Shown here: positions 1-52,700 of the stretch, in pieces
Position numbering within the stretch: position 1 is the stretch's first letter
Layout: each line of letters begins with the position of its first letter
Assembly: GCA_003559855.1 (NCBI GenBank)
Contig: PWJZ01000075.1
Coordinates: 1 to 52,700, forward strand
Direction of reading: 5' to 3'
Length of the DNA: 52,700 nucleotides
Source: Bacteroidales bacterium
GTDB taxonomy: Bacteria; Bacteroidota; Bacteroidia; Bacteroidales; UBA7960
Translations under genes and position numbers: made by a program
Notes under the pieces: model-generated
Seen by the model: only the letters and a program-made list of their open reading frames with translations
Database searches by the model: none
Told to the model about the DNA's origin: nothing

Positions 1-254
1 GTAATGACTTTTTCATGACTAAAATATTTTTGTTTAACATTTTTTTGACATACGAATATACAAATAATAGTTAACAGAAAAAAATTTTTATAAAAAATTT
101 TTTGGATATTTAACAGGTTGTGTGAGGAAAAAATAAGCTGATAAGGCTTGAGTGTTTGAGGGGATAGGCTTTTCCTAAAATCTGTGGAATTTTGTAATAA
201 GTTGATATTTTGTTTTAATAATTGGGGCTGAGTAAGGCTATCCAGTTTTACGGT
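1..254. other. AT-rich non-coding stretch
   Basis: I see no credible gene here. The sequence is rich in A/T runs and has stops in all frames. The promoter of the following toxin-antitoxin pair begins at its right edge. Confidence 0.5.
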
Positions 255-285
255 TTTGTTTTAAGGTTAAAATTAAGTATTTTTG
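255..285 (+). promoter_or_regulatory. Bacteroidota-type promoter of the toxin-antitoxin pair
   Basis: TTTG at 255-258 and TATTTTTG at 278-285 are separated by exactly 19 nt, matching the -33/-7 consensus of the primary sigma factor in Bacteroidota. It lies about 70 nt upstream of the antitoxin start at 357. Confidence 0.55.
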
Positions 286-304
286 AAAAGAAAATGGTTT
301 TCAA

Positions 305-321
305 ATACCTTAAATTGGTAT
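305..321. promoter_or_regulatory. Short inverted repeat, possible antitoxin operator
   Basis: ATACC (305-309) and GGTAT (317-321) form a 5-bp inverted repeat with a 7-nt spacer, between the -7 box at 278-285 and the antitoxin start. Antitoxins often bind such palindromes to autoregulate. The assignment is inferred from position only. Confidence 0.3.
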
Positions 322-356
322 GGGATATAAATCAAGAATAAAAAATTTGCTTTGTT

Positions 357-587
357 ATGAAGTTACAATATATATCAGACAGCAAAGGGCAAATAACAGG
401 TGTGTTCATCCCTATTAACGAATGGAACGACCTTAAGAACAAATACAAGGATATTGAAAAGGAAGAAATCGACATTCCTGAATGGCACAAAGAATTGGTA
501 AAAGAGCGGCTCGGGGATTACAGGAAAAGCCCGGATTCTGCCTTAGATTTTGATTCTGCTATGGATGATATTGAAAAAGAATTGTAA
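357..587 (+). CDS. Antitoxin-like small protein of a RelE/ParE-type module
   Basis: A 76-residue acidic protein. The N-terminal third (about 1-25, with a GVFIPINEW segment) resembles the beta-strand start of small Bacteroidota antitoxins of RelE/ParE modules. The rest is highly charged (KDIEKEEIDIPEW, then a C-terminal DDIEKEL) and would be the toxin-wrapping tail. The next reading frame starts on the TAATG overlap at its stop (ATG at 587), the classic antitoxin-toxin arrangement. It would neutralise the toxin and, with it, repress the promoter at 255-285. No clear DNA-binding fold is visible, so the family name is left open. Confidence 0.6.
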   Translation: MKLQYISDSKGQITGVFIPINEWNDLKNKYKDIEKEEIDIPEWHKELVKERLGDYRKSPDSALDFDSAMDDIEKEL

Positions 588-884
588 TGTATAGATCAAT
601 TATCTTACCCCTTGCCAAAAAAAGATATCTGGGAGGCAGCTCTTTGGTATAATTATAAGCAAAAAGGTCTTGGTAAAAGTTTTACTGCCGAAGTTCGTAA
701 AAAAGTCCGTTCTATTAAACAAAACCCCAAAGCTTTTAATATACGCTATGATAATGTAAGGACTGCTATTTTAGATGTCTTTCCTTTTATGATTCATTAT
801 TCTATTGATGAAAGTAATAAATCTGTGATTATTTCCGCTGTTCTTCACATAAGTCGTAGTCCTAATTTATGGAATAAAAGGTAA
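587..884 (+). pseudogene. RelE/ParE-family toxin, apparently frameshifted in a poly-A run
   Basis: The downstream frame encodes DIWEAALWYN, a KGLGKSF segment and VRKKVRSIKQNP, typical of ParE/RelE plasmid-stabilisation toxins (ribosome-dependent mRNA interferase or gyrase poison), and ends at 884. Its only native start is a weak TTG at 612. The expected start, ATG at 587, overlaps the antitoxin stop and encodes MYRSIILPLAKK, the usual toxin N-terminus, but in another frame. The two frames meet at seven A residues (617-623); six would fuse them into one protein of about 98 residues. It may be a true inactivating mutation, a phase-variable tract, slippage during expression, or a sequencing error. 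Confidence 0.7.
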
Positions 885-969
885 AGCGTTACTGCTTTGC
901 CTTATTGGCTTATTAGACTTTTCGTTCTTCAAAAACACCCCGGCAATCTTATTAGGTTTTGTTTTGAAT

Positions 970-2511
970 TTACCGGATTAATTTCACAGTTCCTTTTTTA
1001 TTATAGGTTTTTCCATTATCGGTTCTGAAACTGATCTCATAAAGATATACTCCCGGAGAACCTTTTTTACTGTTAATGTTGCCATTCCAGCCAATGTTAT
1101 AATCTTCAGTGTTAAATACTATTTTTCCCCAGTTGTTATAGATTATCATACGGTATTTTTCAGGTGTGGCATTACGAATTACCGGTTTGAACACCCTGTT
1201 TTTTTCAATCGTGCTTTCGGGTTTGAAGGCATTGGGTATGAATATTTCAACGGCCCGTTCGGCCAGGGCATGATTGGAAAAGACCGTGTCCTTGAATCCG
1301 AATGGATTTTGTGAAACTCCAATGGCTTTAATTTTGTACATAAATTCGTGATATGTGAGATCTGAGTTGGTTGTTGAAAAAATGTCGTTATAATGATCCT
1401 GATTACCGGGTAACTGTGCAAGAGTTTCAAACTTGCCGTCTTTTCCGGTTTTACGTCTGACAACGAAATGATCCACACCTTCGGGAAAACCTTCCGGCAA
1501 GTTCCATTGCAGATGGTTTTCATTTACCGACAAAGGTTCGGCATACAAGAACAAAGAGCTGACCGTATTGGAATTTTTCACCGGTCTGCGGCAACTGTCA
1601 AGAACTTCAAAATAATAGCTGTGCGGGGAACTGAAAATATCAGCACCATCGTCATCGTATGTTATGTTTGCCTTATTGGAATTAATAGTGTCGACAGGAA
1701 AGAAATTTTCATGCTGACCGGTCGTCCTGTAAATAACATAAGCCGGATAACTTATTGTGCTGTCGGCATAGAGGTATAATCGTAAAAACGCATTATTGAT
1801 GACTGATGCTTTGCGAAGATAAGCGAATTCGGGGGGATCAAGAGTTGTTGTGGTAATGCATCTTATGTTGGATGTTGTTGTGAGAGAAGGGTTTTGTGAA
1901 TCAAACGATCGTAATTTGAAGCAATATTCTCCGGGTTCGGTCGCAGGTATCTCTATATTTTCCTTATTAATTGACAAAGTGTCTGCTATTTCAAAATCCC
2001 CGCTGTTAAATGACATCCACACGATAGTAGAATCAAAGGGTTTATCAAGAGTGTCGGGTATTCCAACGGTAGTGGTGATAACATAATTAGACCATTTTAC
2101 GTTTATCGTCTCTTTGCAAATATCATAGTCTGAGGCTTCGATAAATATTGTCTGATGTGCCTTTGAAGAGGCAAAGGATTCATATGAGCCGTCTTCTTTA
2201 AGCTTTCGTGCTGAAATATAATAAGAATAAGGCTTTTCCGAAACAGATATATTTGTGTCAACAAAAAAGTCAATGTCGAAATTGTCAATTGCTGCAATTG
2301 AATCATATATATTATAGGTTCGACGGTGTATAACAAAGTACCCTTCTTCAACATCCGATTCAAAAGTCCAGCCGATGGCTATATATGAATCTTCAATTAT
2401 ACTTACCGAGTCAATGTGTAATAATGTTTCGGATCTCTGACCTGATATTTTATGGTTAGAAAAACCGGATATCAATATAAAGGAAATAATTATCAAGTTG
2501 TGGTTAAACAT
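970..2511 (-). CDS. Secreted protein with T9SS type B sorting domain
   Basis: A 513-residue protein with an N-terminal signal segment (about residues 1-24), a middle made of beta-rich, fibronectin-III-like repeats (about 30-420) and a C-terminal domain (about 425-513) of the gliding-motility-associated type B T9SS sorting family: IPNAFKP, MIIYNNWGKIVF, GWNG, then GVYLYEI and a final TVKLIR. Such proteins cross the outer membrane through the type IX secretion system and stay on the surface or are released; type B tails are common on adhesins. No enzymatic motif is visible. It lies in a minus-strand run, 52 bp after the OstA-like gene. Confidence 0.8.
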   Translation of the reverse strand: MFNHNLIIISFILISGFSNHKISGQRSETLLHIDSVSIIEDSYIAIGWTFESDVEEGYFVIHRRTYNIYDSIAAIDNFDIDFFVDTNISVSEKPYSYYISARKLKEDGSYESFASSKAHQTIFIEASDYDICKETINVKWSNYVITTTVGIPDTLDKPFDSTIVWMSFNSGDFEIADTLSINKENIEIPATEPGEYCFKLRSFDSQNPSLTTTSNIRCITTTTLDPPEFAYLRKASVINNAFLRLYLYADSTISYPAYVIYRTTGQHENFFPVDTINSNKANITYDDDGADIFSSPHSYYFEVLDSCRRPVKNSNTVSSLFLYAEPLSVNENHLQWNLPEGFPEGVDHFVVRRKTGKDGKFETLAQLPGNQDHYNDIFSTTNSDLTYHEFMYKIKAIGVSQNPFGFKDTVFSNHALAERAVEIFIPNAFKPESTIEKNRVFKPVIRNATPEKYRMIIYNNWGKIVFNTEDYNIGWNGNINSKKGSPGVYLYEISFRTDNGKTYNKKGTVKLIR

Positions 2512-2563
2512 ATAATAATATGTATAAGTTTTATACTGGGAGCATGTTTTTATGGTACAAAAG

Positions 2564-4240
2564 TCATTTCCAGGTGAAAATATCTTTTTTTGATTTTGGT
2601 CTCAGGTTAATGTGCCATTTAAAATGCCTGAGCAGTCTTTCTTCAGGAGCCAGGTCTTCGGGCGGGAAAAGATCGGCCTCCGGGTTTTCGAAAAAAATGA
2701 TATGATTTACCTGGTTATTATCGACGAAAATGGTCATATTTGTTGAAATGGCTTTATTTATACCAATAAGATCACCATCATCATTTCTGACATAATATAT
2801 TGTTTCGCTGTTGCCAAAGACATCAACTTTGTAAAGCTGGTTTTCATTGAAATGTCCTGTAATCTTTCGTCCTTTCACCTGGTTGAATTTTGCCGTATCC
2901 TCTTCAGAAATTATAAAAGCAGCATCGATCAGGTGAGCTTTATTGACGGTATTATTCCATGTTTCTATTTCTATTTTCTTTGCTGTAAGCTGATGCTCTT
3001 CCGACCACAATATAGGATTATGGTACATGTGTATAACTGAATCGCTAAAATTATATACAAGTGAATCGCTCATGCCTTGCAGGTCGGTACGGTAAAATTT
3101 GGCACGGTTATAGGCCAGCAATTTTTTTATTTCTTTATTTTCTTTTTCACTTTCCTGCATGTATCCTTTTTCGTTCAATTCTTTTTTATTGTGCAATAAG
3201 TCATTTTTGCCGGCAATGACGCTATCATGATTTCCGGTTTCATCCTGAAGAAAGTATTTAAGGGTGTCGGCGTGTAAAAATAACGAGTCTTTTTCTGATA
3301 TAATTGTAAGCATTGCTTCCTGTGTGACCACTGACAAACCTTTTTTTTCGAAATGTTCTCCAAAATGACCGTTTATGATTAAATCCTGTACGGTGTCTAT
3401 AACCATTACATTCATTAATGCTCTTCCGTAACCTTTATTACGGTCATAGAACAAACTGTCGCCGGTAATTGAATGTTCGTTGTTATTGATAAATGCTTCG
3501 CGGCTGAATTGGGCAATATCATTTTTGGTGTCGTCCCAGCCATTTTTACAAAAGATGATGTTTTCTTCACTTATGATGGTTGTCGGTCCAAAGAAATGTG
3601 CTATTTCGGTCAGTGTGTTATATTTCAGAGTATCTGAATCCATTGTATATTCAGGATTCACAAGCTTTACATCATCTTTGAAGAAGAAGTGTTTAGTGTC
3701 GGCATAATAAAAACCCCATTTGCTGGTAAGCACATTATCATGATCAATTATTCTGCCGCCGTCATAATAATTGGCTGTATTTGCTTTCAGGTCGTAGATA
3801 AGATGATCGGTGGTCAGCACCATGTTTTTATCTTGCATTTTGACATTACCGTGCAATTCGGCAATACTTGTGTTGCCGTCGTAATAGAGCTTGTCGCCAT
3901 GTATGTCTATGGTGTCACCTACCTGTATGTGTATGTTGCTGAACGCTTTTAAGCTGTTATCTAGAGAATAAAGGTATGCGCTGTCGCAATGCATGTATGC
4001 GTCTTCATGTTTAAAAAGGACCATTCCAATGACACGTCTGGCATCGTCGCCAATTCTTTTGTCAAATTCCATGGAAAGAGCATTCAGCAATTCAATTTGC
4101 TTCGGCTGGCTGGGTTCGCGAGGCTTGTCAGCCTTTTCGGGCTCATCTGCCTTTGCAGGTCTGTCAAGCTTTTGAGGCTCACGGGCAGACAGCTGGAAGG
4201 TTATATTATGAAGGATAAGTAAAACCAGTAACAGCTTCAT
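2564..4240 (-). CDS. OstA/LptA-like organic solvent tolerance protein
   Basis: A 558-residue protein with a signal peptide (about 1-19), a Pro/Lys/Glu-rich linker (about 20-45) and then repeated OstA/LptA-type beta-strand units: DSAYLYSLDNSLKAFSNIHI, DTIDIHGDKLYYDGNTSIAE, AELHGNVKMQDKNMVLTTD. This jellyroll is the periplasmic bridge for lipopolysaccharide transport to the outer membrane. Members in Bacteroidota are long (500-600 residues), as here, whereas enterobacterial LptA has about 185. The C-terminus is rich in Pro and Glu. It probably acts in the periplasm with the LptDE system, which is not in this window. Confidence 0.8.
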   Translation of the reverse strand: MKLLLVLLILHNITFQLSAREPQKLDRPAKADEPEKADKPREPSQPKQIELLNALSMEFDKRIGDDARRVIGMVLFKHEDAYMHCDSAYLYSLDNSLKAFSNIHIQVGDTIDIHGDKLYYDGNTSIAELHGNVKMQDKNMVLTTDHLIYDLKANTANYYDGGRIIDHDNVLTSKWGFYYADTKHFFFKDDVKLVNPEYTMDSDTLKYNTLTEIAHFFGPTTIISEENIIFCKNGWDDTKNDIAQFSREAFINNNEHSITGDSLFYDRNKGYGRALMNVMVIDTVQDLIINGHFGEHFEKKGLSVVTQEAMLTIISEKDSLFLHADTLKYFLQDETGNHDSVIAGKNDLLHNKKELNEKGYMQESEKENKEIKKLLAYNRAKFYRTDLQGMSDSLVYNFSDSVIHMYHNPILWSEEHQLTAKKIEIETWNNTVNKAHLIDAAFIISEEDTAKFNQVKGRKITGHFNENQLYKVDVFGNSETIYYVRNDDGDLIGINKAISTNMTIFVDNNQVNHIIFFENPEADLFPPEDLAPEERLLRHFKWHINLRPKSKKDIFTWK

Positions 4241-4407
4241 CGTTATTTAAATAGAAAATTTAATTATATAACTTATCCGGGGTAGCTTTTATTTTAATGA
4301 CAGCGATTAATATGGCTGTGATCTCTGTTTTTGTGTCATTTAAAAGCTCTTTTGTTTTTTTCAATAGTCATCAGCCGTTGTCCATTGTTGCTTTTTGCCC
4401 GTTATCT

Positions 4408-5808
4408 TTACAACTCTCTGTAGTGCTTGCTTTTAAAATAACTGTCTATCTCTTTTTTCATAACCGGTGTCAGTAAGAGAATTGCTATAATATTTGGTAT
4501 TGTCATAAAAGTGATCACCATGTCGACGAAGTTCCATACCAGTTCCAATCCCCAGATTGATCCCAGAAATACAAACACGGCGTAAACATAGTAATATTTT
4601 TTTATTGCCTTAAACCCGAATATATATTGTGCTGCTCTTGATCCGTAGTAAGACCATGATATTATTGTAGAGAAAGCGAATAGCATCAATCCTACAGCTA
4701 TGATGTGAGAGGCGAGGAATCCGAGGTTAATGTTACCGAGGCCTAGTTCGAATGCGAGTACTGTTAAAGAGACGCCTGCTTCAGCGTCTTGATGCGACCA
4801 TGCTCCGGTCATAATAATGACAATGGCGGTGAGTGAACAGATGAACAGTGTATCGATAAAGGGTTCGAGGCTGGCCACCAATCCTTCTCGCATGGGGTAT
4901 TTGGTTTTTGCTGCAGCATGAGCCATAGCGGCTGAGCCTTGACCTGCTTCGTTGGAAAACAATCCACGCCTTACTCCCATTGTAAGTGTAAGGATGAAAG
5001 CTGAACCGACAAAGCCTCCGGTAGCAGCCGTTCCTGTAAATGCATCACGAAAAATCAAGGCAAAAGCAGGAATAAGGTTTTCGATATTAAGAATTACTAC
5101 CAACAGGGCGGCAATAAAATAAACCGCCGCCATAAACGGCACCAGACGCGAGGTAACTTCTGCAATTCGTCTTAGCCCCCCAATTACAATAAGTAATACC
5201 AGGCCGGTAATAGCCAGACCGCTTAACCAGTGAGGAATGCTGTACGTGGAGTTCAGAATGTCGGTCATCGAATTGCTTTGAGCCATGTTGCCTGTACCCA
5301 TAGAGCATAAGACGGCGGCGGCAGCAAATATTATGGCTAATGTTTTGGCATGCTTGCCAAGCTTGTCTTTAAGGCCATGCTCCATATAATACATGGGCCC
5401 GCCCGAAACAGTGCCGTCAGGGTTGAACCGGCGGTATTTAAGACCCAAAGTACACTCAACCATCTTCAACATCATCCCGAAAAAACCGGTCACCCACATC
5501 CAGAATATTGCACCCGGCCCGCCCCAATATATAGCAAGCGCCACTCCTACAATGTTGCCTGTTCCAACTGTGGCACTTAAAGCAGTGGTAAGTGCTTTAA
5601 AGTGACTTACATCGCCCGACTCGCCTTTCTTGGTATACCTGCCTGCTAAAATACCAAAGGAATGCCAGAACTTCTTTAGATGCAAAAACCGGAACTTAAA
5701 GGTAAAGAAAATACCAGCCGGAACCAATATCAGCAGCAGTAAATAACCGCCAACAAATTTATTGTAAAAGGAAATAGCCGTATTGAAAACATCTAAAATA
5801 TTTTCCAT
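4408..5808 (-). CDS. Sodium:alanine symporter of the AGCS family
   Basis: A 466-residue hydrophobic protein with about ten or eleven membrane segments. The family signature is clear: GTGNIVGVALAIYWGGPGAIFWMW near residue 80, VSGGPMYYMEHGL near 135, GVRRGLFSNEAGQGSA near 280 and a C-terminal cytoplasmic KKE segment. Members take up alanine or glycine with Na+ across the inner membrane. Length and start fit the family. It lies 186 bp downstream of a second Na+-coupled transporter on the same strand; the pair may serve amino acid uptake, but the substrate cannot be fixed from sequence. Confidence 0.88.
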   Translation of the reverse strand: MENILDVFNTAISFYNKFVGGYLLLLILVPAGIFFTFKFRFLHLKKFWHSFGILAGRYTKKGESGDVSHFKALTTALSATVGTGNIVGVALAIYWGGPGAIFWMWVTGFFGMMLKMVECTLGLKYRRFNPDGTVSGGPMYYMEHGLKDKLGKHAKTLAIIFAAAAVLCSMGTGNMAQSNSMTDILNSTYSIPHWLSGLAITGLVLLIVIGGLRRIAEVTSRLVPFMAAVYFIAALLVVILNIENLIPAFALIFRDAFTGTAATGGFVGSAFILTLTMGVRRGLFSNEAGQGSAAMAHAAAKTKYPMREGLVASLEPFIDTLFICSLTAIVIIMTGAWSHQDAEAGVSLTVLAFELGLGNINLGFLASHIIAVGLMLFAFSTIISWSYYGSRAAQYIFGFKAIKKYYYVYAVFVFLGSIWGLELVWNFVDMVITFMTIPNIIAILLLTPVMKKEIDSYFKSKHYREL

Positions 5809-5994
5809 AACAGATTAATAAATAATTGTTTTTTTAATATCAAATGTTAATAACAGATCCATTAAAGACAAATGACAGTTAACAAAATCTTATATTGCGA
5901 AAACTCAAATAGTGTCAATAACAGTTAATGCTCAAGGGTTAACAGTCAATTAAAACATAACCGGTGTTAATAAACCCATAGTCCGGAAGATCCG

Positions 5995-7368
5995 TCAACC
6001 CGTCAGCCTGTCTATAATTCCCAAACTATCAAAAAGAACGATGGCAATAGCCACAGGTGCGATAAATTTCAGAATGAATCTCAGCACGTCAAAAAAGCGT
6101 ACTTTGAGGGTGCCTCTGTTTGACACTTCCTCCTTGACATCTTTCTTTTTCATGTACCATCCGACAAACACTACAATAAGCAGCCCTCCAAGTGGAAGTA
6201 AAAGGTTTGACGCTGTAAAGTCTAGCAGTCCGAATATGCCCAATTCACTTATTGTAATGTTTTTCAGCGTGCCGAATGAAAGTGTGCAGAATATGCCGAC
6301 GAAGGCAGCGGCTATAACTGCCATAAATGTTGCCTTATGACGTGTCAGGTTCAGCTCTTCTGTCAGATATGCCACCACTACTTCAAGTATGCTTATCGAC
6401 GAGGTTAATGCAGCAATGGCAAGCAATACAAAAAATATGATGCTGAAAAAATAGCCACCCGGCATTTGATGGAATATGTTTGGTAAAACAGTAAATATCA
6501 ACCCGGGACCTTCGGCGGGATCGAGCCCGAATGCAAATACAGCCGGAAATATAGCCACGCCGGCAAGTATAGCTATTAGTGTATCAGCCAGGGAAACTTC
6601 CACCGCGATATTGCCGAGGTTGTTTTGTTTGCCTATATATGAACCATAGGTGATCAAGGCGCCCATGCCTATACTCAATGAGAAAAAAGCCTGCCCTAAT
6701 GCTGCGAGCAGCACACCTGAATCAACTGCCGAAAAATCCGGTTTGAACAGGAACAGAACTCCTTCATAAGAGCCCTCCAAAGTAACCGAACGGATAGCCA
6801 TTATTATCAGCAACAAAACCAGGAAGGGCATAAGTACCTTGGTATATTTTTCTATTCCCTTTTTTACCCCGGAAAAAATTATCCAGGCTGTCATTGCCAA
6901 GAATATGATCTGCCACAACAAAGGCAGGAATGCCTGGGTATGAAAATCCTCGAATATCCGGGTTATTTCTGTGGATGTTTTGCCTGCAAAAGTGTTGGCA
7001 AATGATTGGATGACGTAATGAAGTGTCCATCCTGCAATAGTGCTGTAAAATGCAAGAATCATAAATGCCGCAACTATACCCATAACACCGACAAGATACC
7101 AGGGCTTCCCCGGAGCAAGCCGCTTGAAGGAACCAAAAGCGTTACGCTGTCCACGACGCCCGATAATAAACTCCGAAAGCATCACCGGAATGCCCAAAAG
7201 AACAATAAACCCAAGATATATCAACAAAAAAGCACCACCACCACTATCACCAACCACATAAGGAAAACGCCATATGTTTCCCAAACCTATTGCAGAACCC
7301 GCCGCAGCACATATTATCCCAAACTTGCTGGTGAAACCGTCGCGAACATCATCACTATGTTTTGCCAT
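5995..7368 (-). CDS. Neurotransmitter:sodium symporter (NSS) family transporter
   Basis: A 457-residue membrane protein of the LeuT/NSS fold. The diagnostic first helix reads AAAGSAIGLGNIWRFPYVVG (about residues 20-40), the unwound Na+/substrate site, followed by GGGAFLLIY and a long set of membrane helices. Bacterial NSS proteins import amino acids with Na+. The C-terminus is slightly charged and ends in a final helix. It is transcribed alone or with the AGCS gene. The start at 7368 places the signature at the usual distance from the N-terminus. Confidence 0.88.
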   Translation of the reverse strand: MAKHSDDVRDGFTSKFGIICAAAGSAIGLGNIWRFPYVVGDSGGGAFLLIYLGFIVLLGIPVMLSEFIIGRRGQRNAFGSFKRLAPGKPWYLVGVMGIVAAFMILAFYSTIAGWTLHYVIQSFANTFAGKTSTEITRIFEDFHTQAFLPLLWQIIFLAMTAWIIFSGVKKGIEKYTKVLMPFLVLLLIIMAIRSVTLEGSYEGVLFLFKPDFSAVDSGVLLAALGQAFFSLSIGMGALITYGSYIGKQNNLGNIAVEVSLADTLIAILAGVAIFPAVFAFGLDPAEGPGLIFTVLPNIFHQMPGGYFFSIIFFVLLAIAALTSSISILEVVVAYLTEELNLTRHKATFMAVIAAAFVGIFCTLSFGTLKNITISELGIFGLLDFTASNLLLPLGGLLIVVFVGWYMKKKDVKEEVSNRGTLKVRFFDVLRFILKFIAPVAIAIVLFDSLGIIDRLTG

Positions 7369-7658
7369 ATTATATCCGTTTGTGCAATTCGAATAGCTTG
7401 CAAAGTATTACAAAAAGGTCAAAAATAGTAAATTTTTAATTCTTTTTGTCCGTTCGTTTATTTAAAATATTTCATGAAAAAAATATGGTAAATCAGATAA
7501 AAACAGTATCATAATATTCACTGACAGGCTGAAAACCCCATAGCATTTAAATTAATATATACGCTGGAATATACCGGATAATCTGTTTTAAAATAATATT
7601 TAAATTTTTATTAAATTTGTGGACTTCGATTTTGATCTTTAGATTTAATTTTGAATAT

Positions 7659-8198
7659 ATGAAGATATTTCCGGCTAACCTGGTTATGATATTATTTTTT
7701 GTCGCTGGTTTTTCCGGTAATGAAAAACCGGGATGCTCCAATAATTTGTCAGAATCAGCACAAAATGACGGCGATAAAACAGGGGTTGCTGTCAACCGGC
7801 AGTCCTGTAAAAATGATCCGTGGGAAAAGGATGATAAAACCATGACGATCCGTGATTCGGTAAGACTCACCGAATCGTTGCTCAAAACCTGGCAGGAGCA
7901 GGACACAATACATATTATTATTCCCGATGAGGAACAGCTGGTTGCATATATCGAAAAGTTCAGTATAAACATTCATAATACAATATCTGTAAGGGCAAGA
8001 TTTGTGAATTATCCTTCGGGGTACATGATCATAACCTCTACAGATGGTATTACCGGTGGAACGATAAAAATACCGGAAAAAAATATGAATTACAGGATCA
8101 AAACGGATCCAATAGATAGGATGATCTATATTGAGGAATTTGTCAATAAGGATATTATAGAAATCGACACTGTTCTGATACCTCCCGAAGGTCCTTGA
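7659..8198 (+). CDS. Secreted protein resembling the propeptide of the adjacent metalloprotease
   Basis: I choose ATG 7659 (179 residues) over the upstream ATG 7617 because it opens directly on a signal peptide (KIFPANLVMILFFVAGFS). There is no catalytic motif. Its C-terminal half (about residues 85-175) matches residues about 65-160 of the protease at 8300: RARFVNYPSGYMIITSTDG against RSRFDDYPMGYIILNKTDG, then KIPEKNMNYRIKTD against RLPEKNERYSINTD. It therefore looks like a free-standing copy of the N-terminal prodomain, about 100 bp upstream on the same strand. It could be an inhibitor or chaperone of the protease, or a leftover of gene duplication. Confidence 0.65.
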   Translation: MKIFPANLVMILFFVAGFSGNEKPGCSNNLSESAQNDGDKTGVAVNRQSCKNDPWEKDDKTMTIRDSVRLTESLLKTWQEQDTIHIIIPDEEQLVAYIEKFSINIHNTISVRARFVNYPSGYMIITSTDGITGGTIKIPEKNMNYRIKTDPIDRMIYIEEFVNKDIIEIDTVLIPPEGP

Positions 8199-8299
8199 TA
8201 TCATTGCTGATCATACTTTTTTTTAAATCTGGCCACTCCAGTGGAATTATATATATAGTTTGTTTTATTTGTCAATATTAATTTTAAAATTATCTATTC

Positions 8300-10531
8300 A
8301 TGAAGCATATTTTTTTATTTTTTTTGTTATTGCAATTTTCGTTAAGTTCTTTCTTTGGTCAGGAGGCAATGCCTTTTTTATCCGGCTTTGATGAACCGGA
8401 AGATTTGAAACATAAAGAGTTTTACATGCCTTACGAAAAAATCGGCTCTGTTGAGCTTAACCCGCAGATTTGGGATGTAAAATCGTACTCTGCCGGCGCT
8501 AAGCTATTCATTGAGCTGTTTGATGATAAATCTTATTTAACCACTATTGACCGTGTAAACCGAAACGTAAACGGTACTTTGTCAATTCGCTCCAGGTTTG
8601 ATGATTATCCTATGGGATATATTATTTTAAATAAAACGGATGGATATGTCACTGCTTCGATAAGGCTGCCGGAAAAGAATGAGAGATACAGTATTAATAC
8701 CGATGCTGAAAGCGGTTTAACTTACCTCAAGCGTCTTGATGTTCCAAAAATAGATTTCATTGAAAGCGGCCCTCCGTTAGTTGCTGATAAATACCCGCAA
8801 CTGGATAAAAAGCAATTGGAAAGGCTTAAAGAAGCCGCTGAAAAAAACTACAGAGACACTGCCAACGTGGATGTGATGATTGTTTATACTCCAACGGCTG
8901 AAGGCTGGGCGAACGCTAACCAGGGCTCTATTAACAATACCATTGCTATGGCCATGGAAAAAGCTCAATTGGCATTGGAAAACAGCGAAACCAAAATGAA
9001 TGTAACGCTTGTACATTCAAACCTGGTGAATTATACTGAAAGCGGTAATTCTGTTACTGATTTGCAGGGGTTAACATATGGCCACGGGCCATTCGGTGAA
9101 GTTCACCAGTGGAGGGAAATTTACGGAGCCGATTTGGTAGCTCTTTTTGCACATGTTTCTGATGTGGGAGGAATTGCATGGCTTCTTACAAATAAATTTG
9201 GGAGCCCTTCATGGGGTTTTTCCCTTACCCGTGTGCAGCAGGCCGGTACTTCATATACCCATGTCCATGAGATGGGGCACAATATGGGCTGTCATCATCA
9301 CAAAGAACAAAATACGCAGCCCGGACCCACAAACTGGTCGAACTGGCCGGAAAATATCTGGTCAGCCGGCTGGAGGTGGCTTGGAATGAACAACCAGATG
9401 TTTTGCACAGTTATGACTTACACAAGCGGTGAGTATTTTCCGGATAGTTTAGATGCAACCAGGGTTCCATACCTTTCCAATCCTGACATTGAATTCCTGG
9501 AGGGGATGACAGGACATCCTGCAGATGGTGATAATGCGCGGACATTGAGGGAGATAAGGCATGTCATTGCTGCTTATAAGCAACCAACCTTATTTACACT
9601 TACCCTGGAGGCTGATCCTCCTGAAGGTGGTATTGTAGAAGGTGGTGGTGAGCATGGGGCAGGGCAGATGGTAGCTGTTTCCTGCACGGTAAATGAAGAG
9701 TTCTTTTTTATTAACTGGACAGACGAAGACGGTAATGTGGTTAGTGAAGATGAAAGCTTTGAATACCAGATGCCGCCCGAAGATATTACCCTCACAGCCA
9801 ACTTTAGCGGAGTTCCCGTATATGATCTTGTTATTGTTCCAAATCCTGAAGAAGGCGGTACCGTTGAAGGTGAAGGCGAATACTATATGGACGAAGAAGT
9901 GGAAATTTTTGCCGAAGCAAATAAAGGCTGGGAATTCATCGACTGGGCAGGCGATATTGAATATGCAGATGACCCCGGATCGGCTGTAACAACAGTAACC
10001 ATGCCGGCCGAAGATATCAGCCTGACAGCTGTTTTTGACCAATTACCCAAATATGACCTTACTCTCAAAGCAAATCCCGAAGAAGGAGGTATTGTTGAAG
10101 GTTATGGTAGCTACGAAGAAGGGGAAGAGGTAATTATTAAAGCAACTCCTGTTGATATTGACTGGGAGTTCAAAAATTGGACCGGCAATACGGAATATGT
10201 TGATGATCCTGATATTGCTACAGCAACCGTAATTATGCCCGCTAAGGATATTGCCCTTACAGCAAACTTCCTGGCTCTATACGTTGAAGAAAAAATTATC
10301 GATGAAGTAAAAATATTTCCCAATCCCGCACACAACAAGTTTACTGTCGAAGCAAACGATATTATAGAACAGGTCCGGCTGATAGATATACGTGGACAAG
10401 TTATCAGGGAAAGAGCGGTTAATGCAATGCATGTGGAAATATACGTAAAAGATCTGCATACAGGCCTGTACTTTATGCAGGTATATACATCAAACAGCGT
10501 AATGACCAAAAGGGTAAAGATCGTCCGTTAA
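8300..10531 (+). CDS. Secreted metzincin metalloprotease with T9SS type A sorting domain
   Basis: 743 residues. Order: signal peptide (1-20), prodomain (about 40-165), catalytic domain (about 190-430), three divergent InlB-type B-repeats (about 435-645), and a T9SS type A tail (about 660-743: VKIFPNPAHNKF, LIDIRGQVI, GLYFMQVYT, KRVKIVR). The zinc site is H323-E-x-x-H327-x-x-G330-x-x-H333, the metzincin signature, with a plausible Met-turn in TVMTYTSG shortly after. It resembles reprolysin-like (M12B) enzymes. It would be exported by the type IX system and act on proteins outside the cell. The B-repeats (each with TLTANF, SLTAVF or ALTANF ends) probably space or anchor the enzyme. Confidence 0.85.
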   Translation: MKHIFLFFLLLQFSLSSFFGQEAMPFLSGFDEPEDLKHKEFYMPYEKIGSVELNPQIWDVKSYSAGAKLFIELFDDKSYLTTIDRVNRNVNGTLSIRSRFDDYPMGYIILNKTDGYVTASIRLPEKNERYSINTDAESGLTYLKRLDVPKIDFIESGPPLVADKYPQLDKKQLERLKEAAEKNYRDTANVDVMIVYTPTAEGWANANQGSINNTIAMAMEKAQLALENSETKMNVTLVHSNLVNYTESGNSVTDLQGLTYGHGPFGEVHQWREIYGADLVALFAHVSDVGGIAWLLTNKFGSPSWGFSLTRVQQAGTSYTHVHEMGHNMGCHHHKEQNTQPGPTNWSNWPENIWSAGWRWLGMNNQMFCTVMTYTSGEYFPDSLDATRVPYLSNPDIEFLEGMTGHPADGDNARTLREIRHVIAAYKQPTLFTLTLEADPPEGGIVEGGGEHGAGQMVAVSCTVNEEFFFINWTDEDGNVVSEDESFEYQMPPEDITLTANFSGVPVYDLVIVPNPEEGGTVEGEGEYYMDEEVEIFAEANKGWEFIDWAGDIEYADDPGSAVTTVTMPAEDISLTAVFDQLPKYDLTLKANPEEGGIVEGYGSYEEGEEVIIKATPVDIDWEFKNWTGNTEYVDDPDIATATVIMPAKDIALTANFLALYVEEKIIDEVKIFPNPAHNKFTVEANDIIEQVRLIDIRGQVIRERAVNAMHVEIYVKDLHTGLYFMQVYTSNSVMTKRVKIVR

Positions 10532-10603
10532 AAGAAACAGGTCAGGGGAGGATTTCAAAAACCCCCCCGGGTATTTAATAAAAGAGCATTTGCCCAAAAA
10601 AGA

Positions 10604-10630
10604 AGCCACCCTGTACGAAACAGGGTGGCT
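10604..10630. terminator. Perfect 11-bp hairpin after the metalloprotease gene
   Basis: AGCCACCCTGT (10604-10614) pairs perfectly with ACAGGGTGGCT (10620-10630) around a 5-nt loop. There is no T tract on the plus strand. On the minus strand the stem is followed by TCTTTTTT. It is likely a terminator or mRNA-stabilising hairpin. Confidence 0.6.
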
Positions 10631-10914
10631 CCAAACCCAATTAACCTTAACCAAGAACCAAAAAACAATTAATTAATGCATCAATTATGAAACAAGCACT
10701 AATTATGTTTTAATGTATGGCTAAATTAGTTGGTTATTGAAAAGGTTCTTTAGGTGAAACACTGAATTTTTTACGCCCGGAAATAAAATAATAACGAAAC
10801 ATTCTTATTGAAAATGCTTGCCGGTATACAGATTGCCTCAAGCTGTGCCGTCAATTATCAGGATCTTTTAAAAAGCAGGTATATTGCCCGGCTACGGATA
10901 GAACCTGATTAAAA
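10631..10914. other. Non-coding spacer between metalloprotease and riboflavin synthase
   Basis: No credible gene. An 8-codon frame (ATG at 10687, encoding MKQALIMF) follows the hairpin but cannot be supported as a gene. I looked for an FMN riboswitch upstream of the riboflavin gene and saw none of its conserved blocks. Confidence 0.4.
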
Positions 10915-10946
10915 TTTGAATAATATGCAGGAATGTTGTAAATTTG
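10915..10946 (+). promoter_or_regulatory. Promoter of riboflavin synthase gene
   Basis: TTTG at 10915-10918, 20 nt, then TAAATTTG at 10939-10946: a good Bacteroidota promoter, about 88 nt upstream of the ribE start. Confidence 0.5.
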
Positions 10947-11033
10947 AATGGTTTATAAATTCTTAATCGTGAACGAAAATCGCTCAATTAGTGTTAAAAT
11001 AGAATATATTATAAATTTAAAAAAGATAAAATT

Positions 11034-11645
11034 ATGTTTACGGGAATAGTTGAGATAACAGGCAAAGTGGTTAATATCGAAAAGGACAGGGGTAATATTG
11101 ATTTTACGATAGAAACGGATATTGCTGATGAGTTGAAAATTGACCAGAGCATAGCTCATGATGGTATTTGTTTGACCATAGTGGATGTTGATAAAGAAAG
11201 AAAGCGATATAAGGTAACTGCTATCCAGGAAACTCTTGATAAGACCAATATGCGTACCTGGGATATTGGCTATGAAGTCAATCTTGAACGTTGTATGCGC
11301 ATTGACGGCAGGCTTGACGGGCATATAGTGCAGGGTCATGTTGACCAGACTGCTATATGCACAAAAGTTGAGGAGTTTGACGGAAGCTGGAAGTTTTATT
11401 TTGAATATGATCCGGGTCCGAAAAATATTACGGTTGAAAAGGGCTCTATTTCGGTAAATGGTGTCAGTCTCACGGTGGTTGATTCCGAGCCCAATATGTT
11501 TTCGGTAGCTATAATACCATACACCTATGAAGTAACCAATTTCAAGGATTTTAAAAAAGGCAGTGTCGTAAACATTGAGTTTGACATCATTGGTAAATAC
11601 GTGGCAAGATTACTGGAGCAGCATTTTGAGGCAAAAAAAAGTTAA
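11034..11645 (+). CDS. ribE: Riboflavin synthase alpha chain
   Basis: 203 residues, the usual length. It converts two 6,7-dimethyl-8-ribityllumazine molecules to riboflavin plus 5-amino-6-ribitylamino-uracil in the cytoplasm. The two tandem lumazine-binding barrels are visible: the first opens with MFTGIVE and has DGICLTIVD (about 40-50); the second has GHIVQGHVDQTA (about 98-109) and SISVNGVSLTVVD (about 142-154). It stands alone on the plus strand with its own promoter and a strong terminator. No other riboflavin gene is in the window. Confidence 0.93.
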   Translation: MFTGIVEITGKVVNIEKDRGNIDFTIETDIADELKIDQSIAHDGICLTIVDVDKERKRYKVTAIQETLDKTNMRTWDIGYEVNLERCMRIDGRLDGHIVQGHVDQTAICTKVEEFDGSWKFYFEYDPGPKNITVEKGSISVNGVSLTVVDSEPNMFSVAIIPYTYEVTNFKDFKKGSVVNIEFDIIGKYVARLLEQHFEAKKS

Positions 11646-11703
11646 GGCTGGCCGGGATATGCTTTTTGATTATTAGCACCTGACAACCCGAACTGAAAAA
11701 TGG

Positions 11704-11741
11704 AAGGGCGGAGTTAGTACCTCCGCCCTTATTATATTTTT
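11704..11741. terminator. Bidirectional rho-independent terminator
   Basis: AAGGGCGGAG (11704-11713) and CTCCGCCCTT (11721-11730) form a perfect 10-bp stem with a 7-nt loop, followed by ATTATATTTTTTT. It closes ribE on the plus strand and lies immediately after the convergent peptidase gene ending at 11742. Confidence 0.85.
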
Positions 11742-13853
11742 TTATTCCCTGATAAGCCCTCTTTGTCTGAGCAGTGGTTCTATTTCAGGTTCTTTGCCTC
11801 TGAAGTTCACATACAGGTCCATTGCTTCTTTTGTTCCACCTGTTTCCAGTATGTTTTCGCGGAATGATTGCGCTGTCGGCTGATGGAAAAAATCATCCGT
11901 TTCACGGAATGCTTCAAAAGCATCGGCATCGAGCAGCCCTGACCATATGTAACTGTAATATCCTGCATGATATCCACCGGCAAAGATATGATTGAAATAG
12001 GTGCTGCGGTACCTGAAAATGATTTCATGCATAAGTCCGATTCTTTCTATACATTCTTCTTCGAACCGGTCAATATTGATCTCTTTCTTTTCTTCCAGGG
12101 TATGATAGTCCATATCGAGATATGAAGCAGCGAGATATTCTACTGTAGCGAATCCCTGGTTGTGGTGTGAGCTGCGAATCATCCTGTCGACAAGGTTGTC
12201 GGGTATGGGTTCTCCGGTAGCGTAGTGTCTTGCGACCATTTGCATTATTTCGGGCTCATTGATCCAGTTTTCCATGATCTGTGAAGGCAATTCAACAAAA
12301 TCGCGGGGTACGGATGTGCCTGCAAGGCTTGGATATGTTACGTTTGATAATAATCCATGCAGTGCATGTCCGAATTCATGGAAGAAAGTTTCGGTTTCCC
12401 TGAATGTCAACAGCGCCGGCTTATCGCCTGATGGTCTTGAAAAATTGCAGACTATCTTAACAATGGGATGGATAAAGTTACCGTCTCTGTCAATTTGCTG
12501 TGACCTGAAGCTGCTCATCCATGCACCTCCTCTCTTGCTTTCTCTGGGATGAAAATCCATATACATCAGCCCCAGATGCGAGCCGTCTTCATCAAAGACT
12601 TCATAAACGGTGGCTTCTTCGTGATACAGAGGCACATCGGTACGTTCTTCGAAACTAAGACCCCATAGTTTGTTGGTGACCATAAAAATCCCGTCGCGAA
12701 CATTGTTAAGTTCAAAATAAGGTCGTATTAACTCTTCATCAAGGTCATATTTTTCTTTTCTGACTTTTTCAGCATAATAGCGCCAGTCCCATGGAGTCAG
12801 TTTAAAAGCGCCCTCTTCTTTGTCTATCATAGCCTGAAGTTGGTCTGCTTCTGCTTTAGCGATAGGTAAAGCAGCTTCCCAAAGTTCGTCAAGAAATTCA
12901 TATACGGTTTCAGGTGTCTGTTCCATGTTTTCTTCAAGAACAAATTGGGCGTGATTATCATATCCGAGCATTCTTGCCCTTTCCAGCCTCAGATTAACGA
13001 TCTCTTTGATATTTTCCTTGTTATCATACTCATTATTATTATCACCACGCATTATGTAACCAAGCTTCATTTCCATGCGTTTTGCACGATTATCGGCATA
13101 AGTGAGAAATGGTTTTACACTTGGATTATGCAATGTAAAGACCCATCCTTCATCATAGCCTCTGTTTCGAGCTTCTTCAGCAGCAGATTCAATAAGCGAA
13201 GAAGGCAGCCCCGAAAGGTCTTTTTCGTCGGTAATATGCAATTCAAAATTGTTTGTTTCCGCCAATACATTTTGACCGAACTGAAGGGTAAGTACCGATA
13301 ATTTTTCATTAATTTCACGGAACCTTTCCCTCTTTTCTTCAGGCAAACCGGCGCCGTTTCTGATAAATCTTTTATGCGTCCGCTCCAAAAGCCGCTTTTG
13401 CTCCGCTGTCAGGTCCAGTTCATCCTTTTGATTGAATATCTCATCAACTCTTTCAAAAAGATCGAGATTCAGAAAAATATTGTTTGAATGTGCCGACAGC
13501 TTTGGTGAGATTTCCTTTGCCAGTTCTTGGATCTCATCGCAAATGTTGGCAGAGTTGTAGTTGAAAAACACCCTGGATGTTCGTGTAAGCAGATCGCCGC
13601 TGTATTCCAGGGCTTCTATTGTGTTTGCAAAAGTCGGGGCGTCAGGATTTTCTATTATGGCTTGAATTTCAGCCTCCTGCTCCTCAATGCCCTTTTCTAT
13701 TGCAGGTAAAAAATGTTTGTTCTCTATCTCATCAAAGGGAGGAACCCCGAAAGGAGTTTCATACTCGCTGAAAAAAGGATTATCAACATCCATTTCGCAA
13801 GATAATAACAATACAAACACCGATAAAACGGAATAAATAAAGATTTTTTTCAT
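11742..13853 (-). CDS. dcp: M3-family peptidyl-dipeptidase lipoprotein (Dcp-like)
   Basis: 703 residues. It begins with a lipoprotein signal (FVLLLSC, Cys at about 19), so it is probably anchored in the envelope. The M3 zinc site is H492-E-F-G-H496 in a FHEFGHALHGL segment; the downstream metal-ligand Glu is probably in DFVELPSQIMENW. The C-terminal GGYHAGYYSYIWS motif is typical of Dcp/oligopeptidase A enzymes, which cut dipeptides from the C-terminus of peptides. Length fits Dcp. A TAAATTTG box on the minus strand (13897-13904) could be its -7 element. It shares a convergent terminator with ribE. Confidence 0.88.
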   Translation of the reverse strand: MKKIFIYSVLSVFVLLLSCEMDVDNPFFSEYETPFGVPPFDEIENKHFLPAIEKGIEEQEAEIQAIIENPDAPTFANTIEALEYSGDLLTRTSRVFFNYNSANICDEIQELAKEISPKLSAHSNNIFLNLDLFERVDEIFNQKDELDLTAEQKRLLERTHKRFIRNGAGLPEEKRERFREINEKLSVLTLQFGQNVLAETNNFELHITDEKDLSGLPSSLIESAAEEARNRGYDEGWVFTLHNPSVKPFLTYADNRAKRMEMKLGYIMRGDNNNEYDNKENIKEIVNLRLERARMLGYDNHAQFVLEENMEQTPETVYEFLDELWEAALPIAKAEADQLQAMIDKEEGAFKLTPWDWRYYAEKVRKEKYDLDEELIRPYFELNNVRDGIFMVTNKLWGLSFEERTDVPLYHEEATVYEVFDEDGSHLGLMYMDFHPRESKRGGAWMSSFRSQQIDRDGNFIHPIVKIVCNFSRPSGDKPALLTFRETETFFHEFGHALHGLLSNVTYPSLAGTSVPRDFVELPSQIMENWINEPEIMQMVARHYATGEPIPDNLVDRMIRSSHHNQGFATVEYLAASYLDMDYHTLEEKKEINIDRFEEECIERIGLMHEIIFRYRSTYFNHIFAGGYHAGYYSYIWSGLLDADAFEAFRETDDFFHQPTAQSFRENILETGGTKEAMDLYVNFRGKEPEIEPLLRQRGLIRE

Positions 13854-14043
13854 GACTTTAGTTGTTTTTGATTTAAGTTAAGATGATGCTTTGGTCCAAA
13901 TTTAGCCGTGCAAGTTACAAAAATAACTTGATTTATAAAAATAACTGTTAAAGTTTTTGCTTTCATTTTGATGCCGATATTATTTTTTATGGTTTTTTCC
14001 GGTCATTATGCATTTTATTTCCGGGATTGTGTCAGCCGGATTA

Positions 14044-16677
14044 TTATTCAATCAATAAGGCGTTAAACAGCATTTTATAGGTAGCCGGTGTTGAAGCTCT
14101 GAATTGTGGGTTAAATGTAAACAATACTATTTGACCTTTTCCTTTTGCCAGCCATACTGCGGCTGATTTTTCACTTAACAGTTTTTCTTTTTCGGCATAA
14201 CCGCTCATAAGTATATTTTCTTTGGCAAAAGTGGCAATAACGCGTCTGTCCATATCAAAATAAGGTATAGACGTTGCAAATACGGGGCTGCCGCGATGAA
14301 AAACGCCGGTTTTATTTGGCATACCAAGTGTTACGGGGTGGTCTTTCAAAATTTTGATCCTTAACAATGCTCCCGGCACATATAAACCTTCTTTTGCAAG
14401 CCCGGCAGAGATATCTCTGAAGGGAAGCTGAAATTCTTGTTTATCCTCATCTTTTCCAAAGCTCAAAGCACCCGTGAAAAGACCTGCCGACCTTCGCCAT
14501 GCAACCACGGTGCCACCGTTGTCTATAAAAGAGAGTATGTTTTCCAGCCCTTCGCTGCCCATGCCGCGAGTGTATTCGGGAGGATACCGTGAAATGATCA
14601 TCCTGCCGTTTCGCTCATATTTGCCGCTTAACAGTACGGAAGGATTTTCGTCGGAAAAAACCATCAGATCGAAATTATCTGTAAGATCGGTATCCCTTAG
14701 ATCTTCAGGCCGTAAAGCCCGGTAAGGAATGTGATATTTGTCAAAAAGATATCTCGTCCATCCGCCGTCCATATCATGAAACCAGCTTTCCATCAGCGCT
14801 ATTCGTGGTAATTCTGTCCTTTTTTTGTTAATGGTTATGTCTTGGGTTATATAAGCTGGTCCGGTATGGAGTTGATCAATAATATCATCAAGCTTGCCGT
14901 TTTTTTCGATTATAAAACTGCCGGCCGGGTATTTAATATTATCATATTCAACCGGCCCGGTGGTTCTGTAGACCGCAAACCCTTTGCCCAGAGCTGCAAA
15001 TGCTGCTTTGTAGCTTTCGTTGTTTGTAGCGGTGAAAAGTACTTTTTCAAAAACCTGCGGTTTTTTGGTGTGAATTGAGAAAGGCATGTTGAGTTCTTCG
15101 AGCATATTTTCCATTACGGGATGTCTTGAATTGATTTCCACGGCTTCAACACCTTTATGAAGGGGCAACGACCATGTTGTGATGTCGTAGGGTCGTATCA
15201 TTTCACCTCCTGGTGTGTAATGACGTGCCGGGAATTTTTGATTCTCCATGATTTCCTTTATAAAGGCGCGATAAGGTTGTGCAAGCGGCACTACCAGATC
15301 GCCCGGCTTATAATATCGGTTTTCCACTTCAATATCTTGTTTTATACTGTAGACTTTTATACCATGTTTATCCAGCAGGTTTACCAATTCTACAAGTTCG
15401 CTTTGATCATGTTGCTTCAGCGGTAAAATATAGTAATAGGGAGGTTTTGTCTTGCCTCTTATTACTTCTCTTTTGCAATATTCATTGCGAAACCGCAGTA
15501 TTTCTTCACGATGTATGGCTGCTGTTCTGAGATATGAGAAGGTGTTTTGTTTTTCATATTCCAATATGTCTGACAGTCGCCACCAACCACCTTCCCAGGG
15601 TTTCGGCAGATTGATGCTTATGGCATATTCGCCCAGGCCTTTGCCGATTGTGCGAAGTTCATTGGGTTCGACATATATAGGAGATGCCAGGTTAACACTT
15701 GCCGCTTCCGACAACATTCCTATAACGCCTTTCCATATGCTTGTGGTGGTTGCTCCGGGCCAGTAATCATCAAACAAATAATTTACTGAAATACCGGTTA
15801 AACCGGCTTCCGTCATTTCTGTAAGAGCCCTTGAACCAAAAACACGCATCCAGTTCCATATGCCTGCATCGACATTCTCGGCTATGGGGTCGTGCGGCGG
15901 GGAAACAAAATACCGGGGTCCGGTTGAACCCATCTGATGTTTCTCAACCATAACATGCGGAAACCAATCTGTATTATAAATACGCGCTACAGCAAGGTTT
16001 TCGGATTGAGTCAATGTTATGAAATCGCGGTTTATATTATGTCCTACATATTTGTGATAAACTCCCGGCATGCTGCTGCCTTCGTAACGGGTATCCTTAT
16101 ATTCGTAGTAATGGTCGACGATCATGTTCATCCCGTCCGGATTATGACACAAAACTATCATGCAAACGGTATTATCCGCTATCTTTTTGAATGCCGGATC
16201 GCCTGATGTTATCAGCTCATAGGCAATAACGGGCGCCGCCTGCGACGGGCCCACTTCAGTGGAGTGCATCGACATGGTTAAAAGCACAAATACCCTGCCT
16301 TCTGAAATTAAAGAATCCTGCTGTTCGAAAGTGAGTTGATGATTTAATGCCAGCTCACGGTTTATGCTTTTTAGATCATCAAGCCCGGATATATTTGCTT
16401 CTGATGATATCAAAGCAAGGTAAAGAGGCTTTCCCATTTCGGAGTTACCAATCTTTTCCAATGTTATTTTTGGCGAGGAAGCATCCAGCTTTTTAAAATA
16501 ATCTACCAATTGCTCATACCTGAAAAGCTTGTAATCTTCGCCGGGTTTAAATCCAAAATGTGATTCGGGAGTGGGTATGCCTGCATATGTGGAGTTTGTA
16601 TATAAGATTGTTAAAATTGCAATCAAAATGAGTTTTGAAACAGATAAACTGCGAAATTTGAATGATCTTAATTTCAT
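14044..16677 (-). CDS. Secreted M14-family zinc carboxypeptidase
   Basis: 877 residues with a signal peptide (about 1-32, ending in TNSTYA). The M14 domain occupies about residues 45-370: zinc ligands H138 and E141 in MHSTEVG and H247 in VEKHQMG, a substrate-binding Arg in NINRDF, and a catalytic Glu probably in SEAASVN. The long C-terminal half has no motif I recognise beyond a region (about 640-750) with FSDENPSV and GGTVVAWR segments that may be a Rossmann/ThuA-like fold. Such enzymes trim peptides outside the cytoplasm. It follows the Dcp-like gene on the same strand after 190 bp but need not be co-transcribed with it. Confidence 0.8.
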   Translation of the reverse strand: MKLRSFKFRSLSVSKLILIAILTILYTNSTYAGIPTPESHFGFKPGEDYKLFRYEQLVDYFKKLDASSPKITLEKIGNSEMGKPLYLALISSEANISGLDDLKSINRELALNHQLTFEQQDSLISEGRVFVLLTMSMHSTEVGPSQAAPVIAYELITSGDPAFKKIADNTVCMIVLCHNPDGMNMIVDHYYEYKDTRYEGSSMPGVYHKYVGHNINRDFITLTQSENLAVARIYNTDWFPHVMVEKHQMGSTGPRYFVSPPHDPIAENVDAGIWNWMRVFGSRALTEMTEAGLTGISVNYLFDDYWPGATTTSIWKGVIGMLSEAASVNLASPIYVEPNELRTIGKGLGEYAISINLPKPWEGGWWRLSDILEYEKQNTFSYLRTAAIHREEILRFRNEYCKREVIRGKTKPPYYYILPLKQHDQSELVELVNLLDKHGIKVYSIKQDIEVENRYYKPGDLVVPLAQPYRAFIKEIMENQKFPARHYTPGGEMIRPYDITTWSLPLHKGVEAVEINSRHPVMENMLEELNMPFSIHTKKPQVFEKVLFTATNNESYKAAFAALGKGFAVYRTTGPVEYDNIKYPAGSFIIEKNGKLDDIIDQLHTGPAYITQDITINKKRTELPRIALMESWFHDMDGGWTRYLFDKYHIPYRALRPEDLRDTDLTDNFDLMVFSDENPSVLLSGKYERNGRMIISRYPPEYTRGMGSEGLENILSFIDNGGTVVAWRRSAGLFTGALSFGKDEDKQEFQLPFRDISAGLAKEGLYVPGALLRIKILKDHPVTLGMPNKTGVFHRGSPVFATSIPYFDMDRRVIATFAKENILMSGYAEKEKLLSEKSAAVWLAKGKGQIVLFTFNPQFRASTPATYKMLFNALLIE

Positions 16678-16886
16678 AAGTAATAACTTTAATGGATTAA
16701 AATGGTAAAATTAATAATTTTCTTTTCTTATCCGCTATAATAAGCGGAAGTTAAATTTTTTCGGAAAGCTTTTTTAAGTTAAATATAAGGGATGATACAT
16801 CTTATGGTTTATGTTTATTGACAGCCGTATGGGTTTTCATAACCGGTATTTTTTATTTTATCATACATACATAACAGGGGGGTGAG

Positions 16887-16971
16887 TGCCCGGGGCCGGA
16901 CTCGAACCGGCACGGCTACAATAGCCACAGGATTTTAAGTCCTGCGTGTCTACCAATTCCACCACCTGGGC
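16887..16971 (-). tRNA. tRNA-Leu (anticodon UAA)
   Basis: An 85-nt class II tRNA on the minus strand. The anticodon stem-loop is CAGGA-CTTAAAA-TCCTG, giving UAA. It has the long variable arm of tRNA-Leu and a T arm with GGTTCGAGTCC. The acceptor arm starts GCCCAGG and ends CCCGGGC plus A, so position 5 (A) faces C at 68: an A-C mismatch where G-C is normal. Confidence 0.92.
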
Positions 16972-16983
16972 AATGGTTATTAC

Positions 16984-17004
16984 AAAAAAACCTCTTTAAA
17001 GAGG
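16984..17004 (-). terminator. Small hairpin with T tract between two tRNAs
   Basis: On the minus strand CCTCTTTAAAGAGG is followed by seven T residues. It lies after tRNA-Gly and before tRNA-Leu, so it may terminate the former. The stem is short. Confidence 0.4.
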
Positions 17005-17009
17005 CTTTG

Positions 17010-17082
17010 AGCGGAAAACGGGACTCGAACCCGCGACCCCAACCTTGGCAAGGTTGTGCTCTACCAGCTGAGCTATTTCCGC
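17010..17082 (-). tRNA. tRNA-Gly (anticodon GCC)
   Basis: A 73-nt tRNA on the minus strand. Acceptor GCGGAAA pairs with TTTCCGC. The anticodon arm is CAACC-TTGCCAA-GGTTG, giving GCC. D arm AGCTCAGCTGGTAGAGC and T arm GGGTTCGAGTCCC are intact. Confidence 0.95.
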
Positions 17083-17100
17083 ATGGGCTGATTTGCAGTG

Positions 17101-17108
17101 CAAATATA
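17101..17108 (-). promoter_or_regulatory. -7 box of the tRNA-Gly promoter
   Basis: TATATTTG on the minus strand, 18 nt upstream of the tRNA 5' end, matches TAnnTTTG. A T-rich run ending in TTTG lies 15 nt further upstream, a little closer than usual. Confidence 0.45.
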
Positions 17109-17187
17109 CGGAATTTTTAAAATCAAAAAAACTTTTTTATACTTTTTTTAGCCGTGTTGCCGATGTGCCGGAAAAGAAGGCTGCAAT

Positions 17188-18288
17188 TCAGTCAATAATC
17201 TTGTAGAAATTGCCGGGCAAGGTTTTTACGACCGATTTGAGCTCGAGTTCGAGAAGGGTTGCAGTTGCTTTTGAGAACGTCATTTTCGAAAGTGCTACTA
17301 TTGAGTCGAGGCTTACGGGTTGATTTTCTTTCAGGATATTTACTATTTTTTGCTGCTCACCTGATAGTTCTGCAAACATGATACGTTGTACGGGTTTGGG
17401 TTTAATTGATTTTGTCCAGTTCATAATATATTTTATATCGTCTGCCGATTCTGCCAGGTGTGCTTTATTTGTTTTTATAAGGTGATTGCAGCCTCTTGAA
17501 AAATTATCGGTTTTTTTACCCGGTACGGCAAAAACGTCTCTATTATAATCGTTGGCGTAATATGCTGTTATCAGGGCGCCTCCTTTTTCCGCTGCTTCTA
17601 TTACAATTACTGCGTCGCATAATCCCGCTATTATTCTGTTTCTCCGGGGGAAGTTTTCACGATCGGGCTTGGTATTACTGAAAAAGTCTGTTATCAGTAT
17701 ACCCGATTGTGTGATCTTTTCAGCCAGCGAACGGTTTAATGACGGATATATCCGGTCAAGCCCGTGTCCTAAAACGGCTGCTGTTTTCAGGTCGTTGTCA
17801 AGGGCGGTTTTATGAGCAACGGTATCAATACCGTAAGCCAAACCGCTTATGATTACAGGATTTATGTCGGCCAGATCTTTCACAATTTCACAACACATGT
17901 CTTTTCCATATCCCGTAATGCTCCGGGTTCCAACCACACCTATTGCACGGACGTTGTCAAGATCGCAATGGCCCTTGGAAAATAACATTACCGGACTGTC
18001 TTCAACCGGCTTTAAACGTACCGGATAGTCGGAATTAAGATAAAAACGTGTTTTGATCTTGTATTTTGCAATAAACTCAAGCTCCCGGTCAACCTTTTCG
18101 AATATTTCCTCGTCGCCTACCGACTTTGCCGTCAGTTCGCCAACATGTGGTATTTTTAGCAGGTTTTTTTTCTTTTCTCTGAAAACGGCTTCCGCTCCGC
18201 CACAATAAGCTATTAGTTTTTTGGCGGTTATAGGGCCTACATTGGGGATAAGGCAAATGGCCAATTGGTATCTTAACTCGTTGTTCAT
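17188..18288 (-). CDS. dprA: DNA-processing protein DprA
   Basis: 366 residues. Short N-terminal helix-hairpin-helix-like region (IPNVGPITAKKLIAYCGG, about 13-30), then the Rossmann-like DprA domain (about 75-290): VGTRSITGYG, ISGLAYGIDTVAH, AVLGHGLDRIYP, FPRRNRIIAGL, KGGALITAYYA and DVFAVPG. A winged-helix C-terminal domain (about 305-366) ends the protein. DprA binds single-stranded DNA that enters during natural transformation and loads RecA; it is also conserved in non-competent species. It starts at 18288, opposite the glycosyltransferase pseudogene. Confidence 0.92.
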   Translation of the reverse strand: MNNELRYQLAICLIPNVGPITAKKLIAYCGGAEAVFREKKKNLLKIPHVGELTAKSVGDEEIFEKVDRELEFIAKYKIKTRFYLNSDYPVRLKPVEDSPVMLFSKGHCDLDNVRAIGVVGTRSITGYGKDMCCEIVKDLADINPVIISGLAYGIDTVAHKTALDNDLKTAAVLGHGLDRIYPSLNRSLAEKITQSGILITDFFSNTKPDRENFPRRNRIIAGLCDAVIVIEAAEKGGALITAYYANDYNRDVFAVPGKKTDNFSRGCNHLIKTNKAHLAESADDIKYIMNWTKSIKPKPVQRIMFAELSGEQQKIVNILKENQPVSLDSIVALSKMTFSKATATLLELELKSVVKTLPGNFYKIID

Positions 18289-18433
18289 TGAAAAGCAAAA
18301 ATAAAATAATTTTTTATATCAAATAATTGATGGTAGGATTATGTTTTTGTTTTATTGAAGGGTATTTTGAAAACCTCCGGTAAAAAAAAATCCTTAATTT
18401 AGCTTAATTAAATACCTGAACAATACAATAGCT

Positions 18434-19555
18434 TTGAAAGACAACACCAAAACAGACAGACCTGCGGTATTGGTATGCCCTTTAAGCTGGGGGCTGGGGC
18501 ATGCTTCCAGATGTATTCCTGTAGTGCGTATGTTGTTGAAAAAGAAATGTGTGGTATATATCGGTGGTTCTGAAGAAGTTATTGCATTGATGAAAAGTGA
18601 GTTTGGGAAGGAGATTGGTTATATGAAGTTTGACGGAATGACGATGAAATATGGAAAGAGGACGTTCATGAATATGGTTTTACGAACTCCGCAGTTTATT
18701 TTTTCTTCCGTTAAAGAACACTGCAAGCTTAAGAAAACGATCCGGTCAACCGGAGCAAAAGCGGTAATCTCCGATAACAGGTACGGCTTATGGTAAAGGA
18801 AAGTATTTACTGTTTTAATAACTCATCAACTTAACATCAGGCTTCCGTCAGGGTTTTCTTTTCTGCAAAAGCCGTTAAGGTATATAATAAGAAAAGTTGT
18901 AAGAAAACATTATGCTTTGTGGGTTCCTGATAATTGCAGTGGAGTCTCTTTTGCCGGGGATTTGTCAAAGGATGGTGAAAAATATCATCCTCAATTTTTT
19001 TACACCGGTTTGCTTACAAGATTTTCGGGATTTGGCTTTGATGATCTGGGTGGGGGCAGGGGAGGGCCGGATAAACGATATGTGTTATGTATTGTTTCCG
19101 GGCCGGAACCGCAACGAACATTTTTTGAGAAAAAGCTGCTAAGCCAGTTACAACAAATCCCTTACGATTCTGTCTTGCTGAGGGGATTGCCGGGCAACGA
19201 CAAAAAGTTGGAAAACGGCAGATGTGCTGTTTACAACCACACAAACAGCAAGCATTTTGCAAAGCTGATCGCCGGTGCTGCTTTGATAGTATGCAGGCCG
19301 GGATATTCGACATTAATGGACTTATCGGTGTTTGGAAGAAAGGCACTATTGGTTCCAACGCCGGGTCAAACCGAACAGGAATATCTTGCAGGTTTGTTTA
19401 ATGAAAGAGGTTGGTGTTATAGTGTAAGCCAGAACAGGCTTGACTTAAAAACCGATATTAAAAAGGCATTTTCATATGAAGGGATACCCCGGTTACCGGA
19501 TAATAAAAATGAATTGAGTGATGCTGCTGACCACTTGCTGAAGCAATTGGTTTAA
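18434..19555 (+). pseudogene. Glycosyltransferase (MurG/GT28-like) split by an in-frame TAA
   Basis: One reading frame runs from a TTG start at 18434 to 19555, interrupted only by TAA at 18794-18796. The N-terminal part (120 residues) has PLSWGLGHASRCIPVVRMLL and ends DNRYGLW. The part after the stop continues in the same frame (KVFTVLITHQLN, then ALWVPDNCSGVSFAGD) and holds a GT28-type C-terminal domain with CRPGYSTLMDLSVFGRKALL and PTPGQTEQEYLAG. The whole would be about 373 residues, normal for this family, which transfers sugars from UDP donors. A single C-to-A change in a TCA codon would make the TAA. The downstream part lacks a good start, so the gene is probably inactive unless read through. 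Confidence 0.75.
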
Positions 19556-19559
19556 GCAT

Positions 19560-20426
19560 TCAGTAAGTTTTGGTCATAGTTTCAGTGACTACAATAATAA
19601 AATATGCCAGTCCTTGATTTGAACTGTCCAGTTTATCAACCGTTGATTGTTCAACGGTGCTTATGGTCATGATCTTCTGATCTTCATCAAGTTTATTCAG
19701 GTGCCATACAATGCCTTCGTAATTGTTGGAGTGATAAGCACCGTGCAGGTGAAGCATAATTGCATCATTCTTAATGTTGTTTTGGATGAAATGAGCCATA
19801 GTTGCATCTTTTACAGCCTGGGCTTTAGGCAGGTTTTCGTTTCTATGACCGGGCATCTGAGTCATTTCAAGCATTCTTTTATAGCCGGGTAATTCGGGGT
19901 CATACATAACAGGAAGGGGTGCAATGTAGGTCAAAGCCTTATCAGAAAGAGCTTCGAGAGCTTCAAACCCGCCCCTGTTTACCATAGCTGCATAACGCCT
20001 GGGTATGTTTGAGGCAATAAAGCTTATGCTGTTTTCTTTAGCATATTTAACAATCGTTTTGTAATCCGTCTTATAGTTGTTCCACAGTTTTGCTTCTGCC
20101 TCAAAATTCCTTTCCGGAATCAGACCTTTCAAATACTCATTGAGAATTAGTTGATTGTCAGATTCAAACATTTCTGCCCCCAAGAGAAATTTTTTGCCGA
20201 TCTTGTTATGAATATCTTTTGTTAATTCGTACTGAAGCCAATGACTGATCGGGTTGTTATGAATTTCGCCGAATAATATTATATCGTTATTAATGGCTTG
20301 TTCAGCCATCTTATGATAGGTGGTTTTATTGCCGTAAGCATCGAATAATTGGTATGCTTTTTTGTGTTGGGCGATTGTAGTGATTGGAACATTTAACAGT
20401 AAAATGATTGTCAGAATTGTTTTCAT
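19560..20426 (-). CDS. ChaN-family (Tiki-superfamily) secreted protein
   Basis: 288 residues with a signal peptide (about 1-19, ending in TIAQ). The family core is clear: DIILFGEIHNNPISHWLQYEL (about 48-68), GAEMFESDNQLILNEYL (about 83-99), and MLHLHGAYHSNNYEGIVWHL near the end. The GEIHN and HGAYH motifs carry the residues implicated in haem or metal binding in ChaN relatives, which act in the periplasm or at the outer membrane. Convergent with the glycosyltransferase pseudogene (4 bp between stops). It is not a lipoprotein here, unlike many ChaN proteins. Confidence 0.78.
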   Translation of the reverse strand: MKTILTIILLLNVPITTIAQHKKAYQLFDAYGNKTTYHKMAEQAINNDIILFGEIHNNPISHWLQYELTKDIHNKIGKKFLLGAEMFESDNQLILNEYLKGLIPERNFEAEAKLWNNYKTDYKTIVKYAKENSISFIASNIPRRYAAMVNRGGFEALEALSDKALTYIAPLPVMYDPELPGYKRMLEMTQMPGHRNENLPKAQAVKDATMAHFIQNNIKNDAIMLHLHGAYHSNNYEGIVWHLNKLDEDQKIMTISTVEQSTVDKLDSSNQGLAYFIIVVTETMTKTY

Positions 20427-20464
20427 TTGTGTAAATTTAATATTATGCTTGTAGTCATCTGTTT

Positions 20465-20569
20465 AACAGAACACTGATCACACTAATTTACCCTGTTGGA
20501 TATTAACTGTCAATCATGTGCTTTTTTGTTATAAAAATATTATCCAAGAGGGTAAATCGGTGTTCTGTT
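20465..20569. repeat. 105-bp imperfect palindrome (possible MITE remnant)
   Basis: The outer arms are AACAGAACAC (20465-20474) and GTGTTCTGTT (20560-20569). Inside follow ATTTACCCT paired with AGGGTAAAT, then TTGGATA paired with TATCCAA. The left arm carries an extra 9-nt bulge. About 26 pairs enclose a loop of roughly 35 nt. It lies between the ChaN-like gene and cdd. Confidence 0.6.
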
Positions 20570-20625
20570 TTTTATTAAAAATTTTATGAATAAGTCAATA
20601 TATGAATATCTTTTTTCCATGGCTG

Positions 20626-21108
20626 TTACAGGTCGATATTGGTAAAATGCAAGGGCAGCAAGTCGGCTACACTGTCAATAACAAGTACTTTTCCTTTTTC
20701 ACCGGCTAGTATGATTTTAACAGGAGTTTTTTGTTTTTTTTCATATTCGATAAGCACTTGCCGGCAACTCCCGCATGGTGAAACCGGTTTTTCGATACTT
20801 TTAGTATTTGAATATGCACTTATTGCAATTTTTTTTATCTTCTTGCCGGGGTGAAGTGCGGAAGCTGAAAACACCGCTACTCGCTCGGCGCATAAACCTG
20901 AAGGATAAGCAACGTTCTCCTGGTTGTTGCCTTTAATAGTTGTTCCGTCTTCAAGTAAAACAACCGCACCAACTCTGAAACCTGAATAAGGGGAGTAGGC
21001 TGACTTTGTCATTTCACGTGAAAGCCCGACAAGCTTTTGCTCGTTTTCCGGCAACTCTGTAAAATCATCGAATTCATTGTATGTAAATGATTTCACAATA
21101 CTTTTCAT
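20626..21108 (-). CDS. cdd: Cytidine deaminase
   Basis: 160 residues. It deaminates cytidine and deoxycytidine to uridine and deoxyuridine in pyrimidine salvage. Zinc and catalytic residues are C73-A-E75 (YPSGLCAERVAV) and C112/C115 (PCGSCRQVL). The substrate region SAYSPYSGFRVGA (about 37-48) is typical. Slightly longer than the Bacillus enzyme (136) owing to an N-terminal extension of about 20 residues. A possible -7 box (TAGCTTTG on the minus strand) lies at 21192-21199. Confidence 0.93.
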   Translation of the reverse strand: MKSIVKSFTYNEFDDFTELPENEQKLVGLSREMTKSAYSPYSGFRVGAVVLLEDGTTIKGNNQENVAYPSGLCAERVAVFSASALHPGKKIKKIAISAYSNTKSIEKPVSPCGSCRQVLIEYEKKQKTPVKIILAGEKGKVLVIDSVADLLPLHFTNIDL

Positions 21109-21224
21109 GTATCTGAGGTTTATTAAAGTTTACCAGTCAAAGAAACTGAAAAGAATAAGGTTATAAGGATTTATGTTAAAGGTACCAAAAACAAAGCTAA
21201 GAATTATTTTAACAACGGGCATAA

Positions 21225-21259
21225 AAAAAGGAGACGTGTTTAAATTGCGTCTCCTTTTT
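21225..21259 (-). terminator. Terminator of the EF-G2-like gene
   Basis: AAAAAGGAGACG (21225-21236) pairs with CGTCTCCTTTTT (21248-21259), a 12-bp stem with an 11-nt loop and A/T flanks, just after the minus-strand gene ending at 21273. Confidence 0.8.
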
Positions 21260-21272
21260 ATAAATCAAATCT

Positions 21273-23408
21273 TTATTCTTCTTCTTTCTGTTCTTCCTCG
21301 TATGCTTTAAGGAGCTTTTCCTGAACATCCATTGGAACTTGCTGATATTCGGCAAATTTCATACCATAGGTTGCTCTTCCGCTGGTAATTGAGGATAATG
21401 TTGTTGAATAGCGGTTCATTTCAGCCAGGGGCACTTTAGCTTTTATTTTCTGGTAATTTCCTTCACTTTCCATACCCATTATAACGGCTCTTCTGCCTTG
21501 CAGGTCTGTCATCGCATCTCCCATTTTTTCTTCAGGTACAATTACTTCAACATCATAAATAGGTTCGAGTATCTTTGGTCCGGCATTTTTGAAAGCTTCT
21601 TTAAAGGCATTGCGACCTGCCAGTTTAAAGGATATCTCATTGGAGTCGACAGGGTGCATTTTTCCGTCATAAACACTGACTGCAATATCACGAGCATATG
21701 AACCGGTAAGCGGCCCTTCTTCCATTTTTTCCATAATTCCTTTGACTATAGCTGGCATAAACCTGCTATCTATGGCTCCGCCTACAATACAGTTGTTAAA
21801 TACCAGCTTTCCGCCCCAGGGCAGATCATAAACTTCCTGATTCCTCACAGGAAACTCTTTTTGGTTGGGTTTGCCTTCAATGTAAGGCTCTATCATCATA
21901 AATACTTCGCCAAACTGACCGGCACCACCCGATTGCTTCTTGTGGCGGTATGATGATTTTGCCGATTTTGTAATAGTTTCCCGGTATGGAATTTTTGTAG
22001 GATAAAATTCAACAGGTATTTTATCAATATTTTCAAGCATCCATTTTGAAATGTTAAGGTGCATCTCTCCCTGACCCGAAAGTATTATCTGTTTCAGCTC
22101 CTTCGATTGTTCATATTTAAATGTCGGGTCTATGCTGTTCATTTCCTTCAATACGGTCATCAGCTTTTCGTCATCTGCACTGCTTTTGGCTTTAATAGCC
22201 GTGCGGAATTTCGGCTCCGGGAATATTATTGGTTCAATCTTAACGCCTTGCTGCTTTGGTGAAGCAAGGGTATTGTTTGTAAAAGTGCTTTTCAGTTTTA
22301 TGGTAGCACCTATATCACCGGGCATGATCTTACTGACTTTCTGGCGATTTTTACCTGCTGTTATGAATAGTTGAGATAATCTTTCTTTGGTGTCTGTATC
22401 GGAGTTTATCAGGTCCATTGCTTCGTTGATTTCTCCCTGGCATACTTTAAAAAAAGATATTTCACCAAGGTGTGGTTCGATAGCTGTTTTAAATACGAAG
22501 GCAAGCGGTGGTTTGGAGGAGTCGTATTTTAATTCTTCTCCTTTGTCGGTTTTCATAGGAGGTACTTCATCGGGAGAGGGCAGGCTTTCGGTTATGAATT
22601 CAAGGATGCGTGATGTTCCCTGGTTGTTTTTGGCTGAAGCACAAAACACGGGGAACATTGTGCGGGTTATTATTCCCATCTTGGTTCCCTTGATGATTTC
22701 TTCCCCGGTTAATGTGCCGTTTTCGAAAAAGTTTTCCATAAGCTGCTCATCACTTTCGGCAGCAGCTTCAATAATCTCATTTCTCAACTTCTCTGCTTTG
22801 TCTTTTTCACTGTCGGGTATGTCGTATATTTCGGGTTTGTCGCCATCGACGGGAAATTTATACATTTTCATTTTCATAACGTCTATTACGGTGTCAAAAC
22901 CAATACCGGCATTAACAGGATATTGAGCTAATATTACCTTGTTGCCGAATTGCTGCTTCAGCTGTTGAAAAACATCATCGAAGGCGGCTTTTTCGTGCTC
23001 CAACTGGTTGATAACAAAAATTGCCGGTTTTTCATCACGGGTTATGTACCGCCAGGTAATTTCCGTGCCCACTTCAACCCCGTTTTGGGAATTGATAAGC
23101 ATTACGGCAGTATCAGCCACCTTTAGGGCTGTGATCACCTCACCGATGAAATCATCAAAACCCGGTGTATCAATAAGGTTGATCTTAAAACCATTATATT
23201 CGGTATATAAAACCGTCGAAAAGACTGAAGCTTCTCTCTCGAATTCAATTTCGCGGTAATCCGATACGGTGTTTTTGTCTTCGACCATACCGCGACGCTT
23301 TATAAGCCCCCCCTCAAACAATATGGATTCAGCCAGCGTGGTCTTTCCTGTCTTTGCACTGCCTATCAAAGCAATGTTCTTGATTTCATTTGTCTGATAT
23401 ACTTTCAT
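21273..23408 (-). CDS. EF-G paralogue (EF-G2-like) with degenerate GTPase motifs
   Basis: 711 residues with the full EF-G domain order (G domain about 1-275, II, III, IV, V). The P-loop is intact (G16-SAKTGKT). Two key motifs are not: switch II is D80-TPGFDDF, with Phe where EF-G has the catalytic His (DTPGHVDF), and G4 is N134-Q-L-E instead of NKxD. The start KVYQTNEIKNIALIGS fits the second EF-G of Bacteroidetes. Such EF-G2 in Bacteroides is reported to support translocation without GTP hydrolysis and to matter under carbon starvation. Orthology is inferred. The gene stands alone with its own terminator and a long leader. Confidence 0.85.
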   Translation of the reverse strand: MKVYQTNEIKNIALIGSAKTGKTTLAESILFEGGLIKRRGMVEDKNTVSDYREIEFEREASVFSTVLYTEYNGFKINLIDTPGFDDFIGEVITALKVADTAVMLINSQNGVEVGTEITWRYITRDEKPAIFVINQLEHEKAAFDDVFQQLKQQFGNKVILAQYPVNAGIGFDTVIDVMKMKMYKFPVDGDKPEIYDIPDSEKDKAEKLRNEIIEAAAESDEQLMENFFENGTLTGEEIIKGTKMGIITRTMFPVFCASAKNNQGTSRILEFITESLPSPDEVPPMKTDKGEELKYDSSKPPLAFVFKTAIEPHLGEISFFKVCQGEINEAMDLINSDTDTKERLSQLFITAGKNRQKVSKIMPGDIGATIKLKSTFTNNTLASPKQQGVKIEPIIFPEPKFRTAIKAKSSADDEKLMTVLKEMNSIDPTFKYEQSKELKQIILSGQGEMHLNISKWMLENIDKIPVEFYPTKIPYRETITKSAKSSYRHKKQSGGAGQFGEVFMMIEPYIEGKPNQKEFPVRNQEVYDLPWGGKLVFNNCIVGGAIDSRFMPAIVKGIMEKMEEGPLTGSYARDIAVSVYDGKMHPVDSNEISFKLAGRNAFKEAFKNAGPKILEPIYDVEVIVPEEKMGDAMTDLQGRRAVIMGMESEGNYQKIKAKVPLAEMNRYSTTLSSITSGRATYGMKFAEYQQVPMDVQEKLLKAYEEEQKEEE

Positions 23409-23870
23409 AGCAACTTAAAGATAATTTATTCTTGTTAATATTTAATGAATTGATTTACAGCAATATGCTTACCCGGTTAAATAATGAATATGGTATGTTA
23501 TACATAGCCAGTTTGCAAATTATGTGATGTAAAAAAACATCAGAAACTTTAAAAACATTTATCCGACAAAGTGAACAGCCAACTTTGAGCCGGATATCCC
23601 CCGGCAATGTTTTGCCCGTTATACAGAAATATATAATGTCTGATAAACAGTAATTTGTTTCGCAGGTGCAAAGATAATTTTTTCTGCCGTAATAAACATA
23701 AAGAGTTTTAAAGGTAAAATAATTTTAACTTAACAGACTATGATATTGTATGCTTATTATGCCGGATGCTTTACCGGCAAGTGTTTTCATGAAGACTTGC
23801 TGGGTTTTGAAACTTTTCAGGGGGTTTTTTACGCCGGCATGTGTGCCGTTGTAAGATCTTTTGATTTATC
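23409..23870 (-). other. Non-coding region with promoter and long leader of the EF-G2-like gene
   Basis: No credible gene in 462 bp. On the minus strand TATCTTTG at 23669-23676 matches the Bacteroidota -7 box, which would give the EF-G2-like mRNA a leader of about 250 nt. The left-hand part of the leader holds short GC-rich blocks (CCGG repeats near 23590-23610) that could fold. The part from 23700 to 23870 contains small inverted CCGG-type repeats and nothing else I recognise. Confidence 0.45.
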
Positions 23871-24689
23871 TTAATCCGTTTTTGCAGTGAAAGGGTGTTT
23901 CAAACCCTTGTATCCTGCGATTTCCATTTTGGCAAAACCTACAATTACCCTTGTTTCGAAAAGTACAGGAATTTTGTTTTTATCATCAGATATCCAAAGC
24001 GTCATGGGCCAGGGTTGTTCAAATTCTGAACCGGTTTTTATTTTAGGTTTGAAACGCATTGTGTTTATATCACCCATTCTTGTTTTTATCTTTTCCCTGC
24101 CCTCAAAGACTATTTTCGTAATATATACCGAGTCTTTGAAAAGAAAACTGACCTCAAATTCGTCGCCCGGTTCAATATTTGAATAATCAAAAGTTCTTGC
24201 AAAATAAAATGCGGAGATTATATCCTGAATATAATCGGGCGTAGATATTGTTTTACCGTTAAAGGATGCCTGGTTATCATAATGGTTGAAAGTAGTGCTT
24301 TCATTTCTTTTATAACCTCCTTCACTGACATCTCTCATGAAATACCACGGAATGAGAGCCTTTTCGTCTATATATGTTTCATAGTGATTGTCGACCCTGA
24401 AGAACAAATTAAAGAACCTTCTTGATCTTGCAGTTCCGGTAATCTGCATTGTATTTCTGTTGCCGATAGTGACATTATTTTCATTGATCTTCATTGAACC
24501 GTCGCCAACCGTAATGTAACCGGGCAGAAAACTGTCGTAGTACAACCGGTAATTTAGTGTTTCACCTTTTTGAAAAGCATTATTTTCAATTTGCCGCATA
24601 TTTTGACCTGCTGCGCATGTTAAATGTATAACCAGCAGTATAAATACAATTAAAGATCTGAAATACATGTTGTCATTTTTGGTTTTCAT
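23871..24689 (-). CDS. DUF3108 domain-containing secreted protein
   Basis: 272 residues with a signal peptide (about 1-28, ending in CAAGQ). The DUF3108 fold spans most of the protein: FQKGETLNYRLYYDSFLPGYITVGDGSM (about 38-65), VDNHYETYIDEKALIPWYFMRDVSEGGY (about 98-125), DYIQDIISAFYFARTFDY (about 151-168) and a closing PVLFETRVIVGFAKMEIAGYKGL. Family members are periplasmic beta-rich proteins of unknown biochemical role. It stands alone on the minus strand. Confidence 0.82.
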   Translation of the reverse strand: MKTKNDNMYFRSLIVFILLVIHLTCAAGQNMRQIENNAFQKGETLNYRLYYDSFLPGYITVGDGSMKINENNVTIGNRNTMQITGTARSRRFFNLFFRVDNHYETYIDEKALIPWYFMRDVSEGGYKRNESTTFNHYDNQASFNGKTISTPDYIQDIISAFYFARTFDYSNIEPGDEFEVSFLFKDSVYITKIVFEGREKIKTRMGDINTMRFKPKIKTGSEFEQPWPMTLWISDDKNKIPVLFETRVIVGFAKMEIAGYKGLKHPFTAKTD

Positions 24690-24973
24690 GGAAAAAAAGA
24701 AAGAATTTTACTTTATTGTCAAAAGGCAAAAAACATACCATAATTTTCTTTTTTTGTAAAAAAAGATGTTTGATTGCCGGTATTAACGGAACAACATCTT
24801 ATGCGATACGAAGCGTTTATTTATTGCTGGCAGCCCTATGCCGGCTGACAACTTTCGTAGGGCACTGTTTTTCTGCGGAAAATAATCAGTAGTTTTTATA
24901 AATGCGGTTTTTTTATGATTTTTTTAACCGGGTTATGTATTTTTGTTATTTAGAAAATGTTTTATTTATAAGG

Positions 24974-25420
24974 ATGACTTCAATAGGTTTCGATGATGAT
25001 TATTTCATGCGGGAAGCATTAAAACAGGCTTATCTTGCGTATGATGAAGGCGAGATTCCTGTTGGTGCCGTGATGGTGTGCGATGGGCGGATACTTGCCA
25101 AGGGTTATAATATGACCGAAAAGCTAAAGGATGTTACCGCTCATGCCGAAATGCTGGTTATAACCTCTGCTTCAAATCATATTGGCGGTAAGTATTTAAC
25201 AGAATGTGCTTTATACGTGACCGTAGAGCCCTGTGTAATGTGCGCCGGTGCTACACAATGGACACAGATAGGAAAGATAGTTTATGGTGCGACGGATGAA
25301 AAACGCGGATTTACAAAATATTCAAAAAAAATATTACATCCTAAAACGAAGATTGTTACAGGAATTCTCGAAAAAGAATGTAAAGAACTGATGGTGAGAT
25401 TCTTTGAGATGAGAAGATGA
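24974..25420 (+). CDS. tadA: tRNA-specific adenosine deaminase
   Basis: 148 residues from ATG 24974, preferred over ATG 24902 because the extra 24 residues are Phe/Tyr-rich and unlike the family, and AAGG precedes 24974. It converts A34 to inosine in tRNA-Arg(ACG), allowing wobble decoding. The zinc/catalytic site is H57-A-E59 (VTAHAEM) and P86-C87-V-M-C90 (VEPCVMCAGA). GEIPVGAVMV is the usual N-terminal strand. A general nucleoside (guanine) deaminase is the alternative. Nothing follows closely on this strand. Confidence 0.87.
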   Translation: MTSIGFDDDYFMREALKQAYLAYDEGEIPVGAVMVCDGRILAKGYNMTEKLKDVTAHAEMLVITSASNHIGGKYLTECALYVTVEPCVMCAGATQWTQIGKIVYGATDEKRGFTKYSKKILHPKTKIVTGILEKECKELMVRFFEMRR

Positions 25421-25603
25421 TTTAGGGGAAGTTAAAAGTCAAAAAAATAATGATGTAATTACCTGTGAAGGGTTGACGGGTATTAAAAAAGATATAATAT
25501 GCCAATGTGCCTGAGTATGAACGTGATGATATGCCAATTGGTTTACAGGTTGACGGGTAATAAAAGTTGAAAGTTAATTAAAGTTATTGATTTGTTGAAT
25601 CGT

Positions 25604-26026
25604 TTATTCGCGTTCAGCTACTCTTCCCCTGATCCTCAGAACTTTTTGGCCGCCCGGATCGTTAGACATTGCTAATACGGTACGGCTGATATTATGCGGG
25701 CGGGGAGCCAGGCGAAAATGAACTTCAATGATTCCCGTTTCACCCGGATTTACCGGCTCTTTTGTCCAATCCCTTACACGCGTGCCGCAACATGCCCTCA
25801 CATGTGATACTATCAGAGGCTCGGTGCCGGTATTTTTAAATTCAATCTCCAGATTAATCTCTCCCATCTCATCAATATAAATTGTACCAAGATCAATTCG
25901 GTTTTCTTCTTCCTGGTATTCAAATTTGGGGTTGCCGGATGCCATGACAGAATTTCCGCTGTTTGTAACTGAAATGATAAACAATCCAATAAACAGCAAG
26001 CTGAAAAAACTAAAACCTTTTCTCAT
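25604..26026 (-). CDS. DUF1573 domain-containing secreted protein
   Basis: 140 residues with a signal peptide (about 1-30). The DUF1573 Ig-like core reads FKNTGTEPLIVSHVRACCGTRVRDWTKEPV then GETGIIEVHFR, and a closing VLRIRGRV. The usual motif is CGCT; here it is CCGT with the paired Cys kept. These proteins are widespread in Bacteroidota, periplasmic or surface-exposed, of unknown role. It stands alone. Confidence 0.83.
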   Translation of the reverse strand: MRKGFSFFSLLFIGLFIISVTNSGNSVMASGNPKFEYQEEENRIDLGTIYIDEMGEINLEIEFKNTGTEPLIVSHVRACCGTRVRDWTKEPVNPGETGIIEVHFRLAPRPHNISRTVLAMSNDPGGQKVLRIRGRVAERE

Positions 26027-26164
26027 TTTTCATAAAGTTTTTACTAAAACGACAAAATATTTATATAAAACTTATATCCAAAAACTGTTCCACAAACTGT
26101 ATCAACAAACCGCATAAATTTTATAACATTACAAAAATAAAAAAATATTTACTGTTACTAATAA

Positions 26165-26192
26165 ATGTTCGTTTTTTTACGAACGTTTTTTT
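26165..26192. terminator. Hairpin with T tract between DUF1573 and nrdJ genes
   Basis: ATGTTCG (26165-26171) pairs with CGAACGT (26180-26186; one G-T pair) around a T-rich loop, followed by TTTTTT on the plus strand. It lies just after the minus-strand nrdJ end, where it may stop opposite-strand transcription or act in both directions. Confidence 0.4.
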
Positions 26193-26236
26193 ACTGTAAT
26201 ATTTGTTAAACCGAATATTATTTATTGGAAAAGTTT

Positions 26237-28930
26237 TCAGCCGCATTTATTTTCTCCGCAGGATGTGCATATCAGGCATCCTTCCTGGTAAATAATGGTT
26301 TGCTGTTTGCAGTTTTTGCATATTCTTCCGTAAGCTTTGGTACCATTAGGCACGAATTTTTTCAGTGCTCTTACCACACCGTTTTTCCATGTATGGAGGC
26401 TGTCGGAGTCGAGGCTTAGGTTTTCTACCAGGTTGACTACAGCCGCCAGGGGCATTCCGTGGCGCAGGATACCTGAAATAAGTTTGGCATAGTTCCAGAA
26501 TTCCTTGTTAAAAGATCTTGAAAGGCCTTCTATAGTTACTTTATACCCGTCGCAATCAAGAAACTGGAAGTCATATCTTTTTTCACCTTTTTCTGTACGG
26601 TTTTTTATTACCCACCCTTTTTCAACATAAGGCGGAAGGTAAAAGCCATCGGCTCTACCGGTGAATATTTCATAAGGTTTGTCGTGCAACAGACTAACGA
26701 CAGCCATCCATTTTTCCGAGTTATTGTTGAATCTTATGATATTAGCTTCCAGTATCTTGGGTCTTTTTGGTGCTGTTGTTTCCCTGAATTCACCTTTATC
26801 GTTTTTCAGGTCTTTTATAAGCACTCCGCTTCTTGAGCCTTCGCGATAAACCGTTATTCCCTTACATCCGCTTTCCCATGCTGTTTTATATATGTTGCCT
26901 ATCAAGTCTTCCGATACTTTATTGGGAACATTAACGGTAACGCTTATTGAATGGTCAACCCATTTCTGAACGGCTCCCTGCATTTTTACCTTTGCCAGCC
27001 AGTCAATATCATTGGCGGAAGCTTTATGGTAAGGTGATTTTGCAATGATATCAGCCAGCTCATCATTATTCATACGTCTTACTTCATCAAGGTCATATCC
27101 CTTTAATTTAAGCCAGTCGGAGAATTTGTGGTGAAACACGTTATATTCCTCCCAGTGGTCTCCTACCTCGTCAACAAAATCGACCCTGACATTTTTTTCG
27201 TTTGGGTTTACTTTGCGCCTTCGTTTATAGGCGGCCATAAATACCGGCTCTATGCCTGATGTAGTTTGAGTCAGCAGCGATACGCTTCCTGTTGGTGCTA
27301 TCGTAAGCAGTGCTATATTCCTTCTGCCGTATTTCAGCATATTGTCATAAAGATTGGGGTCGGCTTCCTTTAAACGCTGCATGAAGGGGTTGTTTTCTTC
27401 TCTTTTAGTATCACAAACAAGGAAAGGACCTCTTTCTTTAGCCATACTTACCGAGGAGCGATATACTTCAAGGGCGATGGTTTTATGCACATCTACTGAA
27501 AACCTGGTTGCCTCATCGCTTCCATACCGGTATCCTAACGCAGCAAGCATATCACCTTCGGCGGTTATTCCTATTCCGGTCCTTCTGCCCTGGATACATT
27601 TTTGCCGTATCTTTTCCCAGAGATTAAGCTCTACTCTCTTTACTTCAAAATCCTCGGGGTCGGCTTCTATTTTTTTAATGATATTGTCTATTTTTTCCAG
27701 CTCCAGGTCGATGATGTCATCCATTATTCTCTGAGCGTATGCTACATGTTTTTTGAAAAGGTCAAAGTCAAACGATGCATTATCGGTAAAAGGTTCTTTC
27801 ACATAGCCGAACAGGTTGATTGCCAGCAATCTGCAGCTGTCATATGGGCAGAGAGGTATCTCGCCACACGGGTTTGTACTTTCGGTATTGAAACCGAGGT
27901 CGGCATAATAATCGGGCAGGGATTCACGGATTATTGTATCCCAGAACAGTATGCCGGGTTCAGCAGACAGCCAGGCGTTATGCACTATTTTTTTCCATAA
28001 CGAACGTGCATTGATTTTTTTAGTATAGGAGGGATTGTCGGATTCTATAGGATATTGCTGAATGAATTCTTCATTATTGACGGCAGCCTTCATAAATTTA
28101 TCTGTAATTTTGACACTGACATTAGCGCCTGTTACCTTGCCCTGCTCAAGCTTTGCGTCTATAAAATCCTCAGCGTCGGGATGTTTTATTGAAACGCTGA
28201 TCATTAATGCGCCTCGCCTGCCGTCTTGTGCTACTTCACGTGTAGAGTTTGAGTAGCGTTCCATAAAGGGTACTATGCCGGTAGAGGTAAGCGCACTGTT
28301 TTTTACGGGGCTTCCCTTGGGCCTGATGTGTGAGAGGTCATGACCTACACCGCCACGCCTTTTCATAAGCTGTACCTGCTCCTCATCGATTTTCATTATG
28401 CCGCCGTAAGAATCCGCTTTATCCTGGGTGCCGATAACAAAACAATTTGACAGCGAAGCTATCTGGAAAGGATTGCCAATGCCCGCCATAGGGCTTCCCT
28501 GGGGAACAATATATTTAAAATCCCTGAGCAATTCATATATTTCTTTCTCCGACAGAGGATTGGGATATTTATTTTCTATCCTGGATATTTCGCCGGCTAT
28601 ACGACGATGCATGTCGTCGGGAGTGAGCTCATAAATATTGCCGTTCGAATCTTTAAGTGCATATTTGTTAACCCAAACACTGGCAGCAAGACTGTCGCCC
28701 TTAAAATATAGAGTCGACTTTTTTAAAACATCTTCGTAATCATATTTCTGACTAAGATCAGATTTGGATGGTTTTTTTCCCATATTTGGCGAATTAGTAA
28801 GTTTTTCATTCTTTTCTGATGGGTTTATAGGGGATGATTTGCGGCTATCCAAAACCTGATCATAGAGATTTTTATCTTCGGTTTCAGACCGGCTTTCTTT
28901 TACAGCTTGTTTTGTATCATTATCGCTCAT
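26237..28930 (-). CDS. nrdJ: Adenosylcobalamin-dependent (class II) ribonucleotide reductase
   Basis: 897 residues. It reduces ribonucleotides to deoxyribonucleotides with a B12-derived radical, without needing oxygen. An N-terminal low-complexity extension (1-65) precedes the catalytic barrel. Visible motifs: ASLSNCFVIGTQDK, RRGGVGHDLSHIRP, STNPCGEIPLCPYDSC (about 355-370), TIAPTGSVSLLTQTTSGIEPVF and a GCKGITVYREGSR C-terminal segment. It ends in a TSCPC-like zinc region (ICKNCKQQ, ICTSCGENKCG, about 865-897) that feeds electrons. No cobalamin riboswitch box is visible upstream. It lets the cell make DNA with or without oxygen. Confidence 0.92.
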   Translation of the reverse strand: MSDNDTKQAVKESRSETEDKNLYDQVLDSRKSSPINPSEKNEKLTNSPNMGKKPSKSDLSQKYDYEDVLKKSTLYFKGDSLAASVWVNKYALKDSNGNIYELTPDDMHRRIAGEISRIENKYPNPLSEKEIYELLRDFKYIVPQGSPMAGIGNPFQIASLSNCFVIGTQDKADSYGGIMKIDEEQVQLMKRRGGVGHDLSHIRPKGSPVKNSALTSTGIVPFMERYSNSTREVAQDGRRGALMISVSIKHPDAEDFIDAKLEQGKVTGANVSVKITDKFMKAAVNNEEFIQQYPIESDNPSYTKKINARSLWKKIVHNAWLSAEPGILFWDTIIRESLPDYYADLGFNTESTNPCGEIPLCPYDSCRLLAINLFGYVKEPFTDNASFDFDLFKKHVAYAQRIMDDIIDLELEKIDNIIKKIEADPEDFEVKRVELNLWEKIRQKCIQGRRTGIGITAEGDMLAALGYRYGSDEATRFSVDVHKTIALEVYRSSVSMAKERGPFLVCDTKREENNPFMQRLKEADPNLYDNMLKYGRRNIALLTIAPTGSVSLLTQTTSGIEPVFMAAYKRRRKVNPNEKNVRVDFVDEVGDHWEEYNVFHHKFSDWLKLKGYDLDEVRRMNNDELADIIAKSPYHKASANDIDWLAKVKMQGAVQKWVDHSISVTVNVPNKVSEDLIGNIYKTAWESGCKGITVYREGSRSGVLIKDLKNDKGEFRETTAPKRPKILEANIIRFNNNSEKWMAVVSLLHDKPYEIFTGRADGFYLPPYVEKGWVIKNRTEKGEKRYDFQFLDCDGYKVTIEGLSRSFNKEFWNYAKLISGILRHGMPLAAVVNLVENLSLDSDSLHTWKNGVVRALKKFVPNGTKAYGRICKNCKQQTIIYQEGCLICTSCGENKCG

Positions 28931-28960
28931 TATAATGGTTTTAATGGTTTTTATTTAATC

Positions 28961-28992
28961 GTACGAACAAAAATTTCGTATTCAATTCGTAC
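28961..28992. promoter_or_regulatory. Perfect inverted repeat just upstream of nrdJ
   Basis: GTACGAA (28961-28967) and TTCGTAC (28986-28992) form a 7-bp inverted repeat with an 18-nt spacer, starting 31 nt upstream of the nrdJ start. A third half-site, TTCGTA, lies in the spacer (28975-28980). It could be an operator for a repressor or a leader hairpin. It does not look like the NrdR box. Confidence 0.35.
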
Positions 28993-29487
28993 ATCCATCA
29001 GTTTTTGGTTATTATGATAAAAATCAACAGGTTGAAATATGGGTTACAACTGTTACTTATGTAACTAAAAAGACATTAATCTTGTTGCGTTAGCGAAGAT
29101 AAAAAACAAAGCAAGTTATTCTTTTCTATAAATATTAACAATTGGTGAAAGTTATCAACTGTTTTAGCTAATCATTTGATATACATGGTAAATCCCAGAT
29201 AACAAATCCCAAATAACAAATAAATCTCAAATCCAAAATAAATCTTAAAATCCCAAATCACAAATCCCTGCCGGGTATGCCGGCCAACGGGAGACCACGA
29301 CCGAAGAGAGTAAGATTGCGAGATAACGAACACAAATAAAATCAAACACTATATGAGTAAATCCCAATTTCAAAAGGTTACTTTTAAATTACGAATTTAT
29401 TAATGTATCGAATTACGAATTTGTTACGAATATAAGAATTATGAATATTTCATTGTCGGTTACCGGTTACAGAATACCGGTCATTTT
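28993..29487. other. Non-coding region with degenerate AAATCCCAAATNACAAAT repeats
   Basis: No credible gene. From about 29184 to 29270 a 15-20 nt A-rich unit (AAATCCCAAATAACAAAT and variants) recurs at least four times with drift. From about 29385 to 29440 the short unit ATTACGAATTT recurs. Near the end of prfB two ACCGGT palindromes (29462-29467, 29476-29481) may form a weak hairpin. Confidence 0.5.
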
Positions 29488-30580
29488 TCAGCTTTCGTCT
29501 CCATATTCAATAAGGAATGCTTTTATGAACCGGTCTATTCCCCCGTCCATAACATCCTGTACATTTGAGGTTTCCACATTCGTTCGCAGGTCTTTAACCA
29601 TTTTATAGGGGTGCATTACATAATTTCTTATCTGTGAGCCCCATTCTATTTTTTTCTTTGAGCTTTCAATCTGATCAATTTTTTCACGTTTTTTTCTCAA
29701 TTCTATTTCATATAGTTGTGATTTTAGCATTGTAAGGGCTTTTTCCCTGTTTTGAGCCTGCGATCTTGATTCCTGGCATTCAATGACGATGTTTGACGGT
29801 TTATGTCTCAATCTGACAGCGGTTTCTACTTTATTGACGTTTTGCCCGCCTGGCCCGCTGGCACGGTAAGTCTCCCATGTAATATCGGCGGGATTGATAT
29901 CTATTTTGATAGTGTCGTCAATGACAGGATATGCATAAACGCTGGCAAATGAAGTGTGTCTTTTGTTATTGGCATCGAATGGCGACAGCCTGACCAAACG
30001 GTGTACCCCGCTTTCGCCCTTCAGGTTTCCATATGCATAGTCTCCTTCAAATTCTATCGATGCCGACTTTATGCCTGTCACATCACCTTCCTGTATGTCG
30101 AGTATTTTGCTTTTGAAATTGTTTTTTTCACCCCATAACATGTACATCCGCATAAGCATATTTGCCCAGTCCTGACTTTCCGTTCCGCCCGCACCTGAAT
30201 TGATGTTTAAAATGGCATTAAGACGGTCTTCCTCTTTGCTTAGCATTTTCCTGAATTCGAGATCCTCAATTTTTTTCTTTGCCCTCTCGTAGTGAGATAT
30301 AAGATCTTCACCAGTGGCTTCCTTATTCTCAAAAAATTCATGGATAACTTTAAGGTCGTCTATGCCCTGGCATGCCGAATTAAATGATCCAATCCATTTT
30401 TTTATGTCGCGGATCTCCCTTAATTTTTCTTCGGCTTTTTGAGGATCATCCCAAAAACCTTGTTTAACAGCCTCTTGCTCCTTTTCATTTAACAGCCTGG
30501 CCTTGCTTTCAATGTCAAAGAAACCTCCTTAAGGCTTCAAGCCTTCTATCCAGATCCTTAATATCTTCTTTGAAAATCAT
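29488..30580 (-). CDS. prfB: Peptide chain release factor 2, made by programmed +1 frameshifting
   Basis: The first frame starts at ATG 30580 and encodes 21 residues before TGA (30517-30515). A +1 shift joins it to the second frame, read from 30516 and giving 342 more residues, so 363 in all (E. coli RF2 has 365). RF2 ends translation at UGA and UAA. Motifs: SPF anticodon-recognition tripeptide in [11 protein letters not shown] and G244-G245-Q246 catalytic loop in [10 protein letters not shown]. The shift site has a strong internal Shine-Dalgarno (AAGGAGG) before CTT-TGA-C. It is autoregulated: low RF2 favours the shift at its own UGA. Confidence 0.95.
30514..30530 (-). promoter_or_regulatory. 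prfB programmed +1 frameshift site
   Basis: Minus strand: AAGGAGG, TTT, CTT, TGA, C. The Shine-Dalgarno-like AAGGAGG sits just before the slippery CTT and the TGA, as in other bacteria (typical AGGGGG-TAT-CTT-TGA-C). Confidence 0.9.
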
Positions 30581-30796
30581 ATTGAAAATTGATTTTAAGT
30601 TTACTAAAATAACCCGAATTTCAGTTTAAGGTTTAACAAACGTTGTTTTTAAACAAATATTTATAGCCCTGCTGCTTCTCATTACCTGTCAGCTTCTGTT
30701 AAAATACAGGTTTAAAGTTTTTCTCGTTTTCAACCTTGCTAAAATCGGTAAATTTGTTCAGCAGGATATGATGCTGTTTGGCATAACGGTATAAGC

Positions 30797-31264
30797 TTAC
30801 TCCTTATGTTCATTGATCATCTGCCATATCAAATACGGTTCAAAGCCTTTCTGGATACAATAGCGTGCAATTTTATTCTTTTTCATTTCATTATACTGGC
30901 CAGGCAATTCGATGATCTTTTTTTCAATAAGCTTTTGAATCACATTCTTGTATTCCTCCTCTTCGATTGATTCAAAGCCCTTTTTTATGAATTCTACCGG
31001 TACCTTCAGCTGCTCCAGGTGAAACCTGGTTTTTATTTTACCCCAGTTGTTGTTAAACAGTTTGCCTCGTATATAAGTTTCGGCAAATCTTTGATCATTA
31101 ATGAAACCCTCTTTTTTCAACTTGTCGATTATTTTCTTATCCTGCGATTTGTTAATACCCATTCGCCTTAGCTTTTGCTGCACCTCAAAACTGCATCTTT
31201 CGCGATACGAACAGAAAGTTTGCAGCTTTTGAAAAATGGCGTTTTCATCCGAGTTTTCAGGCAT
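30797..31264 (-). CDS. recX: Regulatory protein RecX
   Basis: 155 residues made of three-helix RecX repeats. Visible: CSYRERCSFEVQQKLRRMGI (about 17-36), KLKKEGFINDQRFAETYIRGK (about 48-68), WGKIKTRFHLEQLKVP and the final IARYCIQKGFEPYLIWQMI. RecX binds RecA filaments and limits recombination. A TACCTTTG box on the minus strand (31357-31364), about 93 nt upstream, is a good -7 element. It stands apart from recA, which is not in this window. Confidence 0.9.
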   Translation of the reverse strand: MPENSDENAIFQKLQTFCSYRERCSFEVQQKLRRMGINKSQDKKIIDKLKKEGFINDQRFAETYIRGKLFNNNWGKIKTRFHLEQLKVPVEFIKKGFESIEEEEYKNVIQKLIEKKIIELPGQYNEMKKNKIARYCIQKGFEPYLIWQMINEHKE

Positions 31265-31356
31265 AATAATATTATTTTGGTTTACTACCTGGCGTTAGAA
31301 TAAAATATTAATATTATATATATACAAGAATATAACAAATGTTTTTATGATCTTTG

Positions 31357-31364
31357 CAAAGGTA
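31357..31364 (-). promoter_or_regulatory. -7 box of the recX promoter
   Basis: TACCTTTG on the minus strand matches the TAnnTTTG consensus. I see no clear -33 TTTG at the usual distance. Confidence 0.4.
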
Positions 31365-31501
31365 AAACAAAAAGTGATTACTTTTTATTGATTTTTGAAA
31401 ATTCCGGGGTAAATTTCATGCACGAATTATGTCATAATATATTTAGTAATTTAAATATTCAAAATTCTGCAAAGGTTGTAAAAAATTATGATCGCTGGCG
31501 G

Positions 31502-33907
31502 TTACAGGTCAAGTTTGTCAAAGGTGATATTTCCTTTATTATCAATACCTTCCACAATGATCTTTATATGATCCCATTTATCTTTTTTCAGGGGAAAATC
31601 TACCCTGGCATATCCATTTTCATCGGGTATTATTTCGGGTTTCCAAAAAATTGTTTTTGGTGTGCCGGTTTTGATATTTTTTTCGACATCAATTTTGGAA
31701 TGATAGAATTCGTCGGCTTCCGTATAACCTTCGAGCACATATTCTGTATATGGTGTTCTTCCTGTTTGGGTTTTTTTCGTATAGGCAATCAGGACGCCGT
31801 TTGTTCCGCGTACTCCGAACATAGCGGCGCTCGGGCCGGAAAATACTTCTATTCGTTCTACTTCCTGAGGATTAAGGCTCAGGAATGTATTTTTATGTAC
31901 TGTTGTGCCATCTACCATGAAAAGCGGTTCGTTGCTAAGATGAATGCTGCTTACTCCTCGAAGCGTTATTATTCCTCTCTCTTCTCTGAGGCCTCTGACA
32001 TAACTCCTGAGCACCTGCATCATATTGGTGATATTGGCCCGGATATCTTCCATATAAACAACCTGGTCGGGTGTGCCATACATGGATATAGATTTGTGTT
32101 CGGGACTTATAGCCTTATGAGTTTCGGTAAATATTTCGGGCCTTGAAACCCTTTGCCATTCATCGCCACGGCTCAGTACCGTCAGCGGACGTGTAAGAAA
32201 ACTTTTGGAAAAACCTTCTAAATAGAATTCCCCGGGCTTGAGACTGAGGTCAAATGTACGACGGCGCCGGTCTGTTTCAACGGTGAGTGCGGCGGTAACC
32301 GTTCCTGAATAGTCGAGGTTTGAAAAAGTGAAGTATCCGTCGTCGTCGGTTTTTGTGGTATAAACATCAACAGGTTCGCCTTCTTTTTTCAGTGAAAGCT
32401 CAACACGTTGTTCTTCCACTTTTCTATCCGATGCCACGGCATCAACCTTACCGCTTAAGATAATGCCTGTTTGCATGTCATACCTGGTTTCCGGATATTC
32501 CTCTTCCAAAATCTCATTCCACTCAAAGCGCCTCCAGCCATGTGTCATCATAACCAGGTCAATTGCTTCCTGAGCCGGTGGCCCGGAAAAATAAAACCAT
32601 GGGCTTTCAAGGGTTTTGCCGATGTCGCTCGTTAACTGTAAATATGTTACAATGTTCGAATTGTGATCGCCTGACAGTTCATCACGACCAATGACAGATA
32701 ATGAATAGCTTCCTTCGGCAGGTTCATGTTCATATGATTCGAAAAATAACCGTGCCGACAATCCGCCGGTGTTATCAACAACAGTTTCTTCAACATTAAT
32801 ATCTGCCTTATAGAATCCATTATCATTGACAAAAACGAGCCTTTCGGCTACAGGCGATACATCTGAGTCAAACAGTGTAATATGGCAAATCCCTGCCGGT
32901 AAGTCTTCCAATGATATTGAGGTTTTGAATACTCCGTTTTCAATTGTTCCTTTTTCGGTAAAATATGGTTTGTTTCTGATGTGAGCCAGAATATAGAGAT
33001 CTTTTGAATTATCATATTCATGATGGTTGAAATTCGTTCTGACCGCTATGTTTATCTGATCGCCGTCAATATTTGTTTTTAACAAATATCCTTTCGTAAT
33101 TGCTTCAGGCAGTTTAACCTTTTTTTGCTGCCCGCCGGAGAATTTTACTATAGCCTTATATTTTTTTTCTTTTTCGGGAGTAAAGGAGAACATACCCATT
33201 CCATTGTGTGTGCTTTCAAAATCAAGAATAGTATTGCCTTTATTGTCAAAAAGTTTTCCGTTGATGTGCTGACCCGAACCCAAGGCATCAGCCGCTTTGA
33301 AAGCTACACGGTTTTCCAGGCCCGACACTGGGTTTCCGCCTTCCGGGAAAAAAGCGAATTGCATAGTTTCGGCTTTTTCAGCCAATTTGTCATTAAACCT
33401 GCGGTTTTGTCTGATCTCCCTGCGGCGAATGAAATTCTTCTCAACAGGATTATGAATGAATAGTTCTTTTTTGAAGAAAAAATCGCTGCTGAAGTTTTGC
33501 ATCCAATTGGTATATGCTCTGAGCTGGTAATTGCCTTCCGGCAAAGAATCCGGAAGAGTGATGTTGGCATGTGAATAGCCTTTGCTCATTCTCAATAATT
33601 TAATTGATGCCGGATCCCCTTCAGTGTTCACGAGTTCAACATTAAGATTTGTGCTTACCGTATCAGGTATATGAGTTGCCGCATCCGTCAGATATGCCTT
33701 TAACCAAATGTTTTCACCCGCTATGTACTCATCTTTGTCGGTATGAAGATAAGCCTTTTGCCGGGGATATGAAACTTCCATCTGGTTTAAAGCTTCAGAA
33801 ATTGCGGATATGGAATGGCTGTCCGCACCTTTTTGAGAAAACAGTAAACAGGGCTGGATAAGAAGAAAAAAAGCAGCCGTAAACGATAATTTGAAATATG
33901 ATCTCAT
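31502..33907 (-). CDS. Large secreted protein with MG2-like domain and TonB-receptor plug domain but no barrel
   Basis: 801 residues with a signal peptide (about 1-25, ending LLFSQ). The N-terminal part has a macroglobulin-type MG2-like strand set (KAYLHTDKDEYIAGENIWLKAYLTD, about 51-75). A middle carboxypeptidase-regulatory-like beta region follows (about 500-570). Residues about 619-712 form a TonB-dependent-receptor plug: ITLRGVSSIHLSNEPLFMVDG, NPQEVERIEVFSGPSAAMFG and TNGVLIAYTKK. Only some 90 residues follow, so the 22-strand barrel is absent. Such barrel-less proteins are common in Bacteroidota, with unknown function; surface or periplasmic assembly is likely. It stands alone. Confidence 0.72.
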   Translation of the reverse strand: MRSYFKLSFTAAFFLLIQPCLLFSQKGADSHSISAISEALNQMEVSYPRQKAYLHTDKDEYIAGENIWLKAYLTDAATHIPDTVSTNLNVELVNTEGDPASIKLLRMSKGYSHANITLPDSLPEGNYQLRAYTNWMQNFSSDFFFKKELFIHNPVEKNFIRRREIRQNRRFNDKLAEKAETMQFAFFPEGGNPVSGLENRVAFKAADALGSGQHINGKLFDNKGNTILDFESTHNGMGMFSFTPEKEKKYKAIVKFSGGQQKKVKLPEAITKGYLLKTNIDGDQINIAVRTNFNHHEYDNSKDLYILAHIRNKPYFTEKGTIENGVFKTSISLEDLPAGICHITLFDSDVSPVAERLVFVNDNGFYKADINVEETVVDNTGGLSARLFFESYEHEPAEGSYSLSVIGRDELSGDHNSNIVTYLQLTSDIGKTLESPWFYFSGPPAQEAIDLVMMTHGWRRFEWNEILEEEYPETRYDMQTGIILSGKVDAVASDRKVEEQRVELSLKKEGEPVDVYTTKTDDDGYFTFSNLDYSGTVTAALTVETDRRRRTFDLSLKPGEFYLEGFSKSFLTRPLTVLSRGDEWQRVSRPEIFTETHKAISPEHKSISMYGTPDQVVYMEDIRANITNMMQVLRSYVRGLREERGIITLRGVSSIHLSNEPLFMVDGTTVHKNTFLSLNPQEVERIEVFSGPSAAMFGVRGTNGVLIAYTKKTQTGRTPYTEYVLEGYTEADEFYHSKIDVEKNIKTGTPKTIFWKPEIIPDENGYARVDFPLKKDKWDHIKIIVEGIDNKGNITFDKLDL

Positions 33908-34085
33908 AAAAAAACCCTTTTACTATTATAACTGTATCTTTACTTATTATATTATAAAAATTGCAATAATTATGCCATGTAGCTGTGGTTTACTGGCCTT
34001 TGCCGGGTTCATATAAAATATCCGAAAAATGGCTTTTTGCCTGCTTTTAAAATTATTAGCCTTTTAAAGAATCACGGCAGATATA

Positions 34086-34127
34086 AAAAAAACCATGATG
34101 CTTTTTTATAAGCCTCATGGTTTTTTT
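34086..34127 (-). terminator. Rho-independent terminator of tRNA-Ser
   Basis: AAAAAAACCATGA (34086-34098) pairs with TCATGGTTTTTTT (34115-34127), a 13-bp stem. Read on the minus strand it follows tRNA-Ser by about 15 nt and has its own T tract. Confidence 0.8.
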
Positions 34128-34142
34128 ACGTTGCGTATTAAG

Positions 34143-34229
34143 CGGAGAGAGAGGGATTCGAACCCCCGGAGGCTGTTACACCTCAACGGTTTTCAAGACC
34201 GCCGCAATCGACCACTCTGCCATCTCTCC
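34143..34229 (-). tRNA. tRNA-Ser (anticodon UGA)
   Basis: An 87-nt class II tRNA on the minus strand. Acceptor GGAGAGA pairs with TCTCTCC, discriminator G. The anticodon loop CTTGAAA between GCGGT-type stem arms gives UGA. Long variable arm present; T arm GGGTTCGAATCCC. Confidence 0.95.
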
Positions 34230-34234
34230 GGGAG

Positions 34235-34242
34235 CAAAAGTA
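34235..34242 (-). promoter_or_regulatory. -7 box of the tRNA-Ser promoter
   Basis: TACTTTTG on the minus strand, 5 nt upstream of the tRNA 5' end, matches TAnnTTTG, so transcription would start almost at the mature end. Confidence 0.4.
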
Positions 34243-34422
34243 CAAATTTTGAGAGGAACGGCAAAACATTTTTTCTGATTTCCTTTGTTTTAATTATTTT
34301 TTGTCGCACTTACTAATTGAATTCACATTTTTAAAACCCGGTTATCGGGAAAGCCCTCTGAATAATAGTATCGTTTTTTATTTTTATTTACAAAAACGCT
34401 TAAAGTTTTTTTTCAAAAATGC

Positions 34423-34453
34423 TTTGAAAAACAAAAAATGCAAACTATCTTTG
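34423..34453 (+). promoter_or_regulatory. Promoter of tRNA-Asp
   Basis: TTTG (34423-34426), 19 nt, TATCTTTG (34446-34453): an excellent Bacteroidota promoter about 40 nt upstream of the tRNA. Confidence 0.65.
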
Positions 34454-34492
34454 CGGTGCTTTTTCAAAGCAGTCAAAAAAAGTTAAAAGACC

Positions 34493-34566
34493 GGTCCGGT
34501 AGTTCAGTTGGTTAGAATGCCTGCCTGTCACGCAGGAGGTCGCGAGTTCGAGTCTCGTCCGGACCG
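34493..34566 (+). tRNA. tRNA-Asp (anticodon GUC)
   Basis: A 74-nt tRNA. Acceptor GGTCCGG pairs with CCGGACC, discriminator G. Anticodon arm CCTGC-CTGTCAC-GCAGG gives GUC. The T arm contains GAGTTCGAGTCTC. Its own promoter and terminator are intact, and the accessory island begins just after it. Confidence 0.95.
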
Positions 34567-34573
34567 CAGGGAT

Positions 34574-34613
34574 AAAACGCAATCATCTTATTTTTAGGTG
34601 ATTGCGTTTTTTA
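34574..34613 (+). terminator. Rho-independent terminator of tRNA-Asp
   Basis: AAAACGCAATCA (34574-34585) pairs with TGATTGCGTTTT (34599-34610), a 12-bp stem with a 13-nt loop and T-rich tail. Confidence 0.85.
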
Positions 34614-34624
34614 TTATGTAATTC

Positions 34625-34646
34625 AGTCCGAATATAGTCCGAATAT
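34625..34646. repeat. Two tandem copies of AGTCCGAATAT
   Basis: An exact 11-bp unit occurs twice in a row (34625-34635 and 34636-34646), 12 nt after the tRNA-Asp terminator. It could be part of an integration core or a binding site. No copy was noticed at the far end of the island. Confidence 0.5.
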
Positions 34647-34856
34647 TTAAAAAATAATGTTTTGGGTATGTTGTTCAAACATAGGATTTATTCAGCAAAA
34701 AATATTAAGTAACTCTTTGAATTGTATTTGCCAAGAACATAATATGGAGAGCTTGCATGACATAATAAATTACAATGCCATTATAGCCTTGTTTGGCGTG
34801 TATCGAGTACATCACGATCAGGCGAGGCGTGTGGGAAAAGTATCTCATAAAATCAA

Positions 34857-35453
34857 CTAATGTTGTTTTTTATCATTGCTATCTTTTGCTTTACCTGCTT
34901 TTTGCTCATTTGGTTTGCCTAAAGGACCTAACGGTGGTAAAGCGTTTTTAGGTTTTTGACCCAGTTCACTATTGTTTGAAACTTGAGAAAGGTTTTGTAG
35001 CACATGGAGTATGTTTTGGGTTTTATTTAATAAATTATGCTTCGTCTCATCAGTTACAGCTCCCAGACCACTTAAACCGATAGCCCAGTTAATCTTATTG
35101 CTTAAATCTCTTAGCTTTTTTTCCAAAACTTTATCCCTTTCAGAAATTATAGCCTTCAATTCCGGCAGAATATCTTCCAATATTTCTTTTTTTATGTCTT
35201 TTTGTTCCTTATTATTACCTGCTTTTCCGCCGAAACTTTCTTTTTTATCGTTTTTTGTGTCTTGAATATTGTTAATACCGGTTTTTCTTTGTCGACAAGC
35301 CAACACCCTGCAACTTTCGCCGCAATACTTCTGAACAAATCGCTTTGTTGGAGTGAAAGAAGCCATGCAATAATGACATTGATACATCTCATCAGCCCTT
35401 TTTGATGGTGAAAAACCATTTTCACCTTGATTTTCTGAACTTAAAGTTGTCAT
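34857..35453 (-). CDS. Zinc-finger and coiled-coil protein of unknown function
   Basis: 198 residues. I do not recognise a named family. Residues 25-55 look like a treble-clef or TRASH-type zinc finger: YQCHYCMASFTPTKRF, then QKYCGESCRVLACRQRK, with four Cys in two pairs. A Lys-rich linker (about 60-90), a helical, coiled-coil-prone segment (about 90-165, KEILEDILPELKAIISERDKVLEKKLRDL) and a Pro/Lys-rich tail follow. The finger suggests binding to nucleic acid. It is the first gene after tRNA-Asp and faces away from the defence genes. Its first 25 codons recur beside the IS element at 46663-46739. Confidence 0.65.
   Translation of the reverse strand: MTTLSSENQGENGFSPSKRADEMYQCHYCMASFTPTKRFVQKYCGESCRVLACRQRKTGINNIQDTKNDKKESFGGKAGNNKEQKDIKKEILEDILPELKAIISERDKVLEKKLRDLSNKINWAIGLSGLGAVTDETKHNLLNKTQNILHVLQNLSQVSNNSELGQKPKNALPPLGPLGKPNEQKAGKAKDSNDKKQH
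35377..35453. repeat. Left copy of a 77-bp direct repeat flanking the island
   Basis: This is the 5' end of the zinc-finger gene. It matches 46663-46739 at 74 of 77 positions by my reading, in the same orientation, 11.3 kb apart. Confidence 0.85.
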
Positions 35454-35519
35454 AATAAGTAAATTTTAGTTGTTATTTATTAGTTTTTTCCGGTTTTTAG
35501 TTGGAAAAAATTGCTGTTT

Positions 35520-35567
35520 GGCGTGAATTGACATGAATGTTCATAAACATCAACGACAATTTACGCC
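35520..35567. promoter_or_regulatory. Nested inverted repeat, possible operator or recombination site
   Basis: The outer 11-bp arms (35520-35530 and 35557-35567) match as an inverted repeat except at one position. An inner 5-bp pair surrounds CATA (35537-35550). It lies between two divergent genes. Function is inferred from position only. Confidence 0.35.
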
Positions 35568-35730
35568 TTTATTTATTTTATGCAAATATACAAATATTTT
35601 TTGTCAAAGCTCGCAAAAATGTTGCCAGACAAGGATTTCAGAAAAGTGACGTGTTAATTATAATTGAGTGAAATTTTAACTCTGGCGAATAACGACAAAC
35701 ATTTTTTAACATTTTTTGTTATAAAACACT

Positions 35731-35738
35731 TAACTTTG
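35731..35738 (+). promoter_or_regulatory. -7 box of the zinc-hook ATPase promoter
   Basis: TAACTTTG matches TAnnTTTG. T-runs lie upstream but no exact TTTG at 19 nt. Confidence 0.35.
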
Positions 35739-35816
35739 ATGAACGTATTAAAACATTGTTATCGGGATTAAATAAAGATTGTTTTCGGTAACCATATTAC
35801 ATTTTACACAAATACT

Positions 35817-38402
35817 ATGACAGAATTAAGATCTAAAATAATTAAATGGTTGCACACTCAACCAAACTGGATGCAGGAAACTGCCAATAGACTGCTTGCA
35901 AAAGGAAATTTAGTTGATCACGATCTAATAGAATTAACTGCTCTTTTGAAAACTGAAGAAGGTCAAAAAAGATCAAATCATAGATCATTCTCAGGGCTTA
36001 CAAGAAATCGAACTAAAGATATGTCTCTCCGCTTGGTTTCAATTGGAGAGATAATAGGAATTGACAAACTTTCACCTAGAAATCCATTAGTATTTGGAAA
36101 CGGCAATCTTGTGGTAATCTATGGACATAATGGATCAGGAAAATCAGGATATGCTAGAATTATCAAAAAGGCAAGTGGCAAACCTAGAGCTAAAAAGTTG
36201 CAATCAAATGTATTCAAAGAAGTGCCTGCAGAACAAAGCTGTAAAATTAGTTATGAGTCTGAGGGTGAATTGAAAACTCCTAAATGGGATGCTAATGGTA
36301 ATCATATAAAGGATCTAGAGTCAGTTGATGTTTTTGATAGAGATGAAGCAGGATTTTATCTTACAGGTGAAACCAATGTTTCATACACCCCACCCGAAGT
36401 TCTACTTTTTGAAAAATTAGCCCAAGTGTGTGATCGAGTAAAAAGTGTACTTCAAGATCAGCAAGACAAGCTTGTATCTAGAAAGCCAAGCATACCTTCA
36501 AAATACAACGGCACTAAAGTTGGTTATAAGTACAATTCTATTACTGCTTCCACTTCTAAGGAAGAATTGAACGGGCTTCTCCTATGGACTGAAGAAAATC
36601 ATAAAAAGCTGGAACAGCTATATGAAAGGCTTAAAGAAGCTGATCCTAACAAATTGGCAGATACTAAGAATAAAAAGAAACAAACGTTAGATCGGCTCAT
36701 CAATAGCATTAAATACGCACAATCACTACTTGATGATAATGCTATCGATAGATTGAAGTTTTTAAAGAAATCGGTTGCTGAAAAAAGAATAACAGCGATC
36801 GAGGGTGCTAAGGTAAAAACTCAAACTGCTAAACTTGAAGGTTTAGGCACAGAAACTTGGCGAGCACTTTGGGAAGCAGCGAGAGAGTATTCAATCAAAG
36901 AGGCATATCCTGAAAAAGTATTTCCGGTGGTTGGAACAAATGCACGTTGTGTTTTGTGTCATCAAGAACTAAGGGAAGATGCATCACAACGATTGCAGGA
37001 TTTTGAAGAGTTTATAAAAGGAAAGTTGGAGTTGGAAGCAAAAAAAGCTGAAGAAGAATTGCGTAATGCTCTGGAAAAACTTCCTTCAGCCCCCGAAATT
37101 GAAACACTAGAATTGCATTGTCAGGATACTGGTATTGATGAGAAACAGAAAAAGAAGATTAAAGATTATTGGAGAACTGCAACAGCAAAAGTTGTTGAAT
37201 TAAAAAATGCAAGTGCCGAAGGTGAATACAAAGGATTGAATTCTCCAAAGTCGTTACTAGAGTCAATGGAACTTTTATCTGGGTCTCTCCAAGAACAAAT
37301 AAATCAACATAAGATAGATGCGAAAGAATTTGACCTGCAAAAAATAGAACAAGATGTTCTTGAAATGGAGACAAAAAAATGGGTTAGCCAACAAAAAGAT
37401 GCTATTGAAGAAGAAATTGAAAGGCTGAAGAAAATTGTTGAATTTGAAACATGGAAAGGGATGACAAACCCTCGTGGCGTATCTTTTCAAGCAGGTAAAA
37501 TTTCAAAAATAGCGATAACTGAAGATTATATTAAAAGATTTAATGATGAGCTTAAAGAACTCGGTGCAAAAAATATATTAGTTAAACTTGTTAAAACAAG
37601 GATAGACCGAGGGCGCATTATGCATCAGATCAAACTCAAAGATGTTGAGCAACAAGGCAGCAATGCAACAGCAGTATTAAGCGATGGTGAACGAAGAGTC
37701 GTGGCACTTGCAGCATTTCTTGCTGATGTGGTTGGTAGACCTGAACCTACACCATTCGTTTTTGATGACCCCATCTCTTCTCTTGATAATGAATTTGAAT
37801 GGGAGGTTGCTATGAGGTTAGCTAAATTAGCGACAGAAAGACAAGTAATTGTTCTCACCCATCGGTTATCGTTTTTTGGAGTACTCGAAGAAGCTGAAAA
37901 AGCAGTTAGGAATGAAATCGGTTCTACTAAAAAGAATTTAGAGCAGAGATGTATAGAAAAATTTAGTGGGTCTGCGGGACATCCAGCAGATCAACAAGCT
38001 TGGGCCCAAAACACAAAGACTGCCAACAACACACTTATTGATAGGTTAAATCAAGCTAAGGAGTTTTGGGATTCAGGTGATTCAAATAATTATAAGATTC
38101 ATGCCCAAGCTATCTGTTCTGACTTCAGAAAATTAATTGAACGAACAGTTGAAGATGACCTTCTATGTGAAATTGTAAAACGACATAGGCGAAGTGTTAG
38201 GACGCAAAATAAATTGAATGGCTTGGTAGCAGTCAAGAGAGAAGATTGTAAATTTATTGATGATTTAATGACAAAATATTCAAAATTTGAACACAGCCAA
38301 TCCGATGAAATGCCCGTTGAAGTGCCTGATGAACCCATTCTGAGGGAAGACTTAGTGACATTAAAAACATGGAGAACGGAATTCAAAAATAGAAAACCAT
38401 GA
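35817..38402 (+). CDS. AAA_13-type zinc-hook ATPase (PrrC/RloC-related), probable defence protein
   Basis: 861 residues. N-terminal helical region (1-90), Walker A G103-HNGSGKS110, a long coiled-coil middle with a zinc-hook motif C378-VLC381 (NARCVLCHQEL), ABC signature LSDGER (about 621-626), Walker B FVFDDP (D650-D651) and VLTHRLSFF. This is the SMC/Rad50-like layout of AAA_13 proteins, which include the anticodon nucleases PrrC and RloC. A C-terminal region of about 170 residues (FRKLIERT, then RHRRSVRT and FEHSQSDE) could be an effector; it has an RxxxE and several His but I cannot assign it to the PrrC/RloC nuclease triad. RloC genes often neighbour type I restriction loci, as here. The start codon follows TAACTTTG by 79 nt. 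Confidence 0.7.
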   Translation: MTELRSKIIKWLHTQPNWMQETANRLLAKGNLVDHDLIELTALLKTEEGQKRSNHRSFSGLTRNRTKDMSLRLVSIGEIIGIDKLSPRNPLVFGNGNLVVIYGHNGSGKSGYARIIKKASGKPRAKKLQSNVFKEVPAEQSCKISYESEGELKTPKWDANGNHIKDLESVDVFDRDEAGFYLTGETNVSYTPPEVLLFEKLAQVCDRVKSVLQDQQDKLVSRKPSIPSKYNGTKVGYKYNSITASTSKEELNGLLLWTEENHKKLEQLYERLKEADPNKLADTKNKKKQTLDRLINSIKYAQSLLDDNAIDRLKFLKKSVAEKRITAIEGAKVKTQTAKLEGLGTETWRALWEAAREYSIKEAYPEKVFPVVGTNARCVLCHQELREDASQRLQDFEEFIKGKLELEAKKAEEELRNALEKLPSAPEIETLELHCQDTGIDEKQKKKIKDYWRTATAKVVELKNASAEGEYKGLNSPKSLLESMELLSGSLQEQINQHKIDAKEFDLQKIEQDVLEMETKKWVSQQKDAIEEEIERLKKIVEFETWKGMTNPRGVSFQAGKISKIAITEDYIKRFNDELKELGAKNILVKLVKTRIDRGRIMHQIKLKDVEQQGSNATAVLSDGERRVVALAAFLADVVGRPEPTPFVFDDPISSLDNEFEWEVAMRLAKLATERQVIVLTHRLSFFGVLEEAEKAVRNEIGSTKKNLEQRCIEKFSGSAGHPADQQAWAQNTKTANNTLIDRLNQAKEFWDSGDSNNYKIHAQAICSDFRKLIERTVEDDLLCEIVKRHRRSVRTQNKLNGLVAVKREDCKFIDDLMTKYSKFEHSQSDEMPVEVPDEPILREDLVTLKTWRTEFKNRKP

Positions 38403-38499
38403 TTAAAAGATTAAGAACACGATGCTTGAAAAGTCAATTATAAAAAAACAGTATTATTCTGATATATAATGTAATTATTAACAATTAAAACACACCGCT

Positions 38500-40353
38500 A
38501 TGCAGTTTCAAAGAATTTCAAAGAAAATAGACGCAGATGATAAAACACTGAAAGAAATTTTACATGAACAAAAATATACTATTGACTATTTTCAAAGAGA
38601 ATATCGTTGGGAACGAAAGCATGTAGAACAACTTATTTACGATTTGGAAGCAGCATTTGCTAATAACTATAATAAGAGCCATGAACGTTCTGATGTGGAA
38701 AATTATAACTCATATTACCTAGGCCCAATTGTGATAAGCGATAAAGAAGGTGCCCTATCCATTATTGACGGACAGCAACGACTTACTTCTTTAACATTAC
38801 TTCTAATATATATTTACAACTTGCAAAAAGGAAGAGAAAAAGCAATACAAGTAGAACCCCTGGTTCGTTCAGAAAAATTTGGCAAACCCTCTTACAATCT
38901 TCAAATTGATGACCGCATTGAATGTTTGGATTCACTTTTTGAAAATGGAGAGTATGATGCTAATGGAAAAGATGAAAGTATCCAAAATCTTGTTGTACGC
39001 TATAACGACATTGATGAACTTTTCCCGGAAGATTATAAGAGCGAACAGATACTACCTTTTTTTGTTGATTGGTTAAAAGAAAAAGTTGTATTCGTGAAAA
39101 TAGTTGCATATTCTGATGAAAATGCCTACACAATTTTCGAAACAATGAATGACAGGGGTTTAAATCTTACCCCTACAGAAATGTTGAAAGGTTATTTGCT
39201 TTCTAAAGTTCCAAATGATCAAAAAATCCTGCTAAATAACCTGTGGAAAAAACACATCGGAAAACTTCATGAGTTTGACAAATTTGAAGACCTTGAATTT
39301 TTTCGTGCATGGTTAAGAGGAAAATATGCAGAAACTATCAGACCTGGGAAAGCAGGTGCTGCAAATGAAGACTTTGAAAAAATTGGTACTCGTTTCCATA
39401 CTTGGGTAAAGGATAAAATGACATCGATCGGTTTAAAAAAATCCGCTGATTATGTTGATTTTATAAAATATAAAATGGACTTTTATGTAAAAATATATTA
39501 TGGCCTTTGGTCAGATGCTAAAAATAATAAATCAAAAGATATGGAACATATCTTTTACTTAGCCTATAATACAATAGCTTCTTCTCTTGAGTATCCATTA
39601 ATGTTAGCTCCAATTACAACAGAAGATGATAACGAGATAGTTAGGAAAAAATTAAATATTACCGCTAGATTCCTTGAAACTTTTTGTGTACTAAGGCGTG
39701 TAAATTATAAAACACTTGCTCAAAGTTCAATTAGATATACAATATATAGTTTAGTAAAAAAAGTTAGGAATAAAAATATTGATGAGTTAATAGCAATTTA
39801 TAAAGATGAATTGCAAAATATGGGCATTTCCTTAAAAGGGGTGAGCAATTTTGGTATACATCAACAAAATAAATATTTCGCAAAATTTTTAATTGCTAGA
39901 ATTACTACTTATATTGATGATAGTTCAGGCCCATCTTTTGAAACATTTATGTCAAATGTAATAAAAAAACCTTTTCAGGTAGAACATATATGGGAGGATA
40001 AATATGAACGATTTAAAGATGAATTTGAACAGCGAGACAATTTTTATTATTACCGTAACAAAATAGGTGGACTTCTTTTACTTCCTAAGGGAACAAATCA
40101 ATCTTTTGGTGATAAACCTTTCATTAAGAAATTACCACATTATTTAAAACAAAATATTCTTGCCCAGTCATTACATGAGGATACTTATAAAAGTAATCCG
40201 AATTTTTTAAATTTCATTCGGGATAAAGGTTTACCTTTTAAATCTTATAAGAAATTCAAAAAAGCAGAATTAGAGGAAAGGTCTGAATTATACCAGAAAA
40301 TATGTGAGCAAATATATTCTTTGGATGGTTTTGATAAAATTGCAAATAAGTAA
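38500..40353 (+). CDS. DUF262/DUF1524 protein (GmrSD-like)
   Basis: 617 residues. The N-terminal DUF262 domain carries I88-IDGQQRLTSL (D90-GQQR94), the ParB-like NTPase signature, after a QREYRWERKHVEQL segment. The C-terminal part has an HNH-like DUF1524 region: KPFQVEHIWED with H496, then a YYYRNKIGGLLLLP strand. GmrSD proteins of this layout are modification-dependent nucleases (type IV) that cut glucosylated or otherwise modified phage DNA. The usual HxxP is HIWE here, so the nuclease motif is imperfect. It lies 97 bp after the zinc-hook ATPase on the same strand. Defence is inferred from family and neighbours. Confidence 0.78.
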   Translation: MQFQRISKKIDADDKTLKEILHEQKYTIDYFQREYRWERKHVEQLIYDLEAAFANNYNKSHERSDVENYNSYYLGPIVISDKEGALSIIDGQQRLTSLTLLLIYIYNLQKGREKAIQVEPLVRSEKFGKPSYNLQIDDRIECLDSLFENGEYDANGKDESIQNLVVRYNDIDELFPEDYKSEQILPFFVDWLKEKVVFVKIVAYSDENAYTIFETMNDRGLNLTPTEMLKGYLLSKVPNDQKILLNNLWKKHIGKLHEFDKFEDLEFFRAWLRGKYAETIRPGKAGAANEDFEKIGTRFHTWVKDKMTSIGLKKSADYVDFIKYKMDFYVKIYYGLWSDAKNNKSKDMEHIFYLAYNTIASSLEYPLMLAPITTEDDNEIVRKKLNITARFLETFCVLRRVNYKTLAQSSIRYTIYSLVKKVRNKNIDELIAIYKDELQNMGISLKGVSNFGIHQQNKYFAKFLIARITTYIDDSSGPSFETFMSNVIKKPFQVEHIWEDKYERFKDEFEQRDNFYYYRNKIGGLLLLPKGTNQSFGDKPFIKKLPHYLKQNILAQSLHEDTYKSNPNFLNFIRDKGLPFKSYKKFKKAELEERSELYQKICEQIYSLDGFDKIANK

Positions 40354-40486
40354 TTGCACCAATACAATTGACAATAACAGCACTGGCACCAACCCACTAT
40401 GGTACATTTGCAAATCGCATATGACAACTTGCAACTTGAATTTGCAAAAGAGCACTTTTTTATGAAATGCGGAGAAAAATATTTTG

Positions 40487-40507
40487 TACTTTTGACAAAT
40501 ATGTCAA
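40487..40507 (+). promoter_or_regulatory. Promoter overlapped by a palindrome: candidate C-protein operator
   Basis: TACTTTTG (40487-40494) fits the Bacteroidota -7 box. The palindrome TTGACA-AATA-TGTCAA (40492-40507) overlaps its 3' end and lies 22 nt before the regulator start at 40529. Controllers of restriction systems bind such GACA/TGTC-type inverted repeats and autoregulate. Confidence 0.5.
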
Positions 40508-40528
40508 GAAGGTTTGTTCTATAACAAA

Positions 40529-40813
40529 ATGGAAAAATTTGGTTTGTATATAAGGACATTGAGAGAAAAAGAAAACTTACCTTTACGTAAGTTGGCTTCA
40601 TCTCTTGATATTGACCAATCTACATTAAGTAAAATAGAACGAGGAGAAAGACAATTTACCTCAGACATGATTCCTAAACTTGCAAATGTATTTTCCTTAG
40701 AATACAAAGATTTGCAAATTATGTTTCTGAAAGAAAAGCTACTTACAGACTTGATTAATCAAGATTTTGCTTTGGAAGCAATTAATGAAATTCAAAAAGA
40801 ATTAAAAAGCTAA
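40529..40813 (+). CDS. Xre-family regulator, C-protein-like
   Basis: 94 residues from ATG 40529 (the TTG 15 nt earlier is less likely). A helix-turn-helix fills residues 4-60: IRTLREKENLPLRKLASSLDIDQSTLSKIERGER, a typical Xre fold. A C-terminal helix (about 65-94) could dimerise. The stop is 3 nt before the nuclease-methyltransferase start at 40817, so it heads the operon. C proteins delay restriction until methylation is established, by binding their own promoter; the palindrome at 40492-40507 is a plausible site. Confidence 0.8.
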   Translation: MEKFGLYIRTLREKENLPLRKLASSLDIDQSTLSKIERGERQFTSDMIPKLANVFSLEYKDLQIMFLKEKLLTDLINQDFALEAINEIQKELKS

Positions 40814-40816
40814 ATC

Positions 40817-43057
40817 ATGGATATTCAGATTGAAAACGGAAAAATATATGCACCTCTCAAGAACAAATGGCTAATGTTAAAGCCAGAGGAGCAAGTACGC
40901 CAAAAGTATATTGCAAGACTTGTAAATAAATACGGTTATTCAATAGAACAAATGGCTCAGGAAGTTCAAGTTAGTAGTTCACAGCGTGGACAGGGGCGTG
41001 CAATGGCTGACATTGTTATATGGAAATCAGCTAAAGATAAAAATGACAATAACAGTCCTGTCATCGTTGTAGAATGCAAAGCCGAAAATATTATCATTCA
41101 TGAGGAAGACTATTTTCAAGGTTTTAATTATGCATCATGGGCAGGTGCAGATTTTTTTGTAACTACTAATTTTAAAGAAACTAAAATATTTAAAGTAATC
41201 AAAGGTAAAATGCCTAAAAAACTCGAAGAAGTGATAAATATACCTGATGCTGATATGATTAACAACAGTAAGAAAGTTAGTGAATTATTAAGGCAAACAA
41301 AGGCTTTTACCAGAGATGAATTTTCTAAACTGCTTTTTAAATGTCATAATATAATTCGTAACAATGATAAACTTTCTCCTGAAGCTGCGTTTGATGAAAT
41401 AAGCAAAATCTTGTTCATAAAAATCCGATACGAACGAGATAATACTGGTGCTCAAATTTTTTCAGAAAAAGAGTTTAAAGAAGCTCGTGCGAGTTATGAA
41501 AAGTTTAGACCAAAAGGTGGTGCTGAATTTTACCAATTCTTATTTCAGCAAACAAAAGAAGATTTTAAAGACGATGATTTATTCGATCCAAATGAAGTTA
41601 TCCGAATAAGGGAAAATAGTTTTGAAGCCATCGTAAAAGAACTTGAAATATATAATCTGTCAACAACTTCTGATGATATAAAAGGTATTGCATTTGAAAA
41701 ATTCCTTGGTAAAACATTCAGAGGTGAGTTGGGTCAGTTTTTCACGCCAAGAACCATTGTTGATTTCATGGTTGAAGTTTTAGACCCGCAAGAAGGTGAG
41801 ATTATTTGCGATCCTTGTTGTGGTAGTGGAGGATTTTTAATTCGTGCATTTGAATATGTCCGGGAAAAAATTGAGAATGAGATACAGCAAGCAAAAGAGA
41901 AAATTAAAAATGAAACATTTACTTCAGAATATGAACGTCTGCCTGAGAAAGAAAAGCAAATAATTGATGAGAAGGTAAATGCACAATTTGCCAAACTTAA
42001 CTATGAATTAGACATCAGCAATCAAAATAGCAGGCTAAGAGTATTAAGTTATGACTGCATTTTTGGCACTGATGCAAACCCAAGAATGAGCCGCACGGCG
42101 AAAATGAACATGATAATGCACGGCGATGGTCACGTTGGAGTTCATCATAACGATGGTTTAATAAATGTAAATGGTGTTTTTGATAACAGGTTTGATATTA
42201 TTCTTACAAATCCACCCTTTGGTTCCCGTGTTGAAAAGAACTGGAAAATTACCGAAGCAGATCAATACACTGATACTGAAAGAATTAAAAAATATCAAAA
42301 ACGTTATGGGCCTTCTTATGATAAAGCTATGGAAGAGATAAATAATAATATTGGCAAACCTCTTTTAAGTTTATATAAAACAGGTTCAATGAGTACCCTA
42401 ACGGAGGTTTTATTTATTGAACGGTGCATCAACTTATTGAAACCGGGAGGCAGAATGGGTATAGTTTTACCAGAAGGTGTTTTAAACAGTTCAAATTTGC
42501 AAAGAGTGCGTGATTTTGTTGAAAGCAAAGCAAAAATTATACTTATCACTTCAATTCCGCAAGATGTGTTTATTGCATCAGGAGCGACAGTTAAGCCAAG
42601 TTTAATATTCTTGAAAAAGTTTACAGAGGATGAAGCTAAAGAATGGAATCGTATTGCTCAGAATGCTAAAAATGAAATATATGCCAAATACGCACCGCAA
42701 ATTAAGCTGTTAGAGGAAAATTTGGCTTTACGAGGAAAAGAAGCTCCCTCTAATTCGGAGAAAAAAGAATTAAGAAAACAACTCAAAGAAATTCAGGAGA
42801 AAATTGAATCAGAACTAGTAGCACAAATTAAAAAGGATTTTGATTACCAAATACCAATTGCCGAAGTTGAAAAAGCCGGTATCAGTACAACAGGAGCTGA
42901 AATTGAAAACGAACTAATTCCTTTGAGCAAAGAATTTACCGAATATCGGAAACAAAACTATTTATGGGAAAATAAATACGATACAATAAAATATGAAGTA
43001 ATTGAAGACGGTAGAATGTTCCGTATTCCAACAGTTGGAGAACCTCAGGAAATATAA
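40817..43057 (+). CDS. Fused PD-(D/E)xK nuclease and N6-adenine methyltransferase (type I-like, BcgI-like)
   Basis: 746 residues. The N-terminal domain (about 1-130) resembles the type I restriction HsdR_N nuclease: D65 in RAMADIVIW and E86-C-K88 in VIVVECKAEN, the PD-(D/E)xK pattern. The methyltransferase part (about 200-620) has D332-PCCGSGGF (AdoMet-binding) and N465-PPF468 (catalytic) plus ELGQFFTPRTIVDFMV. A coiled-coil-rich C-terminal region (about 620-746) should bind the specificity subunit. This is the layout of BcgI-type enzymes: cutting and methylating functions in one chain, with a separate S subunit. There is no helicase/translocase (HsdR) gene in the window. Confidence 0.82.
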   Translation: MDIQIENGKIYAPLKNKWLMLKPEEQVRQKYIARLVNKYGYSIEQMAQEVQVSSSQRGQGRAMADIVIWKSAKDKNDNNSPVIVVECKAENIIIHEEDYFQGFNYASWAGADFFVTTNFKETKIFKVIKGKMPKKLEEVINIPDADMINNSKKVSELLRQTKAFTRDEFSKLLFKCHNIIRNNDKLSPEAAFDEISKILFIKIRYERDNTGAQIFSEKEFKEARASYEKFRPKGGAEFYQFLFQQTKEDFKDDDLFDPNEVIRIRENSFEAIVKELEIYNLSTTSDDIKGIAFEKFLGKTFRGELGQFFTPRTIVDFMVEVLDPQEGEIICDPCCGSGGFLIRAFEYVREKIENEIQQAKEKIKNETFTSEYERLPEKEKQIIDEKVNAQFAKLNYELDISNQNSRLRVLSYDCIFGTDANPRMSRTAKMNMIMHGDGHVGVHHNDGLINVNGVFDNRFDIILTNPPFGSRVEKNWKITEADQYTDTERIKKYQKRYGPSYDKAMEEINNNIGKPLLSLYKTGSMSTLTEVLFIERCINLLKPGGRMGIVLPEGVLNSSNLQRVRDFVESKAKIILITSIPQDVFIASGATVKPSLIFLKKFTEDEAKEWNRIAQNAKNEIYAKYAPQIKLLEENLALRGKEAPSNSEKKELRKQLKEIQEKIESELVAQIKKDFDYQIPIAEVEKAGISTTGAEIENELIPLSKEFTEYRKQNYLWENKYDTIKYEVIEDGRMFRIPTVGEPQEI

Positions 43058-43064
43058 GGTTAAA

Positions 43065-44411
43065 ATGAAAAAGTTAGAATTTTTACATATTATTCCTTTT
43101 TCACAACTTATTATGTGGGATGTCAAGAGACATTTATTCAATGAAGTTCAGTCGAATTTTACAATGATTCCATTGTCTGCACTGATTGAAGAGAATAATA
43201 ACAAAGTTAAACTAAACGAATTTCCAGACAAAGAATTTGGTATATTGGGTATTAATAATGTAGATGGTTTATTTGATGCATATATAGAAAAAGGAGCAAA
43301 AATTAATCAGCCATACAAAAAAATGGAAGTAAATGAATTAGCATATAATCCATATAGGATTAACGTTGGTTCAATTGGAATGAAAACTTCCATTCATAAA
43401 AATGATTATATTAGTCCAGCCTATGTTGTATTTAGATGCAATGAAAAATTAAGCACGGAATTTTTATATAACTTATTTAAAACAGAAACTTTTGATAAAA
43501 TTATAAATGATAATACAACGGGCTCTGTTAGGCAAAATTTAAAATTTGACACATTAAAAAACATTAAAATCCCTTTACCGACATTAGCAGAACAAAACAG
43601 AATTGTTGAAGCTTACAATGAAAAAATAAAACAAGCTGAGGAACTTGAGCAGAAAGCAAATAAATTGGAAGAAGAGATTGAGGAATATCTTTTTAAGCAA
43701 TTAGGTTTGCAAAAAGCAACAATAAAACCATTTAAAAAAGGTGAAATCAATCTGTTTCCTTTTAGTAGCACTTTTGGCAGATGGGATATTCATAAAGATT
43801 CTTCAAATTTATTATTATCTCTTAAAAATGCAAAATATCCAATAAAAGCTCTTTCAGAAGTATTTAATTTTAAAAGTAGAAGTTGGAATAAAAAAGACCA
43901 TCAAGGTGAGTATTTTAATTATGTTGAGTTAGGAGCAGTTGACCCTTTAAAAGGAATACTAGAATGCAAAAATTTATTAGTTAAAAAAGCTCCAAGTAGA
44001 GCAACTCAAATAATTAAAATAGGCGATTTAATAATTGGAACCACCCGCCCTTATCTTAAAAGATTTGCAATTGTAAATGAACAGTTTGATGGAAATATTG
44101 CTTCATCTGGTTTTCAAATAATTGCACCTTCTGATAGTTATAACCTTGAATTTCTTTTAGAATATTTAAAATCTGATTATGGGGTTAAGCAATTTGAATT
44201 ATATATGACAGGTGCTTTATATCCAGCAATTACAAGTAAGGATTTAAGAAAAGTTTTAATTCCTTTTCCACCTGTTGCTATTCAAAATGAAATATCAGAT
44301 ACAATAAAAAGGATTAAAAAGGATATTAAGGAGTTATTAAATAGCATTGTTTATTTAAAGCATGCCGCAATAAATGATTTTGAAAACGAAATATTTAAGT
44401 CATGCAATTAA
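43065..44411 (+). CDS. Type I-like specificity subunit (HsdS)
   Basis: 448 residues from ATG 43065, 7 nt after the methyltransferase stop (an in-frame ATG at 43002 lies inside that gene and is less likely). Two target-recognition domains are separated by a conserved helical spacer: LPTLAEQNRIVEAYNEKIKQ with a coiled coil (about 175-215), and a second set (IPFPPVAIQNEISDTIKRI, about 400-420) ends the protein. It chooses the DNA site for both cleavage and methylation by the fused subunit. Its last 10 nt overlap the PtuA-like gene (ATG 44402), implying translational coupling. Confidence 0.85.
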   Translation: MKKLEFLHIIPFSQLIMWDVKRHLFNEVQSNFTMIPLSALIEENNNKVKLNEFPDKEFGILGINNVDGLFDAYIEKGAKINQPYKKMEVNELAYNPYRINVGSIGMKTSIHKNDYISPAYVVFRCNEKLSTEFLYNLFKTETFDKIINDNTTGSVRQNLKFDTLKNIKIPLPTLAEQNRIVEAYNEKIKQAEELEQKANKLEEEIEEYLFKQLGLQKATIKPFKKGEINLFPFSSTFGRWDIHKDSSNLLLSLKNAKYPIKALSEVFNFKSRSWNKKDHQGEYFNYVELGAVDPLKGILECKNLLVKKAPSRATQIIKIGDLIIGTTRPYLKRFAIVNEQFDGNIASSGFQIIAPSDSYNLEFLLEYLKSDYGVKQFELYMTGALYPAITSKDLRKVLIPFPPVAIQNEISDTIKRIKKDIKELLNSIVYLKHAAINDFENEIFKSCN

Positions 44412-45931
44412 AGAGATTATATATCAAAGACTATAAAATCTTAAAGGATTTCACAATTGAATTTCCTTACGATTTTAAAAAGTATATTTCGGTGTTTATA
44501 GGTGCTAATGGTTCAGGTAAATCAACAATACTTGAAGCAATAGCAGAAATATTTAGCAGTTTATTTCTTTCAAAGAAGTTAAAATTTGATTTTGAAATTG
44601 AATACTCAATTTTGGCTGATGATATTAAATCTAAATTCTCATTCACCAATCCTGAACTTAAACATATTCCTGTTAAAATTACCGGAAAATCCGGGAATTT
44701 CGCAAAAACTGAAATAAGTTTCGATTTAATCCCATCGGAACAGCTTGACCATGAGGATACTCATATAAAATTAAGTTTTGCTCAACGTGAATTCAGGAAT
44801 TTAATGCCGGATAGTATAATAATATATTATGCCGGTTTATCTGAAATTATGGAAGAAATATGTAAACCACATGAAGATAAACTTTCAAATGAATATCGTA
44901 AGGGTAATACAAATATTGACAGGGATTTCTTTTATTATAAACCTGAACACTTCGGAATTATCCTATTAAGCCTTTTATCATGCGAGTTTGGTGATATTCC
45001 TGGTTTTTTAAGAACCAAGGCTCAAATTGAAAGAGTGCATAATATAAAAATAATATTGAAAGAACCCTACTGGGCAGAATCTGGGAGTGTAATAGATGAC
45101 TTTTGGGGAGCTTCAGGAAATGTAAGAAGATTTTTAGATTTCATTTGTCATAATTTCTCAAAAGGAGATAAGTATGAGTTTTTGGATTATAACGTGATAA
45201 AGAAAAATGTCACAGTGGTTGAGGTCAGTGATGAAAAACTTCAAATAAATATTAAAGACCAGAACACACTTTTCGTAATAAAGGAATTTTTAGGAGAAGA
45301 ACGATTATTTTTCGAGGTATTAAGTACGATGCATTATGATGACCTCATTGATAACATTAATATTACCTTGATTAAAAATATTAATAACCGACCAACACCA
45401 TTTAATATTTTAAGTGAAGGTGAACAACAAGCCATATCCATTAGAGGATTGACAGAATTATTATCTGGTAAGAATACACTGTTTCTTTTTGACGAACCTG
45501 ATACCTATATACATCCAAGTTGGCAACGGCAATTAATCAATGAAATAGAAAAAATTATTGAGGAATCTTTTGAGGCAGAAAACTCATATCTAATTGCAAC
45601 TCATTCCCCTCAGTTACTTAGCAATGCACAAAACGAATTGAATTTTGTGAAGATTATTGAAAATGGATCATTAGTTGATAAAACGCCCAAATTTTATGGC
45701 CGTGAAATTAGTTCTATTCTTTATAATTTGATGGGGGTTGAAGAACGAAACGAGACAATAAAAAAGGATTTAAATAATTTATTTATTTTAATTGAAGATG
45801 AGGAAATAACAGAAGCAGAAAATGAATTAAATCGATTAATGGAAATTTTAGGTGAATATGATCCTGATATAAAAAAAGATGAAATCCAATTAAAATATTT
45901 AAAAGAAGATGAAGCAAATAACCAAGAATAA
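44402..45931 (+). CDS. PtuA-like AAA ATPase (Septu component)
   Basis: 509 residues. Walker A G34-ANGSGKST42 follows the MQLKRLYIKDYKILKDFTIEF opening. The middle is lineage-specific. ISIRGLTELLS and FDEP (D364-E365, Walker B) precede ATHSPQL (H401, H-loop). This ABC/OLD-like ATPase followed by an HNH gene of the TIGR02646 type defines Septu (PtuAB), an anti-phage system in which PtuA forms an oligomer holding PtuB. The HNH start lies 23 nt inside this gene, so the two are translated together. No reverse transcriptase or msr/msd sequence is visible, so it is not a retron-associated copy. Confidence 0.75.
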   Translation: MQLKRLYIKDYKILKDFTIEFPYDFKKYISVFIGANGSGKSTILEAIAEIFSSLFLSKKLKFDFEIEYSILADDIKSKFSFTNPELKHIPVKITGKSGNFAKTEISFDLIPSEQLDHEDTHIKLSFAQREFRNLMPDSIIIYYAGLSEIMEEICKPHEDKLSNEYRKGNTNIDRDFFYYKPEHFGIILLSLLSCEFGDIPGFLRTKAQIERVHNIKIILKEPYWAESGSVIDDFWGASGNVRRFLDFICHNFSKGDKYEFLDYNVIKKNVTVVEVSDEKLQINIKDQNTLFVIKEFLGEERLFFEVLSTMHYDDLIDNINITLIKNINNRPTPFNILSEGEQQAISIRGLTELLSGKNTLFLFDEPDTYIHPSWQRQLINEIEKIIEESFEAENSYLIATHSPQLLSNAQNELNFVKIIENGSLVDKTPKFYGREISSILYNLMGVEERNETIKKDLNNLFILIEDEEITEAENELNRLMEILGEYDPDIKKDEIQLKYLKEDEANNQE

Positions 45932-46583
45932 TGAGCCACGCGCTTTAATTCAGCATAGGGCGCAGAAAGATAACTACGACAATCTTAACAAAAATGAGTT
46001 ACGTGATTCTCTGATTGAAGAGCAAGGTCATATTTGTTGTTATTGCATGTGCCGCATACCTCATAAATTAAAGCAACATGAAATTGATAATAATTATCCC
46101 GATAGTAAAATTGAACATGTTAAATGCCAGTCGAAGAATAGAAACTTAGAATTAAATTATCATAATTTGTTATTAGCCTGTAATGGAAGGCATGGTTATC
46201 CCAGACAAATGCAAACTTGCGATACATTTAAAGGAGAAAATGATTTATCATTCAATCCGGCAGATAATGCAAAGAACATCGAAGATTGTATAAAATATTC
46301 TGCCAATGGTGAAATATACTCCGATGATGAAACAATTAATAGAGAACTTAACGAAGTTTTGAACCTTAACACCAAAGACTTAAAGGATATTAGGGAAGTT
46401 TTCTATAAAGGTATTCAGGAACGAATAATAAGAAAAGGAAAAAGGCGACAAGGAAAAGATATACAAAAAAGGACTTATGAATCTGAAAAGCAGGAATTGT
46501 TGATGCTGAAAAAAGGTAAATATATTCCATATTGCATGATTGGCATCTACCTAATAAACAAAAAGAAAAACAAATTAGCTTAA
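45909..46583 (+). CDS. PtuB-like HNH nuclease (Septu component)
   Basis: 224 residues, starting 23 nt inside the PtuA-like gene. It fits the TIGR02646 family of HNH proteins: QGHICCYCMCRI (C43, C44, C46), E69-H70 as IEHVKC, N86 in NYHNLLLACNG, and C91/C104 closing the zinc-binding fold (TCDTFKG). A basic C-terminal region (about 160-224, RKGKRRQGKDIQKR) could contact nucleic acid. In Septu it is the nuclease that PtuA holds inactive until infection. It is the last gene of the Xre-RM-S-PtuA-PtuB operon; I see no terminator after it. Confidence 0.78.
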   Translation: MKQITKNNEPRALIQHRAQKDNYDNLNKNELRDSLIEEQGHICCYCMCRIPHKLKQHEIDNNYPDSKIEHVKCQSKNRNLELNYHNLLLACNGRHGYPRQMQTCDTFKGENDLSFNPADNAKNIEDCIKYSANGEIYSDDETINRELNEVLNLNTKDLKDIREVFYKGIQERIIRKGKRRQGKDIQKRTYESEKQELLMLKKGKYIPYCMIGIYLINKKKNKLA

Positions 46584-46662
46584 ATGAATTCGTGGGCAAA
46601 AGACAAGCCTAATGTAAAATTCATCACCGGATTATCATCCAATGCATCCCTTAATAAGAGGT

Positions 46663-46739
46663 CATTGATACATCTCATCAGCTCTTTTTGATGGTGAAAA
46701 ACCATTTTCACCTTGATTTTCTGAACTAAAAGTTGCCAT
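46663..46739 (-). pseudogene. Truncated copy of the zinc-finger gene start (right copy of the 77-bp repeat)
   Basis: On the minus strand it encodes MATFSSENQGENGFSPSKRA and DEMYQ, the first 25 residues of the gene at 35453, then stops (TGA). In the shifted frame a further 27 codons down to 46580 read as RDALDDNPVMNFTLGLSFAHEFI, which is protein-like and may be the end of another lost gene. The IS element begins 1-2 nt upstream of its ATG. Confidence 0.7.
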
Positions 46740-46740
46740 C

Positions 46741-48051
46741 ATTAGTGTCCGATTAATTCCAGTTGATTTTCAACTGATTACCATATAGTTCTTTGACATC
46801 TTTGTAATTCTGATTTGTAAGTAGCTCTTTTATAGGTGTTTTGTCAAGTAGAGATATGCTCAAAATTTGCAATATTTCGTAGGTAGAACGATCAATTTTA
46901 AGTTTGTTACGTACCAGTGCAACCAGACAATAGGCAATAATTGCTGAATAGATCTGTATTTTGACTGCATTCAGACTCGTGCCCCAAAATGATTTGATCT
47001 TAAGATGTTGTTTTATCCATTTTAAAAACAGCTCCACCTTCAATCTATATTTGTAAAGTTTAGCAATTTCTTCTGAAGTCAGATCAAAGTTATTTGATAA
47101 AAACTCAAGTTCATTATTTGTTTCTTCATCGAAAAATTTGATGTACCGGAGCTTTTCAGGATATTTTTTAGAAACATAAAATCCTTTCAGCTTCCCGATC
47201 TGATCTAATAAAACACCGTTCTCCTTACAAACTTTATTTGAGTACATTCTGCGAAATTTGATATTATCTTTTGCTCTGGCAACGAAAAAGGCTGAGTTTT
47301 TATGTATTTTGAACAACCTATTATAATCAATATAAGCCCGATCAAAGATATAATATCCACCTGGTTCGTAATGCAAAAAATCCATCACATTTACATCATG
47401 CACCGATGCTGAAGATATATGGATGAAAGAGGGGATTGATGTTTTGATGACATACAAGATATGCAATTTGATTCCTCCTTTTGTTTTACGAAATTCAGCC
47501 CACCAGAAAACACTCAAACATAGATCAATGGTGGTAGAATCGAAAGCATAAACATTTCCATCAATGTTAAGCTGAAAGTCATGATCTGCTATTGATGATT
47601 GCTTGGCCATATCAATGAGATAGTATGCGAAATCTTCAAATACCCTACAATCTCTTTTTTCATTGGAATTAGCAAAGTTTGATCTGGAAGTTCCTTTGCC
47701 AAAACCAAGATGATATACTTGGGTTTGTGTGGCTCAATACTAATCATCAAATCTAGCAAACTATCTCTGCCGGCAAGCTGTCCAAATACCATACAGAGTA
47801 ATTGATTCCAGCATGAGAAATGTCTAACATACTTATTTGCATTGTATTTGGTGACCATGCCGTCAAAAATTCATTTGAGGAGAAACTCGGTAAGTTGAGA
47901 GAAAACAAATTTGCCTTGATTCATGATTATTAGCTTTGTGCAAAGCTAATAACCAATATTTCAATTCAAATCGACACGCAACTATAAGCTCTACAAGTCA
48001 GATATAGCAAAGATTTCAAAGAACGTTATTTAATATTTATCGAACACTAAT
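46741..48051 (-). mobile_element. Decayed IS4-family insertion sequence
   Basis: About 1.31 kb bounded by 17-bp terminal repeats: ATTAGTGTCCGATTAAT (46741-46757) and, inverted at 48035-48051, ATTAGTGTTCGATAAAT (15 of 17 match). It carries one transposase reading frame with two inactivating changes. No clear target-site duplication beyond AT is visible. Confidence 0.8.
46753..47924 (-). pseudogene. IS4-family transposase, inactivated by a nonsense codon and a frameshift
   Basis: Read from ATG 47924: MNQGKFVFSQLTEFLLK then TGA (expected CGA, Arg, as in related PKRVFD sequences), then IFDGMVTKYNANKYVRHFSCWNQLLCMVFGQ. A one-base deletion near 47712-47718 (AAGTATATCAT in place of AAGTATTATCAT, which would encode KYYHLGFG) shifts the frame. 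The DDE domain continues to 46753: DSTTIDLCLSVFWWAEFRK, YIFDRAYIDY and KVELFLKWIKQHLKIKSFWGTS. These are typical of IS4/DDE_Tnp_1 transposases with an N-terminal DUF4372-like part. The two lesions make it non-functional. Confidence 0.85.
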
Positions 48052-48080
48052 GAAAAAATTTAGTTAATAAATGTTTAGCT

Positions 48081-49844
48081 TCATTCGATTTCCAATTCTG
48101 CACCCAGTTCAACTTCAAATTCACCATCAATTTCCACAGTATTAGAATCAATATTAAGTATAGCATTTGCTTCTATAAAAACATCTTCTATTATGGCATA
48201 ATTAGATTGAATAGTAAGTTTTGCATCATCCGTCACTAAAACATTACGAGCAATCACACAGTCTTTGTTTATATCAGTGTTTATGGTTACAACTACGTTT
48301 TCAAAATAGTAACATGTTTCAAGTAATGCTTCATATGCGTTCAGACGACCATAACCTGCCCAATTTGTTTGTCCATAGCTGGTTGCTGTTTGTTTGATTA
48401 TATTTCTTACTTGAAGTTCTGTGATGTTTGGATCTACTGACAACATAAGTGCGGCAACGCCGGAAGCCTGCGGGGCAGTGGCGGAGGTATATCCGAATCC
48501 AAAAAAATATTTATAGTCCGGAATATAACCATATGGCGGATGTCTGTCAGTTGTAAAAATGCCAAGTGTGCCACTTTGTAAAGGCCAATGGGATGGTGCA
48601 ATTATATCTACATGCTCGTTCGCATGCTCACCCATTGGTGTCACAGACATAGGCTCATTATTATTTGCCACACCTCCAACTGCTAAAACACCGGGTACAG
48701 TTGCCGGAAAAACAACATAAGAACCGGTATTACCCGCACCAGCAATAACTACTGTTCCTTTTCCGTTCCTTCCATTAGTCATTGCACGTTGAAGAGCTTG
48801 TGCAATATCATCTTTCCAATAATATTCTGTCTCAATTCCCCAACTGATATTAATAACATCTGCTCCTCGATGCCATGCAGTATCAATTGCACTTGCTATA
48901 TTAGGAGACAAGGCTCCACCTAAAACAATTGGCATTATTTTAGCGTTTGGTGCTATTCCTCTTACGCCTTTATCATTATGATTTGCAATGATTATACCGC
49001 CAACACACACTGCATGATCGCTAACAAAGTCTTGTGTGTTATTATTTTGATTGTACGCATGATAACCAGTAACAATTTGACCTTCGTAAAAATCTTCATG
49101 CTGACCAACTGCACCAGTCTCTGCAACAGCAACAATAATATCATGGCTACCGGTTGTGATATCCCAGGCAGGTACAACATTAATATCAACACCTGCTACT
49201 CCGCCGCCTTGACCCGTATTATGCAGGTGCCACTGGTTCTCAAAATAGGGGTCTTCTATTGTTTGGTCTTTCGCTTTAGTGAAAAAAGCAGGTAATGACC
49301 ATATGGTTAAATCATATTCGTAATAAATATTTGCAACTTCAAGTGTGGTAAGTGACGATTTTTCTGTAAGCCTCAAAAGATATTGATTGTCAAATCCTGT
49401 ACTGATAATTTCAACAAAATACTGCTCGTTCATTTTTTTTACATCTTCTTTTAATACATCATCAGCAAACCGTACATGAAAAACATCAGTTATAATAGAG
49501 TGAATAGTGTCTCCAACATGATTAATATTGTAATATGCCGGAAAAGTACGTACTATATTTGTTTCTCCTTGTAAATTTTTTACTTCTATTTTAGAACCAT
49601 CTCTTTTTTCAATCCAAAAAAAATTACTGTCACTGTCTGGCAAAAGATGCATTCTCTCTTTAAGTCCATATTTATCAAGCGTTTCATCTCTAAATTTATC
49701 TATACCGTCTTCTGTTACCTGAACCGTTAACCAATGTTCGGCTTTTTCAAAATAAATTTTCCTGTTGTCTGAATAGAAAAAGTCTTGGCAAATGGCTGAA
49801 ATGCCAAGCATTAATGAAATAAAAAATATTATAAAAGTTTTCAT
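48081..49844 (-). CDS. Secreted S8 (subtilisin-like) protein with Glu at the catalytic Asp position
   Basis: 587 residues: signal peptide (about 1-19), an N-terminal prodomain (about 20-200), a subtilisin domain (about 215-500) and a beta-rich tail (about 505-587, ending GEFEVELGAELEIE). Catalytic residues by alignment: E242 in VAVAETGA where the family has Asp (VAVIDTG), H277 in SDHAVCVGGII (the usual HGTHVAG is changed), oxyanion Asn in AGAGNTGS, and S454 in GYTSATAPQASG (usual GTSMATPHVAG). The Asp-to-Glu change and the degenerate His and Ser motifs make it either an atypical protease or a non-catalytic relative. No T9SS tail is clear. Confidence 0.75.
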   Translation of the reverse strand: MKTFIIFFISLMLGISAICQDFFYSDNRKIYFEKAEHWLTVQVTEDGIDKFRDETLDKYGLKERMHLLPDSDSNFFWIEKRDGSKIEVKNLQGETNIVRTFPAYYNINHVGDTIHSIITDVFHVRFADDVLKEDVKKMNEQYFVEIISTGFDNQYLLRLTEKSSLTTLEVANIYYEYDLTIWSLPAFFTKAKDQTIEDPYFENQWHLHNTGQGGGVAGVDINVVPAWDITTGSHDIIVAVAETGAVGQHEDFYEGQIVTGYHAYNQNNNTQDFVSDHAVCVGGIIIANHNDKGVRGIAPNAKIMPIVLGGALSPNIASAIDTAWHRGADVINISWGIETEYYWKDDIAQALQRAMTNGRNGKGTVVIAGAGNTGSYVVFPATVPGVLAVGGVANNNEPMSVTPMGEHANEHVDIIAPSHWPLQSGTLGIFTTDRHPPYGYIPDYKYFFGFGYTSATAPQASGVAALMLSVDPNITELQVRNIIKQTATSYGQTNWAGYGRLNAYEALLETCYYFENVVVTINTDINKDCVIARNVLVTDDAKLTIQSNYAIIEDVFIEANAILNIDSNTVEIDGEFEVELGAELEIE

Positions 49845-49864
49845 GTTTTTTTCCTCCTTATTTT

Positions 49865-51034
49865 TTACCTTGTTTTATATTTCCCAATTTTACTATCTCT
49901 AACCATACATCCTGTCCAGTTTTCCGGTAATTCATAATAACTAACAACATCTTTTGTTTCTATGTTAATTTTTATGATGTCAACGGGATTACCATCTGCT
50001 GTATATTTTCTTGACCAAAGAACCATGTATAAGTACTTATTATCAGGACCAATATGCGGATAAGAAGTTAATATAAAACCATTGGTAAGCCCAAGATCAT
50101 CAACTCCTTCGATAAATGTTTCCATTGTTTCTTCCTTAACATCGTAACGCAAAACTTTATTTGTTGGGGTTGGATAAAGATCATAAGGATTAGGCAACCC
50201 GGCAGGATCTGTAATATAGACATGCCTTCCATCAGGAGTTACTGCTATTTGTGAGTCGTATCCTGCATTATAATAATTGAAGCTGCCATCGGCAAGTTCA
50301 ATTGAAAAATACAATCCTTGGCTATAATATCTTGTTGTTACATAAAGATGCTTACCGTCTGGCGAAAAATTTATATCACTTAATCTTAAATTATGAGAAG
50401 TTTCGCCTTGTATGGGAAACTCTTGTGTTATTGTAAATTCATTAATATCATATTCAAAGATTTTGTTGCGCCAACCGTAATATAATTTATCATCGGGAGA
50501 AAAAGCTGCAACTTTCACATTTTTATATAAAGTATCTTCCTTGAATATTTCATAAGTATTTTCCTCATGGATTATGCCCAACGTATTTTTATCAACAAAT
50601 TGCAGTCCTTTGTATGAATCTCCGTATACGACAAAAACTTCTGAGTTTTTTGATAATGCCATTTTTGGATTTTTTACATCAACTTCTTTTATTACACTGC
50701 CCGTTTGGCTATCTATTACTTGCAATAAAAAGTTATCAGGATCTTGGTAACTTGAACTTATCACATACCAGATTTTATTGTCAGATGATAACTCTATGGA
50801 ATTAAAATATTTTTCACTTTTTAATACCTTTAAAGCTTTCATAGAGTTAGCATCTATAACAAGAATTCTGTGATCGTTATCTTCCGGATAGAGATGATAA
50901 TAATCGCTTATTGCAAAGAACAATGCCAATGATTCCAATTCGGGTTTAGGTGTATCATTTTTATTACATCCGCCTGCCACAATAAAAATCAACACGATAA
51001 TCATTAATAAGGAAATTTTCTTTGTTTTTTTCAT
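49865..51034 (-). CDS. Beta-propeller lipoprotein
   Basis: 389 residues with a lipoprotein signal (IVLIFIVAGGC, Cys at about 23). The rest is a run of about seven propeller-type blades: DHRILVIDANSMKALKVL, LLQVIDSQTGSVIKEVDV, DDKLYYGWRNKIFEYDI, DGKHLYVTTRYYS, DGRHVYITDP and LRYDVKEETMETF, as in YncE/NHL-like proteins. A ligand or partner cannot be predicted. It lies 20 bp upstream of the S8 gene on the same strand, so they are probably co-transcribed. Confidence 0.7.
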   Translation of the reverse strand: MKKTKKISLLMIIVLIFIVAGGCNKNDTPKPELESLALFFAISDYYHLYPEDNDHRILVIDANSMKALKVLKSEKYFNSIELSSDNKIWYVISSSYQDPDNFLLQVIDSQTGSVIKEVDVKNPKMALSKNSEVFVVYGDSYKGLQFVDKNTLGIIHEENTYEIFKEDTLYKNVKVAAFSPDDKLYYGWRNKIFEYDINEFTITQEFPIQGETSHNLRLSDINFSPDGKHLYVTTRYYSQGLYFSIELADGSFNYYNAGYDSQIAVTPDGRHVYITDPAGLPNPYDLYPTPTNKVLRYDVKEETMETFIEGVDDLGLTNGFILTSYPHIGPDNKYLYMVLWSRKYTADGNPVDIIKINIETKDVVSYYELPENWTGCMVRDSKIGKYKTR

Positions 51035-51236
51035 ATTTTAATGGTTTTTGATCGTTTTTTTACTCATTTGTCCTGATTAATTATAGTTTGCCTGTAATGT
51101 CGTTCATTGAGAGATAATTAATTTAAGCACTTCAAAAATCAAAAAATCGTTGATCGTTAATCGTTATTCAAAAATAATTGACATTATAAACAGACATTTA
51201 ATTAATATGCATCTGTTTTCACTTATTAAATTCAAC

Positions 51237-52538
51237 TTACTTGGTCAACACCATCCTCTTGGTATCCACCACCCGTCCGTCAACAATAAGCGTATAAAGG
51301 TACATACCTGGCTGCAGCTCGTTTCCTTTTATCTTTACACTTGACAGCCCGCGCTCATTAACCACATAGCTATTAATTTGCACTCCCTGCATATCATAAA
51401 TATAAAGCATAGCCTTGCCGACGTTTTCCGGGATTGTGAAGCTGATGGTAGTGGCTTGATTAAAGGGATTGGGGTTGTTTTGATAGAGTACGGGCTTTTG
51501 ACCCGGGTCTATCTTTTCATGATCAACTGTTGCTCCAGTTACACCTTTTTTAGTATTTTCAGTTCCATAAATTTCCTGGCAACATTGTTCTTTTATAAGT
51601 CTTATCTCTTCCTCAAGCATTGCAATCCGCTGTTCCAAATCCTGAATTTTTCTACTGTTCTCGCTTTCCTTTTTTTCTTCTAAATCAAATTCATCCATAC
51701 GCATTTGCTGTTCTTTAAAAGCTTCTACCAATACTGGTATTAATCCGGTATAATTAATACTCAGTACGCCATGGTCATTTTTATAAACCAAATCAGGATA
51801 TACTTTTTTAAATTCCTGTGCTATAAACCCAATGTGGTCTCTATTCAGCAGAGAAGGGTCCACTTTATGTTTTGTGGTGGTTGTATCGCATTTATAAAAT
51901 AGCGGTTTTTCGGGCTTGAATTGATAAACCACAGGGTTTAACAGCATAAGCTTTTCTATTTCACTTTTTTGTAATGAGCCGATATTATCTTCAAAAAGAC
52001 GTTCATCACCTGCAATCGAATTCGCCCATCCTGAAATTTGACCTGTAACGTGTACGTTTCCTATAAAATACCCGGCATATTGACCTGGCACGTTAGCTAA
52101 TTGTCCTCCTGCAGCTCCAAATATTCCAGTACCATTTTGACTGCCAATTAATTGACCGTCTACTCCATAATTATAACCACTGCTATAATTCCCAGCGCGA
52201 CCATATACACCGCGAGCCCTGTTATAACCCACAGGTGATGAATTATATGCAAATCCATGAACACCTACTAATGGGTGTGTAATTTCTGAAACATTATATA
52301 AATAGCCATAAATACCGGTATGAGGACCATGTGGAGAAGCAATTTCATCTAGATTTATACGTAATTTATAACCAGGGTGAGGAGATTGACCTCCAATAGC
52401 TACATTGCCATTTTCATTCATTTTTATCTGACCAGATAATGGCATTAGAAATAAGCAACATAGACAAACAGCTAGAAAAACACTTTTTTTTAATATACGG
52501 TTGCAAATTTTATGCACCTTTTGTTTTTTTTGCTTCAT
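51237..52538 (-). CDS. Secreted protein with S74 chaperone domain and T9SS type A tail
   Basis: 433 residues from ATG 52538 (an upstream ATG at 52574 adds 12 residues and is less likely). Signal peptide (about 1-38), then Gly/Tyr/Asn-rich repeats (about 45-170) such as GVYGRAGNYSSGYNYGVDGQ. Residues about 175-290 resemble the peptidase S74 intramolecular chaperone: DERLFEDNIGSLQKSEIEKL, HIGFIAQEFKKVYPDLV and SINYTGLIPVLVEAFKEQ. A coiled coil (about 285-325) is followed by a T9SS type A domain (YQNNPNPFNQATTISFTIP, MYLYTLIVDGRVVDTKRMVL). S74 domains are best known from phage tail fibres and mediate trimer folding. Likely a surface protein. Confidence 0.75.
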   Translation of the reverse strand: MKQKKQKVHKICNRILKKSVFLAVCLCCLFLMPLSGQIKMNENGNVAIGGQSPHPGYKLRINLDEIASPHGPHTGIYGYLYNVSEITHPLVGVHGFAYNSSPVGYNRARGVYGRAGNYSSGYNYGVDGQLIGSQNGTGIFGAAGGQLANVPGQYAGYFIGNVHVTGQISGWANSIAGDERLFEDNIGSLQKSEIEKLMLLNPVVYQFKPEKPLFYKCDTTTTKHKVDPSLLNRDHIGFIAQEFKKVYPDLVYKNDHGVLSINYTGLIPVLVEAFKEQQMRMDEFDLEEKKESENSRKIQDLEQRIAMLEEEIRLIKEQCCQEIYGTENTKKGVTGATVDHEKIDPGQKPVLYQNNPNPFNQATTISFTIPENVGKAMLYIYDMQGVQINSYVVNERGLSSVKIKGNELQPGMYLYTLIVDGRVVDTKRMVLTK

Positions 52539-52700
52539 GATAATAAAATTTAAAATTAGTAAAAAAAATGACATGATTAATAAAGGTGGGTTCTAAAAAT
52601 TCATTTTTTTCAATTTGATTAAAGAAAAATGCAGAACCCGTTTATCATTTTTCAGTAATCATAAACAAAAGTATAAAATTATTGTCAATATTTATATCTA

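What the first reader, a model, noticed from the sequence alone, without database searches (positions are those of the whole stretch)
44402..46583. Septu (PtuAB) translationally coupled to a restriction system
The S gene overlaps PtuA by 10 nt and PtuA overlaps PtuB by 23 nt. Combining an N6 methyltransferase RM and Septu in one operon suggests joint action, for example methylation marking self DNA or RM cleavage products activating PtuAB. This is the best candidate for an undescribed composite system.
Basis: partly seen in the sequence, partly recalled or inferred. Interest (0 to 1): 0.7.

Follow-up and report, generated by a model that had tools for sequence, protein, structure and literature searches.

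The report
Septu-like nuclease pair in restriction operon
A bacterial DNA-restriction operon ends in a Septu-like ATPase and nuclease pair, and in the genomes examined this kind of ATPase was seen only behind restriction genes, probably as a second, backup weapon against viruses.

Summary
In detail: S/PtuA overlap 10 nt, PtuA/PtuB 23 nt. The order recurs: of 67 related M loci with a complete S and enough downstream DNA, 47 have an OLD/PtuA-type ABC ATPase next, against 5 of 40 other HsdS loci. The window's "PtuA" is not an ordinary Septu PtuA. In a 104-row tree it lies in a branch of 62 ATPases, each encoded behind HsdS; four other HsdS-linked ATPases fall outside. Joining window-type ATPases with free Septu PtuA is rejected (AU p = 0.003). 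Two effector types occur behind this M family, a separate HNH PtuB (as here) or a C-terminal TOPRIM, with at least 12 changes on the M tree. Searches started from the ATPase agree: S is directly upstream in 11 of 12 decidable strong genome hits and 4 of 4 plasmid hits. The branch also occurs beside HsdR-containing systems, and the window's M keeps a nuclease motif, so the pair looks like an added backup or guard effector (compare PrrC), not a replacement nuclease. That mechanism is inferred. Coupling of OLD-type ATPases with nucleases in RM-like systems is in print, so this is a new variant of a known kind.

The parts
40514..40813 (+). Xre/HTH_3 regulator (TTG 40514; ATG at 40529 is an alternative start)
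   Evidence: HTH_3 44 bits; Xre-like ORF just upstream of M in 25 of 82 related loci with over 400 nt upstream
40817..43057 (+). M: N-terminal HSDR_N_2 nuclease domain (D65, E86, K88 invariant in the 11-row alignment) fused to N6-adenine methyltransferase (motifs DPCCGSGG and NPPF)
   Evidence: ExK in 82 of 83 relatives by pattern and reading
43065..44411 (+). S: two-domain specificity subunit (longest ORF from TTG 43002; ATG 43065 lies after the M stop codon)
44402..45931 (+). PtuA-like ABC ATPase of the HsdS-linked branch; Walker A 34-41, signature SEG 338-340, Walker B DEPD 364-367, H401
   Evidence: model pLDDT 80
45909..46583 (+). PtuB-like HNH nuclease (TIGR02646 type); H70 and N86 invariant in 17 aligned sequences

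Best explanation
The operon is a type IIB-like RM system (nuclease-methylase M plus S) that carries an ATPase-nuclease cassette as a second effector. Proposed working: the PtuA-like ATPase assembles with PtuB and is kept silent while the M-S complex works normally. When a phage blocks or diverts M-S, for example with an antirestriction protein, the ATPase releases or activates the HNH nuclease, which cuts host or phage nucleic acid (tRNA or DNA) and stops the infection. Shown here: operon structure, recurrence, an ATPase branch seen only behind HsdS, exchange of HNH and TOPRIM cassettes within one M family, and presence also beside HsdR-containing systems. Inferred: physical association, silencing, trigger and target.
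For: Recurrence against control: 47 of 67 against 5 of 40, Fisher p = 6.6e-9. Branch: 62 ATPases, all S-linked, in one group, SH-aLRT 96; AU tests reject grouping by HNH partner. Searches from the ATPase: S directly upstream in 11 of 12 decidable strong hits and in 4 of 4 plasmid records. It is an added effector: an HsdR-like gene stands with M, S and a branch member in L163, L227, L228, L234, L237 and L239, and with S (M not recognised) in L232 and L233; M keeps ExK in 82 of 83. Cassette exchange: at least 12 changes on the M tree. Precedents, passages or one section read: PrrC latent with the Hsd complex (PMC3506569); RM 'guardian' systems PrrC and PARIS (PMC12707154). The model resembles retron I-A PtuA best; PDB titles there name PtuA:PtuB:RT complexes and a retron-displaced free PtuAB complex.
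Against: No physical or functional data. The place behind HsdS is used by other OLD ATPases too: 4 of 26 OLD loci sampled outside this search have S directly upstream yet lie outside the branch or were left out of the tree, and 5 of 40 control loci have such an ATPase. S shows no covariation with ATPase type (33 of 53 against 28.2 shuffled, p = 0.15). No S-ATPase fusion was found. 14 of 67 loci have no such ATPase within three genes of S. PtuB sequences of RM-linked and free systems interleave. L145 is an HsdS-linked PtuAB whose ATPase is an ordinary PtuA. One strong hit, G221, has no S in the 391 nt before it, though its N-terminal part is missing.
Confidence: 0.42

Rival explanations
1. PtuAB is the attack arm of the RM: M-S reads unmethylated foreign sites and loads the ATPase, which drives the HNH or TOPRIM nuclease onto that DNA; methylation by M-S marks self.
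For: This M family has no evident motor subunit beside it (only weak HsdR-like hits in L092 and L024). ABC motifs are intact. The genes overlap tightly.
Against: The same ATPase branch sits beside HsdR-like genes, which would already supply motor and nuclease, and M keeps its own nuclease motif. 14 of 67 related loci lack the ATPase near S.
Confidence: 0.22
2. Independent modules: the 3' end of hsdS is an insertion hotspot, and the pair is an autonomous Septu-like system carried there for shared expression.
For: Other genes also occur after S in this family, such as Fic and Schlafen proteins. OLD ATPases outside the branch also sit behind S (4 of 26; 5 of 40 control loci). Published defence genes lie between hsdS and hsdR (PMC12255303, passages). 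Cassettes are exchanged.
Against: A hotspot alone does not explain a branch of 62 ATPases with no free member in the tree, or the 11 of 12 and 4 of 4 S-linked hits from ATPase-first searches.
Confidence: 0.23
3. RM cleavage products (ends or nicks) activate PtuAB.
For: PMC11555353 reports, citing others, that an E. coli Septu acts on nicked DNA (passage).
Against: The same paper and PMC13096335 (passages) report tRNA-Tyr cleavage by PtuAB of a retron and of another Septu; nothing seen in the sequence points to end sensing.
Confidence: 0.1

Closest known systems
Septu (PtuA + PtuB)
   Same: ABC ATPase followed by overlapping HNH gene; PADLOC PtuA/PtuB are best models
   Different: ATPase branch separate from free PtuA; under NCBIfam PtuA/PtuB cut-offs; joined to M and S
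Retron type I-A (RT + PtuA + PtuB)
   Same: PtuAB attached to another module; best fold match of the model
   Different: No reverse transcriptase; M and S in its place
TIGR04435 restriction system-associated AAA family ATPase
   Same: Top NCBIfam model for the window ATPase and for 6 of 7 other branch members scanned (L163, L012, L059, L016, L240, L242; in L024 it is second)
   Different: 102 bits against a cut-off of 300 for the window; all scanned are under the cut-off
OLD-ABC backup effectors in BREX and RM-like systems (PMC12839542)
   Same: OLD-type ATPase with TOPRIM or HNH nuclease inside a methylase system
   Different: There described around BREX; here a type IIB-like M-S core with exchange of cassettes
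PrrC in the EcoprrI type I locus
   Same: ABC-NTPase effector encoded in an RM operon
   Different: PrrC is one protein with an anticodon nuclease; here ATPase plus HNH partner
MADS (MAD2/MAD3/MAD5)
   Same: M and S hit MAD2 and MAD5 models; ATPase hits mad3 weakly
   Different: All under cut-off; other MAD genes not seen among the listed matches of the eight proteins scanned

Membership tests
Septu | ABC ATPase motifs (Walker A, signature, Walker B, H-loop) | tested here: met
Septu | HNH PtuB encoded directly downstream | tested here: met
Septu | ATPase groups with PtuA of free-standing Septu | tested here: not met
   AU p = 0.0028 with 39 rows held together; p = 0.0088 for all 45 HNH-paired ATPases; groups named after a first tree was seen
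Septu | NCBIfam PtuA/PtuB equivalog cut-offs | tested here: not met
   90 of 500 and 94 of 150 bits
Septu | Anti-phage activity of the pair alone | not testable with these tools
   needs a phage assay
Retron I-A | Reverse transcriptase upstream of PtuA | tested here: not met
   gene upstream is S; no RT family among eight proteins scanned
Type IIB RM (BcgI, BsaXI) | Nuclease and N6-methylase in one chain with S, no motor | tested here: met
   RM.BsaXI among PDB hits
Type IIB RM (BcgI, BsaXI) | Double cleavage on both sides of the site | not testable with these tools
   needs purified enzyme
Type I RM | HsdR translocase subunit | tested here: not met
   none among the eight proteins scanned
TIGR04435 | Score over 300 bits | tested here: not met
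   101.8 bits
MADS | MAD2, MAD3, MAD5 cut-offs | tested here: not met
   296 of 720, 29 of 420, 82 of 400 bits
PrrC-type RM guard | Effector silenced by the RM complex and released on antirestriction | not testable with these tools
   location in the RM operon only

The most novel reading that the evidence does not exclude
A distinct branch of OLD/PtuA-type ABC ATPases is dedicated to HsdS-containing RM systems in at least Bacteroidota, Campylobacterota and Pseudomonadota and acts as a common sensor of RM status. Its nuclease, HNH or TOPRIM, is exchanged as a cassette behind the same M family, so restriction enzymes carry a replaceable second weapon.
Probability: 0.37. Interest if true: 0.72.

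Novelty: new variant of a known kind. Interest (0 to 1): 0.55.

Why it matters
PADLOC's best models for this locus point to RM genes and Septu genes, that is two systems. If the pair is one system, its trigger may be the state of the RM complex, which would make the idea of immunity coupled to suicide (Makarova 2012, PMC3506569) testable with an exchangeable effector. Residues that mark the ATPase branch against free PtuA (E45, F51, Y68, F304, E339, P366; the last is shared with OLD ATPases) give a way to tell the two apart in databases.

Tried and rejected
A model of M from 11 sequences had pLDDT 57 and was not used. Covariation of S with ATPase type was sought as a sign of contact and not found. 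S-ATPase fusions: none. Rfam was not run. A first ATPase tree lost free PtuA rows to a too narrow P-loop pattern (seen); it was rebuilt with them and with plasmid and type I rows. For that tree 27 rows were dropped: near copies over 80% identity and five long-branched OLD rows. On checking, 4 of the 26 OLD rows that I had labelled free (L173, L174, L188, L194) proved to have S directly upstream; L194 was not in the 104-row tree; the other three are counted here as S-linked rows outside the branch, and the tree was not rebuilt. A TOPRIM profile tried found nothing and was replaced by sequence motifs; L060 carries only a weak motif, and L036 is labelled HNH by its ATPase because its contig ends there. 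The PtuB tree is poorly resolved and interleaves RM-linked and free PtuB. A recent capture of a free Septu PtuA was considered and rejected by the AU tests; the groups were named after the first tree had been seen. After this check I lowered the guard reading from 0.45 to 0.42 and the novel case from 0.40 to 0.37, and raised the hotspot rival from 0.20 to 0.23, because of the four OLD rows and G221.

Limits: the 83 M loci are near relatives of the window M (80 kept of 213 found, plus four genome loci, with one duplicate removed and one short contig left out), not independent draws. 'Next gene' means the next same-strand ORF of at least 100 aa from my own ORF picker. The 40 control HsdS loci were higher-scoring places, leaving out contig-edge places, most second places in one genome, and G226, whose S belongs to the M family studied. 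Searches with A1 scored only four candidates a genome. The genome samples are one phylum. Tree method 'quick'. HsdR-like calls rest on phmmer with two queries, checked by Pfam only in L163 and L145.
Full report
What is there. On the + strand of the window lie Xre (40514/40529-40813), M (40817-43057), S (43065-44411), a PtuA-like ATPase (44402-45931) and a PtuB-like nuclease (45909-46583), with overlaps of 10 and 23 nt at the last two junctions. M carries HSDR_N_2 in front of N6_Mtase, S has two Methylase_S stretches, and PADLOC gives PtuA and PtuB as best models for the last two. None of the eight proteins scanned is an HsdR motor or a reverse transcriptase. RM.BsaXI, a type IIB enzyme, is among the solved proteins that M matches.

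Recurrence. M relatives were gathered from 395 phylum genomes (6 with a match, the own genome included) and from GTDB contigs (213 found, best 80 kept). 83 loci went into the count. In 67 of them S is complete with at least 1.5 kb beyond it; the next same-strand ORF of at least 100 aa is an OLD/PtuA-type ABC ATPase in 47, such a gene lies within three in 6, and 14 have none that near (in L073 it is the fourth). Sixteen loci could not be judged. Among 40 other HsdS loci of the same phylum the next gene was such an ATPase in 5 and PtuB in none; Fisher p = 6.6e-9. Related loci are not independent, so the p value is only a guide. The full Xre-M-S-PtuA-PtuB order is seen in L010, L017, L086 and L090, and in L089 with one extra ORF.

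Two cassettes. 52 loci have a full-length ATPase behind S. In 18 it is of the PtuA type (16 followed by the PtuB cluster, L017 by a PtuB found with PADLOC, L036 cut by its contig end). In 34 the ATPase carries a C-terminal TOPRIM-like motif; of ten ATPases scanned with Pfam, three matched OLD-like TOPRIM, one of them just under its cut-off. Some loci carry two ATPases in tandem, for example L024, L033, L064 and L092. On the tree of 84 M proteins the two types need at least 12 changes: L047 (HNH) and L056 (TOPRIM) are sisters, and L017 and L019 (HNH) are nested with L059 (TOPRIM). Five pairs with different cassettes were compared as DNA: identity over M is 74-90%; the main block stops within 75 nt of the S start in four pairs and inside M in L061/L085; short blocks reappear inside S in three. 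So S and cassette change while M stays. S sequence does not predict cassette type.

A branch of its own. In a tree of 96 ATPase domains, and again in a wider one of 104, the window ATPase lies in one group, SH-aLRT 96 in the wider tree, of 62 rows that all come from behind HsdS: 49 from this M family (window included), and 13 from type I-like loci and plasmids. None of the 21 free or retron PtuA rows and none of the 20 OLD rows lies inside. Four HsdS-linked ATPases lie outside: L145, a type I HsdM-HsdS-PtuAB-HsdR locus with an ordinary PtuA, and three OLD rows (L173, L174, L188) whose S I found only on checking. Of 26 OLD loci sampled, 4 have S directly upstream; of 40 PtuB loci, only L145 and L163 have S near, by a profile that finds 35 of 36 control S proteins. 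So the branch is HsdS-only in this sample, but not every ATPase behind HsdS belongs to it. Holding the window-type HNH ATPases together with free and retron PtuA lowers the log-likelihood by 76 (AU p = 0.0028); holding all HNH-paired ATPases together lowers it by 74 (p = 0.0088). The groups were chosen after the first tree was seen. Residues that mark the branch against free PtuA include E45 (all 62; 9% of free PtuA), F51, Y68, F304, E339, and P366 of Walker B (all 62; 5% of free PtuA; but all OLD rows). PtuB is different: RM-linked and free PtuB interleave in a weakly resolved tree, which suggests that the ATPase is the dedicated part and the HNH part more freely shared.

Searches that did not start from M. 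A profile of 18 RM-linked ATPases found 33 places in 29 of 395 genomes. Fourteen are strong (E <= 1e-39). Eleven have S directly upstream. Two, in G342, are cut inside the gene by contig ends. One, G221, lacks the N-terminal part and shows no S in the 391 nt before it. Three of the 11 were in the profile and one, G187, was already known from the M search, so seven are new: G316, G174, G178, G312, G346, G063, G015. Of 19 weak places, 5 are S-linked and 14 are not. In 72,556 plasmid records 4 match at E <= 1e-20 and all 4 have an annotated S directly upstream, in Vibrio, Pantoea and two Pseudoalteromonas; in 3 of the 4 the next protein matches PtuB or TIGR02646, under cut-off. In 50,697 phage records there is none at E <= 1e-10.

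How it may work. Two facts speak for an added effector. Branch members stand beside HsdR-like genes (with M and S in L163, L227, L228, L234, L237, L239; with S but no recognised M in L232, L233). And in the M family the ExK nuclease motif is kept in 82 of 83 (L024 reads GCK; three others missed my pattern but show ECK on reading). So the cassette does not simply replace a lost nuclease. The best-studied precedent is PrrC, latent with the Hsd complex and released when restriction is blocked (PMC3506569, passages; PMC12707154, passages and section 72). PARIS, an OLD-type ATPase with a TOPRIM nuclease, senses an antirestriction protein (PMC12707154 section 72; PMC12839542 section 35). Retron I-A shows PtuAB tied to another module; its PtuA structures are the best fold matches of the window model (pLDDT 80; TM about 0.4 and rmsd over 11, so the domain arrangement of the single-chain model is not reliable). 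PtuAB targets in print are tRNA-Tyr (PMC11555353 and PMC13096335, passages) and nicked DNA (cited in PMC11555353). I favour a guard or backup effector under RM control, at 0.42. Silencing, trigger and target are inference. Against it stand the wider use of the site behind HsdS by other OLD ATPases, the lack of S covariation, and the lack of any functional data.

What is known. [quoted passage not shown] I take reference 52, from memory, to be Krishnan 2020, which is not held. TIGR04435 is named restriction system-associated AAA ATPase. PMC12255303 (passages) has DarTG2, and in four genomes a putative RNA-binding protein with an AAA-like ATPase, between hsdS and hsdR. PMC8565338 (passages) notes Hma found often with Septu. 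MADS, recalled, has similar M, S and ATPase parts; its paper is not held. My paper searches listed no title or abstract on this M-S-PtuA-PtuB operon or on this ATPase branch; several lists were capped, I opened seven papers, and most subscription papers are outside the library. Hence: new variant of a known kind.

Noticed in passing
window 35817-40353: Two more defence-type genes directly upstream on the same strand: a PDC-S06 AAA_13 ATPase (1009 bits, PADLOC) with a CVLC motif in its middle, and a GmrSD-type protein.
   Followed up: no
window 34493-46600: The defence genes start near a tRNA-Asp gene (34493-34567), and 38-46 kb is AT-rich (GC 0.29-0.32 against 0.35-0.43 in the first 34 kb).
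   Followed up: no
window 46753-47858: An IS4-family transposase ORF (46753-47610) on the - strand lies right behind PtuB; a second ORF (47589-47858, not scanned) overlaps its start, so the element may be split.
   Followed up: no
L141, L144, L147, L148, L149, L159: Another recurrent composite: a ~1195-aa protein (SNF2-type helicase with NOV_C in L141), PtuA, PtuB, then a 941-977-aa protein (DUF1156 and MethyltransfD12 in L141); possibly the published Hma with Septu.
   Followed up: partly
L132, L135, L136, L137, L138: PtuAB preceded by a 589-648-aa protein (no Pfam match in L138), with an Eco57I methylase and a Schlafen protein before it and GmrSD behind it in L138; an unnamed recurrent set.
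   Followed up: partly
L049, L052, L058, L063, L070: A 129-130-aa ORF without Pfam or PADLOC match (scanned in L052) follows the TOPRIM ATPase; in four of the five a GmrSD-like gene comes next.
   Followed up: no
L154, L157: 742-743-aa proteins with a PtuB-like stretch stand beside a second PtuB-like gene.
   Followed up: no
L016, L060: DUF5655 appears either fused to the RM-linked ATPase (L060) or in the next gene together with a weak NucS_C match (L016), a possible third cassette type.
   Followed up: no
L323, L324, L336, L341: OLD-type ATPases outside the branch that also lie directly behind HsdS (L173, L174, L188, L194), so the 3' end of hsdS is a wider site for such genes.
   Followed up: partly
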